Source of the DNA: Synechococcus sp. M16.1
GTDB lineage: Bacteria; Cyanobacteriota; Cyanobacteriia; PCC-6307; Cyanobiaceae
Direction of reading: 5' to 3'
DNA length: 64,000 nucleotides
Assembly: GCF_014279895.1 (NCBI RefSeq)
Contig: NZ_CP047954.1
Span: 1,736,001 to 1,800,000, forward strand
A program made the position numbers and the translations under genes. The notes under the pieces are model-generated. The model ran no database searches. It worked only from the letters and a program-made list of their open reading frames with translations, and was not told where the DNA came from. Below, one piece after another: positions 1-64,000 of this stretch (the stretch's first letter is position 1; every line of letters begins with the position of its first letter).

Positions 1-2
1 AC

Positions 3-374
3 GGTCCCATAGCAGAGCTCGAAGAAAAAAATCCTGACCTTATTTTTATTCATCATGCGGGAAGATTCATCTATCCTGATGAATTAATTGGCACAGGAGA
101 TAATTTTGTAATTTTCGACCCAAACTCTATTAAGTTATCTGAATACAATGGATCTAATCCTGTCAAACTTGCTCCTGCTGCTGCCTTAGAAAATGCTATC
201 AACAGATCATTGACGGGAATTGCAGTTAAATATGGCAAAAAAAACAAATACTTCTCACATGTTTATTTTGTTCCAGATTCTGTCAACTTGAAAAAATTCA
301 AAACAGCTGTTGCCGATAGTTTTCTGACAAAAACGAATTACTTTGCATCCGAGAAACCAAATAAAAATCAATAA
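3..374 (+). CDS. Hypothetical protein, 3' end only (cut by window start)
   Basis: An open frame enters from the left edge and runs about 123 codons to a TAA at 372-374. The C-terminal part reads GPIAELEEKNPDLIF at its visible start and ends SEKPNKNQ. Codons are strongly A/T-ending and the DNA is AT-rich, unlike the core genes further right, so it may be horizontally acquired. I recognise no domain. The N-terminus lies outside the window, so total length and any signal peptide are unknown. Confidence 0.6.
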   Translation, partial: GPIAELEEKNPDLIFIHHAGRFIYPDELIGTGDNFVIFDPNSIKLSEYNGSNPVKLAPAAALENAINRSLTGIAVKYGKKNKYFSHVYFVPDSVNLKKFKTAVADSFLTKTNYFASEKPNKNQ

Positions 375-1092
375 TATCCTTAAGTAAATCTCTTTTCTTA
401 GGCACGGACAATAAGTCTACTGCCTATAAAGGCAAAATTCGATTAAAACATTCGCTTCTGATGGGGTGTCAGATAACAACCTCATTGTCATGAACGAAGC
501 GACTGCCCCATACCTTGGAGGCCAATGTCAGAGATATTCTTTCTAAGAATACCTGCAGGTTGCGGTCGAGAGGGCTAAAGAGCAGAAGCAGAAGGTCATC
601 GCGGTGAGTACGGTTTTGCGCGGTGCTCGCACCAGCGGTTCCACAATTGGTTCATGAACCATTAGATCCGCCCCAAGCATCCAGCAACGGAGCCAATCCT
701 TCGAGCGATGTGGATGAAGTCAGCGGGGCAGCTCTCACGCCTGGCTGGAAACCTCCACATCACCAACACCCAGAGCAGCCCAGACCCGGTCAGCGATCAC
801 CACGCCGAGCTGGGGATGGCTCAAAGCAAAGCCTGGAAAACCTTCAGGGTCTTTCACCCCGATGCTGAAATCTCAGGATCCAAGATCTGCCCAGCATCAA
901 TCAGTTCAAGCGCGTACAAAGCAGACAAGCCCCCTAAATCAATGACACCTGAGACGAGTCACTTATACCCAAAAGCAGCAACGTCGCAGGCACCAAGTTC
1001 GTCCACATTCAGGTCAGGTGCACCTTCGACGCCCCACCTAGTGTGGAGGGTCCAGCAGTAGAGCATCGCCAGTTGCTCGTCAGAAGGGTCCA
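375..1092. other. Gene-poor stretch between a partial gene and a recombinase remnant
   Basis: No convincing gene is visible in about 700 bases. The composition changes from AT-rich near 375-500 to more GC-rich after 600. Two overlapping forward ORFs (623-868 and 708-1061) lack family features and ribosome binding sites and look like chance frames. It may be decayed element DNA. Confidence 0.4.
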
Positions 1093-1500
1093 TTAACCCA
1101 ACTTGAGAGATGAACTCTCACCAGGCTCAGCAAGAACGTTGTTAGACGTGGTTCCCGTTGAGCTCTGGCCGAGCGTCGCCGAGAGCGTGAAAACGTCCAC
1201 CCCCCGCCGAATTGCATGAGTGGCATGAGTGTGGCGGCAACGGTGCGGGTAGAGGTGCACTTCGGCAGCCTTTCCCCATCTGGCCATGCGAGCGGCCACC
1301 CCCTGCCGGGTCAATGGCCCATTCCTTTTATTAGTTGGAAAGAGCCAGTCCTCAGCACCGCCGCGGCCCAACGACACGAACAGCGCCACCCTTCGGCATG
1401 AAGGATGGATGCGTCTGGCTTGAACTGCACCACCTTCTGCTGATGAGCGTTCACAAGCCACCTCTCACCGCCAGCCCTGGCCGGATTGTCTCCGTAGCGG
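1093..1500 (-). pseudogene. Tyrosine recombinase, degenerate C-terminal fragment
   Basis: The minus-strand product ends RCRHTHATHAIRRGVDVF, then an ATLGQSSTGTT segment, and finishes SSSLKLG. This aligns by eye with the C-terminus of the recombinase at 7626-8716, which has LRHSHATHAVQRGVDVF and finishes SSSLRLG. The HxxR-like block is present. The usual GH of the LGHSS box is GQ, and the nucleophile tyrosine position reads Asn, so it should be inactive. Homology upstream (KVVQFKPDAS, matching RRVVRVSSDT) continues in another frame, implying a frameshift near 1400-1450. The N-terminal two thirds is missing and a small forward gene starts at 1549. It is a decayed relic marking the far side of the accessory region. 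Confidence 0.75.
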
Positions 1501-1548
1501 GGCCCTTCCTTAAACATGGCTAAAACTAAGGACTGACACCCCTCCGCC

Positions 1549-1728
1549 ATGGAAGAGGCCACGTTCTGGGAACCGACCGACAAATTTCTGAACCAAGCCG
1601 ACTACGACCTGAAGCTCTTGATGAAGACCTGGAAAGACGAATACGGCGCGGATGACTACGCGTGCTCCATGGTGCTGCGGACCATCGCCGACAGCGTTTA
1701 TCTGCCTGAGGGCCAACCGCTCGTCTAG
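1549..1728 (+). CDS. Small hypothetical protein (59 aa)
   Basis: ATG at 1549 to TAG at 1726-1728. The product is acidic and soluble, beginning MEEATFWEPTDKFL and ending SVYLPEGQPLV. It contains DYDLKLLMKTWKDEYGADDY, which looks like a short helical domain. The next gene begins two bases after its stop, suggesting cotranslation. I recognise no family. Natural-looking amino-acid composition and the tight junction support a real gene. Confidence 0.55.
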   Translation: MEEATFWEPTDKFLNQADYDLKLLMKTWKDEYGADDYACSMVLRTIADSVYLPEGQPLV

Positions 1729-1730
1729 CC

Positions 1731-1958
1731 ATGTTCTTGGACATAATCGGCGTTCTTCTACTCGTTGCCCTTCTGGCGTTTGGTGCCGGGGCTTTGTGGA
1801 AACCCCTAAGAGCACTCTGGGGATTTATCTCCCGGCGTCAGGCCCTGGGTTGGTGGACAAGAAAGCCCATCCTCCCAATCGTTCGAGGCAAGAGCGGCGG
1901 CCGCTTTAAGCGCATCTACCGCAAGAGGACACGCCGCTCCTTCTATGGACGCTTCTAA
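1731..1958 (+). CDS. Small membrane protein with basic tail (75 aa)
   Basis: ATG at 1731, two bases after the preceding stop. Residues 2-25 form one hydrophobic segment (FLDIIGVLLLVALLAFGAGA). The rest is strongly basic, ending RIYRKRTRRSFYGRF. The predicted topology is a single N-terminal membrane anchor with a positively charged cytosolic tail that could touch nucleic acid or phospholipid. No family recognised. It forms a probable two-gene unit with the 59-residue protein. Confidence 0.5.
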   Translation: MFLDIIGVLLLVALLAFGAGALWKPLRALWGFISRRQALGWWTRKPILPIVRGKSGGRFKRIYRKRTRRSFYGRF

Positions 1959-2275
1959 GTAGCCGTAACCGCAATTGCGCATGAAAAAGCCGGGTGCAGT
2001 TCCCCCCGCAACCCGGCTTCGACGCAATCAGTCGTTTATGTAGCTGGACTTAGCCCGTCCCGTATTGACTCTGTTCTGGCTCAACTGTTCAGCTGAATAC
2101 ATGAGCTGACTGGCGCATTGACTCAGGGGGCGTCATCACCACCACATCTGTCCAAGGGCTTGAGCAGTCAGGGGTTGCTGACCCTGAGTATTTCTACTCG
2201 CTAGTCAGCTGCCTGTGGTTCCTTATGGTTCGCCAGTCTTCTGTTCCGTAGGCCCCCTTTCAACAGCATTAGGCA
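1959..2275. other. Intergenic stretch, one strong hairpin
   Basis: Apart from the hairpin at 1984-2019 I see no gene or RNA family here. Confidence 0.4.
1984..2019 (-). terminator. Terminator-like hairpin
   Basis: A 7-bp perfect stem (gccgggt at 1989-1995, acccggc at 2011-2017) has five A's on its left side. Read on the minus strand it is a GC-rich stem followed by a short T run. No minus-strand gene lies close upstream, so it may be a relic, or it may act weakly on forward transcripts of the 75-residue gene. Confidence 0.35.
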
Positions 2276-2452
2276 ATGCGCCTCCGCTTTTGGAAACGCC
2301 AATCGATGACTGACCACACCCTCAGCATCTCCGCCGCACTGCGTGAAGCACAGTTGCAGCGTCTTGAGGCTTCTCTGGCTTCAAAGTCAGCAGCCAAGCC
2401 TGAGCCTCAAGTCGAGGCCCCAAAAGACAAGGACGAATCAGTTCGCGACTGA
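2276..2452 (+). CDS. Small hypothetical protein (58 aa)
   Basis: ATG at 2276 to TGA at 2450-2452; a second possible start is the ATG at residue 11. The product begins MRLRFWKRQSMTDH, has a helical, Ala/Leu/Gln-rich middle (AALREAQLQRLEASLASKSA) and ends in a charged Lys/Glu/Asp/Pro tail. This resembles a short coiled-coil protein with a disordered tail. No family recognised. Confidence 0.4.
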   Translation: MRLRFWKRQSMTDHTLSISAALREAQLQRLEASLASKSAAKPEPQVEAPKDKDESVRD

Positions 2453-2536
2453 GAGTTAACGGTCGCTCTTCAGCCCTTGATCAGCACGGCATATTGAGGA
2501 CATCCAGCTCCGGCTGATGTTCTCTGAATACTTGTT

Positions 2537-2656
2537 GTGGAGGCGCTTGTCTCGATAGTTCTGGGCGTCTTGCTCGCCTGGTTCACAACCCGGCTGATCA
2601 TTTGGTTTTTCAGCCCTGATCGGTATCGGCGAGATCGCAGGTCAGAGGATGGATGA
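2537..2656 (+). CDS. Micro-protein with one membrane segment (39 aa)
   Basis: GTG start at 2537, TGA at 2654-2656. Residues 3-25 are hydrophobic (ALVSIVLGVLLAWFTTRLII), followed by WFFSPDRYRRDRR and an acidic end. The stop overlaps the start of the next micro-ORF by 8 bases, a layout typical of translational coupling. Too short for family assignment. Confidence 0.4.
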   Translation: MEALVSIVLGVLLAWFTTRLIIWFFSPDRYRRDRRSEDG

Positions 2657-2783
2657 GCGCCTAAAGATCGCTCTTGGTGCGACGGTCATCGCGGCGATCT
2701 TCGCTTTCGGGGCCGGTGGGAACTGGTTGGTTTTCCTTGTCCTCACCTCTATGGCAATCCTTATGACCTGTGAGTTCGGCTAA
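2649..2783 (+). CDS. Micro-protein, membrane (44 aa)
   Basis: ATG at 2649, overlapping the end of the preceding frame, to TAA at 2781-2783. After MDERLKIALG most of the protein is hydrophobic, enough for one long or two short membrane helices separated by GAGGN. No family recognised. The neighbours are also tiny membrane proteins. Confidence 0.4.
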   Translation: MDERLKIALGATVIAAIFAFGAGGNWLVFLVLTSMAILMTCEFG

Positions 2784-2790
2784 GAAGCAG

Positions 2791-2952
2791 ATGAAAACCC
2801 TTCTCCTGCTTTTGGTTATTGCGGAATCCATCTGGGCTGGAATTGCTCTGGACCGAGCTGGTTGGAAGTACCGGAAGCAGCTTTGACAATTTCAAGGGGC
2901 CGCTACTGGCCTCGTTGCGGGATACCTCTTGGGTCGTTCCAAGCTGATCTGA
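2791..2952 (+). pseudogene. Small membrane ORF interrupted by an in-frame TGA
   Basis: ATG at 2791 gives MKTLLLLLVIAESIWAG, continuing to RKQL, then TGA at 2884-2886. The same frame continues without another stop for 21 codons (QFQGAATGLVAGYLLGRSKL-I) to TGA at 2950-2952. The second half has a glycine-zipper-like GAATGLVAGYLLG membrane helix. The simplest reading is a 53-residue two-helix protein with a nonsense change in the middle. Alternatively a 31-residue protein is made and the rest is chance. Confidence 0.4.
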
Positions 2953-2968
2953 GTTCTCAACGCCGTCT

Positions 2969-3139
2969 TTGGGAACGCAAATTGATCACCGTGTTTATGG
3001 CCGCCAAAGTGACCAGACAGGTGAGGCAAAAATCCTTGTAATCCATGCGGGCATTGCACAAGCCCCGCAGGCTGCCAGATCAGCGCCGGTTGCCCTAAAG
3101 ACCGTTGAGATGGCCGATAACTCCCGCGAGTACTGCTAA
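2969..3139 (+). CDS. Possible small protein (56 aa, TTG start)
   Basis: An open frame without ATG runs from a TTG at 2969 to TAA at 3137-3139. The product contains RVYGRQSDQTGEAKILVIHA, then Ala/Pro-rich AQAPQAARSAPVALK, and ends MADNSREYC. The composition looks protein-like, but there is no clear ribosome binding site, and upstream it is closed by a TGA near 2950. It may be a remnant. Low confidence. Confidence 0.25.
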   Translation: MGTQIDHRVYGRQSDQTGEAKILVIHAGIAQAPQAARSAPVALKTVEMADNSREYC

Positions 3140-3238
3140 TTTCAAATTGTCCGACGAGACATCCCCGCTATGGCGGGTCTGAGGACATTCGAACTAAACC
3201 GAACACCTCGTACCGCCTTACAGGCGGATTGATTTCTA

Positions 3239-3712
3239 ATGCGCAAACAACTTGGTTCCGATGGCCTCGGCGCAACCGATGGCCACTCGCCTCGGACGTC
3301 TTCGCCTGCTCGCTTGAGCGGGATCCCCCTTATCTCTTGTCTCGCTCTGTCTGCAATCGCGCTGCATCAGAGTGAGGGTCAAGCTCAATCCTTTCTGCAA
3401 CGTCGCATTCAACAGCGAATGCAAGAACGACAGTTGCAAGAGGAAGCAAAGCTGACTGAGAACCAAAAGCAGCAGCTTTTCCAAGTGAGGCGCGATTGGT
3501 TGCTCAGCAGCTATGAACAGAGACTTGCCTTGTTCCAGTCAACTCAGGCTTGCCTGAAGGATGCTCAGACTTTTCAGGACGGCAAGGAGTGCAGGTCAAA
3601 ACGACGGAAGGCAGGGCGACAGCTCCTTGAAGAAGGTCGCCAAGTCATGAATGCCGAGCGTCAGCGTTTAGGTCTCTCGCCTTTGCCTACTGGCTTGCCG
3701 CTGTCGTTCTGA
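3239..3712 (+). CDS. Hypothetical exported protein, helical, basic (157 aa)
   Basis: ATG at 3239. A hydrophobic stretch at about residues 28-42 (SGIPLISCLALSAIALH), followed by GQAQS, looks like a signal peptide with an AQ-S cleavage site; the real start may lie nearer to it. The mature part is a charged, Gln/Arg/Glu-rich helix (QRRIQQRMQERQLQEEAKL) and contains two cysteines (ACLKDAQ, KECRSK). It resembles small periplasmic helical proteins of the Spy/LTXXQ kind only in composition. The stop overlaps the next gene's ATG by one base. Confidence 0.55.
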   Translation: MRKQLGSDGLGATDGHSPRTSSPARLSGIPLISCLALSAIALHQSEGQAQSFLQRRIQQRMQERQLQEEAKLTENQKQQLFQVRRDWLLSSYEQRLALFQSTQACLKDAQTFQDGKECRSKRRKAGRQLLEEGRQVMNAERQRLGLSPLPTGLPLSF

Positions 3713-4335
3713 TGGGTAGTGACTCCCTCTCTAGTGGCATCGGCACAGACGAGAGCCAACTGGATTGGACTCCATGGTCCGTCACAGAAGACGTTGCTCT
3801 TGATGGGACGTGTTCAAAGCGAAAGCGGGCCTTTTTTAAAACAGCCTTGCCACGCCTTTTGACGTTCCTAGAAAAATCAGCGCGTCATGCTCATCCCAAG
3901 CCAGCGCCATGGCACATCACCACTGGTGTTTGTGCTGTGGATGAGGTTGCTGACCACGTAATGGAGATGAACTGGTCTGGTTGGTGGTTTCGCCATATGT
4001 GCAGAGCCGCCGACATCCTCAAGATTCCCTGTCCTGACCAGCGTTTTATGGATGATCAACGTCCTTGGAATAGTTGGGGGGAAGTTATTGACCTCAAGCT
4101 GGAGCACCAGATTGCTCGGCCAGATGGGGATGGTGAGGAGCTGATTTCTCGCGATTGGGAGTTGCCGCCCTTTTTTCTGGGCAATCGCTTCCCTCGCAAA
4201 AAAGAGAATGTCTGCGAATGCAGCATTCCCCTTCCAGAGGAATCAGTTGCTCTCGCGCAGCTTGCTGAACAAGCCAGCCAATGCGACTCACCAGCGGACT
4301 TGGAGATTCCTGCTGTCTTGCAGAAGTTCTTCTAA
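3712..4335 (+). CDS. Hypothetical protein (207 aa)
   Basis: ATG at 3712 shares its A with the preceding TGA, so translation is probably coupled. The protein is soluble and Trp/Cys-rich, with motifs such as NWSGWWFRHMCRAAD and CPDQRFMDDQRPWNSWGE. It begins with a Ser/Asp-rich segment and ends AVLQKFF. I recognise no domain and see no signal peptide. Good length and composition make it a real gene. Confidence 0.6.
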   Translation: MGSDSLSSGIGTDESQLDWTPWSVTEDVALDGTCSKRKRAFFKTALPRLLTFLEKSARHAHPKPAPWHITTGVCAVDEVADHVMEMNWSGWWFRHMCRAADILKIPCPDQRFMDDQRPWNSWGEVIDLKLEHQIARPDGDGEELISRDWELPPFFLGNRFPRKKENVCECSIPLPEESVALAQLAEQASQCDSPADLEIPAVLQKFF

Positions 4336-4896
4336 GGACGAGCACGTCAAACCCAACATCAGATGGTCGGGGCCCACAAGGCAATGAGCGTTAAGGCTGA
4401 TTGCCTTGTGCGTGCCCACTAACGAGAGTGAGTCCATTGAGATCGGAGGCGTCAATGAGAGACGACGGTCCAACCGAGCAGGTTTTAGAAGTCGCCTGAC
4501 CTTTCGAGTATCTGCTCCACAAGTTTTCTCACCATCCATGGGCTTGCCCTAAATCCCGGCACCATCACTGCCGGGGGGCACTCAACACTGAGTCAGAAGG
4601 TCCATCACCTGGAACCTTGGCCCCAGGGGCTTGAAAGGCCCGACACTTCGCCCGACGCCAGAAATGGCATACGGCATGGCCCCTGTTCCGTCATCACAGG
4701 GGTGTCGGAAGCGAGCAATAGGAGAGGTCACCCCATTCCTGTCGTAGGTGGGCTGGCCTCTCAACCCCTGATCACATCGCGGGTTAAAGATGCACAAGCG
4801 AGCGAGCTAGGCCGTCTCTTCCACCTGGGAGGGGCGGCCTTCCTCCTTAAGTGAATGCAGTACTGCAGCCAGGCAATACGGAAACACAGTTGAGGG
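4336..4896. other. Gene-poor 560-base stretch with hairpins
   Basis: No supported ORF; frames on both strands here are shadows without family features. It contains a perfect 11-bp inverted repeat (4375-4410) and a 7-bp CCCGGCA/TGCCGGG stem (4555-4575). It could hold an unannotated RNA or be decayed coding DNA. Confidence 0.4.
4375..4410. repeat. Perfect 11-bp inverted repeat
   Basis: cacaaggcaat at 4375-4385 is mirrored by attgccttgtg at 4400-4410 with a 14-base loop, flanked by GC-rich ggggcc and gtgccc. No T tract follows, so a simple intrinsic terminator is unlikely. It lies 40 bases after the 207-residue gene. Confidence 0.5.
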
Positions 4897-5277
4897 TCAT
4901 CGCCGGTGGTGGTGGTTTGAGTGACCACGGAAGCCCTTCTGATCAGCGCCCAACGCCATCATTCGATTCAGCGCCGTAATGGCACCGACTGCCGCTGAAA
5001 ACTGACCTGCATTTTCCGCCTTGCGGGCGATGCGCTCTAAACGTCCAACCTGCTGGAAAAGCAAGTCCCGCTGGTCGATCTCCTCAGAGCCGTAGCAAGC
5101 GTCCAACCAGTCCTTGTGGGCCGAAGCGACGACATCACGAACATTTCTACGGCTACACCCCCATGTTTCGGCGGTAAAGGCAGTTAATTCGCTTAGACCC
5201 ATTCCGGCGTCTATCTGCCGGATCGCCCATTCATGGCGTTGTTTCTTCTCGCTGGCGGTGACTCTCTTGCGGGTCAT
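4897..5277 (-). CDS. HTH protein, phage terminase small-subunit-like (126 aa)
   Basis: ATG at 5277 (minus). The N-terminus is MTRKRVTASEKKQRHEWAIR, followed by a helix-turn-helix-like segment, WGCSRRNVRDVVASAHKDW, at residues about 39-57. The C-terminal half is helical (LLFQQVGRLERIARKAENAG, then AVGAITALNRMMALGAD). An HTH followed by an oligomerisation helix that ends near 'ALxRMxxLGA' is the pattern of terminase small subunits, but no large subunit or other phage gene is nearby. It could instead be an unrelated DNA-binding protein. The His-rich tail GHSNHHHRR is unusual. Confidence 0.5.
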   Translation of the reverse strand: MTRKRVTASEKKQRHEWAIRQIDAGMGLSELTAFTAETWGCSRRNVRDVVASAHKDWLDACYGSEEIDQRDLLFQQVGRLERIARKAENAGQFSAAVGAITALNRMMALGADQKGFRGHSNHHHRR

Positions 5278-5307
5278 GGCTACCTAGATGCCAGTGGATA
5301 ACTGGTG

Positions 5308-5559
5308 ATGCAGATTTTTTATTGGATCTGGATCGTTGCCATGGCGTTTGCCTGCTCTGTCTGGGCAGAAGAAATCGCCAAGTTGAAGGGCCACAACTCC
5401 AAGCAGTGGTTGGTGTTGGGATTGCTTTTTGGACCCGTCGCACTGATTGCATTGGCTGGGTACCCAGACCTTGAAGACAGAAAGCACCAGCGAGACTCCG
5501 CTGCTGAGCTGTCGTTGATCAAGGACGACATTGATGCCATTCGTCGCAGCAAGGACTGA
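5308..5559 (+). CDS. Small two-helix membrane protein (83-84 aa)
   Basis: A GTG at 5305 is followed by ATG at 5308; I take the ATG. Two hydrophobic helices flank a short polar loop: residues 3-21 (IFYWIWIVAMAFACSVWA) and 34-53 (WLVLGLLFGPVALIALAGY). A charged C-terminal helix follows. The LGLLFGPVALIAL segment resembles small DUF-type inner-membrane proteins that accompany phage or defence loci, but I cannot name the family. It starts 30 bases from the divergent HTH gene, with which it may share a promoter. Confidence 0.55.
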   Translation: MQIFYWIWIVAMAFACSVWAEEIAKLKGHNSKQWLVLGLLFGPVALIALAGYPDLEDRKHQRDSAAELSLIKDDIDAIRRSKD

Positions 5560-5561
5560 GG

Positions 5562-5759
5562 TCACAACAAGCCAGCTCCGATAAACGCCTCCTCGACCTC
5601 AGCCAAGGCGGCAGGGTCCAGGTCCATGTCGGCGATGGTCTGCCGAATCAGCTGCCTGGTGATGGCGAACCACTCGCGTCTGGAAGTCGATGCGGGCCAC
5701 TCAGCAAGGCCATCAAGCACGGAGCCTTCAAGTCCCAAGCCATCAAGGATTGAAGCCAT
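5562..5759 (-). CDS. Small acidic hypothetical protein (65 aa)
   Basis: ATG at 5759 (minus) overlaps the TGA of the 44-residue frame upstream, a coupled arrangement. The product (MASILDGLGLEGSVLDGL, then WFAITRQLIRQTIADMDLDP) looks like a compact helical protein. Ending at 5562, it faces the membrane protein ending at 5559, leaving two bases between the genes. No family recognised. Confidence 0.5.
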   Translation of the reverse strand: MASILDGLGLEGSVLDGLAEWPASTSRREWFAITRQLIRQTIADMDLDPAALAEVEEAFIGAGLL

Positions 5760-5893
5760 CAGTTCGTCTCAACCTCACTTACCGCAAGTTGCGCCAGCTC
5801 ATGAGCGAGCCGTTCGTGTTCAGCCACAGCAACATCGGGGTGAACCAAAACTAATCCAGCCTGATACTCACTATCAGGACATTCAATTAACAT
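5759..5893 (-). CDS. Micro-protein (44 aa), coupled to the 65-aa ORF
   Basis: ATG at 5893 (minus), TGA at 5759-5761. Product starts MLIECPDSEYQAGLVLVHPD and ends in a helix (AEHERLAHELAQLAVSEVETN). Its stop shares one base with the next start. The base composition falls sharply just upstream of it, at about 5890. Confidence 0.4.
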   Translation of the reverse strand: MLIECPDSEYQAGLVLVHPDVAVAEHERLAHELAQLAVSEVETN

Positions 5894-5947
5894 CTATCTG
5901 AACAGGCACCACATCAATTCTATTCACAAAACAACCAAAAAGGGTTT

Positions 5948-7390
5948 CTAAAAACCTAGAGAAGCATCTACATCAATCCCTGTAATGCCAGCATCTTTTG
6001 AACCTGCCTTCTCAGGTCGCGTAAAGCTATCGGATATGACAACAGAATCAGAATCTTCATCGTAACTCCAATTACGCACGAAAATAGTATTCATTCGCGA
6101 GAGCCCCTGCCGTTCAAGGCGCGAGAGCTTGGACTTTTGCAAGATATGCTCGCGGATTGCCGCTGCTCTACTTTTTCCATCGGGATGCGATTTTAAAGAT
6201 GCAAGAACATCTTCAGGAACCTTCTTATAGTCATCCTCTTTTTTCTCGTCTTTCTCATCCTTTGCCGCAGCTACAGTGCTCTGCATTGCAGCCCTTCTAA
6301 TTTCCTCGAGAGTCATTCCGGAATAGGCACCATCTTTAGAACGGGAGATACCCGGGTCTTCAACTCCTTCGGGGAGCAGTCTTTTTATCAACTTGCTTTC
6401 ATTGTGATTCATAGTTTCAGTCCACAACTTTATGCATTCTCGAGGATTAAAACCTGCAGCCGCAACATACTCAACTCCTAGCAAATCAGCCTCATATTCA
6501 AGCTTTCGACTAAAGCCAGCAAACTCAATAGCATGATCGCGCAAATTATATTGAATCCTATTCCATGCTTGCTCAGCAAAATTAGCAGCCAAGCCCTGCA
6601 TTTCATTAATCGAATCAGATATATTTGGGGTGTAATTTAGCGCAAGCTTCGCCACTTGCGGCCTTGTCAGCATTGCACTTATTTGCAGATTATTTAAAGC
6701 CATATCAGTGGAATAAGTACTATTTCCAAGTCCAGCATTAATTCCCCCAAGAATAGCCATACCAGTAACGTATGCATTCTGAGCCCCCCTCGCTTTCGAA
6801 ACTGAGCGGGAGACGTGCACGGATGTCTTCTGATCTAATTCAATCTGTTTTTTCCTTTTTTCTTCACCATGATTTTGAGTTATATGAGCAATTTCGTGTG
6901 CAACAACACATGCAACTTGATCAATTTTTCCAGTTAGCTCCTTTAGCATTGCAGTATTTAAAAATAGCGTTCCAGCATTGCTCAACGCAAATGCATTTGC
7001 ATCTCCACTCATTGTCCCAACAACCTGAGCAGCCCAAATATCAAAGTTAGTGGCTTTATCAATTTTGGGAAGCATTTGCACCGATTGACACTTTGCGCTA
7101 TTAGGATCCAAACCAAGAATACCGGCGCAATCAACGTTGTTTCTTACGGCAACACGAATTGGGCGCTTAATATCATTTGTAGTAATAACCCTATCAGCGA
7201 CTCTATATACAAGATACAAGTCTGGCGGCATTACTGACTTAGCACTTTTATAAGCGGCCGCTCGCTTATCTTTAACAGTCTGAGCATCCGCAGGCAAAAC
7301 ACCATTTACCCCAAGTAGTGACATGCCCAAGGTGACGGCAACAAAGATTTTTTTCACTGTCAAACCTGCCTCCTTCAAAGCCTTATACAA
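5948..7390 (-). CDS. Exported M48-family zinc metalloprotease (480 aa)
   Basis: A signal peptide (KKIFVAVTLGMSLLGVNGV, then ADAQ, residues 13-37) is followed by a peptidase M48 domain. The zinc motif is HEIAH at residues 165-169 and the third-ligand helix reads EYEADLLG near 298-305. Downstream are GFNP and SHPDGKSRAA, typical of the BepA/YggG-like M48B/C group, which degrades or quality-controls exported proteins. All catalytic residues seem present. A Lys/Glu/Asp-rich linker separates the C-terminal 90 residues. The gene is AT-rich compared with core genes and sits next to a recombinase relic, so horizontal acquisition is likely. Periplasmic location is inferred from the signal peptide. Confidence 0.85.
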   Translation of the reverse strand: MYKALKEAGLTVKKIFVAVTLGMSLLGVNGVLPADAQTVKDKRAAAYKSAKSVMPPDLYLVYRVADRVITTNDIKRPIRVAVRNNVDCAGILGLDPNSAKCQSVQMLPKIDKATNFDIWAAQVVGTMSGDANAFALSNAGTLFLNTAMLKELTGKIDQVACVVAHEIAHITQNHGEEKRKKQIELDQKTSVHVSRSVSKARGAQNAYVTGMAILGGINAGLGNSTYSTDMALNNLQISAMLTRPQVAKLALNYTPNISDSINEMQGLAANFAEQAWNRIQYNLRDHAIEFAGFSRKLEYEADLLGVEYVAAAGFNPRECIKLWTETMNHNESKLIKRLLPEGVEDPGISRSKDGAYSGMTLEEIRRAAMQSTVAAAKDEKDEKKEDDYKKVPEDVLASLKSHPDGKSRAAAIREHILQKSKLSRLERQGLSRMNTIFVRNWSYDEDSDSVVISDSFTRPEKAGSKDAGITGIDVDASLGF

Positions 7391-7625
7391 GAAGGTAGAA
7401 TACTGGAATTTAATACGCGAAAACTTAATTAATATTCACCCATGGGCGCCAATTTGTCTCCTTGCTTATGCAATGCATTAACCAAAAAATGACGGCAAAT
7501 TTCTGCCATTACTCGTGCAAAGTAATTCAATAATTTTAAACACAAGTCATATCGAGTCACCACTTGTCTTCTGATCCCATTGTCAACCGACAGGCGGGAT
7601 TGCATCAACCATGGCAGGGCCCTAA
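7391..7625. other. AT-rich intergenic region
   Basis: Upstream region of the M48 gene. It contains AT-rich tracts (around 7425-7435 and 7527-7540) suitable for a minus-strand promoter, but I cannot fix one. No ORF seen. Confidence 0.3.
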
Positions 7626-8716
7626 CTAACCAAGCCGAAGAGAAGAACTATCCCGAGGGTTGCTAGCGACGTAATGACCAGTCGTCGCGCTCGAAGAGTG
7701 TCCGGGCGTCGCTTGGAGAGTAAAAACATCAACTCCACGCTGAACGGCGTGCGTCGCATGGCTGTGCCTTAGCTGGTGCGGGTGGGGTGGACGTGGAATC
7801 CAGCGGCTCGTCCCCACTTCCGGCAGACATCTCCGATGGCTTGCCGCGTGAGGTGTCCCTTTCCGCGGGGGCTAGGGAATACATAAGCCTCAGCTTCGCC
7901 GCGGCCCAAGCCCTCGAATAAAGCCAGCGTGTCGCTTGAAACGCGGACCACTCGGCGCTTGGATCCTTTGCCGAAAAGGTGGATTTGGCCTCCGTCATCG
8001 AGAACCTCGATGTCCTCCCAACGAATAGATGCGATCTCAGAGACCCTGCAACCAAGAAGGTATGAACATCTGATTAAGGCGTAATCACGCTTGGCATTGC
8101 GGTCGAGATGAGCTGCCCTGGCGATGGTTGCCATCAATAACCCGAACTGCTCTTCACTGAGCGGCCTGGTGCTCTTCTCAGCGTGGAGAAGCGATCGAGG
8201 CGGCATCGGGTTACGCGGCACCCCTGTAACCGCTGAGCGGCTTGGTTCAGCCGCCCATCGGTACAGGGAGCTGATGGCAGCGATCCTGCGGTTAAACGTC
8301 CGGGGCTTCATGAGTCCGGCCTCGACTTGTTCCCGCAGTTGGGACACCCAGTCCTGACAGAACGCCGCGTTGATCTCGCGTAGATGCAGGTGTGGGTGGT
8401 GGCGATCCCGCCAACGCGTGAACTCGCGGATCTCGAAGCGGTAGCCGTCTTGTGTCGCCTTGCTGCCGGTGCGGCTGCACTGGCTAATGAACCTCTTGAT
8501 CAGCAGAGCGTCGCCCCAAAGGACGGCACCTGCTTCTGCGGCATCAAATAGTCGGGAGACGTATGCGAGCGCCTCTGCCTTATCCATGCCGCCCAAGACG
8601 GGCGGCAGTGGTTTGCGTGCAGATTTGCGTGAAAGACCATCTGGAGCCTCCGTCTTAATTTCGGAGATCTCAGTGGTGGGAATGGTTGAGGGGGCCTTCC
8701 AGCCCCCGCGAGTCAT
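7626..8716 (-). pseudogene. Tyrosine recombinase (XerC/D-type integrase), frameshifted
   Basis: The first 315 codons (from 8716) encode a SAM-like core-binding domain (residues about 40-160, with FTRWRDRHHPHLHLREINA) and the start of the catalytic domain, with Arg I in LLGCRVSEIASIRWEDIE and KGSKRRVV. Near 7770-7795 the frame breaks after FHVHP. The neighbouring frame carries on HQLRHSHATHAVQRGVDVF, GHSSSATTGHYVA and the end SSSLRLG, supplying HxLRH, GH and the Tyr nucleophile. One slip therefore separates the catalytic residues, so it is inactive unless a programmed shift exists. The first codons (MTRGGWKAP) lie in a strong hairpin at 8690-8707 next to the tmRNA gene, so the true start may be further in. 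Confidence 0.85.
8690..8707. terminator. GC hairpin at the tmRNA/recombinase junction
   Basis: gggggc at 8690-8695 pairs with gccccc at 8702-8707 around a 6-base loop. It lies just beyond the minus-strand end of the tmRNA coding piece and inside the first codons of the recombinase frame. It may terminate or protect ssrA transcripts. There is no long T tract. Confidence 0.35.
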
Positions 8717-8962
8717 TTGGGTGATAAGGCTGACCTCACCCCATCTCCCTTAAAGGGTCAGGCAGCAACAGGGGCTGCTTGACGGGAGAAACGAACGATG
8801 TTGTTCGCAGTTACGGGTTTGCTCTCACCGAGCAGGCTTCAGTCACCCTCCTCATGCCCCGTCGAAACCATTGCAGCCCCGTGAGGGGGAATGGAGCTGA
8901 GCGGAATCGAACCGCTGTCCGAAACACTGGTGTGGATCACCTAGTCCGACGAAGCCGGACCC
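8715..8962 (-). ncRNA. ssrA: Two-piece (circularly permuted) tmRNA
   Basis: On the minus strand the acceptor piece comes first. It has a T arm (gcggttcgattccgc) and an acceptor strand CAGCTCC+A ending at 8892. A spacer of about 11 bases follows, then the coding piece begins at 8880 with GGGGCTGCAATGGTTTCGAC. GGGGCTG pairs with CAGCTCC. The tag frame 8808-8758 encodes ANNIVRFSRQAAPVAA then TGA, ending AA as proteolysis tags do. Stems CCCTTTAAGGG and GGGTGA/TCACCC follow the tag. CCA is not encoded. This is the known picocyanobacterial permuted form, which rescues stalled ribosomes after processing into two RNAs. The outer ends (8715 and 8962; possibly to 8976, where ctgtcattctgacag forms a hairpin) are estimates. 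Confidence 0.93.
8758..8808 (-). other. tmRNA proteolysis-tag reading frame
   Basis: Resume codon GCG (Ala) at 8808-8806, then 15 more sense codons giving ANNIVRFSRQAAPVAA, and TGA at 8760-8758. The C-terminal Ala-Ala fits recognition by ClpXP-type proteases. Confidence 0.9.
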
Positions 8963-8978
8963 TGTCATTCTGACAGGA

Positions 8979-10145
8979 GTGGTGGCCTGGAGCACAACGC
9001 CCTTGGGTCGAATCAACCGGCTATCCGCCGTGGCCGTTGTGCCACAAGGCCTGGAAGCAGCCGCTGGCGACGAACTCAGCACCCTTGGAGCCCATGCCGT
9101 GAGACCCGGCAGGCGTGCCGTCAGCTTCCAGGCAGACATGGCCTGCCTCTACCGGCTGCACCTGCAGGCTCGACTGCCCTTCCGGCTGCTGCGCCAGGTG
9201 GCGCGCTTCCCCTGCCAAGGCCGGGACGACCTCTATGACGGCATCCGCGAAGCGCTCGACTGGGAGCGCTGGCTGCATCCCTCGATGAGCTTCCGGGTGG
9301 ATGTGACTGGAACAGCACCAGGACTGAACCACAGCCATTTCACGGCGTTGCAGGTCAAAAACGCCCTTGTGGACGCACAACGGGATCTCTGGGGCGAGCG
9401 ATCCTCGATTGATCTCGACGACCCCGATCTCTCCCTGCACCTGCACCTCGGCCGCGGGGAAGCCCAGCTGAGCCTCGATGGCAGTGGCGGCAGCCTGCAC
9501 CGTCGTGGCTACAGGGCCGCCATGGGTGCGGCACCGTTGAAGGAAAATCTGGCGGCCGGGCTGATCCGCCTGACGGGCTGGGATGGGAACCAACCCCTCG
9601 TGGACCCCTGCTGCGGTTCAGGAGTTCTCCTGATCGAAGCGGCCCTGGCCGCCTTGCAGCAGGCCCCGGGGTTGGAGCGCCGCTTTGCCCTCGAAGGATG
9701 GGCCGATTTCCAGCCGGAGCTCTGGGACAGAGAAGCTGATCGCGCCCGGCAACGGCGCAGGGGGGACCTCACCCTTCCGCCGCTCCTAGGGATTGAAGCG
9801 GATCCCGCCATTGCCGATCAGGCCCGGGCCAATGTGGGCGCCGCTGGGCTGAGTGGAGTCATCCGCATCTGCACGGGCACGTTCAGCGATCAACCCCTCC
9901 CGGAGGGGCCGGGGGTGTTGGTTTGCAATCCCCCTTACGGTCAACGGATCGGCGATGAAGCGGAGCTGGAGGCGTTGTATCGAGAGCTTGGCAACTACGC
10001 CAAAGGCCAGGCCAGGGGTTGGAAGCTCTGGCTGCTCAGTGGAAATCGCAACCTGACGGGAGCCCTGCGTCTGAAGGCCGAGCAACGGATTCCCGTGAGC
10101 AACGGCGGCATTGACTGCCGCTGGCTGCACTACGACATCCGCTGA
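8979..10145 (+). CDS. THUMP-domain class I SAM rRNA methyltransferase (RlmL/YcbY N-half-like)
   Basis: An N-terminal THUMP RNA-binding region (residues about 10-165) precedes a Rossmann methyltransferase domain with motif I DPCCGSGVLLIEAAL (about residue 208) and the catalytic NPPYG at 317-321, typical of N-methylation of guanine or adenine. E. coli RlmL modifies G2445 of 23S rRNA, and this single-enzyme form (388 aa) matches its N-terminal half, so the same target is likely but not proven. GTG at 8979 is the longest start. Because it directly abuts the divergent tmRNA, TTG 9003 or GTG 9030, just before the conserved VVPQGLEA, are alternatives. Confidence 0.85.
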   Translation: MVAWSTTPLGRINRLSAVAVVPQGLEAAAGDELSTLGAHAVRPGRRAVSFQADMACLYRLHLQARLPFRLLRQVARFPCQGRDDLYDGIREALDWERWLHPSMSFRVDVTGTAPGLNHSHFTALQVKNALVDAQRDLWGERSSIDLDDPDLSLHLHLGRGEAQLSLDGSGGSLHRRGYRAAMGAAPLKENLAAGLIRLTGWDGNQPLVDPCCGSGVLLIEAALAALQQAPGLERRFALEGWADFQPELWDREADRARQRRRGDLTLPPLLGIEADPAIADQARANVGAAGLSGVIRICTGTFSDQPLPEGPGVLVCNPPYGQRIGDEAELEALYRELGNYAKGQARGWKLWLLSGNRNLTGALRLKAEQRIPVSNGGIDCRWLHYDIR

Positions 10146-10532
10146 TCAGACCCGGCCCATCACTGCCCGTACCGTTTTCATCAGTCCCTCCAACGTCTGA
10201 GGCAGGAAGGGGCCCTTCAGCACCTGGCCGCCAATGCGCAAGCTGATGCCCGCCAGCACCAGGTTGGCCACCGCGAGGCTCAACAGTGCGCGCATCCAAT
10301 CCAGATCCCACTGGGCCTGAATCCAAAGCAGCAACGACGCTTCGCCCGCCATCAAGGCCAGGAACATGGCCGTGCCTCCGATGGCGAGGAACAAGCCACC
10401 GCTGATCAGTCGGCGTTTTTCCCGATCCACTTCCTGCAGGGCAATCCGCACGTGCAGATCCATCACGGACGCCGCCAGTGCGGTCACCCGAGCTGCCGCT
10501 CCAAATCCGCGGGGTGAGTTCTGATCGGCCAT
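10146..10532 (-). CDS. DUF1469 / phage-holin-3_6-like membrane protein
   Basis: 128 residues. A soluble helical N-terminus (AAARVTALAASVMDLHVRIA) is followed by two membrane helices, at about residues 44-66 (GGLFLAIGGTAMFLALMAG) and 76-98. Length and layout fit the DUF1469 'holin superfamily III' proteins, which in chromosomes are not lysis genes. It overlaps the stop of the DUF883-like gene upstream by one base (TGATG), so the pair is probably translated together. Function unknown. Confidence 0.65.
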   Translation of the reverse strand: MADQNSPRGFGAAARVTALAASVMDLHVRIALQEVDREKRRLISGGLFLAIGGTAMFLALMAGEASLLLWIQAQWDLDWMRALLSLAVANLVLAGISLRIGGQVLKGPFLPQTLEGLMKTVRAVMGRV

Positions 10533-10954
10533 CAGGAACGGCGCCCCCCGCGAAGCATGCTGCCCAGCAGCAACCCAACACCAAGGGCAACACCCACAGC
10601 CAGCAGCGGTCGCTGGCGCACAGGCGCCTCGATCTTCGGCCGCAGGGTGCTGTTCAACTCATCCAGCAACTGTTCCAGTTGCTCTTCGAGGGGATCAAGG
10701 CTGTCAGCCCAGTCGCGGCTGCGATCACCGGCGCTATGGAAAAGCTCCTCCAGTTGCTCCCGAACCCCTTGGGGCGTCAGGCCTGTGTTCTGTTCAATCA
10801 AACGAACCAACTCATCCACACTCCCCCGGGTGGCTTCAAGGGTGTGCTCAGCAAGATCCGGCCAGCGCTCCTGGATCGTCGGCAGCAGGCTTTCAAAGCG
10901 CTCACGGAAGTGGTGCTCGAATCTGCCGTTGGACTGCGGCGATGGCGAGGCCAT
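10532..10954 (-). CDS. DUF883/YqjD-like helical membrane-anchored protein
   Basis: 140 residues. A long charged helix (residues 10-105, heptad-like LEEQLEQLLDELN) leads to a C-terminal membrane helix with a glycine pattern (LLAVGVALGVGLLLGSMLRGG). This is the layout of ElaB/YqjD/DUF883 proteins, which anchor to the inner membrane. Forms a two-gene operon with the DUF1469-like gene. Assignment is by architecture, not strong identity. Confidence 0.6.
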   Translation of the reverse strand: MASPSPQSNGRFEHHFRERFESLLPTIQERWPDLAEHTLEATRGSVDELVRLIEQNTGLTPQGVREQLEELFHSAGDRSRDWADSLDPLEEQLEQLLDELNSTLRPKIEAPVRQRPLLAVGVALGVGLLLGSMLRGGRRS

Positions 10955-11013
10955 GAAGACCGTTGGCAGGACGCTTTAGAAGAGTAGGGAGACTGAAGGC
11001 TGAGGGAAAGTCT

Positions 11014-11370
11014 TTGCCGCGATACGCCCTACTGCGTCACACCGGAGCACCGGACGACCACAGCGGATGCCATATCGATCTGCTGCTGGAGGACGGGGAC
11101 AGCTGCCGAACCTGGCGACTGGCCACAGTGCCGCAGCTCAACGCTGCAGCCCAACCAGCGGTTCCCCTGCCTGCCCATCGAAAGATCTGGCTGGAACCCC
11201 GCAGTGCTGCCGTTTCGGGCAATCGGGGCTGGGCCGAACGCATCCATGCCGGCAGCTACTGCGGAGTGCTCCCCAACGCCACGGATGCAGACGTCACCCT
11301 GCAGCTCGAAGGCGACCTCCAGGGCTGCCTGCGCATCACATCCGGGCGCTGCTTTTTATCGAACCCTTGA
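11014..11370 (+). CDS. LigD N-terminal (3'-phosphoesterase)-like single-domain protein
   Basis: The product reads PRYALLRHTGAPDDHSGCHI, then DLLLEDGDSCRTWRL, HRKIWLEPR and AVSGNRGWAERIHAGSY. This matches the stand-alone 'DNA polymerase ligase N-terminal' family (LRH…HWDLLLE…LRTWRL…VSGgRG), related to the 3'-phosphoesterase domain of ligase D that trims 3' ends. The His/Asp block (HIDLLLE) is present; catalytic competence is not established. No ligase or Ku gene is adjacent. I prefer the TTG at 11014 just before PRYALLRH. The ATG at 10963 would begin nine bases from the divergent gene's start and add a basic, unconserved-looking leader. Confidence 0.65.
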   Translation: MPRYALLRHTGAPDDHSGCHIDLLLEDGDSCRTWRLATVPQLNAAAQPAVPLPAHRKIWLEPRSAAVSGNRGWAERIHAGSYCGVLPNATDADVTLQLEGDLQGCLRITSGRCFLSNP

Positions 11371-11420
11371 GCTTTTCGTGGGTTCCGCTAGTTTCTACTC
11401 GCTGACAGCCCCAGATCCTG

Positions 11421-14400
11421 TTGGTTCATATCAATCAGGTTGGGCTGACGCACTTCAAGTCGTTCGGTGGAGCGATGACGATCCCTCTCGAGGAGGGATT
11501 CACCGTCGTGACCGGACCCAATGGCTCCGGCAAAAGCAACATTCTTGATGGCGTTCTGTTCTGTCTGGGCCTGGCCACCAGCCGTGGCATGCGGGCTGAC
11601 CGCCTGCCGGACCTGGTCAACAGCGGCATGCTCAAGGCCGGTAAGGCTGCTGAAACAACCGTCAGCGTCCGCTTTGACCTGAGCGACTGGACACCCGATA
11701 CCGCCGAGGAAGGCCTGGAGGCACCAGCGGAGGGACCCTGGATTCAGCCGGGACAAACGGAATGGACGGTGACCCGCAAACTGCGGGTGATGCCGGGGGG
11801 CTCCTACAGCTCCAGCTACAGCGCCGACGGGGTGCCCTGCAACCTGCAGCAGCTTCAGACCCAGCTGCGCCGCCTTCGGATTGATCCCGAGGGCAGCAAC
11901 GTGGTGATGCAAGGGGACGTCACCCGCATCGTCTCGATGAGCAACCGCGACCGCCGCGGCCTGATCGATGAACTGGCTGGTGTTGCCCTGTTCGACACCC
12001 GGATCGAACAGACCCGCCGCAAGCTCGATGACGTGCAGGAGCGTCAGGAGCGCTGCCGGATCATCGAGCAGGAACTGCTGGCCAGTCGCCAACGGCTGGA
12101 GAAGGACTGCGCCAAGGCCCGGCAATACCAGGACTTGCGGGAACGGCTGCAACTTGGACGCCGCCAGGAAATGGTGCTGGCCTACGAAGCCGCCCAGCAG
12201 GCCCTCAAGGATCTGGCCACGCGCCAACAGGCGCTGGAAGCCCAGGAACATAGAGACGCCGCGGCCATCGCCAGCGGCCGGGAGCAGCTGAACAAGGCTG
12301 TTGCCGAACTGGACCTTCTCCAGGAGCAGGTGAAAGCCCTGGGGGAAGACCAACTGCTGGCCGTTCAGGCGGAACTGGCTGGCCTCGACACCAGCAGCCG
12401 CGAACTGGAGCGCCAGGCCAGCCTCCACCAGGACGAAGGCCAGAAACTGCAGGCGCAGCGCCAGGACCTCGCCACCCGTCGCCAGCAGTGGCAGCTGCAA
12501 TCACGGGAGCTGGAACGCGATCCCCATCAGGACGCCCTCAGCACCGCCGAAGACAACTGCCGGGCCGCTGAAGCCGCTGTGGAGATGTCCCGCCGCCGGC
12601 TGGCGGATGTGGCGGGCCGCTCCGGCGCCTGGGTGGAGGAACAAAAGCGCCGCAGCGGTCGCCGGCAGGAGTTGCAAAGCAGCGTCGCTCCCTTACTGGA
12701 GGAGCAGCAGCAGTTGCAGGAACGGCTGCGCCAGGAACGGGAACGGCTGGAAGAGCTCACCCAAGAGCAGCACCAGGACGGAGCCGACGGCGACGCCGTG
12801 CAGCAACAGCTCGCAACCCTGGAGGAGACCTGGCAAACCCTGCTGCAAGCCATTGCCGACGGCAAGCAGGAGCTCCAGCAGACCGCCGAGTCGCTGGCCA
12901 TCCAACAGCGCACCCGCAGCCGGCTGGAGCAGGAGCAGACCCGCTTGGAACGGGAGATCGCTCGGCTGGAGAGCCGGCGGGATGCCCTTCAGGAAAGCCG
13001 CGGCACCGGAGCCCTGCGCCTGCTGCTGGAGGCCGGCCTCGATGGCATCCACGGCCCTGTGGCCCAGCTGGGAGAGGTGGAGGATCGCCATCGCCTCGCC
13101 CTGGAAGTGGCCGCGGGGGCCCGTCTCGGCCAGGTGGTGGTCGACGACGACCGCATCGCCGCCCGCGCCATCGAACTACTCAAGAGCCGCCGTGCCGGAC
13201 GGCTCACCTTCCTGCCCCTGAACAAGATCCGCGCGCCAGGAGGCGGAGGCTCTTCAGCCGCCTTTGCCCGAGGTGCACGCCCCGGTGGGGACAGCGGTGC
13301 CGGCCTGATCGGCCGGGCCGTGGAACTGGTGCGCTTCGAACCGGTCTATGACCAGGTGTTTGCCTACGTCTTCGGCGACACCCTTGTGTTCTCCGACCTG
13401 GCCAGCGCCCGTCAACAACTGGGCCGCTCCAGGGCGGTGACCCTGGATGGGGAGCTGCTGGAGAAGAGCGGCGCCATGACTGGCGGCAGCTTCTCCCAGC
13501 GCAGCAGCAGCCTCAGCTTCGGCCGCAGCAGCGATCAGGACGAAGCTGAACCCCTGCGGCGGCGCCTGCTGGAACTGGGGGAATCCCTGGTGGCCTGCCG
13601 GCGGGAGGAGTCGAAGCTGGCCCAACTGATCGAACAGCAGAAACCCCAGCTGCGCGAACTGGAAAAGCAACAGGCGGCCTTGATCGCCGAGCGCAATGCC
13701 GCCCGGCGCAACCACGGCCCCCTGCTCGAACGCAGCCGCCAGCGGGCCGAACGGCTCAGCAAATTGCAGCAGGACCAGACCGAGCAACAGCAGCGGCTCG
13801 AAGCCATCAGCACTGCACTCACCCCACTTACCGCGGAACTGCAGGCCTTGGATGAGGCGGAGCGCAACAGCGGCAACAACGACGATGCAGCCGCCTGGGC
13901 CCAACTTCAGACGGAACAGGAAGCCGCCGACCAAGGGCTGGAGGCGGCCCGCCGCGAGCGCGACCAGCTTCTGAATGCCCGCCGCGAGCGGCAGCTGACG
14001 ATCGAACGCCTGGGGGATCAAGAAAAGGCTCTGGCCGCCGAAGAAATCCGCCTGCAGGAGGCGGTGAAGGCCCTCGCCAGTGCCCATGGGGCCTGGCGCC
14101 AGCAGCAGAGCGACCTCCAGGAGAAGCGCAAAGAGCTCGAGCAGCAGCAGACCGACCTGCAGGAGCGCTTCGGCAGCCAGCGCCGGGCCCGGGACTCCGC
14201 GGAAGCCGAGGTGGGCCGCCAGCGTCAGGCCCTGCAGCAGGCCGAATGGAATCTGGAGCGGCTCAAGGAAGACCGCGAAGGATTGATCGAAGAACAGCGC
14301 AGCGGTGCGGTGCGCCTGCAGGAGATGGAACAGGCCCTGCCGGACCCAAGGCCGGAGATCCCGGAAGCCCTGCGGCTGGCGGGCTTGGAAGCCTTGCAGA

Positions 14401-15029
14401 CCGATCTGCAGGCCATCCAGCAACGCATGGAAGCGCTGGAGCCCGTGAACATGCTGGCGCTGGAGGAACTCGAGGCCCTCGAAGAGCGGCTCAACGAACT
14501 CAACGAACGGCTCGACGTGCTCAACAGCGAGCGGGAGGAACTGCTGCTGCGGATCGAAACCGTGGCCACCCTGCGCCAGGACGCCTTCATGGAAGCCTTC
14601 ACCGCCGTGGATGGGCATTTCCGCGAGATCTTTGCCTCGCTCTCCGATGGTGATGGCCACCTGCAACTGGAGAACCCGGAGGAGCCGTTGGAAGGTGGCC
14701 TCACCCTGGTGGCCCATCCCAAGGGCAAAACCGTGCGGCGCCTGGCCTCGATGTCGGGGGGAGAGAAATCACTCACCGCCTTGAGCTTCCTGTTCGCCCT
14801 GCAGCGCTTCCGGCCGTCACCGTTCTATGCCCTCGACGAGGTGGACAGCTTCCTCGACGGCGTCAATGTGGAGCGCCTGGCGGCTCTGATCGCCCGTCAG
14901 GCCGAGGCAGCCCAATTCATGGTGGTCAGCCACCGCCGCCCAATGATCGGCGCAGCCCAGCGCACGATCGGGGTGACCCAGGCCCGCGGCGCCCACACCC
15001 AGGTGGTGGGTTTACCGGATGCCGCCTGA
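11421..15029 (+). CDS. smc: Chromosome segregation protein SMC
   Basis: 1202 residues with complete SMC architecture. Walker A is GPNGSGKS at 32-39. Two long Gln/Glu/Arg-rich coiled coils (about 170-520 and 700-1030) flank a hinge (about 525-690, starting GIHGPVAQLGEV). The C-terminal ATPase half has the signature SMSGGEKSLTALSFLFALQ and Walker B FYALDEVDSFLDG. SMC dimers with ScpA/ScpB compact and segregate chromosomes. Start is TTG at 11421 (TTG-GTT-CAT-ATC), directly before the conserved INQVGLTHFKSFGG. A weak upstream gap of about 50 bases to the LigD-like gene suggests possible cotranscription. Confidence 0.97.
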   Translation: MVHINQVGLTHFKSFGGAMTIPLEEGFTVVTGPNGSGKSNILDGVLFCLGLATSRGMRADRLPDLVNSGMLKAGKAAETTVSVRFDLSDWTPDTAEEGLEAPAEGPWIQPGQTEWTVTRKLRVMPGGSYSSSYSADGVPCNLQQLQTQLRRLRIDPEGSNVVMQGDVTRIVSMSNRDRRGLIDELAGVALFDTRIEQTRRKLDDVQERQERCRIIEQELLASRQRLEKDCAKARQYQDLRERLQLGRRQEMVLAYEAAQQALKDLATRQQALEAQEHRDAAAIASGREQLNKAVAELDLLQEQVKALGEDQLLAVQAELAGLDTSSRELERQASLHQDEGQKLQAQRQDLATRRQQWQLQSRELERDPHQDALSTAEDNCRAAEAAVEMSRRRLADVAGRSGAWVEEQKRRSGRRQELQSSVAPLLEEQQQLQERLRQERERLEELTQEQHQDGADGDAVQQQLATLEETWQTLLQAIADGKQELQQTAESLAIQQRTRSRLEQEQTRLEREIARLESRRDALQESRGTGALRLLLEAGLDGIHGPVAQLGEVEDRHRLALEVAAGARLGQVVVDDDRIAARAIELLKSRRAGRLTFLPLNKIRAPGGGGSSAAFARGARPGGDSGAGLIGRAVELVRFEPVYDQVFAYVFGDTLVFSDLASARQQLGRSRAVTLDGELLEKSGAMTGGSFSQRSSSLSFGRSSDQDEAEPLRRRLLELGESLVACRREESKLAQLIEQQKPQLRELEKQQAALIAERNAARRNHGPLLERSRQRAERLSKLQQDQTEQQQRLEAISTALTPLTAELQALDEAERNSGNNDDAAAWAQLQTEQEAADQGLEAARRERDQLLNARRERQLTIERLGDQEKALAAEEIRLQEAVKALASAHGAWRQQQSDLQEKRKELEQQQTDLQERFGSQRRARDSAEAEVGRQRQALQQAEWNLERLKEDREGLIEEQRSGAVRLQEMEQALPDPRPEIPEALRLAGLEALQTDLQAIQQRMEALEPVNMLALEELEALEERLNELNERLDVLNSEREELLLRIETVATLRQDAFMEAFTAVDGHFREIFASLSDGDGHLQLENPEEPLEGGLTLVAHPKGKTVRRLASMSGGEKSLTALSFLFALQRFRPSPFYALDEVDSFLDGVNVERLAALIARQAEAAQFMVVSHRRPMIGAAQRTIGVTQARGAHTQVVGLPDAA

Positions 15030-15095
15030 ACGATCGGAGTTTTCGCTGTGCAATCTGAACGTGACAGGCGGAACCCCTGCGCCACAATGGTCTGA

Positions 15096-16205
15096 ATGTC
15101 CATGGCCGAGGGCCCGCGCTTGACCCCGACCCCTACCCCAAACGACGCCATCACCACTGGCGTACCCAGCGATCGCCTCTGGTTACGATCCGAACTGATG
15201 GGCACCCAGGTGATCACCCGTGACACCGGCCGCCGCCTGGGGGTGGTCGGTGAAGTGATCGTCGATATCGACCGCCGTGAAGTGGTGGCTGTGGGGCTGC
15301 GGGACAACCCCCTGACCCGTTTCCTGCCCGGCCTTCCGCGCTGGATGCCGCTGGACCGGATCCGTCAGGTGGGCGACGTGATCCTGGTGGATTCGGCCGA
15401 CTCCCTCAGCGAAAACTTCAACCCTGAGCGCTACAGCCGGGTGATCAACTGCCAGGTGATCACCGAGTCCGGTGAACAGCTGGGGCGGGTGCTCGGCTTC
15501 GCCTTCGACATCGAGACCGGCGAGCTCACCACCCTGGTGATGGGTGCCCTTGGCGTGCCCCTGCTGGGGGAAGGGGTGCTGAGCACCTGGGAAATGCCGG
15601 TGGAGGAGATCGTCAGCAGCGGGCCGGACCGGATCATTGTTTACGAGGGAGCCGAAGACAAGCTCAAACAGCTGAACAGCGGCGTTCTGGAAAAACTGGG
15701 CGTCGGTGGCCCCAGCTGGGAAGAGCAGGAGCGGGAGCGCTACCGGGTCAACCTGGTGCCCGTGGAAAATCAGCTCACCTCCGGACAACCCCAGGAGCAG
15801 GAGCAACGGCGTCTCCAGGCTTCAGAAGCCGAGCGGTTTGAGGCTGATGCAGAACTGGAATATGTGGAGCTGGAGGACCGGCGGCAGGAGTCGATGCAGC
15901 AACGCCGTTACCTCGATGAGCCCCAGAGGTACGACGAGCAGCGCTACGCCGAACCTGCCCGCTACGACGAGCGGCCGGCTGAGCGAGCACAGACCTACAA
16001 CGAGCCCGCACCCTTCGATCAGCAGCCTGCCTACGAGGAACAGCCTGCTTATGAGGAACAGCCCGCCTACGAGGAACAGCCTCCGCGGCGTGCCATGCCT
16101 GCCTCCCGCCGCGCTGTTCAGCAGTCGGGTGAACCCCTGGATGTGGAACCGATGGAGGATGCAGCGCCCCAGCGCCGGAGCCAGGATCTCGACGATCCCT
16201 GGTGA
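15096..16205 (+). CDS. PRC-barrel domain protein with Gln/Glu/Tyr-rich tail
   Basis: 369 residues. Two PRC-barrel units are visible: residues about 28-105 (LMGTQVITRDTGRRLGVVGE) and 112-190 (INCQVITESGEQLGRVLGFA). PRC barrels also occur in the photosynthetic reaction centre H subunit and in RimM. The C-terminal 150 residues are low complexity, rich in Glu/Gln/Arg/Tyr/Pro, with three tandem QPAYEE units (16023-16076). No membrane segment. Cyanobacterial members are often labelled 'photosystem reaction centre H-like', but a role is not proven. Confidence 0.8.
   Translation: MSMAEGPRLTPTPTPNDAITTGVPSDRLWLRSELMGTQVITRDTGRRLGVVGEVIVDIDRREVVAVGLRDNPLTRFLPGLPRWMPLDRIRQVGDVILVDSADSLSENFNPERYSRVINCQVITESGEQLGRVLGFAFDIETGELTTLVMGALGVPLLGEGVLSTWEMPVEEIVSSGPDRIIVYEGAEDKLKQLNSGVLEKLGVGGPSWEEQERERYRVNLVPVENQLTSGQPQEQEQRRLQASEAERFEADAELEYVELEDRRQESMQQRRYLDEPQRYDEQRYAEPARYDERPAERAQTYNEPAPFDQQPAYEEQPAYEEQPAYEEQPPRRAMPASRRAVQQSGEPLDVEPMEDAAPQRRSQDLDDPW
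16023..16076 (+). repeat. Three tandem 18-bp repeats (QPAYEE)
   Basis: Units at 16023, 16041 and 16059 are nearly identical (cagcctgcctacgaggaa and variants at two or three third positions). They encode QPAYEE three times in the tail of the PRC-barrel protein. Confidence 0.85.
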
Positions 16206-16230
16206 TCGGGGCTGAGGCGCTGAACGGTGT

Positions 16231-16632
16231 TCAGGACGCCTTGAAGTTCAACGATGCGCTGTTGACGCAGTAACGCTGGCCCGTGGGGGCGGGACCATCC
16301 GGGAAGACGTGTCCGAGGTGGGCATCACATTGAGCGCAGTTGATTTCGGTGCGCACCATCCCGTGGGTCAGATCCTCTTTGGTGGTGATCGCCTCGGCAC
16401 TCACACCGTCCCAGAAGCTGGGCCAACCCGTGCCCGAATCGAACTTGGTCTCAGAGCTGAACAGCGGCGCACCACAGCAGACGCAGTGGTACATCCCCGT
16501 GGCCTTGTTGTTCCAGTAAGCCCCGGTGAACGCCCGCTCGGTACCGCCGCAGCGGGCCACCTGGAACTGCTCCGGCGTCAGGGATTGCTTCCACTCCTCT
16601 GCGCTGCGTTCGACCGGATTGGACGGGGACAT
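16231..16632 (-). CDS. msrB: Peptide-methionine (R)-S-oxide reductase MsrB
   Basis: 133 residues. Zinc-binding CxxC pairs at C50/C53 (CVCC) and C99/C102 ([10 protein letters not shown]), the core GTGWPSFW, and the catalytic C122 in [11 protein letters not shown] are all present. The enzyme reduces methionine-R-sulfoxide in proteins using thioredoxin. No signal peptide, so it is cytosolic. It lies 28 bases from the LpxB-like gene stop on the same strand and converges with the PRC-barrel gene. Confidence 0.95.
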
Positions 16633-16660
16633 GGTCGTCGGAACCAGAGTGGGGCGCAGC

Positions 16661-17944
16661 CTAGGAAGCGTTGAGCTCTCGGGGAAGCAAACCCCTCACC
16701 TCGGCGGCCAATGCGGCCACCGCCCCGGGTTCTCCCCGCAACGCCTGGAGGTCCTGGCGCTGGCCCTCAAGCCGCTCGGGGGCGTTCAGCCAATCGCAGG
16801 CCTCCTTCGCAATCTCCTCCGGGGTGATCGCCCCCACCCGCTCCGGCACCACAGCACGGCCTGCACTGATGTTGGGCCAGGCCATCAACCCGTTGTTGCG
16901 CAAACGCCAGAGGGTCAACAGAACCCCGATCAGACGCCGCAGACCCGGCAGACGCGCCAGCAGCCCCAGCCCGCCATCCCAGGCCTGCATCACCTCCAGG
17001 TGCTGGGTGGGAACAATCACGATCATCGGCACCGCAAGGGCGCCGAGTTCAGCCGTGTTGGCGCCGACCGTGGTCAGGGCCAGGGCGCACTGGCTCAGGG
17101 GGCCATGGGCCGGATGCTGCTCCAGCAGACGAATCCGTGTGCCCGCACCCGTCACCAACTCCGTCACCGACTCCCCATGCTCCACCGAAGCAACGGTGGC
17201 GCTGTAGCGGGCAGCAATCGCGTTGGATGCGCCGGCGAAACGCAGCAGTTCATCCACGCTGGTGGTGGGAGCCAGCGGCAGCAAAAAACGGCATCCGGGT
17301 TGCAATCGGGCCAAACGATCGGCGGTATCGAGCAGAAACGGCATGCCGACGCTCAACTTGGCCGGCTTCGATCCCGGCAACAGGGCCACCCACTGGCCCT
17401 CGGGGAGAGGCTCCTCGCGACGAGCGAAGGACGACAGATCCGCCATCAGATCACCGACCACGCGGCACCGGGGCTGGTAACGGACCGGCAGCTGGCGCCG
17501 CACCGCGTCCGACATCGCCGCAATCCGATCGTTCCAGCCCGGCCAACGCGCCACCCACTCGGCATAGGTGATGTGGCGGTAGCCGAGACGAGCCGAAAGC
17601 AGAACGGTCCAGAACTGATCACCGCCCAGGAACACCACCACACCCTTCTGCGGCCATGGGCCGTAGCGCTGGGGACGCAGCAGCAGCGACCAGAAGCGGC
17701 CTGCCGGCACGATGCGCTCGAACAAACCCCAGGGCTCCGCGGCCGCACGCTCTTGGCCCGTGGCATTGGGGCAGGGCACCAACACCAAATGCAACGAAGC
17801 TGGCGCGCTCTGAGACCGGGGACGCAGGCGAAGGCTGGCGTGCAGCCGTTCGGCCAGGGGACGAACCCAGGTGGTCAGTTCGCCGGGACCGTTCGAAACG
17901 AGAACAACGGCCGGTCCTGGTTCTGCTGCGCGGAGACGGGCCAA
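16661..17944 (-). CDS. LpxB-related (lipid-A-disaccharide synthase-like) glycosyltransferase family protein
   Basis: The product begins close to [15 protein letters not shown] and contains [40 protein letters not shown] and [20 protein letters not shown], the pattern of the GT-B LpxB/MurG superfamily. It is the cyanobacterial 'lipid-A-disaccharide synthase-related' type; a substrate is not evident. The longest ATG (17992) lies inside the tRNA-Leu gene and encodes its antisense. I therefore take the TTG at 17944, ten bases past the tRNA end. It shares direction with the tRNA, from which it may be cotranscribed. Confidence 0.75.
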
Positions 17945-17953
17945 AGAAAAAAA

Positions 17954-18035
17954 TGCGGATGGCGAGACTTGAACTCGCAAGGCCGAAGCCACACGCCCCT
18001 CAAACGTGCGTGTCTACCAATTCCACCACATCCGC
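17954..18035 (-). tRNA. tRNA-Leu (anticodon GAG)
   Basis: The minus strand reads GCGGATG at the 5' end (18035) and CATCCGC plus A at the 3' end (17954), giving a 7-bp acceptor stem. The D-arm GTGGAATTGGTAGACAC, the anticodon stem CACGT/GCGTG with loop TTGAGGG (anticodon GAG), a long variable arm (gtggcttcggccttgc) and the T arm GAGTTCAAGTCTC are all present. The long variable arm fits the Leu class. CCA is not encoded. Confidence 0.93.
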
Positions 18036-18155
18036 GTGGTCGACTTCACCGCTCGGGTGTTGTCGAGGTCAGATCATACCGGGCGGGGTCTTCGCTCCTC
18101 GGCAACTTCGGTCGGCGCTGATACGATCCGGCGTCAGGCCTGAACATGCTGCGGG

Positions 18156-19502
18156 ATGCCCATCGGCAAAGTGCTGATCGCCAACCGCGGCGAGATTGCC
18201 CTCCGGATCATTCGAAGCTGCCGCGAGCTCGGCATCGCCACCGTGGCGGTGTACAGCTCCGTTGATAAGGACGCTCTGCACGTGCAGCTCGCCGATGAAG
18301 CGGTCTGCGTGGGCGAAGCCCTGAGCAGCAAGAGCTACCTCAACATTCCCAACATCCTGGCGGCCGCCACCTCCCGCGGTGCTGACGCCATCCATCCCGG
18401 TTACGGCTTCCTGGCGGAGAACGACAAGTTCGCCGAGATGTGCCGTGATCACGGCCTCACCTTCGTTGGGCCGTCCCCCCACGCGATTCGCTCGATGGGG
18501 GACAAGTCGACCGCCAAATCGACCATGCAATCGGTGGGCGTTCCCACGGTGCCCGGCAGCGAGGGTCTGCTCAGCAGCACCAGCCAGGCGGCCGCCCTGG
18601 CCGAGGAGATGGGCTATCCCGTGATGATCAAAGCCACCGCTGGCGGTGGTGGTCGCGGAATGCGCCTCGTACCGGACGCCAGCCAGCTGGAGAGCCTGTA
18701 CAAAGCGGCCCAGGGGGAGGCGGAAGCCGCCTTCGGCAACCCCGGCCTCTACATGGAGAAATTCATCGATCGGCCCCGCCACGTGGAAGTGCAGGTGCTG
18801 GCTGACCGCCACGGCAACGTCGTTCACCTGGGTGAACGGGACTGCTCGATCCAGCGCCGTCACCAGAAACTGCTGGAGGAGGCCCCCAGCCCAGCCCTGG
18901 ATCCTGACCTGCGCCGCCGCATGGGCGAAGCCGCCGTTGCTGCCGCCCGAAGCATCAATTACGAGGGCGCCGGAACGGTGGAATTCCTGCTTGATCGCAG
19001 CGGTGGCTTCTACTTCATGGAGATGAACACCCGGATCCAGGTGGAGCATCCCGTAACTGAGATGGTGACGGGTGTGGATCTGATCGCTGAACAGTTGCGC
19101 ATCGCAGGAGGCGAAGCCATCAGCGTGCGCCAGGAGGACATCCAGCTCACTGGCCATGCGATCGAATGCCGAATCAACGCTGAGGATGCCCGGCACAACT
19201 TCCGTCCCGCCCCCGGACGCATCACGGGATGGCTGCCCCCCGGCGGACCAGGTGTGCGCGTCGACAGCCACGTCTACACGGGCTACGACATCCCGCCCTT
19301 CTACGACTCCCTGATCGGCAAGCTGATCGTGTGGGGCAAGGACCGCGACCACGCCATGACCCGGATGAAGCGGGCCCTGAATGAATGTGCCGTCACCGGG
19401 ATCCCAACAACGGTGGAATTCCATCTGGAGATGCTGGATCGGCCGGAGTTCATCAACGGCGACGTGCACACCAAATTCGTGGAGCAGGAAATGCTGCCCT
19501 GA
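18156..19502 (+). CDS. accC: Acetyl-CoA carboxylase biotin carboxylase subunit
   Basis: 448 residues, full length. It starts [20 protein letters not shown] and has an ATP-grasp glycine loop ([14 protein letters not shown]), the [10 protein letters not shown] and [12 protein letters not shown] blocks, and the catalytic [14 protein letters not shown]. It carboxylates biotin on BCCP, the first committed step of fatty-acid synthesis, in a complex with AccB and AccA/AccD encoded elsewhere. ATG at 18156. It ends three bases before the convergent YggT stop. Confidence 0.98.
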
Positions 19503-19504
19503 GC

Positions 19505-19852
19505 TCAGGCCACTGCCTGGGCGTGCATCAGGAGTTGAGAAAGCAGACCCTGCTGACCAACCAGCAACTCACGCACGAGGCTGATCAAGCCCACCCAGAT
19601 CACAGGAGTGACGTCAACTCCACCGATCGGGGCGATCACGCGGCGGCTAAGCGAGAGCACAGGTTCCGTTGGCCATGCCACCAGGGGCCAGGCGCCGTTG
19701 CTCAGATCGACCTGGGGGTACCAGGTGAGCACGATGCGCAGCAGGAACGCCAGGGTCCAGGCCGCTAGCAGCAAGCCCAGAAGCAAATGGAGGACTGGCA
19801 GGGCCTGCAGCAGCAGCGGCGTCACAAAGCTCAAAGCAAATCGTCCCCTCAT
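19505..19852 (-). CDS. YggT/Ycf19-family membrane protein
   Basis: 115 residues with hydrophobic segments at about 10-38 (LHLLLGLLLAAWTLAFLLRI) and 75-95. The YggT signature RIVLTWYPQVDLS, then EPVLSLSRRVIAPIGGVDVTP is clear. In cyanobacteria and plastids this family affects thylakoid or nucleoid organisation; exact activity unknown. It is divergent from psbX with 62 bases between the starts. Confidence 0.88.
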   Translation of the reverse strand: MRGRFALSFVTPLLLQALPVLHLLLGLLLAAWTLAFLLRIVLTWYPQVDLSNGAWPLVAWPTEPVLSLSRRVIAPIGGVDVTPVIWVGLISLVRELLVGQQGLLSQLLMHAQAVA

Positions 19853-19914
19853 CGTAGAAAGACGGCATCGCTTCTTAAGATCGGCGCGGCTTTGAAGCAG
19901 ACGGCAGCAACCCC

Positions 19915-20037
19915 ATGACCCCCTCCCTCTCCAACTTCCTGAGCAGCCTCCTTTGGGGAGGTGTGATCGTCGTGATTCCTGCCTCCATCGCCCTGTTCCT
20001 GCTGAGCCAGACCGACCAGGTCGACCGCAAGCTCTGA
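19915..20037 (+). CDS. psbX: Photosystem II protein PsbX
   Basis: A 40-residue protein, MTPSLSNFLSSLLWGGVIVV, followed by IPASIALFLLSQTDQVDRKL. A single membrane helix with a short basic lumenal/cytosolic end matches PsbX in length and sequence (TPSL…F…GAVIVVIPA…LL…SQ). PsbX sits at the periphery of PSII near cytochrome b559 and affects quinone turnover. Confidence 0.95.
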   Translation: MTPSLSNFLSSLLWGGVIVVIPASIALFLLSQTDQVDRKL

Positions 20038-20086
20038 TCCGCCCCTGGCGCCCCTCGTAGACTGACTCCCAAGCGGGAGCAGAGCT

Positions 20087-21019
20087 TTGGTTAACGCCAG
20101 TCTCAATTGGGCCAGCATCGTCGGCATCGTTTTGGCCGTCGGCGGCGCTCTGCTCTATTTCATGCGGTCGTTCAAGCCCGCCCTGGCGCGGGACTACGAC
20201 GTGTTCTTTGCAGCCATCGGGCTGCTGTGCGGCGGCATCCTGTTCTTCCAGGGATGGCGCCTCGACCCGATTCTTCAGTTCGGCCAGTTCCTGCTGGCGG
20301 GAACCACCGTGTTCTTCGCCTACGAAAGCGTGCGACTGCGCGGCGTGGCCACGGAGCAGGCCCGGCGTTCCGCCTATTTCGATGACGAACCGGCACCGGC
20401 CCGGGGCGGAAGCCCTGGGGGCCTACGGGGCGGCTGGGATGACGGCGGTTACGACCGTTTTGATGAGCCCCAGCCGGTGCGGCGGCGCTTCTCAGGCCGT
20501 GACGATGACGCCGAAGAACGGCCGGAAGAGGAGTTCTACCGACCGCGCCGCGCCAGCCGTGCCGCCATTCCTGAGGAAGCCGCCAGTCGTCGCTCCGCAG
20601 ACCGTGAACAAGGCGATTCCGGCTGGGACCAAAACGACGAGCGCTCCCGCCGCATGGCTCGCTTCCGTGCGGGCGAAGCCCGGGATGAGCGGCGTCCTGA
20701 CTTTGGCTCCAGACGGACGGATCGAGAGGAACAACGCCGTGGCAGCCGTCCCATGGGGCGGCCTGAGCGTCCTTCCGGCGAACGCGCTCCTTCAGGAGCC
20801 GAGGATGCCGCCTTTGCCCCCAGCCGCAGTTCAGCGCCGAGCAGTTCGGCCCCGAACCGGGGACGCCCCAGCGCCAACCCGAACGCCGCGAGCGACTCCA
20901 GGCGATCCCCTGAGCCGCCCCTGGCCTCGAACCGGCCCAGCAGCAACCGCCAACCCCCCCGCAGCTCACGGCCTTCGTCCGGCAGACCGCGGGACAACAG
21001 CTCCCGCTTCGACGACTGA
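20087..21019 (+). CDS. Ycf66-family protein with disordered Arg/Ser-rich tail
   Basis: 310 residues. Residues 1-90 hold the Ycf66 N-terminal domain with three hydrophobic helices (SIVGIVLAVGGALLYFM; VFFAAIGLLCGGILFFQGW; FGQFLLAGTTVFFAYES). The remaining 200 are low-complexity Arg/Ser/Glu/Pro/Gly, probably disordered and stromal. Ycf66 is found in cyanobacteria and some plastids, function unknown. Start is TTG at 20087, 50 bases after psbX, so cotranscription is plausible. Confidence 0.88.
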   Translation: MVNASLNWASIVGIVLAVGGALLYFMRSFKPALARDYDVFFAAIGLLCGGILFFQGWRLDPILQFGQFLLAGTTVFFAYESVRLRGVATEQARRSAYFDDEPAPARGGSPGGLRGGWDDGGYDRFDEPQPVRRRFSGRDDDAEERPEEEFYRPRRASRAAIPEEAASRRSADREQGDSGWDQNDERSRRMARFRAGEARDERRPDFGSRRTDREEQRRGSRPMGRPERPSGERAPSGAEDAAFAPSRSSAPSSSAPNRGRPSANPNAASDSRRSPEPPLASNRPSSNRQPPRSSRPSSGRPRDNSSRFDD

Positions 21020-21024
21020 GCCAG

Positions 21025-21555
21025 TTGCCTCGTCCGCTGCTGATCCTGCTCGCCAGCCTGGCGCTGATGGGCTGCAACGGTCGTAGTGAACGGGCCGGTG
21101 GTGGCTTGCTCGCCACCAGTCAGGAGGCCCCAGCCCTGAGTGGCAGTGGTGAGTGGCTGGCGGTCGTCAGCGATCGCGGCGGCCGACCCACGGTGCAGCT
21201 GCGCCGCCTGAGCGACGGATCGGTTGTCTCCGTGCCCCAGCTGAGCCGACATCAGCCCCACAGCTCGCCCTCCTTGAGCTGGAACGGCCGTTACCTGGCA
21301 GCGATCACGCAGCGGGGGCGCCGCCGACTCGCGGTGGTGACCGACCGCCTGAACGGACGCATGCATCCCCTGCCGCTGCCGGGGGGGAGGGACCCGGTGC
21401 AGCTCAGTCTGGCGCCGGATGCCCAGCAGATCGCCCTGCAGGTGACGGATCAGGGGAGATGGCGCGTGGAACTGCTGGATCTGAGTGATCTGCTCGAGCC
21501 GGACCGTCCTCCGGGACAGAGCCTCTCCACACCGGCGCTGTCGTCAGAGCCATGA
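21025..21555 (+). CDS. TolB-like beta-propeller lipoprotein (copy 1)
   Basis: 176 residues. A lipoprotein signal (LLILLASLALMGC, lipobox LMGC) is followed by repeating TolB/WD-type blades (SGSGEWLAVVSDRGGRPTVQ; LSWNGRYLAAITQRGRRRLA; LAPDAQQIALQVTDQGRW). Three blades make half of a six-blade propeller, so it may dimerise or pair with the next gene. TTG start at 21025, six bases after ycf66. Its stop overlaps the next ATG by four bases. Confidence 0.72.
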   Translation: MPRPLLILLASLALMGCNGRSERAGGGLLATSQEAPALSGSGEWLAVVSDRGGRPTVQLRRLSDGSVVSVPQLSRHQPHSSPSLSWNGRYLAAITQRGRRRLAVVTDRLNGRMHPLPLPGGRDPVQLSLAPDAQQIALQVTDQGRWRVELLDLSDLLEPDRPPGQSLSTPALSSEP

Positions 21556-22028
21556 TCCGCGTCGCTCTGCTGTTCAGCCTGGTGTTGGTGAGCGGGTGCA
21601 GCAGCCCCAGGACCACTCCCCGGCCCGACCTCAACGGCCTGCTGCGTCAATCCGTGAACAGCCGGCGGGGTCCCTCCCTGGGGGGACGCTGGCTGGCCAG
21701 CCTGGGCCAACGCAATGGGCGGGAACGGGTCGAACTGATCGACCTGCGCAGCCGTAGCCCCGTCCCGTTGCCGGGCCTCAACCGTGCTGATGCCCAACCG
21801 ATCAGCGTCAGCGTCAGTGCCGATGGACAACGCCTGGCCGTGGTCCAGCAACGGGAGGACCGCACGGAACTGGTGCTCTACCGGCGCAACGTCGGGGCGA
21901 CGCAACGGCTGCCCCTGGACCCACCGGGGGTGCCCCGCAGCGTCAGCCTGGATGGCTCGGGCCGGCGGCTGGCGGTGCAGGTGAGCCGGAACGGACGCTG
22001 GGATGTGGATCTGATCCGCCTGCCCTGA
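21552..22028 (+). CDS. TolB-like beta-propeller lipoprotein (copy 2)
   Basis: 158 residues with lipobox LVSGC and blades GGRWLASLGQRNGRERVELI, SADGQRLAVVQQREDRTELV and SGRRLAVQVSRNGRWDVDLI. It is clearly a tandem paralogue of the preceding protein, in the same order of blades, and overlaps it by ATGA. Together they could build one six-bladed propeller on the periplasmic face of a membrane. Confidence 0.72.
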   Translation: MIRVALLFSLVLVSGCSSPRTTPRPDLNGLLRQSVNSRRGPSLGGRWLASLGQRNGRERVELIDLRSRSPVPLPGLNRADAQPISVSVSADGQRLAVVQQREDRTELVLYRRNVGATQRLPLDPPGVPRSVSLDGSGRRLAVQVSRNGRWDVDLIRLP

Positions 22029-22229
22029 TCAGGGCAGCAGCCCCGCCCAGTGCAGAAAGGTGTCGCCGCTGAGCACCTCGATCAGCAGCACCGCCACAAA
22101 ACCCACCATGGCGAAGCGGCCATTCACCCGCTCGGCATAGCCACTCCAGCCGAAAGCAGGCACGTCGTTGGTGGTGGCAGACGTCTCCGGAACGGACGTG
22201 GTGTCAGGGGTCTCGCTGGTGGAGGTCAT
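22029..22229 (-). CDS. hli: High-light-inducible protein (HLIP, CAB/ELIP family)
   Basis: 66 residues. A Thr/Ser-rich N-terminus leads to the single chlorophyll-binding helix ERVNGRFAMVGFVAVLLIEV (residues 33-52), with the ExxNGRxAM signature. HLIPs bind chlorophyll and carotenoid and protect photosystems or chlorophyll-synthesis complexes in strong light. It converges with the TolB-like pair with no gap. The ABC transporter gene upstream ends 10 bases before its start. Confidence 0.93.
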   Translation of the reverse strand: MTSTSETPDTTSVPETSATTNDVPAFGWSGYAERVNGRFAMVGFVAVLLIEVLSGDTFLHWAGLLP

Positions 22230-22238
22230 CCGGCCGGT

Positions 22239-24215
22239 TCAAGAACGCCCGAAGTCATAGCTGGTCGCCGGGATCAGCCGCCAGTCGTGATCACCGCTGA
22301 GCTCCAGAACGGTGTCATGGAAGTCCTTCAGGGTTGGCCGGTGGCCCACGCTAATGAACGCCACCTCCCGATCCCGCAACAGGGAATAAAGGCGGGATTC
22401 GGTCTCGACATCCAGGGCACTGGTGGCTTCATCCAGCACCACGACCTTGGGCGAATTGAGCAGCAGCCGCGCAAAGGCCAGTCGCTGCTGTTCACCTAGA
22501 GAGAGCAGCCGCGGCCAGTCCTGTTTGATGTCGAGGTCGGGATAGCGCTGCAGAAGTTTGCCCAACATCACCTGATCCAAAACAGCCCGTAGCTGTTCAT
22601 CGCTGAAACGGGCCTGATCGAGGGGATAACAAAGCTGTTCGCGCAGAGATCCCAGTGCCATGTAGGGCTTCTGAGGGATGAAAAGGAGATCGCCCTGACC
22701 CGGGGAATAAACGGTGCCCGTGGGCGAGCCCCACAGGCCACTCACCACCCGCAGCAGAGACGTCTTGCCACAGCCGGAGGGTCCCACCACCAACAGCCCC
22801 TCAGCGTTGCCCAGGGAAAAACTGAGGTCGCGCACCAGCACGTTGTCGGTACGCGGTGTTTTGACCGTCACCCCCTGCAGCGCCAGGCGCTCAGAGGGCA
22901 CGATCCGCGGCACGTAATCACTCCACTCCTCCGGATCGAGGTTGGAGATGTTGGATTGAAAGCCTTCAAGCCGGTTGATGGATGCCGAGAACCGGGCCAG
23001 GGCTTCGATGTTGTAAATGATGAAAAACAACGATCCCTCAACCAGGTTGTAGGCGACGTTCGCCTGGGCGAAGCCGCCGTAATCCATCTCACCGGCGAGA
23101 ATCGGTGCCGCAAGAATCAGATAGGGGATGAAATTGCTGGCGTAAATGCTGGAGCGCTGCAGCACCCGCAGCAGCACTTCCCAGACAATCAGCAGATTGA
23201 AGTTTTCAACGACAGTGGCCAGGCGACGCGTCACCTCCTTGGCTTCCTGCTGCTCACCGGCGTAGAAGGCAATCGACTCGGCGTTGTCACGCACCCGTAC
23301 GAGGCCATAGCGGTAATCCGCTTCAAAACGCAGTTGGAAATTGTTCAACCGCACCAACTTGCGGCCAGCCACAATCATCAGGACAGACACCGCGGTTGCA
23401 TAGGCCAGAAGGGCAAAGGTGAGCCCCTCACTCACCGAATAAAGGATGAGGATATTGAGGGAAAAGGTGAGGATCGAATCAAAAATATTCAGCGCAAAAC
23501 CAAGGGCCTGTGCCGTGAAATCACGCACATCCTCGGAAATACGTTGATCGGGGTTATCAACATTGGTGGCCGCTTCATCATTGGGATTGAGCACGTAATA
23601 GGCCCGATCCCGCAGGTAATCGTCCACCAGGCTCAGCGACAACCATTCGCGCCAGAACAACCCAAGTTTCTGAGTGAAATAAAACTGCAGGCTGCGAATC
23701 GGCAGTGCCACAGCAAAACAGGCGCCGTAGATCCAGAGGTTGCGATACGACGCATCGCCATCCCTGGCGATCAACGCATTGGTCAGATCCCTGGCGAGGA
23801 ATGTGATACCGGCGTTGATGCCGTTCACACTCAACAGCATCAGGATGATCAGGCCGAGAAACAGCCAAGGCAACCAGCGGCGATGCCTGAGTTGGCCCCG
23901 CACGGAGGCAAACACCACAGCCCCCAGCACGAACAGGGCACTGATGCCCGCCCCCCATCCACGGGACCAGAGCATGGCCAGGGACGACTGGACGCCACCG
24001 AGGTACTGGCCGGACAACTCCGGCAACAGCCACGACAGGCCGTTCATCAAGCCGGTGACCAGGAACAGCACGATCCCAGCCACACAGAAGAGCAGGCTCA
24101 CCAGCAGTCCAAGGAACTGCCAGCCGTTGTCTTCGGTGTAGGGGAAGAAGTAGGGCTGCGAAAGCCGACGCAGCTTGGCGGCCTGATTGCGCAGGTTCTG
24201 AAGCTGGTGGGTCAT
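22239..24215 (-). CDS. ABC transporter, fused permease-ATPase (YddA/SbmA-BacA-like)
   Basis: 658 residues. An ABC_membrane_2-type transmembrane domain (about residues 40-420, six or more helices, with FYFTQKLGLFWREWLSLSLV) is fused to a nucleotide-binding domain. That domain has Walker A GPSGCGKTS, signature LLSLGEQQRLAFARLLLNSP, Walker B KVVVLDEATSALD and switch HRP. Relatives import peptides, B12 or very-long-chain fatty acids; the substrate is not evident. Followed 10 bases later by hli on the same strand. Confidence 0.85.
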   Translation of the reverse strand: MTHQLQNLRNQAAKLRRLSQPYFFPYTEDNGWQFLGLLVSLLFCVAGIVLFLVTGLMNGLSWLLPELSGQYLGGVQSSLAMLWSRGWGAGISALFVLGAVVFASVRGQLRHRRWLPWLFLGLIILMLLSVNGINAGITFLARDLTNALIARDGDASYRNLWIYGACFAVALPIRSLQFYFTQKLGLFWREWLSLSLVDDYLRDRAYYVLNPNDEAATNVDNPDQRISEDVRDFTAQALGFALNIFDSILTFSLNILILYSVSEGLTFALLAYATAVSVLMIVAGRKLVRLNNFQLRFEADYRYGLVRVRDNAESIAFYAGEQQEAKEVTRRLATVVENFNLLIVWEVLLRVLQRSSIYASNFIPYLILAAPILAGEMDYGGFAQANVAYNLVEGSLFFIIYNIEALARFSASINRLEGFQSNISNLDPEEWSDYVPRIVPSERLALQGVTVKTPRTDNVLVRDLSFSLGNAEGLLVVGPSGCGKTSLLRVVSGLWGSPTGTVYSPGQGDLLFIPQKPYMALGSLREQLCYPLDQARFSDEQLRAVLDQVMLGKLLQRYPDLDIKQDWPRLLSLGEQQRLAFARLLLNSPKVVVLDEATSALDVETESRLYSLLRDREVAFISVGHRPTLKDFHDTVLELSGDHDWRLIPATSYDFGRS

Positions 24216-24270
24216 GCCACTGCTGAACTGTGCTCAGTCTGGCTGTCGCCGCGCCGCTTCGCCGCTGACC

Positions 24271-24672
<402 letters not shown>

Positions 24673-24686
24673 TCACCCACTCCAGA

Positions 24687-26228
24687 ATGCTGGCACGTTG
24701 TCTCAGTGCATCCCTGCAAGGTCTGGAGGCCAGACCGGTGGTGGTGGAAGTAGACCTCGCCCCAGGCCTGCCGGGCGTTCAGCTGGTGGGTCGGCCGGAC
24801 AAGGCCATTCAGGAATCCCGGGAGCGGGTCCGAACCGCCCTGCGCAACAGCGGCTTCCGCGGCCCCCTCGTCCGCGTGGTGATCAACCTGGCTCCGGCCG
24901 ATCTGCGCAAGGAAGGCCCCTCCTTTGACCTCCCCATCGCCCTGGCCCTGTTGGTGGCCAGCGGGCAGCTCGCCCGCCCTCCGCTGGAGGGCCTCTGGTG
25001 TGCGGGCGAGTTGGGGATCGACGGCAGCCTCAGGCCCTGTCGCGGGGTGATTGCCCTTGCTGAAAAGGCCCAGCAGCACAAGGCCCAGGCCCTGGTGGTT
25101 CCTCCTGAGAACGCTCAGGAGGCCAGCCTGATTGAGGGGCTCACGATCCGCACCGCAGCCAACCTACGCACGCTGGTGGAGCAGCTGAAAGGCGAGCGCC
25201 CCTGGCCAGCGACCGGTTACAGCAGCACCCGATCCTCAACCCGGCCAACCAAGCCGGAGCCTTGGCCCTGCCTGGACAGCAGCCTCGCCTCCCGCGCCCT
25301 GGCCCTCTCGGCAGCCGGCAGCCACCATCTGCTGCTCGTGGGTCCCCCCGGCTGCGGCAAGACCCGCCTGGCCCATCAACTGCCGCGACTGCTGCCGGCC
25401 CTGAGCCACAAGGAAGCGCTCTCGATCACGCGCATCCATTCCGTCGCCGGCCAACTGCATGGCATCGAACACCTGCAGCAGCAGCGCCCCTTTCGATCGC
25501 CGCACCACAGCTGCTCCGCCGCCGCCTTGCTCGGCGGCGGACGCTCACCCCGTCCTGGGGAGGTGAGCCTGGCCCACGGTGGCGTGCTTTTCCTTGATGA
25601 GCTGGCGGAATTCCCGCGGGCGGTCCTGGATCAATTGCGGCAGCCCTTAGAAAACGGCGCTGTACAGATCAGCCGTTCCCAGCAGAGCACGGTGTTCCCG
25701 GCCCTGGTCACCCTGGTGGCTGCCACCAATCCCTGCCCCTGCGGCTGGCATGGCGACCGCGACCATGGCTGTCGCTGCAGCATCAGCCAGCGCTACTGGC
25801 AGCGGCTCTCGGGCCCGCTCTTGGATCGGCTCGATCTGCAACTGCGACTGGAACGGCGCTCCGCCAAGGAAGTGGCAGCGGTGCTGAAGCAGCCCAGCCC
25901 CACGCAAGCTGCAGCGTCCTGGTGCACCCCCGCACAAATTGAACGAGCCCGGCAGCGGATGCAGAGACGCAATCCCGGTGGAGACAGCAACGGGCGGCTG
26001 TCGGCAGCAGCGCTGCGGCAGACCGGAGCCATCGAAGCGGCGGCACTCGAGCTCTGGGAACAGCTGATCAACCAGCGTGGGCTGAGCACGCGCAGCAGCC
26101 TTCAACTGTTGCGCGTGGCGCGCACCATTGCCGATCTCAACGACCGGGCCAGCGTCGATCGAAATGCCGTGGCGGAAGCGAGTTGCTTCCGCTGCACTGA
26201 TCTGCTCAAGCAGCCTGGTGCTCAGTAG
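24687..26228 (+). CDS. comM: YifB/ComM-type Mg-chelatase-like AAA+ ATPase
   Basis: 513 residues. The N-terminal ChlI-like domain carries DLAPGLPGVQLVGRPDKAIQ and INLAPADLRKEGPSFDLPIA. Then comes a AAA+ core with Walker A GPPGCGKTR (about residue 218), HSCSAAALLGGG, Walker B GVLFLDELAEFPR and the C-terminal domain. The family (ComM) is a branch-migration helicase that helps take up DNA into the chromosome during natural transformation. Marine Synechococcus has other competence genes, so this role is plausible but inferred. Confidence 0.93.
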   Translation: MLARCLSASLQGLEARPVVVEVDLAPGLPGVQLVGRPDKAIQESRERVRTALRNSGFRGPLVRVVINLAPADLRKEGPSFDLPIALALLVASGQLARPPLEGLWCAGELGIDGSLRPCRGVIALAEKAQQHKAQALVVPPENAQEASLIEGLTIRTAANLRTLVEQLKGERPWPATGYSSTRSSTRPTKPEPWPCLDSSLASRALALSAAGSHHLLLVGPPGCGKTRLAHQLPRLLPALSHKEALSITRIHSVAGQLHGIEHLQQQRPFRSPHHSCSAAALLGGGRSPRPGEVSLAHGGVLFLDELAEFPRAVLDQLRQPLENGAVQISRSQQSTVFPALVTLVAATNPCPCGWHGDRDHGCRCSISQRYWQRLSGPLLDRLDLQLRLERRSAKEVAAVLKQPSPTQAAASWCTPAQIERARQRMQRRNPGGDSNGRLSAAALRQTGAIEAAALELWEQLINQRGLSTRSSLQLLRVARTIADLNDRASVDRNAVAEASCFRCTDLLKQPGAQ

Positions 26229-26371
26229 TCGCGGGCACGCTTGTCGGGCGTGTCCCGGTAGGGCTGGGTGCCGATCGGCGGGGGCTGGAGATGGCGGTCG
26301 TTGAACGAACCCAGGGCATGGGTCATCGCTTCACCGAACCACTGGAACCACTGAACAACCGTTGTTTTCAT
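26222..26371 (-). CDS. Small hypothetical protein (49 aa)
   Basis: ATG at 26371 (minus), TGA at 26222-26224, overlapping the comM stop by seven bases. Product starts MKTTVVQWFQWFGEAMTHAL, then a Pro-rich RHLQPPPIGTQPYRDTPDKR. An amphipathic N-terminus followed by a Pro-rich tail is coherent. No family recognised. Confidence 0.55.
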   Translation of the reverse strand: MKTTVVQWFQWFGEAMTHALGSFNDRHLQPPPIGTQPYRDTPDKRARDY

Positions 26372-26451
26372 CACGTCCTCCGGGGTCTGTCTTCAGTGTG
26401 AAATCACTGACAGATGACGACAACAGGTGTTTTCACTGGTTCTTGGCCAGC

Positions 26452-27072
26452 TCAGTAGGACGGAGCTACGGAACTCTCACTCTGTTCAGTCTCAGCCGGC
26501 TCGCTGGCTGGGCTGGATCCGGCCACTGGCGCACTGTCCCGATAGACATAGAGATGGCCGAGGCTCTTCTTGCCGTAGGCCCGTCGCTTCAAGGTCCAGC
26601 CCGGCTCAAGCCTGAGCTGAACGAATCCGCTGGCGGCACCACCGGCCCGAGCCACGAGCATGGTCGGTTGGGAGGGATTCTTGGTGGGCGTGGCCAGCAA
26701 TTCAATATCCCGACCGGTGTTCACCACACTGAGCCGGTAGCGGGTGCCGAGGTCGTCACCACCGATCCGCAGGGAATAGCCGTTGCCATCGATGTAGCGG
26801 TTGCAGACCCCGCTGAAATCAAACGTGGACAGCAAGGGATCCACCATGGCCGGTGATCCCGCAGCCACAGCGAAACAGGGGCGTTTTGTGGTGCGCTGCT
26901 CGTAGATGTTCAACTGAGAACGCTCGCCCTGGCCAATCGGGGCCGACACCAAAACGAAATTGCTCAACTCCACGGGCACCGCCGTGAACAGCGAACCCTG
27001 GGCCAGGGCCACCGGTGCAGAGGTCGCTGCGAGAGCGAGGCCGGCAGCAGCCACAGTTCGAAAGCGTGCCAT
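26452..27072 (-). CDS. DUF3747-family exported protein
   Basis: About 206 residues. Signal peptide (TVAAAGLALAATSAPVALAQ). The mature part matches the cyanobacterial DUF3747 domain: LFTAVPVELSNFVLVSAPIG, LNIYEQRTTKRPCF, FDFSGVCNRYIDGNGYSLRI. The tail is Ser/Glu-rich. The two cysteines could form a disulphide. Function unknown. ATG at 27072 fits the signal peptide better than the TTG three codons upstream. Confidence 0.82.
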   Translation of the reverse strand: MARFRTVAAAGLALAATSAPVALAQGSLFTAVPVELSNFVLVSAPIGQGERSQLNIYEQRTTKRPCFAVAAGSPAMVDPLLSTFDFSGVCNRYIDGNGYSLRIGGDDLGTRYRLSVVNTGRDIELLATPTKNPSQPTMLVARAGGAASGFVQLRLEPGWTLKRRAYGKKSLGHLYVYRDSAPVAGSSPASEPAETEQSESSVAPSY

Positions 27073-27131
27073 CACGTCCAAGGAGGAACTGAGCGGATCG
27101 TAAAAGTGATGCCTGGATCGGTCGCCCCCAA

Positions 27132-27329
27132 TCAGGCCGGTTTGTTCAGGCGAATGGCGAACAGAAGGGTCCCCACGGTTCCAGGGGCCGCCAGGGCCAG
27201 GATCCAGCTGGTGGTTTTGACCCCGAGGTCGGGATCGCCGTAGGCCAGTTCAAACACACATCCGGTGCTGGAGATGCCCAGAACACAGGCGAGGGCCAGA
27301 AAAACGCCGGCCAGGGGTTTCATCGGCAT
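27132..27329 (-). CDS. Small two-helix membrane protein (65 aa)
   Basis: Product starts MPMKPLAGVFLALACVLGIS and has a second hydrophobic segment ILALAAPGTVGTLLFAIRLN. The initial Met may be either ATG (27329 or 27323). It follows peptide deformylase on the same strand by three bases, so it is probably in its operon. No family recognised. Confidence 0.6.
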   Translation of the reverse strand: MPMKPLAGVFLALACVLGISSTGCVFELAYGDPDLGVKTTSWILALAAPGTVGTLLFAIRLNKPA

Positions 27330-27332
27330 AAC

Positions 27333-27944
27333 TCAGGCGACGCTCCGCACATCTTGGCGCTCGAAGCCCTTCTCCTTGAGCTCCTTCTGCAGACCGTCTT
27401 CATCAGTGACGCGATCGACAAACAACACGCCATTGAGATGATCCATCTCGTGCTGAATGCAACGGGCCATCAGGCCATCGGCCTTCATCTTCCTGGGCCG
27501 ACCCATCTCATCGCGGAAGCTCAGTTCAATCGCGGTGGGGCGCACCACATCGAGATACACCCCAGGGATGCTGAGACAGCCCTCTTCATAGGTGTCGAGC
27601 CCGGCGCTGGCCGCCGTGATCTCCGGATTGATCAGCACCAGGGGTGGCGTGGCTGCATTCTCCAAATCCAGATCAATCACCAGGAGCTGCTGGTGAATCC
27701 CCACCTGAGGAGCCGCCAGGCCAATGCCCTTGGCGGTGTACATGCTGCGCAGCATGTCGCGAGCCAGCTCCCGAACCTGCTCATTCACCTTGCCGATGCG
27801 GCGCGCAGGCTGCCGCAACACCTCATCGCCCAGGGTGTGAATCTCCAGCGGCGGGGTTTCCAGGGCCGTCTTGGGCACCAGCATCGTGTCCCGCGACTTA
27901 TCGGCCTGACGGGCCAACTCTGCAAAGCTTCCTGCCAAGACCAA
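27333..27944 (-). CDS. def: Peptide deformylase
   Basis: 203 residues with all three PDF motifs: GIGLAAPQVGI, EEGCLSIPG and QHEMDHLNGVLF. The metal ligands are the Cys of motif 2 and the two His of motif 3. It removes the formyl group from nascent N-terminal methionine. The 30-residue N-terminal extension before PLEIHTLGDEVLRQPA is poorly conserved, and the start is uncertain. It diverges from the S9 peptidase with about 40 bases between starts. Confidence 0.97.
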   Translation of the reverse strand: MVLAGSFAELARQADKSRDTMLVPKTALETPPLEIHTLGDEVLRQPARRIGKVNEQVRELARDMLRSMYTAKGIGLAAPQVGIHQQLLVIDLDLENAATPPLVLINPEITAASAGLDTYEEGCLSIPGVYLDVVRPTAIELSFRDEMGRPRKMKADGLMARCIQHEMDHLNGVLFVDRVTDEDGLQKELKEKGFERQDVRSVA

Positions 27945-27987
27945 CGCCGCGTTGATTCAGCATGGTAAGCGGCCTGAATCAGCCGTT

Positions 27988-29925
27988 ATGGGAGCCGCTC
28001 CGTTATCCGCGCAACATGCCGTCGGCCGTTTGCCGGGTCTCAAGGAACCGGCCCTGGTCAGTGGCCCCGATGCAACGCTGTGGCTGATCTGGCTGGAACA
28101 GCGTCCCCAGGAGCGCGGCCGCACCACTGCATTGATCAGGCGTTTCGGTGATTCCGAAGCAGAACCACAGGAGCTGACGCCGGCCCCCAGCAATCTGCGC
28201 AGTCGGGTGCATGACTACGGCGGCGGCGTACTCGCCACCGCTGTGGAGCAGGACAGGCTGATCCTGGCCTGGATCGAGCGGGGCTGCCTCTGGCGTCAGG
28301 ACTGGCGCCTGCCGCAGACCGACCCCCAGCAACCCACCCCCCTGGCTGCACCCCAAAGGCTCAGCCGGGAAGGGGACTGGGAGCTGGCGGATGGCGTGCT
28401 CGATCTGCCCAGGCAGCGCTGGATCGGAATCCGTGAAATCGAGGGCCGTGACGAGCTGGTGAGCCTGGCGCTGAACGCAACGGATCAGACGCCGCTGCTG
28501 CTGCACCAACCGACGGACTTTGCCGGCTATGGCTGCCTGAGCCCCGATGGCCAGCGCTTCGCCTGGGTGGAGTGGCAGCAACCTGCCATGCCCTGGGACA
28601 GCAGCCGTCTCTGGTGCGCGGAGTTCAGCGACACGGGCGAACTGGTCGAGACCCGTCAGCTGGCCGGAGGCGATGGCATCTCAGTGTTTCAACCCCAATG
28701 GCTGCCCGACGGGCAGTTGCTTGTGGCGGAGGACAGCTCCGGTTGGTGGAACCTGATGCTCCAGCCCAGTGCCGACGCCGCCTGGGAGAGGCCCTGGCCG
28801 ATGGCTGCCGAAACGGCCATGCCCCAGTGGATCTATGGGATGAGCACCACAGCCTGGGATGGCGAGCAGCTGATCGCCGCCGTCTGCAGCCGCGGGGCCT
28901 GGTCGTTGCAACGGCTCAGCCTGGATGGAACGGTGCACCCGTTGCCGCAACCGTTTGACGACCTTGCGGGATTGAGCGCCTGCCACGGCCGCGCCGTGGC
29001 CGTGGCCAGCAACAGCACCAGCGTGGCCGGGCTGCTGGAAATCGATTTGCGACCGGCCACCCCGATCTGGAGCCACAGCCCCGCCATCACGTCACCTTTG
29101 TCGGTTGAGGCGATCAGCGTGGCCGAACCGCTGTGGTTCAACGGTCACCAGGGCGAGCGCACCCATGCCTGGTACTACCCCCCCAGCGGCAAGCCACCAG
29201 GGCCTGCGCCACTGCTGGTGAAAAGCCACAGCGGACCAACGGCCATGGCTCGCCGCGGCCTCAGCCTGGCGATTCAGTACTGGACCTCCCGGGGCTGGGG
29301 CGTGGTGGATGTGAATTACGGCGGCTCAACGGGGTTCGGCCGGGACTACCGGGAGCGCCTCAACGGGGGCTGGGGCCTGGTGGATGTGGCCGACTGCGCC
29401 TCCGCAGCGCAGGCCCTGATCGAAGCCGGTCGCGCCGATCCCGGCCAGATCGCCATCGAAGGTGGCAGTGCCGGCGGCTTCACCACCCTGGCGGCGCTGT
29501 GCTTCACCGAAGTGTTCAGGGCCGGCGCCTGCCGCTATGCGGTGTGTGATCTCACAGCCATGGCCGAAGACACGCACCGGTTTGAGGCGCGCTACGTGGA
29601 TGGTCTGGTGGGGGAATGGCCCGCAGCGCGTGCTTTGTACGAGCAGCGGTCGCCACTGCTGCATGCCGATCAAATCCGCTGTCCGGTGCTGTTTTTCCAG
29701 GGTTTGCAAGACAAAGTGGTGCCGCCGGAACAGACCGAACGCATGGCGGAGGCGCTGCGCAGCAATGGCATCCCGGTGGAGGTGCGGCTGTTCGAGGAAG
29801 AAGGCCACGGCTTCCGCAGCCAAGCCACCCAGATCGAGGTGCTCGAGCAAACCGAGGCCTTTTTCAGGAGGGAATTGGGGCTAACAGACGGTTACAAAGC
29901 ACACAACCCCGTTCAGCAGATGTGA
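27988..29925 (+). CDS. S9 (prolyl oligopeptidase) family serine peptidase
   Basis: About 645 residues. An N-terminal beta-propeller-like region (about 20-380) leads to an alpha/beta-hydrolase domain. The nucleophile elbow is IEGGSAGGFTTLAAL, the acid is in LQDKVVPPEQTERM and the His in FEEEGHGFRS. The family hydrolyses short peptides or acyl-peptides; no signal peptide is seen, so it is cytosolic. The ATG at 27988 gives MGAAPLSAQHAVGRLPG. The longer TTG start at 27952 would nearly touch def. Confidence 0.9.
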   Translation: MGAAPLSAQHAVGRLPGLKEPALVSGPDATLWLIWLEQRPQERGRTTALIRRFGDSEAEPQELTPAPSNLRSRVHDYGGGVLATAVEQDRLILAWIERGCLWRQDWRLPQTDPQQPTPLAAPQRLSREGDWELADGVLDLPRQRWIGIREIEGRDELVSLALNATDQTPLLLHQPTDFAGYGCLSPDGQRFAWVEWQQPAMPWDSSRLWCAEFSDTGELVETRQLAGGDGISVFQPQWLPDGQLLVAEDSSGWWNLMLQPSADAAWERPWPMAAETAMPQWIYGMSTTAWDGEQLIAAVCSRGAWSLQRLSLDGTVHPLPQPFDDLAGLSACHGRAVAVASNSTSVAGLLEIDLRPATPIWSHSPAITSPLSVEAISVAEPLWFNGHQGERTHAWYYPPSGKPPGPAPLLVKSHSGPTAMARRGLSLAIQYWTSRGWGVVDVNYGGSTGFGRDYRERLNGGWGLVDVADCASAAQALIEAGRADPGQIAIEGGSAGGFTTLAALCFTEVFRAGACRYAVCDLTAMAEDTHRFEARYVDGLVGEWPAARALYEQRSPLLHADQIRCPVLFFQGLQDKVVPPEQTERMAEALRSNGIPVEVRLFEEEGHGFRSQATQIEVLEQTEAFFRRELGLTDGYKAHNPVQQM

Positions 29926-30026
29926 TGGGTTGAGCGAGCAACCAGCAGGAACCATCAACCTGTGCTCCACGGAACCCATCAGGAAGCGGTAAGTCTGAAA
30001 AGCTGACGGCTGTTTCGACAGCACCG

Positions 30027-30200
30027 ATGCGGATCCTGCGTTATCGCGGCAACAGCTATGCCAGCCCTGAACCGTCCGCTGAAGCTCCCCGTCCCGGCGC
30101 ACGCTCCTACCGCTGGGTGAAGTACGCCATCGACACCAACAAGGTTGTTCCCCTGCGGCAACGCGAGGCCGCAGCAAGCAACGATCAGCTGGAGGCCTGA
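30027..30200 (+). CDS. DUF4278-like small protein (57 aa)
   Basis: ATG at 30027. The product MRILRYRGNSYASPEPSAEA, then SYRWVKYAIDTNKVVPLRQR, matches the small cyanobacterial DUF4278 type (LxYRGxxY N-terminus). Basic and soluble. It converges with sufS six bases later. Function unknown. Confidence 0.7.
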   Translation: MRILRYRGNSYASPEPSAEAPRPGARSYRWVKYAIDTNKVVPLRQREAAASNDQLEA

Positions 30201-30206
30201 GCCAGC

Positions 30207-31487
30207 TCAGCTGTGCTCGCGCAGGAAGGAGACCGTGGAAGCGAGCTCTTCGCTGAAGCGGTCGATCTCTTCAAAAGTGCTGGTGAAGCTCAGGCTGGCC
30301 CGCGCTGAAGCCGTCACGTCGTACATGCGGTGCAGGGGCTGACAGCAGTGGTGACCACTGCGGATGCAGATCCCAGACGCATCGATCAGAGCGGCAATGT
30401 CGTTGGCATGCACGCCATCCACCAGGAATGTGGCGAGGGCACCTCGCTCAGGCTGCTGATCCGGCGTCGGCCCCAGGACCCTCACACCATCAATGGCCTG
30501 CAACCGGGTGAACAGATGCCGGGTGAGCTGAGCTTCCCAGGCCTGAATCGCCTCCAGACCCACCGCCTGCAGGTAGCGAATCGCGGCACCCATGCCCACC
30601 GCCTCGCCAATGGCAGGGGTGCCCGCTTCGAACTTGTGGGGCAACACCGCCCAGGTGCTGTGGTCCAGGAAAACGTCCTGAATCATCTCCCCGCCGCCCA
30701 AAAAGGGAGGCATCGCCTCCAGCAGCGACTCCCGCGCCCAGAGGAAACCCATGCCGGTGGGGCCACAGAGCTTGTGGGAGGAGCCGACGAGGAAGTCGGC
30801 GTCTATGGCCGCCACATCAATCGGCTTGTGGGCCAGGCTCTGGCAGGCATCCACGAGCACACAGGCGCCAACGGCATGGGCTGCGGGGATCACCTGATCC
30901 AGGGGATTGCAGCAACCGAGGGAATTGCTGATGTGCACCAGGCTCACCAGTCGGGTGCGCTCATTGAGCTGGGCCCGGAAATCCTCAAGATCCAGCTCAC
31001 CGAATTCGGTGATGCCCACATGGCGCAGCACGCAGCCGGTGCGCTGCGCCAACAGCTGCCAGGGCACCAGGTTGCTGTGGTGCTCCATCACCGTGAGGAG
31101 AATTTCGTCCCCCTCCTTGAGGCTGGCGTCCCCCCAGGTGCGCGCCACCAGATTGATGGCTTCGCTGGCATTGCGGGTGAAGACAATCTCGCGGGAACTG
31201 GCCGCACCCACGAAGGCCGCCGTCGTACTGCGGGCCGCCTCAAAGGCATCGGTGGCACGGGCACTGAGCTGGTGCGCACCGCGATGCACGTTGGCGTTGT
31301 CGCAGCTGTAGTACTGCTGCAGCGCTTCGAGCACCTGACGGGGCTTCTGGCTGGTGGCAGCGTGATCGAGATAGATCAGCGGGCGGCCATCCGGAGCCAG
31401 CTGCTCGAGAATCGGGAAATCGGCACGATATCGAGACGATAAATCCACGAAATCAGCACTGGATCGTGCTTCGGCGGCGATCGTCAT
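30207..31487 (-). CDS. sufS: Cysteine desulfurase SufS
   Basis: About 426 residues. PLP-lysine in VGSSHKLCGPTGMGFLWARE; substrate-binding ATSQKPRQVLEALQQYY; catalytic Cys in GICIRSGHHCCQPLHRMY. It mobilises sulphur from cysteine for Fe-S assembly by SufBCD. The start codon ATG at 31487 overlaps the sufD stop (ATGA). It is the last gene of the FTR-sufB-C-D-S strand. Confidence 0.96.
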   Translation of the reverse strand: MTIAAEARSSADFVDLSSRYRADFPILEQLAPDGRPLIYLDHAATSQKPRQVLEALQQYYSCDNANVHRGAHQLSARATDAFEAARSTTAAFVGAASSREIVFTRNASEAINLVARTWGDASLKEGDEILLTVMEHHSNLVPWQLLAQRTGCVLRHVGITEFGELDLEDFRAQLNERTRLVSLVHISNSLGCCNPLDQVIPAAHAVGACVLVDACQSLAHKPIDVAAIDADFLVGSSHKLCGPTGMGFLWARESLLEAMPPFLGGGEMIQDVFLDHSTWAVLPHKFEAGTPAIGEAVGMGAAIRYLQAVGLEAIQAWEAQLTRHLFTRLQAIDGVRVLGPTPDQQPERGALATFLVDGVHANDIAALIDASGICIRSGHHCCQPLHRMYDVTASARASLSFTSTFEEIDRFSEELASTVSFLREHS

Positions 31488-32662
31488 GGGGCGAGGCTCT
31501 CCGTCACGCGCTCCAGGGGGCGCCACGCCTGCGCGGCAGCAGGTAGCTGGGCGATCACCTCCTGGCAGGCCCCGCGCAGCAGCAGCGCCGTTGCATCCGC
31601 CGCAGCGATGCCCCGGCTCTGGAGATAGAACAGCTCATCGCCCTGAAGCTGTGACACGGTGGCGCCGTGGGCGCAGCGCACATCGTCCGCCACGATCTCC
31701 AGCTCGGGCTTGGTGTCCACCCGGGCCCGATCAGACAGCAGCAGGTTGCGGCTCAATTGGGCGGCGTTGGTGCGCTGAGCATCGCGGGGAACACTGATGG
31801 CGCCGTTAAAAATTGCGTGGGACTGGCCGCCGGCCAGGCATTTCTGCAACTGATCCAGCTCCCCCTCCGGCCCGTCGAAGCGCACCGCGGTGTGGGTGGC
31901 CAGCTGCTGCTCGGCGCCGGTGACGGCCAAACCCTTGAGCACGGTCTCTGCCTGGCCATCCACCTGCACCACCCGGGGCTCCACCCGTCCCAGATTCCAG
32001 CCCTGAACCACCGAAGTGAGGGCATAGGAGCTGCGGGGCTCCTGCTCCACAGCCAAATGGGCCATCAGCGATGACGCACCATCCGCCGTCGCCAGCACGC
32101 CATGGCGCAGTTGGGCCTCCTGCCCCAGATGCACTTCCAGCACATGGCTGTGGGCCGACGCCCCCTCAGCCAGCAACACCTGCATCAACTCAAGCTCAGC
32201 TTTTTCCTCCAACAGCAGCAGCACCCGCGTGGCGTTCAACCCGGCACCGGCCGCCAGCACCAGCTCCAACGGGCCAACCCGTCCCCGCACCCTGAGGGCC
32301 AGGATCTGTTGGGCTTTGGCGTGGTTGAACTCCACGGGCCAGACCTGGGCACAACCGCAGCGATCCAGGGTGTGGCCGAGGGCCTGCTGCAGCTCTTCAG
32401 CATTCAGCGCCGTGATTCCTTCCGGAAGCACCTGGCCGGCCAGGGGATCATCAAAACCATTGAGCACCAGACGGGTCACCCCATCCAGGCTGGCCGGCAG
32501 GGGCTCGGACAGTGGGGAGGAACTGGCCGGCAATTCCGAGACCGCCGCAAGCCGTTTGAGATCGGTGAGGCGCCAGGGCTCCTGGCGACGGTTGGGCAGA
32601 CCAAGCTGTTCAAGCGCGGCTCGTCCGCGCTCCTGCACTGGCGCCAGCACACTGCTCGCCAT
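31484..32662 (-). CDS. sufD: Fe-S cluster assembly protein SufD
   Basis: About 392 residues. SufB/SufD core repeats: VLEVHLGQEAQLRHGVLATA, IFNGAISVPRDAQRTNAAQL, LSDRARVDTKPELEIVADDV, RCAHGATVSQLQGDELFYLQ. SufD pairs with SufB on the SufC dimer. I use ATG at 32662, three bases after the sufC stop; a TTG is two codons upstream. Confidence 0.95.
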   Translation of the reverse strand: MASSVLAPVQERGRAALEQLGLPNRRQEPWRLTDLKRLAAVSELPASSSPLSEPLPASLDGVTRLVLNGFDDPLAGQVLPEGITALNAEELQQALGHTLDRCGCAQVWPVEFNHAKAQQILALRVRGRVGPLELVLAAGAGLNATRVLLLLEEKAELELMQVLLAEGASAHSHVLEVHLGQEAQLRHGVLATADGASSLMAHLAVEQEPRSSYALTSVVQGWNLGRVEPRVVQVDGQAETVLKGLAVTGAEQQLATHTAVRFDGPEGELDQLQKCLAGGQSHAIFNGAISVPRDAQRTNAAQLSRNLLLSDRARVDTKPELEIVADDVRCAHGATVSQLQGDELFYLQSRGIAAADATALLLRGACQEVIAQLPAAAQAWRPLERVTESLAP

Positions 32663-32664
32663 GG

Positions 32665-33453
32665 TCAAGCGGCTCCTTGAGCGGCCAGCTCCTGATCCAC
32701 CCAGTCGTATCCGGTCTGCTCGAGCTCCAGGGCCAGCTCCCGTCCGCCGGTGCGCAGGATCCGGCCTGCCGCCATCACATGCACATAGTCCGGGGTGATC
32801 TCGTCGAGAAGACGTTGGTAGTGGGTGATCAGCAGCGTGGCGTTGTCTTCCGTCGCCAGCTGGTTCACACCACCGGCCACGATGCGCAGGGCATCAATGT
32901 CCAAGCCGGAATCGGTTTCATCCAGAATCGCCACCACAGGCTCTAGCAGCGCCATCTGCAGGATCTCGTTGCGCTTTTTCTCGCCCCCGGAAAAGCCTTC
33001 ATTCACGCTGCGCTCAAGGAAGGCAGGGTCCATCTGCACCACCTTGAGCTTGTCGTGCACGTGATCCTCGAAGGCAAAGGTGTCGAGCTCCTCTTCGCCC
33101 TGTTTTTCGCGCCGGGCATTGGTGGACACCCGCAGGAATTCCAGGTTGCTGACGCCAGGGATTTCAACGGGGTACTGAAATCCGAGGAACACCCCCAGAC
33201 GGGCCCGCTCTTCAGGCTCCAGCTCAAACAGATCCTGGCCGCGATAACGAACGCTGCCGCCCGTGACCCGGTAGGCCGGATGCCCGGCCAACACCTTGGA
33301 GAGCGTGCTCTTGCCACTGCCGTTGCGACCCATCACGGCATGGACTTCACCAGCCCTCACCTGCAGATTCACGCCCTTGAGGATGGGCTTGTCCTCGACG
33401 GAGGCATGCAGGTCTTGAATGTCGAGCAGCAGCTCAGCGTCAGGGCGAATCAC
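32665..33453 (-). CDS. sufC: Fe-S cluster assembly ATPase SufC
   Basis: 262 residues. Walker [19 protein letters not shown], signature [17 protein letters not shown] and Walker [18 protein letters not shown] identify SufC (note [10 protein letters not shown]). It is the ABC-type ATPase of the SufBCD scaffold. GTG start at 33453. Gap of about 42 bases to sufB. Confidence 0.97.
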
Positions 33454-33495
33454 GGAAAGCGTCGTTAAAAAACAAAGACAAGGTGGGGGAGGGGA

Positions 33496-34935
33496 TCAGC
33501 CCACGGACCCCTCAAGTTTGAGGGCCAGCAATTTGTCGGCCTCAGCGGCAAACTCCATCGGCAGCTGATTGAAGACGTCGCGGCAGAAGCCGCTGACCAT
33601 CATCGAGACGGCCTCTTCAAACCCGATGCCACGGCTCTGCAGGTAGAAGAGCTGATCTTCGGAGATGCGACAGGTGCTGGCCTCGTGCTCGATGGCCGCC
33701 TGCGGCTGCTGCGAACGGATGTAGGGATAGGTGTTCGCGGCGGCTTGATCGCCGATCAGCATCGAATCGCACTGGCTGTAGTTGCGGGCGCCCTTGGCAT
33801 TGGGCCCCATCTGCACAAGACCGCGGTAGCTGTTGCTGGAGCGGCCTGCACTGATGCCCTTGCTCACAATCGTGGAGCGAGTGCGCGGTCCGACATGGAC
33901 CATTTTGGTGCCGGTGTCGGCCTGCTGGCAGTTGTTGGTGAGGGCCACGGAATAGAACTCACCCACCGAATCAGCACCCTGGAGCACGCAACTGGGGTAC
34001 TTCCAGGTGATGGCAGAACCGGTCTCCACCTGGGTCCAGCTGATGCGGCTGCGATCACCGCGGCACTGGCCTCGTTTGGTCACGAAGTTGAAGATCCCGC
34101 CGACGCCGTTTTCATCACCGGCGTACCAGTTCTGAACCGTGGAATATTTGATTGAAGCGTCGTCGAGAGCCACCAGCTCCACCACCGCCGCATGCAGCTG
34201 GTTGGTGTCGAACATCGGTGCCGTGCAGCCTTCGAGATAACTCACCGAGGCACCCTCTTCGGCCACGATCAAGGTGCGCTCGAACTGTCCGGTGTCGCCG
34301 GAATTGATCCGGAAGTAGGTGGAGAGCTCCATCGGGCACTCAACGCCCTTCGGGATGAAGACAAAGGATCCGTCGCTGAACACAGCTGAGTTCAGGGCGG
34401 CGAAATAGTTGTCGTTGCTGGAGACAACCGTGCCGAGGTAGCGCTCGATCAGCTCGGGATGCTCCTTGACCGCCTCACTGAAGGAGCAGAACACCACACC
34501 GTGTTCAGCCAGCTTCTCCTTGTAGGTGGTGGCAATCGAAACGCTGTCGAAAACAGCGTCCACCGCCACGTTGCTGAGGCGCTTCTGCTCGCTCAGCGGG
34601 ATGCCGAGCTTGTCGAAGGTTTCCAGCAGCTTCGGATCCACTTCATCGAGGCTGGCCTTCTTCTCCTGCTGCTTGGGAGCCGCGTAGTAAACGATGTCTT
34701 GGTAGTCGATCTCGGGATAACCCAAGGCAGCCCAGTCCGGTTCCTCGAGGGTGAGCCAGTAGCGAAACGCCTTGAGCCGGAACTGCAGCAGGAAATCCGG
34801 CTCCTCTTTTTTGGCCGAGATCAGGCGAACGACCTCTTCACTGAGACCCTTGGCGATCTTGTCGGTCTCGATCTCGGTGACGAAGCCGTACTTGTACGGC
34901 TGGCTGACGAGATCCCGTGTGGAGGTACTGGTCAT
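33496..34935 (-). CDS. sufB: Fe-S cluster scaffold SufB
   Basis: 479 residues, full length. Typical [60 protein letters not shown] and [20 protein letters not shown]. It receives sulphur from SufS and builds the cluster. It starts six bases after the FTR catalytic-chain gene. Confidence 0.97.
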
Positions 34936-34940
34936 TCAGC

Positions 34941-35297
34941 TCAGCCGGCGGTGGCGTTGATCGTTTCGGTGGTGATGGTCTGCGTCTTCTCAGGGCAAGC
35001 GAAGGGGTTGTCCTCGGTGAGAAAGAGCATGCAGTGGCATTCCTTGCGCTCGCGCATCGGAACGCAGGGGCAGTTCCAGAAGGCCTGCGAGACCTCGGCC
35101 TCCTTGTCTTCGTAATGGCGGCAAGGGCACAGCGCGCCCCCCAGGTCGTCCTTGTGGCGCGCCAGACCCTTCAGAACAACAGCGGTGACACTGGGGTCGG
35201 CACAAAAATACGTGCCGGTGCGCTGGGCGTAGGTTTCAGCGAACTTGCGGATGACCTCCAGGCTTTCTGCTGTCGGCTCTTGAGGGGCGTCGGACAT
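34941..35297 (-). CDS. ftrC: Ferredoxin:thioredoxin reductase catalytic (beta) chain
   Basis: 118 residues. The CPCRHYEDKEAEV block, then FWNCPCVPMRERKECHCMLF, provide the cysteines for the 4Fe-4S cluster and the adjacent redox disulphide. FTR passes electrons from photosystem-I-reduced ferredoxin to thioredoxin for light control of enzymes. Being first in the suf operon, this Fe-S enzyme is probably made under the same SufR control. The small variable chain (FtrV) is not in this window. Confidence 0.96.
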   Translation of the reverse strand: MSDAPQEPTAESLEVIRKFAETYAQRTGTYFCADPSVTAVVLKGLARHKDDLGGALCPCRHYEDKEAEVSQAFWNCPCVPMRERKECHCMLFLTEDNPFACPEKTQTITTETINATAG

Positions 35298-35322
35298 GGA
35301 AGTGGAGGGAGCGGCGAATTAC

Positions 35323-35338
35323 GAAACCCCGCGGTTTC
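35323..35338. promoter_or_regulatory. Inverted repeat between ftrC/suf and sufR
   Basis: gaaacc-ccgc-ggtttc, a perfect 6-bp inverted repeat with 4-base spacer, lies 26 bases upstream of ftrC and 118 bases before sufR. It is in the only shared upstream region of the divergent pair, so it is a candidate operator. It does not resemble the published CAAC-N6-GTTG SufR site. Confidence 0.4.
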
Positions 35339-35455
35339 CTTACTGGAAGCCTAGGCCAACAGGCCTCCGGTCAGCGGGCTCCCCATTGTGACCCTCAACA
35401 CGGCCAACATGGCGTGGCAATTCGATGGCATCGTGTGGGGAGGTTTCGCCTCCTC

Positions 35456-36100
35456 ATGAGCGCCTCGGCCCCCGCCAGCACCCGCGACGCCGTGCTCTCC
35501 CTGCTGCTGGAGCGCGGGGAGGAGGACGCTGGCACCCTTGCCGATGCCGTGGGCATTTCGGTTCAGGCCATGCGGCGGCACCTGCGCTCCCTCGCCGACA
35601 GCGGCTTGGTCTGCGCCAGCAGCAATGCCAGCGGCCCGGGGCGCCCCAGCAACCGCTGGTGCCTCACCGACGAAGGACGGGCCCAGTTCCCCGATGGCAG
35701 CGGCCGCTTCGCCCTCGGCCTGCTGGATTCGATGCGCAGCCATCTCCCCGAAGCGACCGTGCGCCAGCTGCTCAATCAGCAGGCGGAGTCGAAGGCCAGC
35801 CAGTACCGGCAAAGCCTTGGCGAAGCCTCCCTGGAGGCTCGCCTCGAACACCTGGCTCGGCTGCGGCGCGACGAGGGCTATGTGACCGTCTGCAGCCGGG
35901 ACGACGACGGCGTGAGCTGGCGGCTCGAGGAGGCCCACTGCTCCGTGCAGCGCATTGCTGAAGAATTTCCCGCGGTCTGCGACCAGGAATTGCTGCTGAT
36001 TCGGCGCACCGTGCCGGACTGCCGGGTGGAACGGGTGCATTGGCGGCTCGAGGGCGGTCACGCCTGCGGCTTCCGCATCACTCCGTTGGCGCAGGGCTGA
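35456..36100 (+). CDS. sufR: Suf operon transcriptional repressor SufR
   Basis: About 214 residues from MSASAPASTRDAVLSLLLER. An N-terminal DeoR-like winged HTH (residues 8-60, VGISVQAMRRHLRSLADSGL) is followed by a C-terminal region with conserved cysteines (EEAHCSVQRI, AVCDQELLL, VPDCRVERV) that bind an Fe-S cluster. Cyanobacterial SufR represses the suf operon when holo. Divergent from ftrC/sufBCDS with 158 bases between starts. Confidence 0.93.
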   Translation: MSASAPASTRDAVLSLLLERGEEDAGTLADAVGISVQAMRRHLRSLADSGLVCASSNASGPGRPSNRWCLTDEGRAQFPDGSGRFALGLLDSMRSHLPEATVRQLLNQQAESKASQYRQSLGEASLEARLEHLARLRRDEGYVTVCSRDDDGVSWRLEEAHCSVQRIAEEFPAVCDQELLLIRRTVPDCRVERVHWRLEGGHACGFRITPLAQG

Positions 36101-36438
36101 TGGCCATCGACCGAGCCGCGATTGAACGCATCGACTCCACCCTGCTGCCCCAGCTCGATCGCCATCACCTGCGGCTGCTGAGCCACTGCCTGGACAGCTT
36201 TCAATCCATGGCCGCTCCAGGGAGCACTGGTGCAATCCCCGACGAAAACCAACGGCGCCGCTGGTGCCAGAAGCAACCCGTGGTCGCTGAGGACCCGGCA
36301 TTCCTCCACACCTTGCTGCTGCAGCTCAATGCTGCCGCCGATCAGCTGGATCAACTGGCGCTTGAGCTGGGCAAGCCTCCATTGGCGCTGACCCTCGACG
36401 ATCTGATCAGCGCCGCCGAAGCCCGCTGCCGTGGCTGA
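36100..36438 (+). CDS. Hypothetical protein downstream of sufR
   Basis: 112 residues from MAIDRAAIERIDSTLLPQLD. Helical and soluble, with HHLRLLSHCLDSF, NQRRRWCQKQPVV and LLLQLNAAADQLDQLALELG. Its ATG overlaps the sufR stop by one base, so it is translated with SufR. No family recognised; the position suggests a role in Fe-S or redox control but that is only context. Confidence 0.7.
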   Translation: MAIDRAAIERIDSTLLPQLDRHHLRLLSHCLDSFQSMAAPGSTGAIPDENQRRRWCQKQPVVAEDPAFLHTLLLQLNAAADQLDQLALELGKPPLALTLDDLISAAEARCRG

Positions 36439-36518
36439 CATGGCCGTCGGGGGTGGCCTGGCTGTCGTGACTGACCTGGTCGGGCTGCCATCATCACTTC
36501 ACTTCCTCAACGCCGGCG

Positions 36519-37112
36519 ATGCTTGAGATCTCGGACGCCCTCAGCTTCTTTCGTCTGAGCTGTGGCCGCTGGACCTCACAGCGCAGCCAGCACCACCTGC
36601 TGCATCGCCGCGCCGAAGCCGGCGCCTCCTTCATCGTTGTGGAGGAACTGCTCAAGGGCGACGAACGCCTTGCGGAGATCGCCGAACGCAACAACGCCAG
36701 CGTTGAGCAGATCGTGGGGGGCTGCTGGGTGCGCTGGAGCGGATCGATGGCCTGGGATCGGGCCGGTGAATCCCACGAAGACCAGACCATGTTCGGACTG
36801 ATCCCCGAAGACGAAACGGGGCGACGGGGACTGCTGCTGCGGGATCGCGGTTACGCCGAGAAAGCGCCGGTGGCGGGTCAGTTCCGCATGGATGACGAAA
36901 ACGGCCTGATCCTCACAACCGACTACGAAATGATGAGTTCCCTGGAGCGCTTCTGGTTCGCCAGCAAAAACGTGCGGCTGCGCACCAGCACAGTGCAGGG
37001 ACTTTCCAACAACGCCTCCTTCTGCATCGAGACCCGGCAGCTGGACGATGTTGATCAGCCCAGCCCAGCCATGGCTTCAAACGGGGCCGCCCTCGCCCCC
37101 TTCGGCTGGTAA
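36519..37112 (+). CDS. cpcS: CpcS/CpeS-family phycobiliprotein lyase
   Basis: 197 residues. The lipocalin-like fold is indicated by LSCGRWTSQRSQHHLLHRRA, FIVVEELLKGDERLAEIA, VGGCWVRWSGSMAWDR and ETMFGL-like DQTMFGLIPEDE. The family attaches bilins to a Cys of phycobiliprotein subunits (S-type lyases, mostly Cys-84 sites). Exact subtype (CpcS, CpeS, CpcU) cannot be fixed from this. Next to the CpcG-type linker, consistent with a phycobilisome locus. Confidence 0.88.
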   Translation: MLEISDALSFFRLSCGRWTSQRSQHHLLHRRAEAGASFIVVEELLKGDERLAEIAERNNASVEQIVGGCWVRWSGSMAWDRAGESHEDQTMFGLIPEDETGRRGLLLRDRGYAEKAPVAGQFRMDDENGLILTTDYEMMSSLERFWFASKNVRLRTSTVQGLSNNASFCIETRQLDDVDQPSPAMASNGAALAPFGW

Positions 37113-37133
37113 GCAGAAGTACTTAGAGAAAGT

Positions 37134-37148
37134 ATTACGGCATGTAAT
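37134..37148. promoter_or_regulatory. Inverted repeat upstream of the linker gene
   Basis: attac-ggcat-gtaat, 5 bp on each side, 55 bases before the linker start, within AT-rich DNA that could also supply a -10 box. Candidate regulatory site only. Confidence 0.25.
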
Positions 37149-37202
37149 CGCTGCAACAGCAGCTGAAGGGGGCAAGACCCAGCACTTCTACGATCGCCAG
37201 CA

Positions 37203-37991
37203 GTGGATGCTGTAGCTCGCGTGGCCATTCCTCTTCTGGAGTACGCACCGATCACCCAGAACTCCTTGAGAGCGGGTGTTCCGAATCTCCGTGTCGGCTC
37301 CGACGAGGGATCACGGGCTTACTCCCTGGAAATTGCAGACGACCGGGACAACCTCGACACCGTTGTGGAAGCCGCCTACCGGCAGATCTTCTTCCACGCC
37401 TTCAAAACAGATCGGGACGTCAACCTTGAGTCCCAGCTGAAGGATGGCCAGATCACGGTTCGCGACTTCATTCGTGGCCTGGTGCTCTCTGACACCTTCA
37501 AGCGCACCTTCTACGGCTTCAACAGCAACTACAAGGTTGTCCGTCACCTCTGTGAACGGATTCTTGGCCGCAAGGTGAACGGCAAGGGCGAAGAGCTCTC
37601 CTGGTCGATCGTGATTGCGACCAAAGGCCTGGAAGGGCTTGTCGATGTGTTGCTGGACAGCGCCGAGTACCTCGACGCCTTCGGCTACGACACGGTTCCT
37701 TACCAACGCAACCGCGTGCTTCCCGGCCGGGAGCTGGGCGATACGCCGTTCAACATCACAACCCCCCGCTACGACGAGTACTACCGGGGAATCCTGGGCT
37801 TCCCCCAGATCGTCTTCACCGGAGGCCCCGCCAAGAAAGTTCCTGCCCGCGCCAAAATCCGCAAGGGCGGCTCACCTCAGGACTACATGGCCTGGGTGGC
37901 AGAAATGGGCGGACCCCGTGGAGTTGCCCCCAGCGGTGGCGCCGACATGGACTACATGTCGAAGGTTCCCTACCGCAGCATCGGCCGCTGA
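37203..37991 (+). CDS. cpcG: Phycobilisome rod-core linker CpcG-type
   Basis: 262 residues. The pbs_linker_poly domain covers about 20-180 (IFFHAFKTDRDVNLESQLKD, RDFIRGLVLSDTFKRTFY, LGRKVNGKGEELSWSIVIAT). The N-terminus VAIPLLEYAPITQNSLRAGV is typical of CpcG. It links rods to the allophycocyanin core. The C-terminal 60 residues are Gly/Lys/Arg-rich and not membrane-spanning, so it is a conventional CpcG1-like form. TTG/ATG context gives start at 37203 (ATG). A strong terminator follows at 38012-38042. Confidence 0.93.
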   Translation: MDAVARVAIPLLEYAPITQNSLRAGVPNLRVGSDEGSRAYSLEIADDRDNLDTVVEAAYRQIFFHAFKTDRDVNLESQLKDGQITVRDFIRGLVLSDTFKRTFYGFNSNYKVVRHLCERILGRKVNGKGEELSWSIVIATKGLEGLVDVLLDSAEYLDAFGYDTVPYQRNRVLPGRELGDTPFNITTPRYDEYYRGILGFPQIVFTGGPAKKVPARAKIRKGGSPQDYMAWVAEMGGPRGVAPSGGADMDYMSKVPYRSIGR

Positions 37992-38011
37992 TCCCGGCCT
38001 CGACCATGTTC

Positions 38012-38042
38012 AAAAAAGCGGGGCTTCGGCTCCGCTTTTTTT
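38012..38042 (+). terminator. Rho-independent terminator after cpcG
   Basis: a-tract, gcggggc-ttcg-gctccgc stem-loop, then a T run to 38042. The U-tract and UUCG loop make a classical intrinsic terminator, 20 bases after the stop. Confidence 0.93.
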
Positions 38043-38169
38043 GTGTCTCTGACTGTGATCCCCGGGATCGACGTTCACCCAGTGGTCAGCATCCACTGAC
38101 CCTTGGCCGCTTCACGCTTCGAAAAGGAATTTTTCAGATCACAATGATCCCAAACGAAACCTGGAGTTT

Positions 38170-39249
38170 TTGGACGTGTCCCAAACCCTTTCATCCCTGG
38201 CACGTCTCACCCTTCGTCAACTGCGTCAGATCGCCAGCGACCTAGGGGTGCCGCTCTACAGCCGCAAAAGCAAAGAGACCCTGGTCGACGAGGTTGCCCA
38301 GCGTCAGCAAAAGCGTGGTGGAGATCTGAAGGCCATCGAGGCGGAACTCAACGCGCCGGCCATGGGCAGCAGCGACACCCGCGTGGTGTTCCTGCCTCGC
38401 GACCCCCAGTGGGCCTACGTGTTCTGGGAAATTTCCGACGCCGATCGCAAGGTGGCCCAGAAAGACGGCGCCAGCCGACTTTGCCTGCGCCTGGCTGACG
38501 TAACCGGCATGCAAGACGGAAATGCCCATCCCCACACCCTCCAGGAAGTCCCCGTCGACAGCCACAGCACAGAGTGGTACCTGCCAGTGCCTCTCTGCGA
38601 CCGGGATTACCGGGTGGAGTTGGGCTATCGCATCGGCGCCAGCTGGATGTCCCTGGCCTTCTCCTCCGTGGCCCGCGTGCCCGCTCTTCACCCGAGCGAG
38701 CAGATCCTTGATCAGTTCGTCCCCTTCAGCCTTGAAGCAGCACCGGCTGAATCCGCTCCAGCTCCCGTCGCGCCGATCGAGTCGAGCAACAGTGGCCTGC
38801 ACGAGCGGCTCTACCAAAGCGCCACGGTTCAGTTCCGCCGCCGTCGGGTTGGCTCGGAAGAATTCCAGGAGGGCTTTGACGTTTCCGGCGACAGCAGTGG
38901 CTTGAATGACTCGGGGGCTGGCCTCTGGGCCAGCGGCCGCAACGAGTCTGGCCTTGGTGGCGTGGCTCCCCGCCAACGCTCCTTCTGGCTGGTGGCTGAC
39001 GCCGAACTGATCGTCTACGGCGCCACCGACCCTTCCGCTCGCCTCACCATCGGTGGCGAAGAAGTGCCTCTCTCCACCGACGGTACTTTCCGAATTCAGG
39101 TGCCGTTCCGGGATGGCGAGCAGATGTATGCCATCGAAGCCACGGCTTCCGATGGAGAGCAGAAGCGCAACATCACGCTCAACTTCAAGCGCGAGACCCC
39201 TGAAGACAACAGCAACCCTGCCAGCGAAGCCCGCGCCGAGTGGTTCTGA
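38170..39249 (+). CDS. DUF4912-domain protein with SAP-like N-terminus
   Basis: 359 residues. The N-terminal LTLRQLRQIASDLGVPLYSR is SAP/Rho-N-like (nucleic-acid binding). The DUF4912 region (about 70-180) has VFLPRDPQWAYVFWEISDAD, followed by a variable linker and a C-terminal domain with AELIVYGATDPSARLTIGGE and VPLSTDGTFRIQVPFRDGEQ. Function unknown. Start is TTG at 38170. Its C-terminus overlaps the next small gene. Confidence 0.82.
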   Translation: MDVSQTLSSLARLTLRQLRQIASDLGVPLYSRKSKETLVDEVAQRQQKRGGDLKAIEAELNAPAMGSSDTRVVFLPRDPQWAYVFWEISDADRKVAQKDGASRLCLRLADVTGMQDGNAHPHTLQEVPVDSHSTEWYLPVPLCDRDYRVELGYRIGASWMSLAFSSVARVPALHPSEQILDQFVPFSLEAAPAESAPAPVAPIESSNSGLHERLYQSATVQFRRRRVGSEEFQEGFDVSGDSSGLNDSGAGLWASGRNESGLGGVAPRQRSFWLVADAELIVYGATDPSARLTIGGEEVPLSTDGTFRIQVPFRDGEQMYAIEATASDGEQKRNITLNFKRETPEDNSNPASEARAEWF

Positions 39250-39446
39250 ACCCTTCCGATTCCAAAGCACCAGCAACCCTGCGCTGGTTCGTGGCCATCA
39301 CCCCCCTCGCGGGGGCGATGGTCTTTCCATTGGTGGTGCCTTTGGTGATGGCCCGGGTGGGCATCGGAGCCGGTGTGGGCGTCGCCCTTGTTCTGAGTGG
39401 ACTTTGGTTTGTGGCGATGCTGAAGACATCGGAGATGCCCCACTGA
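39240..39446 (+). CDS. Small membrane protein (68 aa)
   Basis: Start codon at 39240 overlaps the end of the DUF4912 gene. Two hydrophobic stretches (WFVAITPLAGAMVFPLVVPL and GIGAGVGVALVLSGLWFVAM) separated by MARV. Probable two-helix membrane protein cotranslated with its neighbour. No family recognised. Confidence 0.65.
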   Translation: MVLNPSDSKAPATLRWFVAITPLAGAMVFPLVVPLVMARVGIGAGVGVALVLSGLWFVAMLKTSEMPH

Positions 39447-39485
39447 AAATCGGGGAACTCTGATCAAGGCAAGGTCTTGGTCTCG

Positions 39486-40886
39486 ATGTTGAAGAACACG
39501 CTGGGTTGGATGGCAGCGGCTCCTGTCTGCGGAGGTTGCAGCCAGCCGGGATCGATCGTGGGCATGGCTCCGGCAGAACTGCCGATGCCCAAGCAGATCG
39601 ATGTGGTCTTCAATCACAACGCCAGATCGCGCTACCGCTCACCCCTGACAGGGGAGTAGCGCAATGGTGACGACATGGAGGCATGGCTGATTGAAGCCAT
39701 TGATGGCGCCACCGAGGAGGTGCTGGTGGCCGTTCAGGAGCTGAGCCTGCCAAGGGTTGCCCAGGCCCTGATCGCGGCAAAACACCGCGGTGTTCTTGTT
39801 CAGGTGATCCTCGAGAACAACTACCGGCAGGCCTGGAGTCAGCAACGACCCAGCCGGTTGAACCAACGGGAACGACAGCGCTGGCATCAGTTAAACCGCC
39901 TGGCCGACAGCGATCGGAACGGCACCACCACTGCCGACGAAGTCTTCCAAGGTGATGCCGTGGCGCTACTCCAAGCAGCGAACATTCCACTGATTGACGA
40001 CACCGAAGACGGCAGCAGCGGCAGCGGCCTGATGCACCACAAGTTGCTGGTGATCGACCAAACAACAGTGATTACAGGCAGCGCCAATCTCACCAGTTCT
40101 GGCCTTCACGGTGATGCGGGCCGGCCGTCCAGTCGCGGCAATGTGAATCACCTGCTGCGGGTCAACAGCCCTGAGCTAGCCCTGGTGTTCCGTCAGGAAT
40201 TCACCCAGATGAGGGGCGATGGTCCCGGCGGCAAGCAGGACAGTCGCTTTGGCCTGCAGAAGGCAAAAGGGAGCGTGCAAACCGTGAAGGTGGGCGACAT
40301 CCGTATGGATGTGCTGTTTTCACCGCATCCCAGGAGGGACAGCAATCACGGGCTCAACTTGTTGGCAGAGCAGCTGAAAGCCGCAAAGAAGAGCCTTGAT
40401 ATGGCCCTGTTTGTGTTCTCCGCTCAGCAACTCACCAACGTGCTAAGGGAACAGATGAAGCGAGGCATTGAAATACGGCTGGTCGCCGATCCTGGGTTTG
40501 CGAGCCGCCCATTCTCTGAAGTGCTCGATCTGCTGGGGGTCAGCCTTCCAGATCACACCTGCAAGGTGGAGGCTGGCAATCAGCCGCTGGAGCAAGCACT
40601 TCAAGGCGTCGGCACCCCCCGCCTTGCCCGTGGCGACAAACTCCACCACAAATTTGCCGTAATCGACAAGAAAAGAGTGATCACAGGATCCTTCAACTGG
40701 TCGCCTTCAGCAGCACACACCAACGATGAAACCCTGCTGGTGATCCACTCACCGCAACTCGCCAAACACTTCACCCGAGAAATGGATCGACTTTGGGAGA
40801 GCGCTGAACTGGGGATCACACCGCACATCCAACGCAAACTTGAGCATCAAAAGATTCGATGCGGAGATGGAGTGGAGAGGGGCTGA
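39486..40886 (+). pseudogene. Phospholipase D-family protein interrupted by an in-frame amber codon
   Basis: ATG 39486 begins a frame with a lipoprotein-like signal (LGWMAAAPVCGGC), then ELPMPKQIDVVFNHNARS, stops at TAG 39657-39659, and continues in the same frame as RNGDDMEAWLIEAIDG to 40886. Two HKD motifs lie downstream: HHKLLVID (39+ residues into the restart frame, near 40035) and HHKFAVID (near 40647), so a restart at ATG 39675 gives a 403-residue protein with both catalytic halves but no signal peptide. The expected codon at the TAG is probably Trp (TGG). An EF-hand-like DSDRNGTTTADE lies at 39906-39941. HKD proteins cut phosphodiesters in lipids or DNA; the substrate is unknown. Confidence 0.78.
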
Positions 40887-40940
40887 GAGGATGGGGGAGT
40901 GGCTTGAGAGGTGACTTAAGATGCAGGAAAGAACGAGCTG

Positions 40941-42833
40941 ATGATGGCGGGATTTGGGAATAGTAATCCAAACACAAAAAAACAAAAGATTCCTAAAAAT
41001 GGGCCTCAACTTCTGGAAGCTGCGATCGGAGCCCATAAAACAGGTGACATCACAAAAGCAGAGGCGCTATATCTCAACGCCATAAATAGTGGCTTTCACC
41101 ATGAAATAGCCTTCTCCAATCTTGGAATTATTTACAAAAATACTGGCAGAAAAGAAAAGGCACTAACTATATATAAACGGGCTGTCGCCAAAAATCCAAA
41201 CTTCGCAGATGCCTACACAAATCTGGGGAATCTATACAAAGATCTCGGTAATCTAGATCAGGCGCTTACCTCCACTCTCAAATCACTCGAGCTCAATCCT
41301 GATAACCCAACTGCCCTCATAAACCTGGGCAGCATATACAAAGATCTCGGCAATCTAGATCGGGCTCTTGCCTCCACCCTCAAATCACTCGAGCTCAATC
41401 CTGATAACCCCAGTGCCCTCATGAACCTAGGCGGCATCTACAAAAACCTCGGCAACCTCGATCAGGCGCTTACATCCACTCTCAAATCACTCGAGCTCAA
41501 TCCTGACAACCCCAGTGCCCACATGAACCTGGGCGGTATCTACAAAGATCTCGGAAACCTTGATCAGGCTCTTGCCTCCACAATCAAATCACTCGAGCTC
41601 AAACCTGACAACCACAATGCCCACATGAACCTGGGCTGGATCTACAAAGATCTCGGCAACCTCGATCAGGCGCTTGCATCCACTCTCAAATCTCTAGAAC
41701 TCAAGCCTGAGGGATCCGAAGCATTATGCAAACTTGGACTTATCAAAATGGCGCTTGGACAGACCAAAGAAGCCAAAAGAGATTTACTGAATTCAATCAA
41801 ATGCAATGAACAAGAATGCGAAGCACACCATGCATTAAGCACATTGCTAGAAACAACAGAAGAAGCAGAAGAATTGATTGAGATCATGAAATCAGTCAAA
41901 ACATCGGTCCTGACTCCGCTGAAAAGAGCATTTGCCGAATTCGCACAATCTAACTGTTTCCATAAAATCAAAAACCATGACCAAGCCTCTAAACACTTAG
42001 TATTAGCAAATAAATATAAATTAATAACATCCCCTTCCAATGCCGATTCTCTTCTTGAAAAAATAGCACTGAGCGTTTCACAAATCGAGTCTACGAAAAC
42101 AACTAATAGAAATGCGAATAGCGGCAAGGGCAGGATTTTTATTGTTGGCATGCCCAGAAGCGGCTCGACCCTGCTAGAAACAATATTGAGTATGAATCCA
42201 GAAAACAAAGACTTAGGCGAAAGCAGATCCCTGGAGAAAGCGATTGCGAAAGCGAAACAACAACAACAATCATGTAACAGCAATCATCAAAACATAGACG
42301 AGTATTACTCAAAACTTGAGCCCATCAACAACACCCAGCACAAATATACAACAGACAAACAGCTATATAATTTTATTCACATCAATTGGATTGCAAATCA
42401 CATGCCCGCTGCCAAGATTATTCACTGCCGCAGAAATCCAATGGACAATATCCTTTCAATGCATAGAAGCAATTTAATGGCTGGAAATAATTTCACAGCA
42501 AACCTGGAAGACTCAGCCAAAGTACTTGTAGCTCATGAGAAAGCTATGCAAATTCAGAAAAATAGGTATCCTAAAAAAATATTTACCTTTGACTACGACC
42601 AATTTGTCAACGCACCCGAGGACAACCTTCGGAAACTTCTAGGATGGCTAGATCTAGAATTCGACAACAACTATCTTCACCCTGAGAAAAGCACTAGAAT
42701 CGTCAATACAGCTAGCGTAATGCAAGCCAGAAAACCAATTAGCAACAAATCAGTAGGTGGATGGAAAAACTACGAGACCCTACTAAAACCTGCGTTTAAA
42801 ATTATTCAAGAAAGCGGAGTTAAAATAGGCTAA
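40941..42833 (+). CDS. TPR-repeat sulfotransferase-domain protein
   Basis: 630 residues. TPR units cover about residues 30-300, including five near-identical 34-residue repeats (A-L-x-S-T-L-K-S-L-E-L-x-P). The C-terminal sulfotransferase domain has the PAPS 5'-phosphate loop IVGMPRSGSTLLETIL and the 3'-phosphate segment IHCRRNPMDNILSMHRSN. Such proteins probably sulfate surface glycans or proteins. GC content is low relative to the flanking core, and the start of the repeat-rich frame follows an AT-rich upstream, so I infer lateral transfer. Confidence 0.85.
   Translation: MMAGFGNSNPNTKKQKIPKNGPQLLEAAIGAHKTGDITKAEALYLNAINSGFHHEIAFSNLGIIYKNTGRKEKALTIYKRAVAKNPNFADAYTNLGNLYKDLGNLDQALTSTLKSLELNPDNPTALINLGSIYKDLGNLDRALASTLKSLELNPDNPSALMNLGGIYKNLGNLDQALTSTLKSLELNPDNPSAHMNLGGIYKDLGNLDQALASTIKSLELKPDNHNAHMNLGWIYKDLGNLDQALASTLKSLELKPEGSEALCKLGLIKMALGQTKEAKRDLLNSIKCNEQECEAHHALSTLLETTEEAEELIEIMKSVKTSVLTPLKRAFAEFAQSNCFHKIKNHDQASKHLVLANKYKLITSPSNADSLLEKIALSVSQIESTKTTNRNANSGKGRIFIVGMPRSGSTLLETILSMNPENKDLGESRSLEKAIAKAKQQQQSCNSNHQNIDEYYSKLEPINNTQHKYTTDKQLYNFIHINWIANHMPAAKIIHCRRNPMDNILSMHRSNLMAGNNFTANLEDSAKVLVAHEKAMQIQKNRYPKKIFTFDYDQFVNAPEDNLRKLLGWLDLEFDNNYLHPEKSTRIVNTASVMQARKPISNKSVGGWKNYETLLKPAFKIIQESGVKIG
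41247..41756 (+). repeat. Five 102-bp tandem repeats (TPR units)
   Basis: Unit starts at 41247, 41349, 41451, 41553 and 41655, exactly 102 bp apart, each beginning ggnaa-nctngatc. The last unit diverges after its first half. They encode 34-residue TPRs. High nucleotide identity between units implies recent duplication or gene conversion. Confidence 0.93.
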
Positions 42834-43508
42834 AACAACAATTAACCACCAATATTACATAATAACATCCTGCTACGAGTCTCGGTTGGCTATCAGATCT
42901 CAACGAAACCCTTTCTTCTTCTCTGAGACATAGAAAGATCCTACTGCCTCATTAGTAATTGCATGCACTGATCCATAACGAGAATTCTTTTTAAGCATCT
43001 CCTTGAGCAGAACCTCACTCTTCTTGTCGAGCTTGATATTCATTGCCTTGGGAAGTGCTTGAAGTAAAAGTCTTCCATTGCCACCTTGTAACAGCCAGAC
43101 CTTGTCAATCTGGTCTGTCGCATCAAGGCTTCCTCCATCTGACGAAAAGCATTTACTTCTCTTCGATTGAAGGAGACATTTGTAGAGGTGGTTTTAGTGA
43201 TATACATAGTTTTTGAATAGAAAAGATAGTGATATCAGCGATCAGGAGTCAAACTAAACTCAAGAGGATGAAGCCTCAGACAACAAGCACACTTGACTTC
43301 TGAAAAGCATTTGAATCTATTTATATGATTTCAACCTTGTAATTAATCACTTTTATATCAAGAAGTACTCCAAAGCGGTCTCAAGCAGACTTAACACGGC
43401 GTCGACATTTACCCGAAGAAAAGCGACAAGAAAAGACATCTCAAACAAAAAGTGGCACAAATAAATAATAAAAAACCTTTCTCTAAATTATATCCACCAC
43501 TCGGACAT
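42834..43508. other. AT-rich 675-base stretch with little coding potential
   Basis: Apart from the minus-strand fragment at 42900-43043, no gene supported. AT-rich throughout, with a Lys-rich frame remnant. The minus-strand open frame actually extends to about 43190 without a start codon. Confidence 0.4.
42900..43043 (-). pseudogene. Remnant minus-strand ORF without a full-length start
   Basis: From ATG 43043 the product is MNIKLDKKSEVLLKEMLKKN and ends VSEKKKGFR. The same frame is open upstream to a TAA near 43190, encoding SSDGGSLDATDQIDKVWLLQ and GGNGRLLLQALPKA, but contains no ATG/GTG/TTG at a sensible place. Probably the 3' part of a lost gene. Low confidence. Confidence 0.3.
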
Positions 43509-44231
43509 CTACTTCACCGTAAAATTATATTCCAATCGAACAAAGCGCGATCGCAATTCCAAAAGAAGCGCATACAGAAAAATGATCACACCGAGCATCT
43601 CAAATAACTCCTCAAACCCCGAAATCAACTCATAATAAAAACCGCTTCGGGATATTTGGTCCGTCCTGACAAGCCAGCTATTAAGAGCCTCAAAGACTAT
43701 TGCTCCCGTAACGTAAACACCGCCAGCAATCAAAGCGAAAACAGCAACCCGCCTTCGAAGCCTCAAAAAAAACGGGATGAACTTTAAAGCAAATAGCGCA
43801 AACAAAATGCCATAGGGAATCACCCAAATCGACGCAAGAGAAGGATGCACATACTGCCTTAAATCAGAAATCACAAAAAGCTCATGAACCTGAAAAACCT
43901 CGTCAAATGCAAGAAATAAGAATACTTTGCTCAACAGCATCCAACCCCTAATATCACCACCTCGGCAGGACAGGGCTATCTGTTTCAACAGGAAAGAAGA
44001 CACACAAAGCAGCAAACCGCTGTATATTGCAGTCAAGTTGAACTCCTCATCAAGATTGATCGCATCGAAAAAATCTTGGTAAAACCTTTCCGAAACTCCC
44101 CCAAAATTTATCAGCGCCTCGCTTATACAGTGCAAGGCAAAAAAATTGAAAGAGATGACAGCAAGGATTGAGCAAATTTTTTTAGGGCTAAAGCATCCAA
44201 GCGAAACTGCTGCAGTCATCGACGCGTGCAA
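43509..44231 (-). CDS. Multi-pass membrane protein, unknown (240 aa)
   Basis: 240 residues. About six hydrophobic helices: ICSILAVISFNFFALHC, LTAIYSGLLLCVSSFLL, GWMLLSKVFLFLAFDEVFQV, SIWVIPYGILFALFALKFI, VAVFALIAGGVYVTGAIVFE, LGVIIFLYALLLEL. An acidic/His pair in FDEVFQVHELF and EALNSWLVRTDQ, and EELFEML, could be functional. No family recognised. AT-rich; ATG at 44231 or four codons further in. Confidence 0.6.
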   Translation of the reverse strand: MHASMTAAVSLGCFSPKKICSILAVISFNFFALHCISEALINFGGVSERFYQDFFDAINLDEEFNLTAIYSGLLLCVSSFLLKQIALSCRGGDIRGWMLLSKVFLFLAFDEVFQVHELFVISDLRQYVHPSLASIWVIPYGILFALFALKFIPFFLRLRRRVAVFALIAGGVYVTGAIVFEALNSWLVRTDQISRSGFYYELISGFEELFEMLGVIIFLYALLLELRSRFVRLEYNFTVK

Positions 44232-44681
44232 TATTATTTACAATAATAGCTGGGCAACATGATTCAAGCAAGTCAGGCAAACTAATCCAACAAAACCACT
44301 CATCACCCCGAACAATTCACCCATGAAGACAAACTTCCATACAAACTTGTCGCAATCAGCCATGAAGAATTGATCAATCGCGCACAGCAGGGCTGAAAAT
44401 CAACAGCCAAGAGGAACAACATCCTTCCCTATTTGCAAGTATGTATCAATTCTGGGCCCACAAACCCTTGTAGGAAGATTCGCGAAGGCAAACGAGGACC
44501 AAAGCAACTAATAACAAAGCCACTTATTGCCATCAACGAACGCAAACGAATGACTTTTCTGACCTGAGACAAGCAGGCCATTCGGAGGCTTTCATCATCA
44601 AGACATCGCCCAATACTTCGCTGATTGATCTTCCAAACGATTGATTGGCTCAACTGCGCAAAAGAACGCCAGACTAGTCCC
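44232..44681. other. 450-base intergenic region
   Basis: No gene recognised. AT-rich at the left with an attatt-tac-aataat inverted repeat at 44233-44247 just upstream of the membrane-protein gene. The 97-codon minus-strand frame at 44429-44722 lacks family features and overlaps the next gene, so I reject it. Confidence 0.4.
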
Positions 44682-45053
44682 ATGACATCCACGATCACAC
44701 GCGTCCTGCTGCTGCTCACCATGGCCAGTCCCGCGACCGCGGCTGAGACCTACGAGCCCTGGCCCAGCCAGGATCAACTCCGCAGCATTGAACAGGCCGC
44801 CTATGCCTGCTCCCGCGACAACTCAAAGCAAGCCTGCACGCTGGTGCGTCAGCTCTCCGACCCTTTGATGGATCACTCCAGGTTACCGGGGCTCTGCAAA
44901 GACGTGCTGTGGTCCCTAATGGATGAAGCCAAGGTTGCCAACACCAACGACTTTCGCCGTAAGGACGCCATCACAAACACCGCCCGTCGGATCCCAAGGG
45001 TTTGCGCCGAGCCGGTGATGAAAAAGGGAAAGCCCAAATCGCGTCAGGCCTGA
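44682..45053 (+). CDS. Small exported protein (123 aa)
   Basis: From ATG 44682: MTSTITRVLLLLTMASPATA is a clear signal peptide cleaved after ATA-A. The mature part is helical with four Cys (AYACSRDNSKQACTLVRQLS, LPGLCKDVLW, IPRVCAEPVM), likely two disulphides. Ends KKGKPKSRQA. Periplasmic; function unknown. A longer frame starts 19 codons earlier but would push the signal peptide inward. Confidence 0.7.
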   Translation: MTSTITRVLLLLTMASPATAAETYEPWPSQDQLRSIEQAAYACSRDNSKQACTLVRQLSDPLMDHSRLPGLCKDVLWSLMDEAKVANTNDFRRKDAITNTARRIPRVCAEPVMKKGKPKSRQA

Positions 45054-45061
45054 GCCTGACG
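45042..45061. terminator. Hairpin between convergent genes
   Basis: cgtcaggc-ctga-gcctgacg, a perfect 8-bp stem, straddles the stop at 45051 and lies before the minus-strand gene ending at 45066. No strong T run; possible bidirectional terminator. Confidence 0.35.
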
Positions 45062-45065
45062 GGCA

Positions 45066-45305
45066 TCAATCAAAGTCGAAGCTGAACCGCTGGCCTTGCA
45101 TCAGGGTGGCCACCTCACCGCGAACGGCATCCAAGAGCGCAAAGCTGACGTCGGGGTGCTTCTTGATTTCGTCCACAAACATCTGCACGTCGGCAGCGGT
45201 CAGTCCGTGGCTGGTGATTCTGGAATCCACCTTGCAGCGAAACGTCTCGAGAAGACTGAGTTGATCAGCGTCGAGGGGCTTGGAACCGGGATGGGTGACG
45301 TCCAT
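45066..45305 (-). CDS. Small hypothetical protein (79 aa)
   Basis: Product MDVTHPGSKPLDADQLSLLE, then HGLTAADVQMFVDEIKKHPD and ending GQRFSFDFD. Soluble, helical, with one Cys. The next upstream gene on this strand ends 17 bases away. Function unknown. Confidence 0.6.
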   Translation of the reverse strand: MDVTHPGSKPLDADQLSLLETFRCKVDSRITSHGLTAADVQMFVDEIKKHPDVSFALLDAVRGEVATLMQGQRFSFDFD

Positions 45306-45322
45306 CGAAGAAACAGAAGCGA

Positions 45323-45673
45323 TCAGTGGGATGTCTCCGAATCACCAAGCAGATCAAGCAGGTTCTCGGATGTGGCGAGCATGTCACCCATGCTGAGTTC
45401 GCTTTCCTGACCAACAATTTCGGAGGCCAACTCACACGCGGTGGAGGAGTGGCCCGAGACATCACAACTGTTGGACAATCTCAAGATTGCATTGGAAAAC
45501 TTGCCGCGCAGGCATTCTTCCGAACCTGACTGATTGAGTACAGCATTGGCCGCAGTCACGGCCTCCTGAGAGGCCTCCGGCAGGGGAAGGGCCCGTTTCC
45601 AGCTCTGTGATGCAACCACTGACGATGTCGTACAGGCCATTCCGACGAACCACAGCAGCAGACAGCGATGCAT
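45323..45673 (-). CDS. Small exported protein (116 aa)
   Basis: Signal peptide MHRCLLLWFVGMACTTSSVV-A. The mature part has three Cys (EECLRGKF, SNSCDVSG, STACELA) and is helical. Function unknown. Forms a likely operon with the 79-residue gene; converges with the exported protein at 44682. Confidence 0.6.
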   Translation of the reverse strand: MHRCLLLWFVGMACTTSSVVASQSWKRALPLPEASQEAVTAANAVLNQSGSEECLRGKFSNAILRLSNSCDVSGHSSTACELASEIVGQESELSMGDMLATSENLLDLLGDSETSH

Positions 45674-45756
45674 GGTCGTCGCAATAGGTGCGGGCCAAAG
45701 GGTAGCGACGTCAACTGGTCGCGACCGACGCCATGCAAATGGATTTCCATGTTTAG

Positions 45757-47442
<1,686 letters not shown>

Positions 47443-47462
47443 AGCCAAGGCGATTCACACAC

Positions 47463-47493
47463 AGCAAAGCCACCCCCAGGGGTTGCTTTTTTG
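47463..47493. terminator. Terminator between pgm and the convergent gene
   Basis: agcaa-agcc-acccc-c-aggggt-tgcttttttg: hairpin followed by a six-T run for the forward strand. Lies between the pgm stop (47442) and the convergent gene stop (47512). Confidence 0.75.
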
Positions 47494-47511
47494 ATGGCTC
47501 TTATGGATCCC

Positions 47512-47805
47512 TCAGGGACGACGGCCGCGGTTGGACTTGCTGTGCCGATAGGCGGGATCAGTGGCTTCCTCCTGCAGCTGACGCATCGTCTCAATCGCAA
47601 AGCCCCCAAGACCACCTGAGCTGATCACCATCAGATAAAAGAGGCGCAAACGGCCCAGCGCAATCTCGGCCGGGCTGTTGTCGATCAGCACCTTGAGGAA
47701 ATAGGCCACCGCCAGACCAAGACCGACACCAATGGCCACTGCAATCAACACACGCATGCCACTGAAGGGCTTGCGCTGATTCACCTCGGAGTTCAACTCA
47801 ACCAT
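47512..47805 (-). CDS. Small membrane protein linked to RND pump (97 aa)
   Basis: Two hydrophobic helices (MRVLIAVAIGVGLGLAVAYF and LFYLMVISSGGLGGFAIET) with a basic tail RHSKSNRGRRP. Its ATG overlaps the RND gene stop by one base, so it is translated in the same operon. Function unknown. Confidence 0.65.
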   Translation of the reverse strand: MVELNSEVNQRKPFSGMRVLIAVAIGVGLGLAVAYFLKVLIDNSPAEIALGRLRLFYLMVISSGGLGGFAIETMRQLQEEATDPAYRHSKSNRGRRP

Positions 47806-50800
47806 CAGCTCGGTTGCGGGGTGGGGGTAGGACCGTCCTCAGGAGGCTTGGCATCGGCCTGGCCCAGCAACGTCTTCATCACCACGTAGAAGACAGGCAC
47901 CACAAGGGTGGAGAGGAAGGTGGCCACCAACAGACCACCGAACACCACCAGGCCCAGGGACGACTGGCTCTGGGCACCCGCACCACTGGCCAGCATCAGT
48001 GGCAGGAAGCCGGTGAGGGAGGAAATCGCCGTCATCAGAATCGGCCGCAGACGGGACTTGGCGGAGAACTTGGCAGCCTCAAGCGCCGACTCGCCCTCAC
48101 CCATCTTCTGGTTGGCCAGGTCGACGATCAGAATCGCGTTGCCGCCCGCCAGACCGATAAGCATCACCAGACCCACCTGGGCGTAGATGTTGAGCACCTG
48201 GCCGGCACCGCCGAGAAACACCAGGGCCCCCAGCAACGCCGTCGGCACGGTGAGCAGGATGATGATCGGGTCGGTGTAGCTCTCGTACTGAGCCGACAGC
48301 ACCAGGAACACCGCCAGGATGCCGAGCGCGAAGATCACCACCGCCAGGGATCCAGCCTTCACTTCTTCGCGGGAGATGCCGGTCCAGTCGAAACCAAGGC
48401 CTTGATAACTGCCAGCATTGAAGATCTGCTTCATCGCCCCGATCGCCTGACCGGAGCTGTTGCCTTCTTTGGGGGTGCCGTCGATCTTGATCGAGCGGTA
48501 GAGATTGAAGTGGGGAATGACGCTGGGCCCCACCGTCTGCTTCACGGTGAAGAACTCCGAGAGGGGAATCTGCTCGCCCTTGGCATTGGCTACATAGATG
48601 GCGGACAGCCGCTGGGGTGTGGCCCGGCTGACCTCATCGGCCTGCACATACACCCTGCGCACCTTGCCCTCCTGGAAGGTGTCATTCACGTATTGCCCAC
48701 CGAAGTTGACGCTGAAAACAGACATCGCGGAGGCGAAATCGACACCGAGCGAAGCCATCTGCTCCCGGTCCACATCGATCTTGTATTGCGGAGCCTGGGG
48801 GGAGAACAGCGTGTAGACCTGATTGAGAACGGAATCGCTGTTCGCCGTCTGAATGATCTGCTGAGCAGATCCGAAAAACTCATTCAACGAATAGACGCCA
48901 CTGCTTTGGTCCAGCAGCTGGAACTCGAAGCCACCACCGGTGCCATAACCGGGAATCGACGGGGGCTCAACAACAAAGACCCGACCCCCATCAATCGCGC
49001 CATACAACTTGGCGTTGAGACGCTTCACCACCGCTCCCACGGTGTGGTCCTTGCCGGGCCGATCATCCCAGTGGTTCATCCCGATGAAGAACAGACCCTT
49101 ATTGGGCGCGTTGCCATCGAGACTGGCGCCGCTGAACAGAGCCGCTGATGCGATGTCCTCCTCGGAACGCAACACCTCAGCCACCTGACGGTTGATCGCC
49201 AGGGTTTTCTCGTTGGAGACACCCTCAGGAGCCTGCACGAAACCAATGGCATAGCCCTGGTCTTCGATCGGCACGAATCCACCAGGAATTCTGGTGAAAG
49301 CGAATCCCGTCAGCAGGATCCCGGCAGCCAGGGCCGCCATCACAATCGGGCGGGCTTTGAGCACAGCATCGAGGATCGACGCATAGCTCTTCTCAAAGCC
49401 GCCATACAAACGGTTGAAGTTGGTGAAGATCACCGGGATGAAGTAGCCAACGCCGCCTCCAATGGCGGTGAACAACACCACCGGGATCGGATTAGAGACG
49501 ATCACACCTGTTGTGATCACACCCACCGCAGCACCACCGACGGTGAAGGGAAGACGCAGGGGCAGACCGCTGATCTTGCCGGCGATGAAGCCGACCACCG
49601 CACCGATCACCGTTGGGATCAGCGCTGCTGCCGCTCCATTACCAGCACTGAGCAAGCTGTAAATGAAACCAAGCACCACACCGGCCGTGGCGTACTGATT
49701 GCGGCTGAGCTCCTTGGTTTCGCGAGACAAAAGCAGGGCCGACAGCATCGGCGAGAAGGTGAGGGCGTTGAAGGTGGAGATGCCGATCGAGAAAAGGATC
49801 GTGGCGGCGAACTGTTTGTAGATGGTGCCAGTGGCACCTGGGAAAAACAGCACCGGCAGGAACACCGCCATCTTCACCAGGGAAGTGGCAATCACAGCCC
49901 CGAACAGCTCATCCATGGTTTCCATGGCGGCCTGCACCGAGGTCATCCCTTCCGCCTTCTTGGCAGAGGTGTCTTCCACCACGGTGATGGCGTCATCCAC
50001 CACAAGGCCGGTGGCCAGCACAAGACCAAACAGGGTGAGCTGATTGAGTGAAAATCCGAAGGCCAGCACCAGGGCGAAGGTGCCGATCAAGGCCACCGGA
50101 ATCGCAATCGCGGGCACAAGCGTGGCTTTCCAGTTCTGCAGGAACAGGAACAGGATCAGCACCACCAGGATCACTGCGTCCCGAAGGGAGTTGGTCACCC
50201 CTTTGATCGACTGGTTGATGAAGTCGGTGGTGTCGTAAATCTTCTGGACCCCGAGGCCAACCGGCAAGGTTTGCTCGAACTCATTCAGCACCTCCTTGAC
50301 GCCATTGGAGACCTCGATGGCATTACTTCCGGAGAGCTGGTAGATCGCGATACCAACCGAAGGTGTGCCTTTGAGATCCATGGCATCAATGCCGTAGGTC
50401 TCACCGCCGAGCTCAACGCGGCCCACATCCTTGAGCCGCACCAAGCCACCGGCATCAGTGGTTCTGAGAATGATGTTCTCGAACTCCTGGGTGCTGGTCA
50501 GACGACCCTGCAGCTGCACTGTGAAGGTGTATTCCTGACCTTCAGGGGCAGGGGCGCCGCCGATCTTGCCGGCGGGCACCAGACGGTTCTGGCTTCGCAG
50601 CTGGTTGACCACATCGGTGGCCGTGAGGTTGTTGGCGGTCAGCTTCTCGGGGTCCAGCCAAAGGCGGAAGGCGATCTTGCGGTTGCCGAAGTAAGTGACA
50701 TCGCCGACGCCCTTCACTCGTTTGACGTTGTCGGTGAGGTTCTTGTCGAGATAACCGCTGATCGTCTCCACCGAATATTCGGTTTTGGCGGGGTCTTCGT

Positions 50801-51236
50801 TGACGAAGTTGTAGACGAGCAGGATCGAGTTGGAGGCCTTGTTCACCGTCACACCCGACTTGCGCACCTCCTCCGGCAACTGAGGTTCCGCCAGGGAAAC
50901 GCGGTTCTGCACGTTCACCTGGTTGATGTTGCCGTCGGTGCCGCTGTCGAACGAAACGGAGATCGAACTCACACCATCGGAGGAGCTGTTGGAGGTGATG
51001 AAGTCCATGTTCTCCACACCGTTGATCTGCTGCTCGAGCACGGAGGTGACTCCCTGCTCAACGGCAACAGCATCAGCACCCACGTAGGTGGCCTGCACCT
51101 TCACCGTTGGAGGTGCAATGTCGGGGAGGTTTTCAATCGGAAGGATCGGAATCGAGATCAAGCCGACGATCACGATCAGCAGGCTGCAGACCGTGCTGAG
51201 AACCGGCCGGGTGATGAAATTATTGGAAGCAGACAT
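47805..51236 (-). CDS. RND efflux pump (AcrB/HAE1 family) with extra hydrophobic insert
   Basis: 1143 residues. TM1, then porter-domain features (LPDIAPPTVKVQATYVGADA, LPEEVRKSGVTV), and the proton-relay Asp pair D414-D415 in GLVVDDAITVVEDT. Second-half porter domains and TM7-12 are complete. It exports small molecules using the proton gradient with a periplasmic adaptor. Residues about 505-610 form a long Gly/Val/Ile-rich hydrophobic block between TM6 and TM7, about twice the usual size, adding perhaps three helices. The adaptor gene ends nine bases upstream. No local regulator or outer-membrane factor is seen. Confidence 0.93.
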   Translation of the reverse strand: MSASNNFITRPVLSTVCSLLIVIVGLISIPILPIENLPDIAPPTVKVQATYVGADAVAVEQGVTSVLEQQINGVENMDFITSNSSSDGVSSISVSFDSGTDGNINQVNVQNRVSLAEPQLPEEVRKSGVTVNKASNSILLVYNFVNEDPAKTEYSVETISGYLDKNLTDNVKRVKGVGDVTYFGNRKIAFRLWLDPEKLTANNLTATDVVNQLRSQNRLVPAGKIGGAPAPEGQEYTFTVQLQGRLTSTQEFENIILRTTDAGGLVRLKDVGRVELGGETYGIDAMDLKGTPSVGIAIYQLSGSNAIEVSNGVKEVLNEFEQTLPVGLGVQKIYDTTDFINQSIKGVTNSLRDAVILVVLILFLFLQNWKATLVPAIAIPVALIGTFALVLAFGFSLNQLTLFGLVLATGLVVDDAITVVEDTSAKKAEGMTSVQAAMETMDELFGAVIATSLVKMAVFLPVLFFPGATGTIYKQFAATILFSIGISTFNALTFSPMLSALLLSRETKELSRNQYATAGVVLGFIYSLLSAGNGAAAALIPTVIGAVVGFIAGKISGLPLRLPFTVGGAAVGVITTGVIVSNPIPVVLFTAIGGGVGYFIPVIFTNFNRLYGGFEKSYASILDAVLKARPIVMAALAAGILLTGFAFTRIPGGFVPIEDQGYAIGFVQAPEGVSNEKTLAINRQVAEVLRSEEDIASAALFSGASLDGNAPNKGLFFIGMNHWDDRPGKDHTVGAVVKRLNAKLYGAIDGGRVFVVEPPSIPGYGTGGGFEFQLLDQSSGVYSLNEFFGSAQQIIQTANSDSVLNQVYTLFSPQAPQYKIDVDREQMASLGVDFASAMSVFSVNFGGQYVNDTFQEGKVRRVYVQADEVSRATPQRLSAIYVANAKGEQIPLSEFFTVKQTVGPSVIPHFNLYRSIKIDGTPKEGNSSGQAIGAMKQIFNAGSYQGLGFDWTGISREEVKAGSLAVVIFALGILAVFLVLSAQYESYTDPIIILLTVPTALLGALVFLGGAGQVLNIYAQVGLVMLIGLAGGNAILIVDLANQKMGEGESALEAAKFSAKSRLRPILMTAISSLTGFLPLMLASGAGAQSQSSLGLVVFGGLLVATFLSTLVVPVFYVVMKTLLGQADAKPPEDGPTPTPQPS

Positions 51237-51245
51237 CGATCAACC

Positions 51246-52319
51246 TCAGTTCGCCTTGGCGAGTTGCACATGCACGGGCATGCCGTGTTTCAGGTTGAGC
51301 AGATTGGTTGTGGCCACCATCTGATTGGCTTCGAGGCCTTCGGTGATCGGATACAGCTGGTTCTCCAATTTCCCCACCGTGACCGGCGTCTGGAGGGCGA
51401 ACTTGGCATCAGCGGGAAGCTTGCCGGCCTTGATGCCCTTCTCCAGCTTCTCGAGATCAGCCTTGCCCGGATTCGCTTTGAGCTCATCAAAGCTGCCGAG
51501 ACGGAAGACGAAGCTCTGACCGGAGGTCTGGGTGACAGCGGCGAAAGGAACGGCCAGTTGTTGCTCAGCCTTGATCTGCACTCGGGTGCGCACACGCTGG
51601 CCATCCTTCAATTGCCCATAGGTGTTCGGGAAGACCGCCTTCACCAACAATCCCTGGGTCTGTTTGTTGATCCGAGGATCAATCGAGCCGACTTGCCCGG
51701 TTGCGATCACATCCTCACTGCCTGGGGCACTGAGCAACACCGGCTGCCCAAGGGACAGACGCGTTGAGAACACCGCCGGCACCTCCACACGGGCTTCCAG
51801 TTCGTTGTTCTGCACCAGGCTGGTGAACACCTGGCCCTGCTGAATCACGTCGCCCACCTTCACTTTCACGTCAGCGACCGTGCCGGCGGAGGGTGAGGTG
51901 AGATTGCTGTAGTCGAGCTCCGCCTTGGCGGAGATGTATTGGGTGCGATAGCGATCCAGATCCTTCTGCGACGCAGCGCCCGTCTCAGCCAGGTAGGCGT
52001 AGCGCTCGTAGTTGGCTTTGGCGTTGTCGGCTTTGGCTTTCTTCTCGACTTGATCGAGCACCACCAACAGCTGACCGGGCGCAACTTCATCACCCTGGCT
52101 GATCTTGAGTTGCTCAATCCGACCCCCCGATTGAGCGGCGAGCTCGACAAGGTTGCTGGCCTCCAACGTGCTGACGGTGTCGATACCCTCGGTGAATTCG
52201 GCCAACTGGGTGGAGACGGCCTGCACCTTCGGCGGCGGCGGCTTCGGCGCTTCGCTCTTGCAGGAACTAACCGTAATCAGAGCAGCGAAGGTGATCAGAA
52301 GACGCTGCGGATGACGCAC
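51246..52319 (-). CDS. RND periplasmic adaptor (membrane fusion) lipoprotein
   Basis: 357 residues. N-terminal lipobox (ALITVSSCKSE), lipoyl/beta-barrel halves (LVELAAQSGGRIEQLKISQG; LSLGQPVLLSAPGSEDVIAT) and a coiled-coil hairpin (VEKKAKADNAKANYERYAYL, ETGAASQKDLDRYRTQYISA). It bridges the RND pump to an outer-membrane channel. First gene of the adaptor-pump-small protein operon. Confidence 0.93.
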   Translation of the reverse strand: MRHPQRLLITFAALITVSSCKSEAPKPPPPKVQAVSTQLAEFTEGIDTVSTLEASNLVELAAQSGGRIEQLKISQGDEVAPGQLLVVLDQVEKKAKADNAKANYERYAYLAETGAASQKDLDRYRTQYISAKAELDYSNLTSPSAGTVADVKVKVGDVIQQGQVFTSLVQNNELEARVEVPAVFSTRLSLGQPVLLSAPGSEDVIATGQVGSIDPRINKQTQGLLVKAVFPNTYGQLKDGQRVRTRVQIKAEQQLAVPFAAVTQTSGQSFVFRLGSFDELKANPGKADLEKLEKGIKAGKLPADAKFALQTPVTVGKLENQLYPITEGLEANQMVATTNLLNLKHGMPVHVQLAKAN

Positions 52320-52373
52320 GGCAAAAAGTCTTTTGTCGGATTATGGGGAGTTCGTGAGAGCTTGTCCGCGAAG

Positions 52374-52391
52374 GTTTCGACGTGTCGAAAC
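52374..52391. promoter_or_regulatory. Inverted repeat between efflux operon and AAA+ gene
   Basis: gtttcga-cgtg-tcgaaac, 7 bp on each side, in the 154-base divergent region. Candidate operator for either the efflux operon or the AAA+ gene. Confidence 0.35.
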
Positions 52392-52473
52392 TGGCCTGCA
52401 AAAAGATTCGATTTGGACCAGCTCAAGCGCTGATTGAGAACGTCAGGGAAACTGGGTCAACGCCGATTGTTCG

Positions 52474-54639
52474 TTGGGCCAGGACCTCTTCGCTTTTCAC
52501 GGTGAGCAGCAACGGAGGCGGCTGGCCCCCCTGGCCGACCGCATGCGCCCGCGCACGCTGGAAGAATTTGAGGGCCAGAGAGGGATCCTTGCCGACGGAC
52601 GGCTCCTACGCCGTGCCATCAAGGCTGATCGGGTCGGTAACCTGATCCTGCATGGCCCCCCCGGGGTCGGCAAAACCACCCTGGCGCGGATCATCGCCAA
52701 CCACACCCGCGCTCATTTCAGCAGCCTTAACGCCGTACTGGCGGGCGTCAAAGACTTACGAATCGAGGTGGATGCTGCACGCCAACGCCTTGAACGGCAT
52801 GGCTTGCGCACAATCCTGTTCATCGACGAAGTGCACCGCTTCAACAGCGCTCAGCAGGATGCGCTGTTGCCATGGGTGGAGAACGGCACCGTCATCCTGA
52901 TCGGCGCCACCACAGAAAACCCCTATTTCGAAGTCAACAAGGCGCTGGTCAGCCGCTCGCGGCTGTTTCGTTTACTTCCTCTGGAACCAGAGGATTTGCA
53001 GCGGCTGCTGCAACGCGCCCTTGCAGACGACGAGCGGGGCTACGGCAACCGCGCCATCGCCATCAACAGCGATGCTGCCAACCATCTCGTTGATGTAGCG
53101 GGAGGAGATGCCCGCAGCCTGCTCAATGCCCTTGAACTGGCGGTAGAGAGTTCCGAACCCGATGGCGACGGAGTGATTCAGATCAACCTGGCCATCGCCG
53201 AGGAATCGATTCAGCAGCGGGCAGTGCTCTACGACAAACACGGCGATGCCCACTACGACACGATCAGCGCTTTCATCAAATCGCTACGGGGCTCCGATGC
53301 CGATGCGGCGCTGTTCTGGCTGGCACGCATGGTGGAAGCCGGTGAAAACCCCCGCTTCATTTTTCGGCGGATGCTGATTGCAGCGGGGGAAGACATCGGC
53401 CTGGCCGATCCGCAGGCCATCGTTGTGGTGGAGGCCTGTGCCGCAGCCTTCGAACGGGTGGGGCTGCCAGAAGGCCTGTATCCCTTGGCCCAGGCTGCGT
53501 TGTACCTGGCAGGCACCGAAAAGAGCAACAGCGTTCTGGGCTTCTTTGATGCCCTCAAAACCGTGCGCGATGCGCAAAAACAGGACGTGCCTGGGCATTT
53601 GCGCGATGCGAACCGAGATGGAGCCGCCTTCGGCGATGGCGTGGGCTACCGCTACCCCCATGCCTACGCAGAACACTGGGTGGAGCAGCAATACCTCCCC
53701 ACACCCCTGCAAGGCGAGGTGTTCTGGCAGCCCGGACAACTCGGTTGGGAGGGGGAACGACGCGAACGGATGGCGGAACGCCGGGCAGCCCAACTCGCCG
53801 CGGCCGCGGAACTGGCAGCCGACCAGCCTTTACTTTTGAGCAGCGGGCCCGACCGTCCGGGCGTGGACCGCTGGGTCCAGCGCCAACTAGGACAGGAGGG
53901 GGAGCGACTGCAGCGCCTGCGAGAGCGGCTCTGGCGGGAGATCCCCTGGACCCGTCGAGATCGAGTGCTGCTGCTGGGGGTGCGCTCGCTGATCTGGGCC
54001 CTCGATCCATTGAGGGCCGCCCCGGAAGGTGGCGTCACCGTGCTTTGCGAGAACGAAGCAGACCGGAGCCGGCTAGCAGCACAGATGGATCTGCTCGAGC
54101 CGGAGCATCGGCCAGAGCTGCTGACCGGCAACCTCGACGCTCTGCCCGCACTCCAGGCCTTCGATTGGATCGCAGGACGCCTCGCCGCTGCCGACCTGCA
54201 AGGGCAGAACTGGACAGCACTGCTGGAGGCCATCAACAAACATGCCGAGCCGACAACAGGCTTACGGCTGCTGATCAGCCGCGCCGAACTGGGGCCCGCT
54301 GGTGCATTGCTCCAAGACGGCGATCCAAAAGAGCTGTTCAGCGATCTTGTGGCTCAGGAACAGCAGTGGCTTGAGCAGCAGCAGCGGCCGGACGAGTCCT
54401 TAAAGAACGCCGGCTGGCAGCTCCGTTGTGATGAGTGGCTGGAACATCTCACGCTTCCAGGGGGCACGGAACTGGCTGAGCGATGGCTGACCGAAGGGTC
54501 GCCCTACCGGCAGGCCATGGGGGAGATCAGCAAGGACGTGATGAAGGAATTGCGCCGGTCACTGAACAGCCTTGGAGAGGGTGGTTTACGACTGCCAATG
54601 CGCCATCAATTGATCACCGGCGAGCGAAACACGCCGTAA
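52474..54639 (+). CDS. rarA: RarA/MgsA-type AAA+ ATPase with long C-terminal domain
   Basis: 721 residues. Walker A GPPGVGKTT at 61-69, FIDEVHRFNSAQQDALL, GATTENPYFEVNKALVSRS and the MgsA C-terminal block (AEESIQQRAVLYDKHGDAHY; FIFRRMLIAAGEDIGLADP) define RarA up to about residue 440. Residues 441-721 are an extra domain (WTRRDRVLLLGVRSLIWALD, GVTVLCENEADRSRLAAQMD) resembling a degenerate SAM-methyltransferase Rossmann fold. RarA acts at stalled replication forks. Start TTG at 52474. Confidence 0.88.
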   Translation: MGQDLFAFHGEQQRRRLAPLADRMRPRTLEEFEGQRGILADGRLLRRAIKADRVGNLILHGPPGVGKTTLARIIANHTRAHFSSLNAVLAGVKDLRIEVDAARQRLERHGLRTILFIDEVHRFNSAQQDALLPWVENGTVILIGATTENPYFEVNKALVSRSRLFRLLPLEPEDLQRLLQRALADDERGYGNRAIAINSDAANHLVDVAGGDARSLLNALELAVESSEPDGDGVIQINLAIAEESIQQRAVLYDKHGDAHYDTISAFIKSLRGSDADAALFWLARMVEAGENPRFIFRRMLIAAGEDIGLADPQAIVVVEACAAAFERVGLPEGLYPLAQAALYLAGTEKSNSVLGFFDALKTVRDAQKQDVPGHLRDANRDGAAFGDGVGYRYPHAYAEHWVEQQYLPTPLQGEVFWQPGQLGWEGERRERMAERRAAQLAAAAELAADQPLLLSSGPDRPGVDRWVQRQLGQEGERLQRLRERLWREIPWTRRDRVLLLGVRSLIWALDPLRAAPEGGVTVLCENEADRSRLAAQMDLLEPEHRPELLTGNLDALPALQAFDWIAGRLAAADLQGQNWTALLEAINKHAEPTTGLRLLISRAELGPAGALLQDGDPKELFSDLVAQEQQWLEQQQRPDESLKNAGWQLRCDEWLEHLTLPGGTELAERWLTEGSPYRQAMGEISKDVMKELRRSLNSLGEGGLRLPMRHQLITGERNTP

Positions 54640-54666
54640 AAAAGCCCCGGCCGTAGCCGGGGCTGA
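54638..54666 (-). terminator. Terminator for the DUF1400-like gene
   Basis: agccccggc-cgta-gccggggct, a 9-bp GC stem; on the minus strand it is followed by six T's. It lies 22 bases past the minus-strand stop and also abuts the rarA stop. Confidence 0.85.
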
Positions 54667-54687
54667 GGCGCAGCTCTCAGGAGCTGA

Positions 54688-55320
54688 TCACCAGAGGAGA
54701 CGGACGGGAGCGATGCGAAGTGCAGGATCGGGCAGCGCGGTGTTGGCCTGAACGCAGGCAGGCAGAAACACATACCAGGAGAGCAGCGAGGTGCACTGGG
54801 CGTCTCCTTCGCAATGGTTTGGCGCACAGAGGTTCTGGATGCCGTCGTAAGTACCGCAGGTGTCTGCCAGACGGAAGTCCACGGGCAGCTCGGCCAGGAT
54901 GCCGGCGGCAGAGATTTCACCGTCGATGGAGTCGGCGATGATCGCGGAACGCAGAGCTACCACGGAGGTGGACTTCATCTTCCAGTTGGGGAAATAAGAA
55001 CGGGTCTGGTCCTTCAGGAACTTGACGCCGTCGTCGGAGTACAGGAAGCGGGAGACGCCGATGATGTCAACGGCATAGGTTTTGGTCATGCCTTCCTGAA
55101 TTTCCTCGGCAGTCCAACCGGAGCTGCCGATGCCGGAGCTCAAAGCACGATCGGTGATGTCACCGGTGCTGAAGAAGGTTTTGAATTCAGAAGACGTGGT
55201 GGTCCACACGGCGCCGCCGGTGTTCCAGCGAACGGGGCGGGAGGTGCCTGCTTCAGCAGGAACGGCCAGAGCGGCGAGGGATACACCAGCCAGCAGGCCA
55301 GCAGCGAGACGAGAAAACAC
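54688..55320 (-). CDS. DUF1400-like exported protein
   Basis: About 210 residues. Signal peptide FSRLAAGLLAGVSLAALAVP-AEA. Then WTTTSSEFKTFFSTGDITDR, DIIGVSRFLYSDDGVKFLKD, VALRSAIIADSIDGEISAAG and ILAELPVDFRLADTC. The SxxEFxxF…TGDIT segment resembles the DUF1400 domain normally found at the N-terminus of cyanobacterial alpha/beta hydrolases, here without the hydrolase part. Several Cys in the C-terminal region. I prefer the GTG at 55320 over the ATG at 55362. Confidence 0.7.
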   Translation of the reverse strand: MFSRLAAGLLAGVSLAALAVPAEAGTSRPVRWNTGGAVWTTTSSEFKTFFSTGDITDRALSSGIGSSGWTAEEIQEGMTKTYAVDIIGVSRFLYSDDGVKFLKDQTRSYFPNWKMKSTSVVALRSAIIADSIDGEISAAGILAELPVDFRLADTCGTYDGIQNLCAPNHCEGDAQCTSLLSWYVFLPACVQANTALPDPALRIAPVRLLW

Positions 55321-55623
55321 GGGACGACAAATAAGCACGTCAATAAAAATTAGCCCCCTCAATAAGAAACACCGACATCACCCAATCGCTTAAGAGTTGG
55401 CAAACATTGAGAGAACCGGCTTCCAGCAAAAGAGACACGAGAGACTCGCTAGCTCAGCTCGATCTGGACCAGCTCGAAATAAAAAAGCCAGAGAAGTTTG
55501 CCCGAACTAGGCCACCTACAAAGCATGGATAAGGTGAAAACCATCTTGCCGGGGAGAGCCACCTGAAACCCATTACTTGAGATCAGTTCGTCCTAACGAG
55601 GAATCAAAAGTAGATCGCTCTGA

Positions 55624-56058
55624 TCACTTCAAAGAGATGCGTTGCCAGCCATCCGGACAATGCCCCTCCGCGGCCTGGCCTGCTACTTTCCGATCACCAC
55701 GGCAGTAGTACATCCGCAACCGACCACCGGAGCGCGCCACCTCCGCCAGATAGGCCTCTGTCCCGTGATGGGGTTCAAGCGACAGCCGAGTCCGAACAGC
55801 ATCGCGATTCACCATTGTCTGGAACTGCGACCCGGACGACAGCCCCAGATCCTGAAGCGAGCCTGCGAATTCACCCCAGCAATGGCGCGTCATTTGCGCG
55901 CGGGTGAACTCTTTCAGCAGGGTTTCGGCTTCGCTGCGTTGATGCAGGGTGACCTCGCGCTGCATCAGCCGCCGACTGAGATTCGCCGCCGACGGCTGAG
56001 GAACAGCGTGATCCAACGGGAAACCATCTCGCGGAGCAACAAGTGCGCTCAAGCCCAT
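55624..56058 (-). CDS. Hypothetical secreted protein, N-terminus unclear (about 144 aa)
   Basis: From ATG 56058: MGLSALVAPRDGFPLDHAVP, then RREV-like LMQREVTLHQRSEAETLLKE and a C-terminal half with Cys residues (TRHCWGEFAGSL; RMYYCRGDRK; EGHCPDGWQRI). Upstream, the same frame encodes IARSLAALGLLA, which with MGLSAL would make a fuller signal peptide, but it is closed by a TAA with only an ATC available as start. So either a shorter leader is used or the 5' end carries a small lesion. Function unknown. Confidence 0.5.
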   Translation of the reverse strand: MGLSALVAPRDGFPLDHAVPQPSAANLSRRLMQREVTLHQRSEAETLLKEFTRAQMTRHCWGEFAGSLQDLGLSSGSQFQTMVNRDAVRTRLSLEPHHGTEAYLAEVARSGGRLRMYYCRGDRKVAGQAAEGHCPDGWQRISLK

Positions 56059-56212
56059 GGCCAGAAGACCCAGAGCTGCCAGGGAGCGCGCGATTTACTC
56101 AACCCGGATCCGCGACGCCATGGCCCAACAGCTGCAGGTTGATTGCAACGTAGGCCGCACGGACAGTCTTGTCCTGAGGGCCGTACGCTGCCGCCACTGA
56201 CAAAACCTTTTC

Positions 56213-56680
56213 GTGAGTCTGCAAATCGGCGACGCCGCCCCCGACTTCACCCTTCCCGATCAAAACGGTGATCCCATCAGCCTCGCTTCACTGCGCGGGA
56301 AGAAGGTTGTTCTGTACTTCTATCCCAAGGACGACACCCCGGGCTGCACCAAAGAAGCCTGCAACTTCCGCGATCGCTGGGAGCAACTGAAAGCCAACAA
56401 CATCACCGTTCTGGGTGTCAGCAAGGACGGAGCCACCTCCCACAACAAATTCATCAACAAGCACGAACTTCCCTTCACCCTGCTCACCGATGAGGAGCCC
56501 TGTGCCGTGGCCAGCCTCTATGAGAGCTATGGGCTGAAGAAGTTCATGGGGCGCGAATACATGGGCATGATGCGCCACACCTTCCTGATCGATGAAGAAG
56601 GAAAACTCGAGCGGATTTATCTCAAGGTGAAAGCGGCCACCATGGCCGACACCCTGATCAGCGATCTCGGGCTGAGCTGA
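56213..56680 (+). CDS. bcp: Peroxiredoxin Q/BCP
   Basis: 155 residues. Peroxidatic Cys 45 in DTPGCTKEACNFRDRW and resolving Cys 50 (CP-x4-CR) define PrxQ. It reduces hydroperoxides with thioredoxin, here in the cytosol as no signal peptide is seen. GTG at 56213 gives SLQIGDAAPDFTLPDQNG. The 3' end overlaps coaX, converging, by 23 bases. Confidence 0.96.
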   Translation: MSLQIGDAAPDFTLPDQNGDPISLASLRGKKVVLYFYPKDDTPGCTKEACNFRDRWEQLKANNITVLGVSKDGATSHNKFINKHELPFTLLTDEEPCAVASLYESYGLKKFMGREYMGMMRHTFLIDEEGKLERIYLKVKAATMADTLISDLGLS

Positions 56681-57383
56681 GCCCAGCGCCCAGGCTCAGC
56701 AGTGCTTGCAACTGAAGATCACCCTCCAGCTGCAACAACTCCTTTGCACCGCACCAATGACGCTTCAACAGGGCAGCGTCCCCACCGCAGATCCACAGCA
56801 AGCCTTGGGAATGCTGCTGAGCCGCCGCAATGGAGGCCAACATCGCCTCCAGAACACCGCGCTGCATGGCGGCCACGGTTTGCTGTGGGAAGACCTCTTG
56901 CAGAGCGTCGTTGTCGAGATCCTCAGGGGTTGATGGCAAACCCAGGGTTCCATCGGCCATGGCCTGAAGCTGGAGCCGATAACCCGGGATCAGCTGTCCG
57001 CCTCCAAAACAGCCGTCTGCCGTCACCCGGGTGAGGCTCAACACGGTGCCGGCATCCACCAGAAGCAACCCCCTGGAACAGTCGAGCTGTTGCTCCTGAC
57101 TGCAACGCCAGGCCATCCAAGCCCCGAGAGCTCGGTCCACCCCCAACCAAGGAGGAGCCTGAGGCAAGGGCACATCCCCAAGGCGAATGCGCAGATCCTG
57201 GTGGGCCATGAGCGGCTCGGGCACCGGCCCCACCGCCGCCCAAACCGGAGGGGCATTCCCGATGCGACCAGGGTCAGGAGGACCGTGCTCAATGCGGACA
57301 GTGTTGCCCTGCCGCTGCGCCCAATGCCAACGGCTGTTGCCGATCAGCAGGGCGCTGTCGACGTCCCGTGCAGACCCCGTCAC
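56658..57383 (-). CDS. coaX: Type III pantothenate kinase
   Basis: 241 residues. LLIGNSRWHWAQR (phosphate-loop region; canonical DxGNT replaced by IGNSRWHW), LLLVDAGTVLSLTRVTADGC and GGQLIPGYRLQLQAM are the CoaX motifs. It phosphorylates pantothenate in CoA synthesis. Gene directly follows cysH (stop-to-start without gap) on the minus strand. Confidence 0.9.
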   Translation of the reverse strand: MTGSARDVDSALLIGNSRWHWAQRQGNTVRIEHGPPDPGRIGNAPPVWAAVGPVPEPLMAHQDLRIRLGDVPLPQAPPWLGVDRALGAWMAWRCSQEQQLDCSRGLLLVDAGTVLSLTRVTADGCFGGGQLIPGYRLQLQAMADGTLGLPSTPEDLDNDALQEVFPQQTVAAMQRGVLEAMLASIAAAQQHSQGLLWICGGDAALLKRHWCGAKELLQLEGDLQLQALLSLGAGLSSARDR

Positions 57384-58154
57384 TCAGATGCCTTCACCCA
57401 TCAGCCCTTCGTTGGCCTCCTGGGGCACATGAATTCCACATTCCTGCTTTAACCCACCGAAGCGGGTGTCGCGGCCACTTAGATCTCCCACATCAGGGCC
57501 ACTGGAATGCCAGTCGCCAACGGTGGAATAGCCCTGCTCGAACAACGGATGCTGGGGGAGGTTGTTGGATTGCATGTAGTAGTAGACGTCCCGCTGCGTC
57601 CACTCCAGCAAAGGCCTGAGAGACCAACGCTCCCGAATCGGATCCAACGCGGTCATCGAGCGGCGGTGATCGGTCTGGCCACGCCGCACGCCGCTGGCCC
57701 AGCAACGCGTCTCCAGGCCGTTGAGGGCTCGCTCCAGGGGTTCAACTTTGCGGATCCGGTGATAAGTCTCCAGATCGTCCACACGACCGGATTCCCAAAG
57801 CCGCCCGTGCAGGGCCTCCATCCGAGCCGGAGACATCTCGCTCTGACTCACCACCAGACGAATCCTGAGCTGCTGGGTGAGTTGATCGGCGTAGGTGTAG
57901 GTCTCAGGAGGCAGATAACCGGTATCGATCCAGATCACCGGCACAGCATCACCGCCGGGGAGGGTGCTCAGCATGTGCAGGAGCACAGCCGATTGGATGC
58001 CAAAACTCGTGGTGAGAGCAAAAGTCTCACCGAACTGTTCCAGCCCCCAGGCAAGACGCTGCTGCGGCTCCATCGACTCCAGCAGCTTGCGCCCTTCGAG
58101 CAACTCGTTTTGCACCGCCATGGGCACCATGGCCTCAGGAGCCTCCGTCATCAC
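57384..58154 (-). CDS. cysH: Phosphoadenylyl-sulfate (PAPS) reductase
   Basis: 256 residues. The N-terminal fold has FALTTSFGIQSAVLLHML, DTGYLPPETYTYADQLTQ and the RKVEPLERAL block; the C-terminal catalytic Cys is in KQECGIHVPQ. The paired Cys of APS reductases that bind a 4Fe-4S cluster are absent (TYHRIRKVEPL replaces CCxxRKxxPL), so it is the PAPS-specific type. It provides sulphite for sulphide assimilation. Cotranscribed with coaX. Confidence 0.93.
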   Translation of the reverse strand: MMTEAPEAMVPMAVQNELLEGRKLLESMEPQQRLAWGLEQFGETFALTTSFGIQSAVLLHMLSTLPGGDAVPVIWIDTGYLPPETYTYADQLTQQLRIRLVVSQSEMSPARMEALHGRLWESGRVDDLETYHRIRKVEPLERALNGLETRCWASGVRRGQTDHRRSMTALDPIRERWSLRPLLEWTQRDVYYYMQSNNLPQHPLFEQGYSTVGDWHSSGPDVGDLSGRDTRFGGLKQECGIHVPQEANEGLMGEGI

Positions 58155-58218
58155 GCCATCTTCCCCTGTCGTGGGACCGGGTGTGGTTCCTATCGTTTAA
58201 GAACCGGCAGATCCCTTC

Positions 58219-59364
58219 ATGCGTTCACCCTCGTCCCCATCGGATGCCGTGGTGATCGTTGGCGGTGGATTCGGAGGCCTGTTCACAGCACTTGCTCTTC
58301 AGCGACGGCAGCCCAACTGCCCCATCGTTCTTGTCGAACCGCGGGATCGCTTCGTCTTTCAACCGCTGCTGTACGAACTGCTCAGCGATGAACTTCAAGC
58401 CTGGGAAGTGGCCCCCCGCTATGACCAACTGCTGAACAACGGCATCTGCTGGATCCAAGACAGCGTTGTTGATGTCGACCAAACCAGCCAAAGCATCGAA
58501 CTGGCCTCCGGAGAACGCTTGGGCTGGTCACAACTGGTGCTAGCGACGGGCTCGAAAGCCAATGATTTCGGCATTCCAGGCGTCAAGGAACACAGCTGTG
58601 GCTTCCGTGACCTCGGCGATGTGCGCCGCCTCAAGCAATGGCTCAGCAATCTGAACCAGCAACGGGGAGAAGATGCCGGACTGATCATTGTTGGCGCGGG
58701 ACCCACCGGCGTTGAGCTGGCCTGCAAGCTGGCGGATCTGATCGACGGTGCCGCCAGCATTCGACTGGTGGAGATGGGCGATGAAATCCTTCCCGGCAGC
58801 ACAGCGTTCAATCGCGAGCGGGCCCAGGCAGCACTGGAACGCAAAGGGGTGGTGGTCCAGCTCAACACCAGCGTGAGTGAAGTGAAGTCCAGCTCTGCTG
58901 TTCTTGCCGACGGTGCTGTTCTGCCTCACGCAGGCCTGATCTGGACCGCAGGAAGCAGTCCCACCACCCCCGCCATCTCACCCACACCTGTGCTGGAAAG
59001 GGGGCGCCTGGCCGTTGACGATGACCTGCGCCTGGTGGGCTGCACCAACACGTTCGCCCTCGGGGATCTCTCAGCTCGGCCAGGCAGCCCATGGCCCGCC
59101 AGCGCCCAGGTGGCGATGCAACAGGGCGATGCAACTGCCGCAGCCATCGCCCAGCTGCGGATGGAGGAAGAGCCACAACCCTTCCAGTTCGAGGACCGCG
59201 GCGAAATGCTCAGCCTCGGCGTTGGTGAGGCCACCCTCACCGGCATGGGACTCACCCTGGCCGGCCCCTTGGCCTTCCAGTTGCGGCGGGCCACCTATCT
59301 CACGCGCCTGCCAGGCCTCTCTCTGGGTCTGCGCTCAGCAGGCGCCTGGTTGCTGAACCGTTGA
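58219..59364 (+). CDS. Type II NADH dehydrogenase (NDH-2) family FAD oxidoreductase
   Basis: 381 residues. FAD-binding GGGFGGLFTALALQRRQPNC at residues about 13-32 and NAD-binding IIVGAGPTGVELACKLADLI (about 154-173). ATGSKANDFGIPGVKEHSCG and FALGDLS are typical. It oxidises NAD(P)H and feeds quinone without pumping protons. No membrane helix, so peripheral. The stop overlaps the HflX start by four bases (TTGA). Confidence 0.9.
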   Translation: MRSPSSPSDAVVIVGGGFGGLFTALALQRRQPNCPIVLVEPRDRFVFQPLLYELLSDELQAWEVAPRYDQLLNNGICWIQDSVVDVDQTSQSIELASGERLGWSQLVLATGSKANDFGIPGVKEHSCGFRDLGDVRRLKQWLSNLNQQRGEDAGLIIVGAGPTGVELACKLADLIDGAASIRLVEMGDEILPGSTAFNRERAQAALERKGVVVQLNTSVSEVKSSSAVLADGAVLPHAGLIWTAGSSPTTPAISPTPVLERGRLAVDDDLRLVGCTNTFALGDLSARPGSPWPASAQVAMQQGDATAAAIAQLRMEEEPQPFQFEDRGEMLSLGVGEATLTGMGLTLAGPLAFQLRRATYLTRLPGLSLGLRSAGAWLLNR

Positions 59365-61037
59365 AGCAATCCCACCTCGGCGGGCGTTGCCGTGGTCTGC
59401 GCCCCAGCCAGCAACGGCAGCTGGAGCGGTTGAGCCATCGCCGTCATCCCGAAGACTGCGGCGCCGATCTGCTGAGCCTCGAACGCTTGGCCGACCTTGT
59501 GCTGGATCTGGAGATGGCATTGCATCTGGTGCTGGACGGCCGTGGCCTCTGCCGCCTGCTCTGGCTGGGGCCTCTCACCGGCGGCGATTCGCTGTTGCAG
59601 CACCTACCGGCGACGCCGCGACGGAGCAGCGGGGGATGGCGACTGATCAGCTGCCCTTTTGCCCGCAAAGGGCTGCACTCAGATCCCCGCGACGCCGTGG
59701 TCGCCCTCGACATCGCCCCTCGGCACTGGCTGCGCTTTGCACCATGCCCGGCGGCCGATGGAGCGCGCCCGGCCGAACTCTTGATTCCAGACCCGTCTCA
59801 AGCCGATGGCTGGAGACCGTTTGAACAAGGCAACCTGAGGGATCTTTGCGTCCTCACACCGGACGAACCCCATCAGCCAAGCATCAACGCCGCGGCCGGA
59901 GACGAGCGGGTGCTTCTGCTCACGCTCACCAGTGGCGATGAACAGCGCGACCAGCGGGATCTGGCTGAGCTGGAAGGATTGGTGCGCAGTGCCGGTGCCG
60001 AGCCAGTGGCCCGGACCAGCCAGCGCCGGGGCCAAACCAATCCCCAGACGCTCTGGGGCTCCGGAAAACTTCAGGAAGCCGCCCTCGAGATCCGCCGCTG
60101 CCAGGCCTCCCTTGTCATCACCGACAGGGAGCTCACCCCCGTGCAGGCCCGCAATCTGGAACGGCTGCTCAGCTGCCCGGTCTCCGACCGCAGTGAGCTG
60201 ATCCTCGACATCTTTGCCCAGCGGGCCGGCAGTGCTGCTGGACGACTTCAGGTGGAACTGGCTCAGCTGCGCTATCGGCTGCCGCGCCTGCTGGGACGGG
60301 GCAGCAGCCTGTCGCGGCAGGGCGGCGGCATCGGCACGCGCGGCCCTGGAGAAACACAGCTGGAAAAGGACCGTCGAGCCATCAGCCGACGCATCGAACG
60401 ACTGCTTCGAGATCAACGCCAACTTCAATCCCACCGCAGCCGCTTACGGGATCAGCGGCGTGGTCTGCCGCGGGTGGCTCTTGTGGGCTACACCAACGCG
60501 GGCAAATCCAGCCTGCTCAATGCCTTATGCGGCAAACGAGCCAGTGATCGCGTGCTGGCGGAGAACAAGTTGTTCGCAACCCTGGACCCCACCACGCGCA
60601 AACTCGACCTGCCCTGCCCTGGGGCACGCCCTGAACGGCTGCTGCTCACCGACACGGTGGGCTTCATCCGCGATCTCCCGGCCCCACTTGTGGAAGCCTT
60701 CCGCGCCACCCTGGAGGAGGCACTGGATGCCGATGTGCTGCTGCTGGTGGTCGACCTTGCTGACCCCGACTGGCAAGGCCACCTGGACACCGTGCATCGG
60801 CTGCTCGATGAGCTTCACAGCACCGCCCTGCGCAGGGTGATCGCCAATCAGATCGACCGTTGTGAGGCGTCTGAGATCGAAATGATTCACCAGCGTGAAC
60901 CCGACGCCCTGTTTCTCTCAGCGGTGCGGGGGGATGGGCTGCAGGGCCTGAAGCAGTGGCTGCGTGAGCAATTTTTTGATCCCGGGGCAGAATCGCCACA
61001 ATTGACGACCGGCGACTCGCCGCCATGGCCGAGCTGA
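59361..61037 (+). CDS. hflX: GTPase HflX (ribosome-associated)
   Basis: 558 residues. A long cyanobacterial N-terminal region (about 1-180) precedes the HflX domain (GQTNPQTLWGSGKLQEAALE, TGGGIGTRGPGETQLEKDRR) and GTPase core with G1 LVGYTNAGKSSLLNAL, G3 DTVGFIRDLP, G4 NQID. It binds 50S subunits and splits stalled ribosomes. TTG start in the overlap with ndh. Its end overlaps the permease start by 13 bases. Confidence 0.94.
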   Translation: MKQSHLGGRCRGLRPSQQRQLERLSHRRHPEDCGADLLSLERLADLVLDLEMALHLVLDGRGLCRLLWLGPLTGGDSLLQHLPATPRRSSGGWRLISCPFARKGLHSDPRDAVVALDIAPRHWLRFAPCPAADGARPAELLIPDPSQADGWRPFEQGNLRDLCVLTPDEPHQPSINAAAGDERVLLLTLTSGDEQRDQRDLAELEGLVRSAGAEPVARTSQRRGQTNPQTLWGSGKLQEAALEIRRCQASLVITDRELTPVQARNLERLLSCPVSDRSELILDIFAQRAGSAAGRLQVELAQLRYRLPRLLGRGSSLSRQGGGIGTRGPGETQLEKDRRAISRRIERLLRDQRQLQSHRSRLRDQRRGLPRVALVGYTNAGKSSLLNALCGKRASDRVLAENKLFATLDPTTRKLDLPCPGARPERLLLTDTVGFIRDLPAPLVEAFRATLEEALDADVLLLVVDLADPDWQGHLDTVHRLLDELHSTALRRVIANQIDRCEASEIEMIHQREPDALFLSAVRGDGLQGLKQWLREQFFDPGAESPQLTTGDSPPWPS

Positions 61038-62842
61038 GCAGCGCTCTTCATAACCCTCAGGCCTTGATCACCCTGGGCGTGTTGGCTCTGGCAGTGGTGC
61101 TGTTCATCACCGGGTTGATTGCACCGGAGCTCACCGGCTTGCTGAGTTTGAGCCTGCTGATCGCCACCGGGGTTCTCAATCCCCAGGAGGCTCTGGCGGG
61201 GTTCGGTAGTCCTGCACTGATCACCCTGTTGGGCCTGTTCCCGGTCTCCGCGGCACTGTTCAAGAGCGGTGCCCTGGATCGACTCAGAGATCTGATCGCC
61301 TCAGAACGGATCCGCTCCTCGCGCCGTCTGATCGCACTGATGGCCTTCGTGATCGCCCCGGTGTCAGGGATTGTTCCCAACACCCCCGTGGTGGCCTCGC
61401 TTCTGCCCGTGGTGGAGGGCTGGTGCCAACGGCGCGGCATTTCGCCATCCCGGGTGCTCTTGCCCTTGTCGTTTTCCACCGTGCTTGGGGGCACCCTCAC
61501 CTTGCTGGGCAGCTCGGTGAACCTGTTGGTGAGCGACATCAGCGAGCAACTGGGCTACGGCTCCCTCGATCTGTTCAGCTTCACGCTGATCAGCCTGCCG
61601 GTCTGGCTGGCCGGGGCCATCTACCTGGTGATGGCTCCGAGAGTGCTGCTGCCGGACCGCGGTGCCACGACGGATGAGCTGGGAAACACCAGCAAAACAA
61701 GCAGCTACTGCACAGAAGTGCGCATCCCCCCCGACTCGGAGCTGGTGGGTCGCTCACTGCTGAACAGTCGGCTGCAGCGCCGTTTCGACGTGGACGTTCT
61801 GGAGCTGCAGCGCGGTGGAGAGCGGCTGCTGCCCCCCCTGGCGGACCGTCGTCTTGAAGCCGGCGATCGTCTGCTGCTGCGGGTCACCCGCCCCGATCTG
61901 CTGCGTCTCCAGCAGGATCACACGGTTCAGCTCACAACTCAGGGGCAGAACGCCGGGTTCAGCGTCTACACCGAAGAGTCAAGCGGTCAGAAGACCGTGG
62001 AAGTATTGCTGCCGGCTGGTTCCACCCTGGCCGGCGCCAGCCTGCGGGAATTGCGGTTCCGGCAACGCCACAACGCCACGGTGCTCGCGCTTCGCCGCGG
62101 CCAGGAGACCGTTCAGGAACGCCTCGGCCAGGTGATCCTGCGGGAGGGCGACGTGCTTCTGCTGCAGGCACCCATCGACTCCATCCGCGGCCTGCAGGCC
62201 AGCAACGACCTCTTGGTGCTGGACCGACTGGAGGATGACCTGCCCACCGTGCGGCGCAAGCCGGTGGCCGTCAGCATTGCCCTGGCGATGCTGCTGCTGC
62301 CGACGCTCACCCCCATCCCTCTGGTAGCGGCGGTGCTCCTGGCCATGGTGAGCGTGGTGGCCACTGGCTGCCTTCGCCTCGGCGAACTGCAGCGCTCGAT
62401 CCGGCTGGACGTGATCCTGTTGCTGGGATCCCTCACCAGTTTCAGCGTTGCCATGCAGAGCACGGGCCTCGCCGATGCCCTTGCCCTGGTGCTCCAGCAG
62501 GGGCTGGCGGGCTGGCCGAGCTATTCCGCTTTGATGGTGGTCTTCATCGGCACCACGCTGCTCACCCAGGTGATGAGCAATGCCGCCTCGGTAGCCCTGC
62601 TGGCGCCTGTCGCGGTGCAACTGGCCCCGTCCCTGCAGCTGTCTCCCACCGCCTTGCTGATCACAGTGCTGTTCGGTGCGAGTCAGTCGTTTCTCACCCC
62701 CGTCGGGTACCAGACCAATTTGATGGTGTTCGGTCCAGGCCGTTATCGCTTTCTCGACGTCACCCGCTACGGAATTGGCTTGACGCTGATCATGACCATC
62801 ATCGTGCCGGCCTTGATCCTCTGGCATTACGGCGGATCCTGA
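61025..62842 (+). CDS. SLC13-family permease with RCK_C domains
   Basis: 605 residues. Two sets of transmembrane helices (about 10-215 and 425-605) surround a soluble region with two RCK_C (TrkA_C) units (RIPPDSELVGRSLLNSRLQR; VLLPAGSTLAGASLRELRFR). SLC13/DASS signature positions SGIVPNTPVVASLLPVV and MSNAASVALLAPVAVQL are present. It probably carries sulphate, carboxylate or sodium-coupled anions, with RCK domains sensing ligand. It overlaps HflX and precedes KtrB by 29 bases. Confidence 0.85.
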   Translation: MAELSSALHNPQALITLGVLALAVVLFITGLIAPELTGLLSLSLLIATGVLNPQEALAGFGSPALITLLGLFPVSAALFKSGALDRLRDLIASERIRSSRRLIALMAFVIAPVSGIVPNTPVVASLLPVVEGWCQRRGISPSRVLLPLSFSTVLGGTLTLLGSSVNLLVSDISEQLGYGSLDLFSFTLISLPVWLAGAIYLVMAPRVLLPDRGATTDELGNTSKTSSYCTEVRIPPDSELVGRSLLNSRLQRRFDVDVLELQRGGERLLPPLADRRLEAGDRLLLRVTRPDLLRLQQDHTVQLTTQGQNAGFSVYTEESSGQKTVEVLLPAGSTLAGASLRELRFRQRHNATVLALRRGQETVQERLGQVILREGDVLLLQAPIDSIRGLQASNDLLVLDRLEDDLPTVRRKPVAVSIALAMLLLPTLTPIPLVAAVLLAMVSVVATGCLRLGELQRSIRLDVILLLGSLTSFSVAMQSTGLADALALVLQQGLAGWPSYSALMVVFIGTTLLTQVMSNAASVALLAPVAVQLAPSLQLSPTALLITVLFGASQSFLTPVGYQTNLMVFGPGRYRFLDVTRYGIGLTLIMTIIVPALILWHYGGS

Positions 62843-62871
62843 ACAACACTGGTCAGATCTCGCGCGCTCCT

Positions 62872-64000
62872 GTGCCGATCGGAAGGGCCATCGAACGCAG
62901 CCAGAGCTGGCATCGTCGGCTCACGGTTCCCCAGTTCACCGTGGTGACTGGATTGCTGGTGGTGCTGATCGGCACGTTGATGCTGGCCACTCCGCTGTGC
63001 TCCTCAAGCCGCGTGGGGCTTTGGGAAGCTCTGTTCACAGCCACATCAGCCATCACCGTGACGGGCCTGTCGATCATCGACATCGGCACCGATCTCACGA
63101 CCTTCGGCCAGGTGGTGCTGGCCCTGATGATCCTGGCGGGGGGCCTTGGCTTGATGGCCATCACCACGTTTCTCCAGGGCTTCGTGGTGCAGGGAACAGC
63201 CCTGCGCCGCCGGCTGGATCGGGGGCAGGCCCTGGATGAATTCGGCGTTGGGGGCGTTGGGCGCACGTTTCGTGGCATTGCCCTGACGGCGACGCTGGTG
63301 ATCCTTGTAGGGGCTGTGATCCTGTATCACTTCGGCTTCGATGACATCCCCAACCAGGGCGAACGCCTCTGGGCTGCGGTGTTCCACAGCATCTCGGCCT
63401 ACAACAACGCGGGATTCGGACTCTGGAGCGACAGCCTCGAGCGCTACCGCAGCAACGGGGTTGTAAATGCCGTAGTGATGCTGCTGATCGTGGCCGGCGG
63501 CCTGGGGTGGCGGGTCACCAGCGATCTGACCACACAGCTGCTGCGCAGACGGCGAAGCCGGCGGCGGCTGAGCCTGCACTCCCGCCTGGTGCTGCGCACC
63601 ACCCTTCTTTTGATCGTCTTCGGGGCAGGGGGGCTGGCCCTGACGGAATGGTTGAACCAGGGGGAGATCTTCGCGGGCATGCCCTGGTCTGAGCGCTGGC
63701 TCACAGCCCTGTTCAAATCCGTCACGGCACGCACAGCCGGCTTCAGCACCCTTCCGCTCTCGCTCGACACCGTCACCGAATCAAGCCTGCTGTTGATGAT
63801 GGTGCTGATGTTCATCGGGGCCAGCCCGGGCGGCACCGGTGGCGGGATCAAAACCACCACCGTGGCCGCCTTGATGGCGGCCACCCGCTCCACCCTGCGG
63901 GGCCGGGAGGTGGTGGTGATCCGCAACAGAAGCATCAGCGACAAGGTGGTGCTGAGGGCCGTCGGCATCACGGTGGGCTCCCTGCTGTTCGTGATGGCCA
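62872..64000 (+). CDS. ktrB: KtrB/TrkH-family cation channel subunit (3' end outside window)
   Basis: GTG at 62872, 29 bases after the permease. A TrkH/KtrB M1-P-M2 pattern with filter regions TATSAITVTGLSIID, SISAYNNAGFGLW and SVTARTAGFSTLPL, each with TVTG/NAGFG/TAGFS. Then GASPGGTGGGIKTTTVAAL. KtrB forms a Na+-dependent K+ channel with the KtrA regulator, expected next but outside the window. 376 codons are visible and the frame continues off the end. Confidence 0.93.
   Translation, partial: MPIGRAIERSQSWHRRLTVPQFTVVTGLLVVLIGTLMLATPLCSSSRVGLWEALFTATSAITVTGLSIIDIGTDLTTFGQVVLALMILAGGLGLMAITTFLQGFVVQGTALRRRLDRGQALDEFGVGGVGRTFRGIALTATLVILVGAVILYHFGFDDIPNQGERLWAAVFHSISAYNNAGFGLWSDSLERYRSNGVVNAVVMLLIVAGGLGWRVTSDLTTQLLRRRRSRRRLSLHSRLVLRTTLLLIVFGAGGLALTEWLNQGEIFAGMPWSERWLTALFKSVTARTAGFSTLPLSLDTVTESSLLLMMVLMFIGASPGGTGGGIKTTTVAALMAATRSTLRGREVVVIRNRSISDKVVLRAVGITVGSLLFVMA

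Follow-up and report, generated by a model that had tools for sequence, protein, structure and literature searches.

Organisation of the locus and family membership of the pump

The window, a stretch of 64,000 nucleotides from the genome of Synechococcus sp. M16.1 (2.11 Mb, one contig), carries on its minus strand, in this order, an adaptor gene, an RND pump gene and an ORF of 97 amino acids (Table 1). The frame at 47805-51236 encodes a single ACR_tran protein, with a score of 1001.7 bits against PF00873 (cut-off 28) and of 1067 bits against the HAE1 model TIGR00915, above its cut-off of 940.35. Ser487 (AcrB Ser481) was retained in the focal orthologue set alongside the aspartate pair of TM4, Arg1062 and Thr1069. 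HAE1 pumps are also recognised by a lysine (or arginine) at AcrB position 940 in TM10, and at this position the pump of the window has Gly1032. Judged by descent and profile, that is at the level of sequence, the pump is a member of HAE1 in which one relay residue has been relocated. One further RND gene was found in the same genome; its 1041-aa frame has a loop of 19 residues at the corresponding place and a lysine in TM10. In Synechococcus CC9311, the RND pair sync_2766/2767, which may or may not correspond to the focal pump, was induced by two DNA-damaging agents and did not measurably alter MICs when tested in E. coli, according to excerpts of PMC3744912.

Table 1 Features of the pump locus in the window
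Feature	Position	Strand	Evidence
Periplasmic adaptor (membrane fusion protein), upstream of the pump	51246..52319	-	TIGR01730, 150.9 bits (cut-off 94.9)
HAE1-type RND pump, 1143 aa	47805..51236	-	PF00873, E 4.5e-301; TIGR00915 match
D414 D415 of TM4 (AcrB D407 D408)	49992..49997	-	AcrB alignment; DD in 120/120 distinct orthologues
Lys455 of TM5 (AcrB L449), relocated lysine, codon AAG	49872..49874	-	AcrB alignment, orthologue comparison
Insert between TM6 and helix I-alpha, residues 504-606	49419..49727	-	Alignments with AcrB and other cyanobacterial pumps; profile comparisons
Predicted insert helix i, about 512-531	49644..49703	-	AlphaFold models, hydropathy
Predicted insert helix ii, about 535-556	49569..49634	-	AlphaFold models, hydropathy
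Predicted insert helix iii, about 561-581	49494..49556	-	AlphaFold models, hydropathy
Predicted insert helix iv, about 584-604, continuing towards I-alpha	49425..49487	-	AlphaFold models, hydropathy
Gly1032 of TM10 (AcrB K940), lost lysine, codon GGC	48141..48143	-	AcrB alignment, orthologue comparison
Arg1062 of TM11 (AcrB R971), retained	48051..48053	-	AcrB alignment; 119/119 readable
Thr1069 of TM11 (AcrB T978), retained	48030..48032	-	AcrB alignment; 119/119 readable
97-aa protein, two hydrophobic segments	47512..47805	-	Start codon overlaps pump stop by one base

The insert between TM6 and helix I-alpha and the small downstream protein

Profile and PDB-sequence matches of the pump stop at about residues 505-514 and restart at about 603. 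In the alignment with AcrB of E. coli MG1655, about 103 residues (504-606) replace the loop of about 20 residues which directly precedes I-alpha. A sequence-only reading of this DNA had placed a hydrophobic block of about 100 residues at 505-610 (49415-49715), which is correct within a few residues, and had counted perhaps three additional helices. Four were predicted instead by two AlphaFold models, one of the whole pump and one of the insert alone, at about 512-531, 535-556, 561-581 and from 583/584 onward, the last one running unbroken into I-alpha in the whole-pump model and being interrupted at 599 in the insert-only model. Confidence in the whole-pump model is modest (mean pLDDT 63, pTM 0.54, ten-residue blocks of the insert between 64 and 80); the insert-only model has a mean pLDDT of 82. 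In 113 distinct sequences, the number of Lys/Arg residues per sequence was 0.02 and 0.19 in the two putative periplasmic loops of the insert, 1.32, 1.24 and 2.55 in the three putative cytosolic loops; the segments delimited as helices i and ii contained 1.59 and 0.66. An even number of helices leaves TM6 and TM7 in place; together with the four helices of both models and the avoidance of the periplasmic loops by basic residues, this gives probably 16 TM helices and not 15. Three helices were thus ruled out in favour of four by the models and the Lys/Arg distribution, and an insert of four membrane helices is, on these predictions, very likely. The extension of the pump by extra membrane helices, for which that reading had proposed topology and AlphaFold-type predictions, is upheld by the models.

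The insert of the window matched no Pfam family, and the best Pfam value for single orthologue inserts was E 0.0042 (TauE), in one of 27. Foldseek gave no match to the insert model at E 0.001 or better, the VIA structure comparison reached a Z of at most 6.9, and the best match among the sequences of solved structures had an E of 0.037. Relatives of the insert outside pumps were sought in Pfam, solved structures, the same genome and 291 genomes of the phylum, with weak matches only. Insert-like stretches were seen in two ORFs of about 290 aa (G109, G111; L281, L282), seemingly sulfate ABC-transporter permeases from their sequence and neighbours, and were judged to be chance similarity.

A search of 386 genomes of the phylum with the insert (E 0.01) gave matches in 34 genomes. 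In 27 of them the match covered nearly the full insert within a frame of 1137-1153 aa, all from the family of the window, and the seven others gave weak matches; the full-length pump was found in the same 27 genomes. A scan of GTDB genomes, from which the best 80 of 173 confirmed loci were used, led to Synechococcus, Cyanobium, Prochlorococcus MIT 0701, Vulcanococcus and relatives, and the insert was present in all 80, in a short form in seven and with a frame broken inside the insert in L099. Its occurrence in all 27 full-length orthologues of the first search and all 80 loci of the second rules out the misassembly that had been considered for this block. In the family itself, the focal pump was detected in 138 of 400 genomes (E 1e-250). 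Among 20 listed of the 262 genomes with no match at this threshold, 15 are of 1.9 Mb or less and several are incomplete. The full orthologue set, drawn from part of the 138 pump-bearing genomes of the family, comprised 143 sequences including 40 additionally fetched pumps, of which 120 were distinct when compared over residues 150-1110. All 120 have the insert, with a length of 102-105 aa in 113 and of 59-60 aa in seven. The insert is, with near certainty, real and conserved. One pump of the set, on a contig titled Phycisphaerae MAG MED835 (L164), groups inside Synechococcus, and this contig is probably wrongly binned. The alignment with cyanobacterial HAE1 pumps that the sequence-only reading had also proposed finds the block throughout the focal orthologues; at the same site, all 46 pumps read from other families of cyanobacteria have loops of 15-26 residues.

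The adaptor gene lies near the focal pump in 27 of 27 loci from the phylum genomes and in 78 of 80 from the GTDB scan; for the small protein, detected by profile search, the corresponding numbers are 27 of 27 and 75 of 80. Conversely, an RND pump frame was found beside the small protein in all 30 small-protein loci examined. Its gene overlaps or closely trails the pump gene in nearly all focal loci, and overlaps the pump stop by 1 or 4 bases in 62 of 75 assigned starts. The earlier proposal of a 97-residue membrane protein whose gene is arranged for co-translation with the pump is borne out, its one-base overlap with the pump stop being part of a conserved arrangement. The five loci without the small protein are L131 and L173, whose stretches finish within or soon after the pump, L167, whose pump frame is truncated, and L159 and L161. 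These last two, from Synechococcus WH 5701 and a second copy in Cyanobium CACIAM 14, form the deepest focal branch and have the long insert, with no small protein found within the available stretch. The insert and the small protein can thus occur apart. For the small protein of the window no Pfam family was found over its cut-off, and homology with the insert is not claimed, the match covering 18 columns with a probability of 7% (26% for the first half alone). By analogy, this protein may be an AcrZ-like accessory; it is known here from gene overlap and co-occurrence.

The lysine of TM5 and the probable history of the hairpins

We found that position 455 is a lysine in 27 of 27 pumps lacking the TM10 lysine and a leucine in 49 of 49 having it (window included). 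Both sites could be read in 119 distinct pumps, of which 60 are Lys455/Gly1032, 59 are Leu455/Lys1032 and none is mixed, one further pump being truncated; after clustering at 98% identity, the two groups count 50 and 56, with one truncated. Four of the 1143 columns have disjoint residue sets between the groups: 455, 1032, 1096 and the sparsely filled 1141. On average, the swapped pumps have 1.0 basic residue more in TM5 and 1.0 less in TM10, and no other helix differs by more than 0.45. Residue 1096 (47949-47951), in the last TM helix, is Thr in all 59 distinct unswapped pumps and Leu, Ala or Ser in all 60 distinct swapped ones. Outside the focal group, all 45 readable pumps from other families of cyanobacteria and all 12 paralogues have the TM10 lysine. 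From the codons of 76 focal pumps, L455K and K1032G each require at least two base changes, and no intermediate at codon level was found among these 76. Mixed states were equally absent from the 40 additional pumps, 20 of which were fetched for this purpose (19 with 69-74% identity, at the switch). The truncated frames L099, L119, L167, L168 and L173 were excluded from these counts and from the tree; L102, L117 and L164 (unknown bases) and truncated rows were left out of alignment A4, and L102 and the short forms out of alignment A5. By the filter used, L189 and L193 have no readable pump, and the frames of L212 and L247 break off before TM10.

The tree was built by a quick method, with SH-aLRT values only and long outgroup branches, and does not fix how MIT 0701, the WH7803 group and the remaining pumps branch from one another. 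On it, the swap at positions 455 and 1032 requires one change, so the swap is a single inherited event and the 60 and 59 pumps are counts of descendants and not of repeats. All 59 distinct unswapped pumps carry the insert (52 long, seven short), from which it follows that the insert predates the swap. In titles and abstracts, with partial coverage of the literature, we found no paper describing such an insert or a relocated relay lysine. The moved lysine is a more important change than the insert, and it lies outside the block on which the sequence-only reading had centred.

The short forms of the insert have about 44 residues fewer, which is the length of one hairpin. A paralogue of the pump in the same family (L174-L182, L190-L192) has a 59-residue loop at the insert site in 12 of 12 cases, and none of the 12 stretches read showed a small protein belonging to it; the small-protein match of L175 sits at the neighbouring focal operon of the same contig. 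When the two halves of the focal insert were compared with each other, the profile scores were 20.1 and 16.7, whereas 41 control windows taken from the TM regions of the pump itself did not exceed 12.4 and 13.2; with the pump flanks removed, the scores were 20.9 and 15.9, and those of the 41 controls no higher than 12.4 and 13.6. The corresponding probabilities are 35% and 11%, and 50% and 10% with the flanks removed, for a Gly-rich stretch; single-sequence scores of the halves relative to shuffles gave z values from -1.2 to 7.9 (median 1.7). The hairpin of the paralogue matched the focal insert with a probability of 60-96% when the shared pump flanks were included, and weakly when they were not (17-33%; scores of 17-19.5, controls at most 10.4). 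On the tree, the classes with no, one or two hairpins require four changes, which may be read as a gain of one hairpin, the addition of a second, and two independent reversions to a single hairpin (L138; L149-L151 together with L153-L155). That the two hairpins arose by duplication is the fairly probable explanation of these similarities, and the hairpin of the paralogue is possibly of separate origin.

Proposed mechanism and comparison with known systems

We propose that the gene product is an AcrB-type, probably proton-driven pump of 12 + 4 membrane helices which would work together with the adaptor encoded upstream. The insert is located in the linker between the repeats R1 and R2, and the family ancestor would have gained there, between the end of TM6 and the start of I-alpha, two related Gly-rich TM hairpins, the paralogue and a few orthologues having a single one. 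The most likely place for the insert helices is beside I-alpha, on the face of the protomer turned to the lipid, where they may pack with the two-helix protein encoded downstream; they would tune a linker that moves during the transport cycle. A role as an accessory domain, as suggested earlier, is possible. The linker of the RND repeats can apparently accept extra helices one hairpin at a time, with a partner protein encoded directly downstream.

The extra hairpins may instead be a lipid-facing filler or an aid to insertion or folding, with no effect on transport. This is consistent with the faster evolution of the insert, whose dN/dS was above that of the whole pump in each of seven pairs (0.093-0.289 against 0.046-0.138; 0.153-0.255 for the insert in the five swapped-clade pairs), several dS values exceeding 1 and being near saturation, and with the appearance of the short form at two places on the tree. 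However, at least one hairpin is kept in all 120 distinct focal pumps, and the insert has invariant Gly, Tyr, Phe and Asn positions among orthologues, which makes a filler unlikely.

The place to which the lysine has moved is informative with respect to AcrB, whose K940 is regarded as indispensable for the proton relay. Excerpts of PMC4359379 describe the repeats R1 (TM1, TM3-6) and R2 (TM7, TM9-12), linked by I-alpha, and an R1/R2 engagement involving K940 with D407/D408. In the portions available of PMC8749003, the protonated piperazine of the inhibitor BDM88855 sits amid D407, D408, K940 and L449, with bridges to D408, in the area normally taken by K940; L449 is counted among the residues of the AcrB inhibitor pocket in an excerpt of PMC13139501. 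The corresponding text of PMC8300642 gives L449 as highly conserved, and reports that just three of 135 pumps have arginine at position 940, all others having lysine. As L449 lies beside D407, D408 and K940 in the printed AcrB structures, a lysine at the AcrB-449 position is well placed to replace K940. It is likely that the relocated lysine serves the proton relay, with a geometry and a function such as these positions would allow. The relay lysine of the clade would then have moved from TM10 to TM5 by the coupled changes K1032G and L455K, and Lys455 would probably still charge-balance and tune D414/D415, from within R1. As TM5 belongs to R1, like TM4 with the aspartates, a Lys-Asp bridge would no longer be the clamp between R1 and R2. 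Opening and closing of the repeats would rely on Arg1062/Thr1069 in place of this bridge; either these two retained residues bridge the repeats, or the essential duty of the lysine would be charge balance. We suggest tentatively, at somewhat less than even chances, that the relay lysine has crossed the interface of R1 and R2, that the clamp role of K940 is not universal, that swapped pumps couple protons through Arg1062/Thr1069 or through charge balance, and that the longer linker may have permitted the swap. Any causal or permissive part of the lengthened linker in the swap is speculation.

Another possibility is that the clade has dropped the lysine-relay coupling to protons, Gly1032 opening a site for another ion, such as sodium, and Lys455 being a structural counter-charge. 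The DD of TM4, Ser487 and Thr1069 remain as possible ligands, and most swapped loci of the GTDB scan are titled Synechococcus. Synechococcus WH7803 and RCC307 are marine strains; the pump of WH7803 is of the Lys455/Gly1032 kind. Prochlorococcus MIT 0701 is also marine, yet its pump retains Lys1032, and a positively charged residue next to the aspartates speaks against a metal site, so that we regard a change of ion as quite improbable. It is more improbable still that the insert enlarges the trimer interface or creates a different oligomer, as the sequence-only reading had suggested. The extra helices in a presumably trimeric membrane protein speak for this idea; against it, the remaining protein matches AcrB-type pumps, and we found no support for a different oligomer. 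Hardly credible is a loss of function of the swapped pumps with K455 as an incidental substitution, despite the inactivity of K940A AcrB reported in excerpts of PMC11058585 (see also PMC4359379), given that Lys455 is kept in 60 of 60 distinct swapped pumps and that decay is unlikely under strong purifying selection (five swapped pairs, dN/dS of 0.046-0.092 for the whole pump and 0-0.013 for residues 440-470).

A double-hairpin pump with its relay lysine moved from TM10 to TM5 is on balance our preferred overall reading, its function being deduced from the alignments and models, and we hold it with only moderate confidence. The conserved relocation to TM5 would separate two roles of K940, the tuning of the aspartates and the bridging of the TM repeats, and makes the model testable. 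The swap thereby bears on the engaged/disengaged model of AcrB and can be seen as a natural experiment on the energisation of RND pumps.

Compared with known systems, the small protein resembles E. coli AcrZ in being a small membrane protein that accompanies an RND pump; in the accessible part of PMC7267776 AcrZ has one TM helix, whereas the protein of the window has two hydrophobic segments, starts at the pump stop and is without a Pfam match over cut-off. The single-hairpin paralogue has a loop of the same length as the focal short form and 49-53% identity in the N-terminal half among the matches listed, and differs from the focal pump by its one hairpin and by the retained TM10 lysine (12/12). 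Pumps of other cyanobacterial families (L183-L188, L195-L234) are the best matches outside the family, the top five with 55-56% identity in the N-terminal half, and differ by their short loop (46/46) and TM10 lysine (45/45 readable). Like AcrB of E. coli K-12, the pump of the window passes the HAE1 model, has an adaptor gene upstream and possesses the TM4 aspartate pair with the equivalents of Ser481, Arg971 and Thr978. Unlike AcrB, it is about 85 residues longer from TM6 to I-alpha (105 versus 20 in the same alignment columns), with a glycine for the TM10 lysine and a lysine where AcrB has L449 in TM5.
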